5,471 bases of DNA from Chloroflexota bacterium (lineage in GTDB: Bacteria > Chloroflexota > Limnocylindria > Limnocylindrales > CSP1-4), in the NCBI GenBank assembly GCA_021786915.1, contig JAJYMP010000400.1, positions 1 to 5,471 of the forward strand, read 5' to 3'. The notes under the pieces were generated by a model. The model saw only the letters and a program-made list of their open reading frames with translations. It had not been told where the DNA came from and did not search any database. The position numbers and the translations under genes were made by a program. How positions within the stretch are numbered: position 1 is the stretch's first letter; the number at the start of each line of letters is the position of its first letter. Shown here one piece after another: positions 1 through 5,471 of this stretch.

Positions 1-205
1 TGAGGAGCTCGCGGAGCGGGCGCTCGATCTGGTCGCGCCGCCGGCGCCCGACCATCAGCCAGAGGAGCGAGGGCTGGAAGAGGTGCTGCCGCTCTCGCTC
101 GACGACGACGACCCGGTCGGCGGGGTCGAGCCGCCGGCGGAGCTCGTTGGCGGTGACGAGCCCGCCGACGCCGCCGCCGAGGACCAGGACCATCCGGCGC
201 GCCAT
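1..205 (-). CDS. FAD-dependent oxidoreductase, sulfide:quinone oxidoreductase-like (N-terminal fragment)
   Basis: Only the first 68 residues are in the window; the gene continues past the left edge. The ATG at 205-203 overlaps the stop of the upstream DsrE gene by one base (TGATG), so the two are probably translationally coupled. Residues 5-24 form the first beta strand, glycine loop and helix of a Rossmann FAD-binding fold (G10-x-G12-x-x-G15), and E36 at the end of the next strand (VVVVE) is the usual ribose-binding acid. The following stretch, HLFQPSLLWLMVG (41-53), closely matches the loop seen after this strand in sulfide:quinone oxidoreductases and type II NADH dehydrogenase relatives. 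Those enzymes pass electrons from sulfide to the quinone pool at the membrane. The DsrE neighbour supports a sulfur role. The redox cysteines lie outside the window, so a general pyridine nucleotide-disulfide oxidoreductase remains possible. Confidence 0.8.
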   Translation of the reverse strand, partial: MARRMVLVLGGGVGGLVTANELRRRLDPADRVVVVERERQHLFQPSLLWLMVGRRRRDQIERPLRELL

Positions 206-555
206 CAGAACGTGATGACCTTGTCGGCCCAGATCGTCCACTCGGTCAGCTCGGCGAGCGTGCCGCGGTGCACGGGCTCGGCGAGGACGTCGCCGGTCAT
301 GCCGCGGGCGTCGATGCAGGTCCCGCAGGCGCCAACGGCGATCCCCTTCGAGACGAGCCCCTTGAGCATCCGCTCGAGGTTGTAGTAGCCGTCGGGGGTC
401 TTCTGGGCGGTCCTCGCCGCGGTGACCGCGTCGCCCATGAGGAACACTCGCAGCTCGACGGACTCGTCCTTGGCGAGCGAGTTCGCCAGGCGCATCCCGT
501 TGTACGTGCGCTCGTTGCCGTAGGCCGGCTCGTTCAGGATGATGAGGGTCTTCAC
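205..555 (-). CDS. DsrE-family sulfur carrier-like protein
   Basis: A 116-residue protein matching the small DsrE/DsrF/TusD fold, whose members carry persulfide sulfur on a conserved cysteine in sulfur relay and sulfur oxidation. The start is the GTG at 555-553, giving VKTLIILNEPAYGNERTYNG; it has GGAG seven bases upstream. The open frame runs further upstream but only as a shadow of the regulator gene on the other strand. Visible features are the opening beta strand TLIILNEP, the segment ELRVFLMGDAV (34-44) that is typical of the family, and a Cys pair C77-G-T-C80 followed by IDARG. In this subfamily (COG1553-like proteins) the conserved Cys in this position is the expected sulfur-binding residue. 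The gene is divergent from the ArsR-rhodanese regulator and precedes a sulfide:quinone oxidoreductase-like gene. Inferred role: accepting or delivering sulfane sulfur made by that oxidoreductase. The specific partner is unknown. Confidence 0.88.
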   Translation of the reverse strand: MKTLIILNEPAYGNERTYNGMRLANSLAKDESVELRVFLMGDAVTAARTAQKTPDGYYNLERMLKGLVSKGIAVGACGTCIDARGMTGDVLAEPVHRGTLAELTEWTIWADKVITF

Positions 556-600
556 CGGGCGTCTCCGTCGGGACCGCGAGCGGGGACGGACCTCGCGAGT

Positions 601-619
601 CAACTGGTCAAACAAGTTG
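601..619. promoter_or_regulatory. Candidate operator palindrome of the ArsR-rhodanese regulator
   Basis: CAACTGGTCAAACAAGTTG is an imperfect 19-base palindrome centred on base 610: 7 of 9 positions pair, including the perfect outer arms CAACT and AGTTG. It ends directly before the TAGAAT -10-like box and occupies the spacer and -35 side of the regulator's putative promoter, the usual position for an autorepressing ArsR-family protein. It also covers the TTGACT of the opposite strand. Binding is inferred from position and symmetry only. Confidence 0.45.
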
Positions 620-625
620 TAGAAT
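620..625 (+). promoter_or_regulatory. -10-like box suggesting a leaderless transcript
   Basis: TAGAAT matches TATAAT at five of six positions. A transcript would be expected to begin about seven bases after it, at or within a base or two of the ATG at 632. No Shine-Dalgarno sequence precedes that ATG (bases 626-631 read AGCAGC), which is consistent with leaderless translation. No good -35 is seen at the expected spacing. Confidence 0.45.
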
Positions 626-631
626 AGCAGC

Positions 632-1327
632 ATGACGGACACCGCTACGGGGACGGCGACGCTCGGGACGCGCGCCGCCAAGAACGACCTCCACGAGGCC
701 TTCGCCCAGGTCGGCAAGGCGCTCGCCAACGGCCACCGCATCGAGCTGCTCGACCTGCTGGCCCAGGGCGAGCGGTCGGTCGAGGTGCTCGCCTCGCGCG
801 CCGACATCTCGGTCGCCCTCGCGTCGGCCCACCTCCAGACGCTCCGCCGGGCCGGGCTCGTGGCCGCGCGCCGCGACGGCAACTTCATCCTCTACCGGCT
901 CGCTGACGACGACGTGTACGCCCTGCTCGCGTCCCTGCGGACCGCCGCCTCGCGGCTCGGCGACGCCGAGCGCGCCGCCGCCCGCTTCCTCGGCGCGCCC
1001 CGGGTGGCGGTGAGCCGCGCGGAGCTGATGGCGCGCGTCCGGTCGGGCGACTCGGTGGTCGTCGACCTGCGCCCGGCCGACGAGTTCGAGGCCGGCCACA
1101 TCGCCGGCGCGCTGTCGATCCCGCTCCCGGAGCTCGAGGCCCGCCTCGCCGAGCTCCCGGCCGACGTCGAGGTCGTGGCCTACTGTCGGGGCCCCTACTG
1201 CGCGATGAGCCCGGAGGCCGTCGCCCTCCTGGAGCGCGCCGGGCGGCGTGCGCGCCGCCTCGAGGACGGGTACCCCGAGTGGCGCCTCGCGGGCCTGCCG
1301 GTCGTCACCGCCGGGGACCCCTCGTGA
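632..1327 (+). CDS. ArsR/SmtB-family regulator fused to a rhodanese domain
   Basis: A 231-residue two-domain protein. Residues about 20-105 form an ArsR-type winged helix: VGKALANGHRIELLDLLAQG, then the recognition helix around SVALASAHLQTLRRAGLV (60-77), then the wing RRDGNFILYRLAD (80-92). Residues about 123-229 form a rhodanese domain with VVVDLRPADEFEAGHIAGAL (142-161) and the active loop C185-R-G-P-Y-C190. These are the only two cysteines: the DNA-binding half lacks the CxC-type metal site of ArsR/SmtB and lacks the Cys pair of persulfide sensors such as SqrR/BigR. Sensing therefore probably runs through the rhodanese loop, which can hold a persulfide on C185. ArsR-rhodanese fusions are a known architecture with few characterised members. 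The ATG at 632 is the natural start and lacks an RBS. The gene is divergent from DsrE and overlaps the cysteine desulfurase by four bases. Inferred role: sulfane-sulfur-responsive repressor of both sides. Confidence 0.93.
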   Translation: MTDTATGTATLGTRAAKNDLHEAFAQVGKALANGHRIELLDLLAQGERSVEVLASRADISVALASAHLQTLRRAGLVAARRDGNFILYRLADDDVYALLASLRTAASRLGDAERAAARFLGAPRVAVSRAELMARVRSGDSVVVDLRPADEFEAGHIAGALSIPLPELEARLAELPADVEVVAYCRGPYCAMSPEAVALLERAGRRARRLEDGYPEWRLAGLPVVTAGDPS

Positions 1328-2466
1328 GCGGCATCTACCTCGACTACAACGCCAGCACCCCGATCGACCCGCGCGTGGCCGCCGTCATGCGGCCGCTGCT
1401 CGACGGGCCGTACGCCAACCCGTCGGCGCTCCACCCGGGCGGGCGCGAGGCCCGCGCCGTCATCGACCGGGCTCGAGCCCAGGTCGCGGACCTGCTCGGC
1501 GCTGCACCAGATGAGATCGTCTTCACGAGCGGCGGCAGCGAGGCGAACAACGCGGCGCTCATCGGCGCCTGGTTCGCGCGCCCGGAGGGCACCGACCACC
1601 TTGTCACGACGACGGTCGAGCACCCGGCGATCCTGGAGCCAGCCCGGTTCCTCGAGCGGCTCGGGGCGCGCGTGACCCTGGTCCCAGTCGACGGCACCGG
1701 GCGGGTCGACCCCGACGACGTCCGCCGGGCGATCACGCCGCGCACGTTCCTCGTCTCGGTCATGCACGCCAACAACGAGGTGGGCACGATCCAGCTCGTC
1801 GCCGAGATCGGCGCGATCACGCGCGAGCGCGGCGTCCTCCTCCACACCGACGCGGCGCAGAGCGTCGGCAAGGTCCCCACCCGCGTCGACGAGCTCGGCG
1901 TCGACCTGCTCTCGGTCGCCGGCCACAAGGCCTACGCTCCCAAGGGCGTCGGCGCCCTGTACGTCCGGCGCGGCGTGCGCCTCGAGCCCCTCGTCCACGG
2001 CGCCGGCCACGAGTCGGGCCGTCGCGCGGGCACGGAGAGCGCGCTGCTCGACGCCGCGCTCGGCGAGGCGTGCGCCCTCGCGGGCGACCTCGCCCCGATG
2101 GGCTGCGTGCGCACGCTTCGGGACCGCCTGTGGGAGGGCCTGCGCTCGCTGTTCGGCGACGCTGTGGTGCTCAACGGCCACCCGACCGGACGGCTGCCGA
2201 ACACGCTGAACGTCTCGTTCGTCGGGCGCCCGGGCGCCGACGTGATCGCGGCCCTCGGGGATGTCGCCGCATCGACCGGATCCGCCTGCCACGCCGACTC
2301 GATTGAGCTCTCGCCGGTCCTCGTGGCGATGGGCGTCGAGCCCCGGGTCGGTATGGGCGCCGTGCGCCTCAGCCTCGGCCGGATGACGACCGGCGACGAG
2401 GTCGACGACGTGCTCGAGCGGTTCGCGGCCGTCGCGCGCACCGGCCTGTCCTCCGCGACGCGCTGA
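1324..2466 (+). CDS. Cysteine desulfurase, NifS/IscS family
   Basis: A 380-residue PLP-dependent class V aminotransferase-fold enzyme that takes sulfur from L-cysteine, leaving alanine and an enzyme-bound persulfide. The GTG at 1324 is chosen because it places IYLDYNASTPIDP at the normal N-terminus, has GGGGA about eight bases upstream, and overlaps the regulator's stop as GTGA; an ATG at 1279 would add 15 unlikely residues. Family landmarks are present: FTSGGSEANN (67-76), H100 stacking on PLP (VEHPAI), HANNEVGTIQ (148-157), D176 and Q179 in HTDAAQ, the Schiff-base lysine K202 in SVAGHKAYAPKG, and RAGTES (234-239). The catalytic C322 lies in STGSACHADS, and the substrate-binding Arg is probably R348. 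Length is normal for the family. The loop around C322 resembles the IscS/NifS type more than SufS. No IscU, SufU or other scaffold gene is adjacent, so feeding of sulfur to the persulfide pathway or to tRNA/cofactor thiolation is possible. Confidence 0.95.
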   Translation: MSGIYLDYNASTPIDPRVAAVMRPLLDGPYANPSALHPGGREARAVIDRARAQVADLLGAAPDEIVFTSGGSEANNAALIGAWFARPEGTDHLVTTTVEHPAILEPARFLERLGARVTLVPVDGTGRVDPDDVRRAITPRTFLVSVMHANNEVGTIQLVAEIGAITRERGVLLHTDAAQSVGKVPTRVDELGVDLLSVAGHKAYAPKGVGALYVRRGVRLEPLVHGAGHESGRRAGTESALLDAALGEACALAGDLAPMGCVRTLRDRLWEGLRSLFGDAVVLNGHPTGRLPNTLNVSFVGRPGADVIAALGDVAASTGSACHADSIELSPVLVAMGVEPRVGMGAVRLSLGRMTTGDEVDDVLERFAAVARTGLSSATR

Positions 2467-2479
2467 CCAGCCCCACGTC

Positions 2480-2496
2480 GGCAGGTGCGACCTGCC
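2480..2496. repeat. Perfect inverted repeat after the desulfurase gene
   Basis: GGCAGGTGCGACCTGCC forms a perfect 7-base-pair stem (GGCAGGT/ACCTGCC) with a three-base loop, 13 bases after the desulfurase stop. No T-run follows, so it is not a classic intrinsic terminator. It could act as a U-less terminator, a 3'-end stabiliser or a short palindromic binding site for the next transcription unit. Confidence 0.4.
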
Positions 2497-2603
2497 ACCG
2501 GGCCGGGGGCCGCCCGACCGGCTCCGCTGGCGCCCACCTGCGGCGCCTGCGCGGGATCGGCGAAACGGTTCTGTCGCGCGATGCCCCTACCGGTGTGGGA
2601 CAT

Positions 2604-2618
2604 CAAGCGCCCTGCCAG
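2604..2618 (+). repeat. Leader motif, copy 1
   Basis: CAAGCGCCCTGCCAG lies 16 bases before the ATG at 2635. It recurs with one inserted G at 2920-2935, upstream of the second small gene. A shared regulatory or processing site is possible, as is simple duplication of the leader. Confidence 0.35.
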
Positions 2619-2634
2619 CACCGAGGACAACGCC

Positions 2635-2883
2635 ATGCTCCACCTCGCCGCCCTCCACGCCGTCGCCCGCCCGCTCGCGGTCGCGGCCCTCGCGATCGCC
2701 GGCATCGCCGGCCCGGGCCTCGTCGCCGCCCACGCCGCCCCGGCGGCGCCCGCCGCGAGCGCCAACGTCGCGTCGTGCCCGATGCCCGCCCGCGGGCCCA
2801 TGGCGGCGTCGTGCGCCGCGTCGCCGCACGGCACCGCGATGCACGGGGTCACGATGGGGATGGCCGCCGCGGACCGCCACTGA
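2635..2883 (+). CDS. Small exported Met/His/Cys-containing protein, function unknown
   Basis: An 82-residue protein with no recognised family. The ATG at 2635 is chosen because GAGG sits eight bases upstream and a signal-like N-terminus follows at once: hydrophobic Ala/Leu/Val/Ile from residue 4 to about 31, with small residues (AAHAAPA) near 32-38 where cleavage could occur. The remaining roughly 45 residues contain C48-P-M, C60, H65, M69-H70, M74-G-M76 and a final RH, i.e. four Met after the signal, two Cys and several His in a very short chain without clear folded-domain features. Small periplasmic proteins of this composition, such as SilE/PcoE-like ones, bind copper or silver, but no sequence relationship to them can be claimed. 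It heads a block followed by a second small exported gene, an ECF sigma factor and a membrane protein. Inferred: an extracytoplasmic metal-binding or stress-response peptide controlled by that sigma factor. Confidence 0.68.
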   Translation: MLHLAALHAVARPLAVAALAIAGIAGPGLVAAHAAPAAPAASANVASCPMPARGPMAASCAASPHGTAMHGVTMGMAAADRH

Positions 2884-2969
2884 GCCGGCGCGACACCGGG
2901 GCGCACCCGCATCGCCCGCCAAGCGCCGCTGCCAGACCCCACCTGCCCAGCCCTGACCCGAGGACTCCA
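2884..2969 (+). promoter_or_regulatory. Leader region of the second small exported gene
   Basis: These 86 bases separate the two small exported genes. The only recognisable items are the repeated leader motif at 2920-2935 and the ribosome binding site GAGG (2960-2963), six bases before the ATG at 2970. No terminator or convincing promoter was seen, so the two genes may be cotranscribed. Confidence 0.35.
2920..2935 (+). repeat. Leader motif, copy 2
   Basis: CAAGCGCCGCTGCCAG equals the copy at 2604-2618 except for one inserted G. It lies 34 bases before the ATG at 2970, compared with 16 bases in copy 1, so the spacing is not conserved. Confidence 0.35.
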
Positions 2970-3398
2970 ATGCTCACCACCGCCATCGCCCACCTCGCCG
3001 CCCGCTCGCTGCTGGCCGGCGCCCTCGTAGCCTCCGGCGCGCTCGGGGCGAGCGCGATCACGTCGCGGACGGCGTCTGACCCCGCCGCGGCACCCGCCCC
3101 CGCGGCCGCGCTGACAACGACCGGCGCGCCCGTGCGGGCTGCCGCCCAGGACCCGACGGCCGTCCCATCGCCGATGCCCTCCCACCACCCCGAGGCGACA
3201 CCGGCGGCGACCCATCGCGCGAGCCCTGGCGCCACCCACCACCCCGAGCCCGCAACGGCCCACCACGCGGTCGCGATGCCCTCGCGCCACCCCTCCGCGA
3301 CCGCCGCCCCGCACGCCGCGGCGACGCCGTGTCCGGACTCCGCAGGCCACGGCGGCAGCGGCCACGACATGGGCTACGGCGGCACAGGCCACGACTGA
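2970..3398 (+). CDS. Exported histidine-rich, Pro/Ala-rich protein, function unknown
   Basis: A 142-residue protein with no recognised family. The ATG at 2970 follows GAGG with a six-base spacer. Residues 4-30 are a hydrophobic signal peptide or anchor. The rest is low-complexity Ala/Pro/Thr/Ser, probably unfolded, carrying paired histidines: SHHPE (71-75), THHPEP (89-94), AHH (97-99), SRHP (105-108), and a Gly/His tail GHGGSGHDMGYGGTGHD (126-142). It has one cysteine, C121, and few methionines. The SHHPE element also ends the outside tail of the membrane protein at 4195-4854. Its start MLTTAIAHLAARSLLAG resembles that of the preceding small protein (MLHLAALHAVARPLAV), so the two may be diverged duplicates or share an export signal. 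Histidine-rich exported chains of this kind commonly bind divalent metals or copper; that is inference here. An overlapping frame on the same strand starting at 2595 is not used because it reads as arginine-rich shadow until 2970. Confidence 0.7.
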   Translation: MLTTAIAHLAARSLLAGALVASGALGASAITSRTASDPAAAPAPAAALTTTGAPVRAAAQDPTAVPSPMPSHHPEATPAATHRASPGATHHPEPATAHHAVAMPSRHPSATAAPHAAATPCPDSAGHGGSGHDMGYGGTGHD

Positions 3399-3442
3399 CG
3401 GGCCGTCTTGGGGCCCGCCTGCCTGAAGGATGGGCCCGACGG
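3399..3442 (+). other. GC-rich hairpin-forming segment after the His-rich gene
   Basis: CGGGCC (3399-3404) can pair with GGCCCG (3412-3417) around a seven-base loop. Alternatively CCGTC (3403-3407) plus GGGCCC (3411-3416) can pair with GGGCCC plus GACGG (3432-3442). The two folds are mutually exclusive because they share bases. It begins immediately at the stop codon. No T-run follows, so it could be a weak terminator, an attenuator ahead of the sigma gene, or chance pairing in GC-rich DNA. Confidence 0.3.
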
Positions 3443-3458
3443 ACCTGCCGCCAGGCGA

Positions 3459-3469
3459 CCGAGGCACCC
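3459..3469 (+). repeat. CCGAGGCACCC, copy 1 (RBS-like)
   Basis: This 11-base sequence contains GAGG (3461-3464) and places an ATG (3474-3476) nine bases later. The ATG is out of frame with the sigma factor and its frame closes at 3677 with a low-complexity Pro/Ser/Thr product, so it is not called a gene. The same 11 bases recur at 3521-3531. Confidence 0.35.
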
Positions 3470-3520
3470 GACCATGCCGACACGCGTCCCGTCCCCCTTT
3501 CACCCTACCGTGACCCGAGC

Positions 3521-3538
3521 CCGAGGCACCCAGCGATC
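3521..3538 (+). promoter_or_regulatory. RBS copy 2 with a non-standard ATC at the expected sigma-factor start
   Basis: CCGAGGCACCC recurs here, followed after nine bases from GAGG by ATC (3536-3538) in the sigma-factor frame. Translation from it would give ISPVSSVTDHANAAIERDD before the recognisable sigma region 2. The upstream context TGACCCGAG also resembles the TGACCCGAGG leader of the gene at 2970. A true but rare AUC start, an ATG-to-ATC change, or coincidence are all possible. Confidence 0.35.
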
Positions 3539-3607
3539 TCACCCGTCTCCTCCGTCACCGACCACGCCAACGCCGCCATCGAGCGCGACGATGTCGCGAT
3601 CCGCGCC

Positions 3608-4198
3608 GTGCGCGCCGTGCTCGACGGCGACCGCGACGCCTTCGCCGTCCTCGTCGAGCGGGACCTCGCGGCCGTGACCCGCGTCTGCTACCGCGTCCTC
3701 GGCAACGCCTCTGATGCGGAGGACGCCGCCCAGGAGGCGTTCTTGGCCGCGTTCCGGTCGCTGCCGGACTGGCGCGGCGACGGCCCGTTCGGCGCATGGA
3801 TCGCCCGGATCGCCGTCCGCATCTCCGTCCGCCGGGCGCACCAGCGGCGGCCCGTGGACTGGATCGACGTGGCGGCCCTCGAAGGTCCCGACGAGATCCT
3901 CGACGGCGGGGGGCGGCGAGTCGCGCGCCACTTCGCCGAGGCGTCGCTCGAGGCGGCGGACGTTGCCGACCCGGGGCGCGTCGCCGTGGCCGGCGAGGAC
4001 GCCGAGGCCGTCCGGGACGCCCTGCGCGGGCTCGAGGAGCCGTACCGCGAGACCGTGGCCCTGCGCTACTTCGGCGGCCTCACCGTGCCGGAGATCGCCG
4101 AGGCCTGCGGCCGGCCCCAGGGGACCGTCAAGACCCACCTGCACCGCGGGCTCCTGCGGCTGCGCGAGCGCCTCGACGCGCTGGAGGCGGCACGATGA
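3608..4198 (+). CDS. ECF-type RNA polymerase sigma factor (sigma-70 family)
   Basis: Read from the GTG at 3608 this is 196 residues, a normal ECF length. Region 2 spans about 1-80, with DAFAVLVERDLAAVTRVCYR (10-29) and the core-binding motif ASDAEDAAQEAFLAAFRSL (34-52), then AWIARIAVRISVRRAHQRRP (63-82), which is the -10 recognition part. A roughly 50-residue linker follows. Region 4 is at about 133-193, with GLEEPYRETVALRYFGGL and a helix-turn-helix TVPEIAEACGRPQGTVKTHL (159-178) for -35 recognition. There is no extra C-terminal sensor domain. The start is uncertain: the GTG at 3608 has no clear RBS and trims a helix (AIERDDVAIRA) that normally opens such proteins. The frame is open upstream to a GTG at 3329, but that would overlap the previous gene by 70 bases and add an Arg-rich stretch. 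No ATG, GTG or TTG lies in frame between 3332 and 3607. Its stop overlaps the next gene as ATGA, the usual sigma/anti-sigma arrangement. Confidence 0.9.
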   Translation: MRAVLDGDRDAFAVLVERDLAAVTRVCYRVLGNASDAEDAAQEAFLAAFRSLPDWRGDGPFGAWIARIAVRISVRRAHQRRPVDWIDVAALEGPDEILDGGGRRVARHFAEASLEAADVADPGRVAVAGEDAEAVRDALRGLEEPYRETVALRYFGGLTVPEIAEACGRPQGTVKTHLHRGLLRLRERLDALEAAR

Positions 4199-4854
4199 CC
4201 GAGCGGGACGGGTTCACCCCCGACGAGGTGGCGCGGATCCGCTCCGCCGCGTCCGCGCTCGAGGGCGCCGCGCGCGACGCCGGTCCGGGGCCCCGCGCGG
4301 GGCTCGCCCGGGACATCATGGCCGCGATCGCCGACGAGCCGGCACCGGCTCCCGTCTCCGCCATGGCGGCCGCGGCGCGGTCCCGTCGGGCGTCGGCGGT
4401 CCTCGCGTCCCTCCGCGACGCCTGGCGGGTCGCCCTCGGCTCGGGCCGGCCGGTCGGCGTCCGCATCTCGTCCGCACTCGTCGTGCTGGTCCTTGCCGTT
4501 GCCGTCGGCGGCGGGATCGGCGGCGCTGCCGCGGCAGCTTGGGTGGCGACGCACCCGTCGCCGACCGAATCGCCCGCGCCGTCCGTCCCACTCGAGTCGC
4601 CCGTCCCGACCCATCCGGGCTCGGCGTCCCCGCCGGCCGGGATGCCCTCCCCCAGGCCGACGCCGAGCGCGATGCCCGGGCCGTCGGCGATGCCGACCAC
4701 AATGCCGACACGGACAGCGATGCCGACCCGGACGCCGATGCCGAGCTCGATGCCCGCGCGGACGCCCATGCCCAGCCGCCAGCCGATGCCCTCGCCGTCC
4801 GCCATGATGACGCCGAGTCACCACCCCGAGCCGAGTCACCACCCCGGCGGCTGA
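4195..4854 (+). CDS. Single-pass membrane protein with Met/His-rich outer tail, candidate anti-sigma factor
   Basis: A 219-residue protein. Its ATG overlaps the sigma stop by four bases, so it is translationally coupled. Residues 1-88 are cytoplasmic and mostly helical (FTPDEVARIRSAASALEGA and LARDIMAAIADEP), in the place where an anti-sigma domain would sit, but the HxxxCxxC zinc motif of ZAS anti-sigmas is absent; the protein has no cysteine at all. Residues about 91-117 are one transmembrane helix (ISSALVVLVLAVAVGGGIGG). Residues 118-219 are a disordered Pro/Ser/Thr tail with 11 methionines, nine of them as Met-Pro at about 150-199, then MM (204-205), and closing on SHHPEPSHHPGG (208-219). 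Met-Pro and His-rich chains bind Cu(I)/Ag(I) or Cu(II) in known copper proteins; ligand binding here is inference. The same SHHPE element is in the exported protein at 2970-3398. Likely role: membrane sensor that holds the sigma factor. A cell-surface or wall-spanning tail without sensing is the alternative. Confidence 0.75.
   Translation: MTERDGFTPDEVARIRSAASALEGAARDAGPGPRAGLARDIMAAIADEPAPAPVSAMAAAARSRRASAVLASLRDAWRVALGSGRPVGVRISSALVVLVLAVAVGGGIGGAAAAAWVATHPSPTESPAPSVPLESPVPTHPGSASPPAGMPSPRPTPSAMPGPSAMPTTMPTRTAMPTRTPMPSSMPARTPMPSRQPMPSPSAMMTPSHHPEPSHHPGG
4641..4806 (+). repeat. Imperfect short-period coding repeat (Met-Pro tail)
   Basis: The DNA encoding residues about 150-204 of the membrane protein is built from degenerate units centred on GATGCC or CATGCC, spaced by multiples of three bases (mostly 12-18). 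Units such as GCGATGCCGAC and CCGATGCCGAG recur. The pattern keeps frame and Met-Pro while the surrounding residues vary among Ser, Thr, Ala and Arg, suggesting growth by slippage followed by divergence. Confidence 0.6.
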
Positions 4855-4868
4855 GGGTCCAGCGAGGA

Positions 4869-5471
4869 TCAGGAGAGCGGCAGCCGGACCGTGAACGTGG
4901 TGCCGAGTCCCCGTCCGGGGCTCTCGACGGCGACCGATCCGCCCATCGCCTCGACGAGCGATCGTGTGATCGCGAGGCCCAGCCCGCTGCCTCCGGCCTG
5001 GCGCGAGCGGGACGGGTCGGCGCGGTAGAAGCGGTCGAAGACGCGGGCGGCCTCGCTGGGTTCGAGCCCGGGACCGTCGTCGCGGACGGTGATGACGGCC
5101 TCCCGGCCCTCGGCGCGGAGGCCCAGGGCCACCGCACCGCCGTCGCGGCCGTACCGGACGGCGTTGGCGACCAGGTTGTCGAGCACCTGGCCGAGCCGCA
5201 TCGGGTCCGCCAGGAGGCGCACTGGGCTGCCGCCCGCGGTGACCGTGATCGAGCGTGCGGCCGCCGTCGACAGGTGCCGGGCACTGACGGCCTGGAGTGC
5301 CTCGGCGCCGTCCACCGGCACCCGCTCGAGGCGGAGATCGCTCGACTCGGCGCGCCACAGGGTCGCGAGGTCGTCGACGAGGCGCTCGAGACGCGCGGTC
5401 TGGTCACCCAGCACGCGCCAGGCGTCTGGCCCGGGCGAGAACACGCCAGCCTCGAGGCCCTCGACATACCC
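4869..5471 (-). CDS. Sensor histidine kinase, C-terminal catalytic part (5' end outside window)
   Basis: The last 200 residues of a two-component sensor kinase; the frame is open to the right edge, so the start, sensor domain and phospho-accepting histidine lie outside. The visible protein begins GYVEGLEAGVFSP, the segment that normally follows the H-box helix, and continues through the second dimerisation helix (RLERLVDDLATLWRAESSDL). The HATPase domain follows with a complete set of ATP-binding motifs: N-box VLDNLVANAVRYG (95-107, Asn 99 and 103), G1 DDGPG (131-135), F-box FDRFYR (145-150), and G2 GGSGLGLAI (160-168), ending GTTFTVRLPLS. A GTG at 5444 is an internal valine, not a start. The gene is convergent with the membrane-protein gene, with only 14 bases between stops and no visible terminator. 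Its response regulator, if adjacent, would be upstream of it beyond the right edge. No ligand can be inferred from this part. Confidence 0.92.
   Translation of the reverse strand, partial: GYVEGLEAGVFSPGPDAWRVLGDQTARLERLVDDLATLWRAESSDLRLERVPVDGAEALQAVSARHLSTAAARSITVTAGGSPVRLLADPMRLGQVLDNLVANAVRYGRDGGAVALGLRAEGREAVITVRDDGPGLEPSEAARVFDRFYRADPSRSRQAGGSGLGLAITRSLVEAMGGSVAVESPGRGLGTTFTVRLPLS

Follow-up and report, generated by a model that had tools for sequence, protein, structure and literature searches.

The four-gene block in the window (the whole stretch of DNA that was analysed, 5,471 nucleotides) encodes two exported proteins, an ECF sigma factor and a membrane partner with an outer tail rich in methionine and histidine, as read from its open reading frames. 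We rate as close to even the chance that it represents the methionine-rich paralog of an ECF switch that regulates itself and occurs across the class, and whose signal would be a soft metal, likely Cu(I) or Ag(I).

The four genes and their products

The open reading frames and domains confirmed the block as first described, including the overlap (ATGA) of the sigma stop codon (TGA, 4196–4198) with the partner ATG (4195–4197) (Table 1). The sigma factor contains only the sigma2 and sigma4 domains (Sigma70_r2, PF04542, 1.2e-15; Sigma70_r4_2, PF08281, 1.9e-15), which is the composition of ECF (sigma-70 group 4) factors, and it scores 84.6 bits against TIGR02937 (cut-off 42.9). It has 44 close relatives (P0024–P0067) with 62–88% identity, and the closest sequence with a solved structure is SigW (5wuq, 2.4e-24). 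Assignment as a SigW equivalog was rejected, with 105.7 and 106.7 bits against TIGR02948 and NF007223 (cut-offs 243.1 and 209), as was a CorE-type sigma, since the C-terminus, ending in LRERLDALEAAR, has no Cys-rich extension.

Table 1. Features of the block and the adjacent gene.
Feature	Positions	Strand	Description
Predicted ECF promoter of block	2561..2593	+	CGAAAC-N16-GCCCCTACCGG
Exported-1	2635..2883	+	82 aa; Met/His/Cys-rich, predicted export; two conserved Cys
Exported-2	2970..3398	+	142 aa; predicted export; His-rich, HHPE words; C-terminal HGGSGHD..GTGHD
Shine-Dalgarno-like GAGG	3523..3526	+	9 nt 5' of predicted AUC start of sigma
ECF sigma factor	3536..4198	+	Begins at AUC 3536 by prediction, at GTG 3608 in the databank; Pfam/NCBIfam matches
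Membrane partner, whole	4195..4854	+	219 aa
Partner residues 1–86	4195..4452	+	Four predicted helices on the presumed cytoplasmic side; putative sigma-binding region
Partner residues 87–119, membrane segment(s)	4453..4551	+	Hydrophobic sequence; helices 87–105, 110–119 (AlphaFold2)
Partner outer tail, residues 126–219	4570..4851	+	No predicted secondary structure; ends SHHPEPSHHPGG
Sensor histidine kinase, C-terminal part	4869..5471	-	HATPase_c 1.6e-29; convergent with block; gene cut by window edge

From sequence, AUC appears to be the start codon of the sigma genes, with a Shine-Dalgarno sequence ahead of it. The databank start of the window copy (P0023) truncates conserved residues, and the sigma frame contains no ATG, GTG or TTG from 3401 to 3607. 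Such an AUC is predicted at 32 of 49 sigma loci, and canonical starts make up none of 97 codons.

The genes for exported-1 and exported-2 look real, because homologs exist elsewhere and because, in each of the six comparisons with them, conservation is highest at the second codon position. Exported-1 has homologs at L119, L120, L184 (genome G008) and L185 (genome G009), with 41–69% identity, and its two cysteines are kept in 5/5 copies; homologs of exported-2 occur at L120 (47% identity) and in G009 (44%). Signal peptides were called from hydrophobicity and AxA-like sites rather than by a dedicated predictor.

In the AlphaFold2 model, the N-terminal part of the partner, which is free of cysteine, forms helices at residues 9–28, 37–47, 52–63 and 66–81, ahead of the membrane region. 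Class I anti-sigma domains (ASDI) are defined by a three-helix bundle plus a fourth helix and by similarity, in sequence or fold, to an established anti-sigma domain; the partner has four predicted cytoplasmic helices, and its fold search returned no informative match to such a domain. None of the 22 partner-family members searched matched an anti-sigma Pfam family.

A class-wide unit and its methionine-rich paralog

In one class of Chloroflexota, 177 genomes were searched and 52 of them encode the sigma family (E≤1e-40). Most of its loci share a unit consisting of an ECF promoter, a small exported low-complexity protein, the sigma factor and a partner with a low-complexity outer tail, and in the common state both tail and exported protein are acidic. 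Of the 53 loci at which this promoter could be tested, 46 have it, against an expectation of 0.34. The promoter pattern of the Met-rich form (Table 1) matches the window at 2562 without mismatch (the scan tolerated three, a level at which 0.94 chance matches are expected), and equivalent sites with N16 spacing precede the homologous genes in G008, G009 and a third genome, G010 (three sites). The coupling of the sigma and partner genes held up as well, with an overlap at 47 of 52 loci and a +2 arrangement in the remaining five. The preliminary description would have fallen had the neighbourhood not been conserved in relatives; instead, gene order and promoter recur throughout the class. It is thus highly improbable that these four genes came together by chance and share no function: G009 does have the exported pair without sigma and partner, but the conserved block, with its order, promoter, overlap and similar compositions class-wide, already contradicts this explanation.

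Composition was measured on the mature part of exported proteins and the outer part of tails, with 38 acidic relatives as reference. The window tail contains 11.7% Met, with residues mostly spaced 4 and 6 apart, and 5.3% His, versus at most 1.8% and 4.4% in the acidic relatives. Exported-1 contains 10.2% Met, 6.1% His and 4.1% Cys, and exported-2 11.5% His, 1.0% Cys and 2.9% Met, the last barely exceeding the acidic maximum of 2.5%. Concurrently, Asp plus Glu falls from an acidic mean of 14.3% to 0–2.1% in Met-type tails, and from 26.5% to 2.5–5.8% in the exported protein. Across the 38 acidic loci, the compositions of tail and exported protein covary (Mantel r 0.19, p 0.0016; r 0.18, p 0.005 after partialling out sigma distance), and shared 4-mers number 6.05 in own pairs versus 4.02 in swapped pairs; this modest covariation could partly reflect the composition of the genomes as a whole. 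Together with the measured percentages, it agrees with the original observation that the tail resembles the exported proteins. The description of the module as rich in both Met and His stands in part: the window copy is Met-rich and markedly His-rich, whereas the unit is ordinarily acidic across the class and the L120 copy has no marked His (tail 1.8%, exported-2 1.7%), so only Met is common to the two complete Met-type copies seen.

The window copy falls in a separate Met-rich paralog clade (100/100, from a rough bootstrap) that carries a promoter of its own, and G010 has two Met-type copies beside an acidic one. Judged by sequence, the unit is ordinarily acidic and class-wide, and its Met-rich form arose from it as a paralog. 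A reading without any ligand would make the tails wall-spanning or glycosylated stalks, the exported proteins envelope-stress filler and the Met/His content repeat drift in one paralog. The tails are low-complexity and freely variable, acidic low-complexity is the usual state, and the switch to Met, confined to a single clade, may be one event; moreover, SigW, the nearest solved relative of the sigma factor, is an envelope-stress factor. We nevertheless regard this reading as improbable, as Met richness recurs in the tail, exported-1, the neighbouring kinase loop and the L120 exported-2 while Asp plus Glu drops, and the paralog retained its own promoter. The kinase in question lies beside the exported genes of G009, has a Met-rich predicted outer loop, and is 79% identical to the window kinase over 200 aa.

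Candidate ligands and a putative switch

The metal reading is partly supported, because HMA (copper-type) genes lie 4–8 kb from both Met-type copies of G010 and the only three Met-type promoter sites of this genome each precede a gene for a small, exported, Met-rich, Cys-containing protein. A CPC P-type ATPase and two YHS proteins are also encoded near one of these copies. No HMA or P-type ATPase match was found on the exported-1-bearing contigs of G009 and G008, and no such motif in the window. In G010 the Met-type promoter pattern is missing upstream of the copper-type genes, and transport may therefore lie outside the control of the circuit.

The main rival is an oxidant circuit, in which the Met-rich tail and exported proteins would be sacrificial targets of hypochlorite or other oxidants, and oxidation of tail Met would free the sigma factor to make more scavenger. 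Such a circuit has been proposed for MrpX and BcrS/AbcS-BcrX, the same logic is known for Met-rich exported peptides beside ECF pairs (PMC8315932), and it is Met, not His, that the two complete Met-type copies share. Redox and sulfur genes for DsrE, an ArsR-rhodanese and a cysteine desulfurase occur nearby, as does a glutaredoxin-thioredoxin reductase fusion at L119; this rival counts them in its favor. The known operons contain msr genes (PMC8315932), whereas the methionine sulfoxide reductases (PF01625/PF00174) of G010, G009 and G008 lie on contigs other than those with the exported genes; contigs are fragments, so this absence is incomplete evidence. A Pfam search found no such reductase among the window's genes. 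With the two cysteines conserved in every exported-1 copy and the proximity of HMA genes to each of the two G010 copies also speaking against it, we consider the oxidant circuit unlikely, if a serious competitor.

Under the soft-metal reading, the partner would act as an anti-sigma that tethers the sigma factor at the membrane. When the tail binds a soft metal, with Cu(I) or Ag(I) the most probable, it would free the sigma factor, perhaps via tail cleavage, and the freed sigma would make more exported protein, which would capture the same ligand outside, buffering it and ending the signal. Translation from AUC would hold the sigma level under that of the partner, like the GTC start of Streptomyces sigR. 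More tentatively, this design may extend to the whole class: anti-sigma tail and sigma-made protein would be matched disordered chains binding the same ligand, a swap in composition would change that ligand (acidic chains ordinarily; in the paralog found in the window, Met-rich ones that suit soft metals), and the conserved AUC start would keep the anti-sigma in excess.

Were this true, the disordered outer tail of an anti-sigma factor could be interpreted as a ligand sensor with its specificity visible in composition, the paired exported protein would serve as readout, and the change from acidic to Met-rich paralog would be a natural experiment on sensor specificity. AUC would be a further rare start codon, beside that of sigR, setting a sigma/anti-sigma ratio, here class-wide and missed by gene callers. 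In a little-studied bacterial class, a putative stress-response switch, its presumed sensor tail and the exported proteins share one amino-acid make-up, in this case seemingly suited to copper-like metals.

Comparison with known systems

Exported chains rich in Met/His are known from SilE/PcoE (SilE), and the metal-responsive switch CnrYXH has a periplasmic metal-binding part, CnrX. CnrX is a separate folded sensor; the window tail, compared by Pfam, NCBIfam and PDB searches only, is predicted to be disordered. Azospira has a hypochlorite-responsive system whose sigma/anti-sigma pair is named SigF/NrsF. This MrpX system and BcrS/AbcS-BcrXQP of Brucella resemble the block, where the corresponding roles are predicted, in having an ECF sigma, an anti-sigma in the membrane and a small Met-rich protein that is exported and controlled by the sigma (PMC8315932). 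There, AbcS is a six-helix NrsF-family protein, whereas the window partner has no Pfam match, and the BcrX/MrpX operons include a methionine sulfoxide reductase, genes for which lie here on other contigs (PMC8315932).

Bufferin systems (PMC12452194) and Gig of Cupriavidus (PMC10304878) likewise link an ECF sigma/anti-sigma pair to small exported copper-related peptides; the sections consulted describe no matched tail. Bufferins require the MNIO enzyme PF05114 (PMC12452194), and a bufferin system was rejected here, this enzyme being found in none of the five class genomes examined (G010, G008, G009, G001, G004; control positive in 2/14). CorE of Myxococcus is a copper-linked ECF sigma, the copper reading here being putative; it senses through a Cys-rich domain of the sigma itself without a linked anti-sigma, whereas the window sigma has a partner (PMC3107203).

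SigW/RsiW of Bacillus resembles the block through the closest solved sigma (5wuq) and the top NCBIfam match, which is below cut-off. The SigW consensus shares the TGAAAC -35 box. RsiW carries a zinc motif (PMC7406223), whereas partner residues 1–86 contain no Cys. SigR of Streptomyces starts at GTC rather than the AUC predicted here, and its signal, a disulfide in RsrA, is unrelated; the likeness lies in a rare non-canonical sigma start codon, which in Streptomyces keeps the anti-sigma in excess (PMC5472188) and would do so here.

The gene block and its conservation

The open reading frames in the window confirmed the same-strand block of four genes claimed in the preliminary description, including the overlap between the genes of the ECF sigma factor and its membrane partner, a presumed anti-sigma with a low-complexity outer tail. 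Pfam and NCBIfam recognised the sigma factor and most flanking genes (the start of an FAD oxidoreductase, DsrE, ArsR-rhodanese, cysteine desulfurase and histidine kinase); neither recognised the two exported proteins or the partner. An AlphaFold2 model of the partner, of modest confidence (mean pLDDT 63.9), shows four helices on the cytoplasmic side (9-81), further helices in the membrane and a tail devoid of secondary structure. The DNA of the Met-rich tail (window 4640-4800) is Asp/Ala-rich in another frame, probably as a mere by-product of GATGCC repeats.

Genes of the block in the window
Feature	Position	Strand	Basis
exported-1 gene	2635-2883	+	ORF
exported-2 gene	2970-3398	+	ORF
ECF sigma gene	ends 4198	+	ORF, Pfam and NCBIfam match
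partner gene	4195-4854	+	ORF; ATGA overlap with sigma gene

Scanned against genome contigs, the window sigma factor had one clear relative (locus L001, 50% identical; next best 40%), where exported gene, sigma and partner follow the window's order; its exported protein and partner tail are acidic and Gly/Ser-rich, unlike those of the window. The sigma family (E≤1e-40) occurs at 54 places in 52 of the 177 searched genomes of the class of L001. The locus set thus numbers 55 (53 retrieved places, L001 as the 54th, and the window), all with a sigma match. Of 52 loci, a count that omits L126, L166 and L170, 47 have a partner gene whose start overlaps the stop of sigma; in the remaining five it falls 2 nt beyond. 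A low-complexity exported gene directly upstream was detected by script in 42 of 53 loci; the window gene, below the script's threshold, was entered by hand, and L119, whose partner is truncated by the contig end, was excluded, its exported gene being nonetheless visible. The script found no such gene in nine loci (L121, L122, L131, L141, L148, L151, L162, L163, L165). The proposed neighbourhood recurs in relatives, and exported gene, sigma and partner form a conserved, apparently self-regulated unit. Among the best 120 of 2028 databank matches, the named close sigma relatives are Candidatus Limnocylindrales.

The Met-rich paralog has its own promoter pattern

The pattern TGAAAC-N16-GNCTC, initially spotted by eye upstream of the exported gene, or its Met-type form, is present in 46 of the 53 loci with enough sequence (shuffles expect 0.34) and missing in L124, L131, L137, L139, L146, L148 and L170; L122 and L151, with too short an upstream sequence, were not counted. 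The window, L119 and L120, which carry the Met-type paralog of the ordinary acidic unit, have in common the variant GAAACGGTT-N12-GCCCCTACCGG, with unchanged N16 spacing. Even at 3 mismatches, G010 (the genome of L119 and L120) contains three sites of this long pattern (reversed control, 0), which stand before exported-1 of L119, exported-2 of L120 and an orphan exported-1 homolog. At 2 mismatches across the 177 genomes, the pattern alone is weak, since its 6 matches equal the 6 of the reversed control. The matches in genomes G008 and G009 are each followed by an exported-1 homolog, in G009 also by exported-2; the sixth (G087) has no exported-1 homolog downstream. The Met-rich paralog has a promoter pattern of its own, and the genes behind its sites encode small, exported, Met-rich proteins that contain Cys.

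A search of 8 genomes with an acidic-type pattern located 10 sites, spread over 7 genomes (controls, 0): five at the operon itself, two before a ferric-reductase-like membrane gene (a Pfam match for one of the two genes, the other judged by eye) and three left unassigned. At these two places (L188, G008:C51; L190, G092:C10) a protein with a hydrophobic N-terminus follows the membrane gene, which is a candidate regulon member. The acidic-type promoter also stands at seemingly matching places, by eye, in L189 (G010:C37) and L193 (G008:C67), where no gene was identified 3' of it.

Composition and metal context

Tail and exported-protein compositions covary across 38 acidic loci (Mantel r 0.19, p 0.0016; r 0.18, p 0.005 with sigma distance held), with single-residue correlations of 0.57 for S, 0.51 for P, 0.50 for D, 0.47 for G, 0.46 for T, 0.32 for A, 0.29 for N, 0.28 for E and 0.06 for His. 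Own pairs share more 4-mers than swapped pairs (6.05 vs 4.02, p 0.0002). The covariation is modest, and genome-wide residue preference may add to it.

The shift to Met is pronounced in the tail, where Met stands at 11.7% in the window and 14.5% in L120, against an acidic maximum of 1.8%, and D+E at 2.1% and 0%, against an acidic mean of 14.3%. For the exported gene adjoining sigma, Met is 2.9% and 7.6% (acidic maximum 2.5%); exported-1 copies have 5.7-11.7%. His enrichment is seen in the window (tail 5.3%, exported-2 11.5%) and not in L120 (1.8% and 1.7%), so Met is their common feature. Of the Met/His-rich composition originally described, the Met part held in both loci and the His part in the window alone; such uneven His content argues against a strictly Met/His-based design. 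The three Met-type sigmas group in a single clade (support 100/100, in a bootstrap that had not settled) on a long stem, and the switch to Met may therefore have been a single event.

L119 adjoins a fusion of HMA (a copper-type domain), DsbD and cupredoxin, separated from it by an IS481 transposase and a glutaredoxin-thioredoxin reductase; L120 adjoins two YHS proteins and a CPC-motif P-type ATPase, with another HMA-DsbD gene further up. HMA matches lie on 4 contigs of G010, and each Met-type copy is 4-8 kb from one. Of the 53 remaining loci, the window among them, L132 alone has any of three six-frame motifs, and the exported-1-bearing contigs of G009 and G008 gave no HMA or P-type ATPase match. 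The response-regulator frame of L120 (2812-3492) breaks off in its second half, the remainder being readable in another frame, through either an assembly error or gene decay.

The window kinase (4869-5471) is 79% identical to a G009 kinase, an identity that concerns its C-terminal part. The G009 kinase (L185, 7213-8679) adjoins the exported pair, and its predicted outer loop, GGAGMRGAGMAGAGQGGMMGGTTSGMMD, adds a further outer segment rich in Met at a locus related to the window; exported-1, exported-2 and kinase occur in G009 without sigma and partner in between (seen at L185, 8905-9689). In G008 (L184, 6645-6896), the cysteine desulfurase beside exported-1 is an 83-aa remnant of the window's 380-aa gene, with DsrE and ArsR-rhodanese conserved beside it.

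The partner would act as anti-sigma, its tail as sensor and the exported proteins as buffer, for a ligand that may be a soft metal. Met-rich proteins could instead scavenge oxidants, a less favoured explanation, since two Cys are conserved across the five exported-1 copies, HMA genes lie near both G010 Met-type copies and the contigs (fragments) that carry the exported genes in G010, G009 and G008 gave no MetSO reductase match. A metal role is on these grounds the favoured candidate.

Start codon of sigma and comparison with known systems

The window sigma frame has no ATG, GTG or TTG from 3401 to 3607, and the conserved residues IERDD.A.RA are encoded 5' of GTG 3608; ATC 3536 has GAGG 9 nt upstream. 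An in-frame ATC or ATT (30 and 2) lies behind a Shine-Dalgarno sequence in 32 of 49 anchored loci, which are related and hence not independent observations; by the same rule, the two remaining frames yielded 3 and 6 such loci. None of the 97 in-frame ATG, GTG or TTG codons in the anchored loci follows a Shine-Dalgarno sequence. Upstream of the predicted start, G+C is about even across the codon positions (0.69, 0.70, 0.75), and downstream it shows a codon periodicity (0.80, 0.55, 0.80), with 13 in-frame stops within 40 codons before it and 0 within 19 after. Counting against an AUC start, the rule found none in 17 of the 49 loci; one group (L121, L137, L139, L143, L151, L152 and L158) instead has an ATG ~49 codons before the anchor, without Shine-Dalgarno. 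Among the controls, the start codon of partner genes is ATG or GTG (Shine-Dalgarno in 37/52), and the rule gave no canonical Shine-Dalgarno start for 14 of 42 exported genes. In ECF genes of other phyla, a Shine-Dalgarno sequence stands at a canonical start in 38 of 78 loci and at ATC/ATT/ATA in 13; eight other ECF genes of genome G001 gave two and one, respectively. From these patterns, the apparent start codon of sigma genes in this family is AUC, in rare cases AUU, preceded by a Shine-Dalgarno sequence (window 3536-3538 and 31 other loci). Gene callers place the start elsewhere.

According to PMC5472188, Streptomyces sigR starts at GTC, which via IF3 keeps the anti-sigma in excess; the AUC predicted here differs from that codon, and by analogy may have the same effect. 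MrpX/BcrX, bufferins, CorE, SigW/RsiW and SigR each have some features in common with the block. Because every one of these systems also departs from it in one or more features, tested here or reported, the block is classed as a variant within the ECF sigma/anti-sigma kind.
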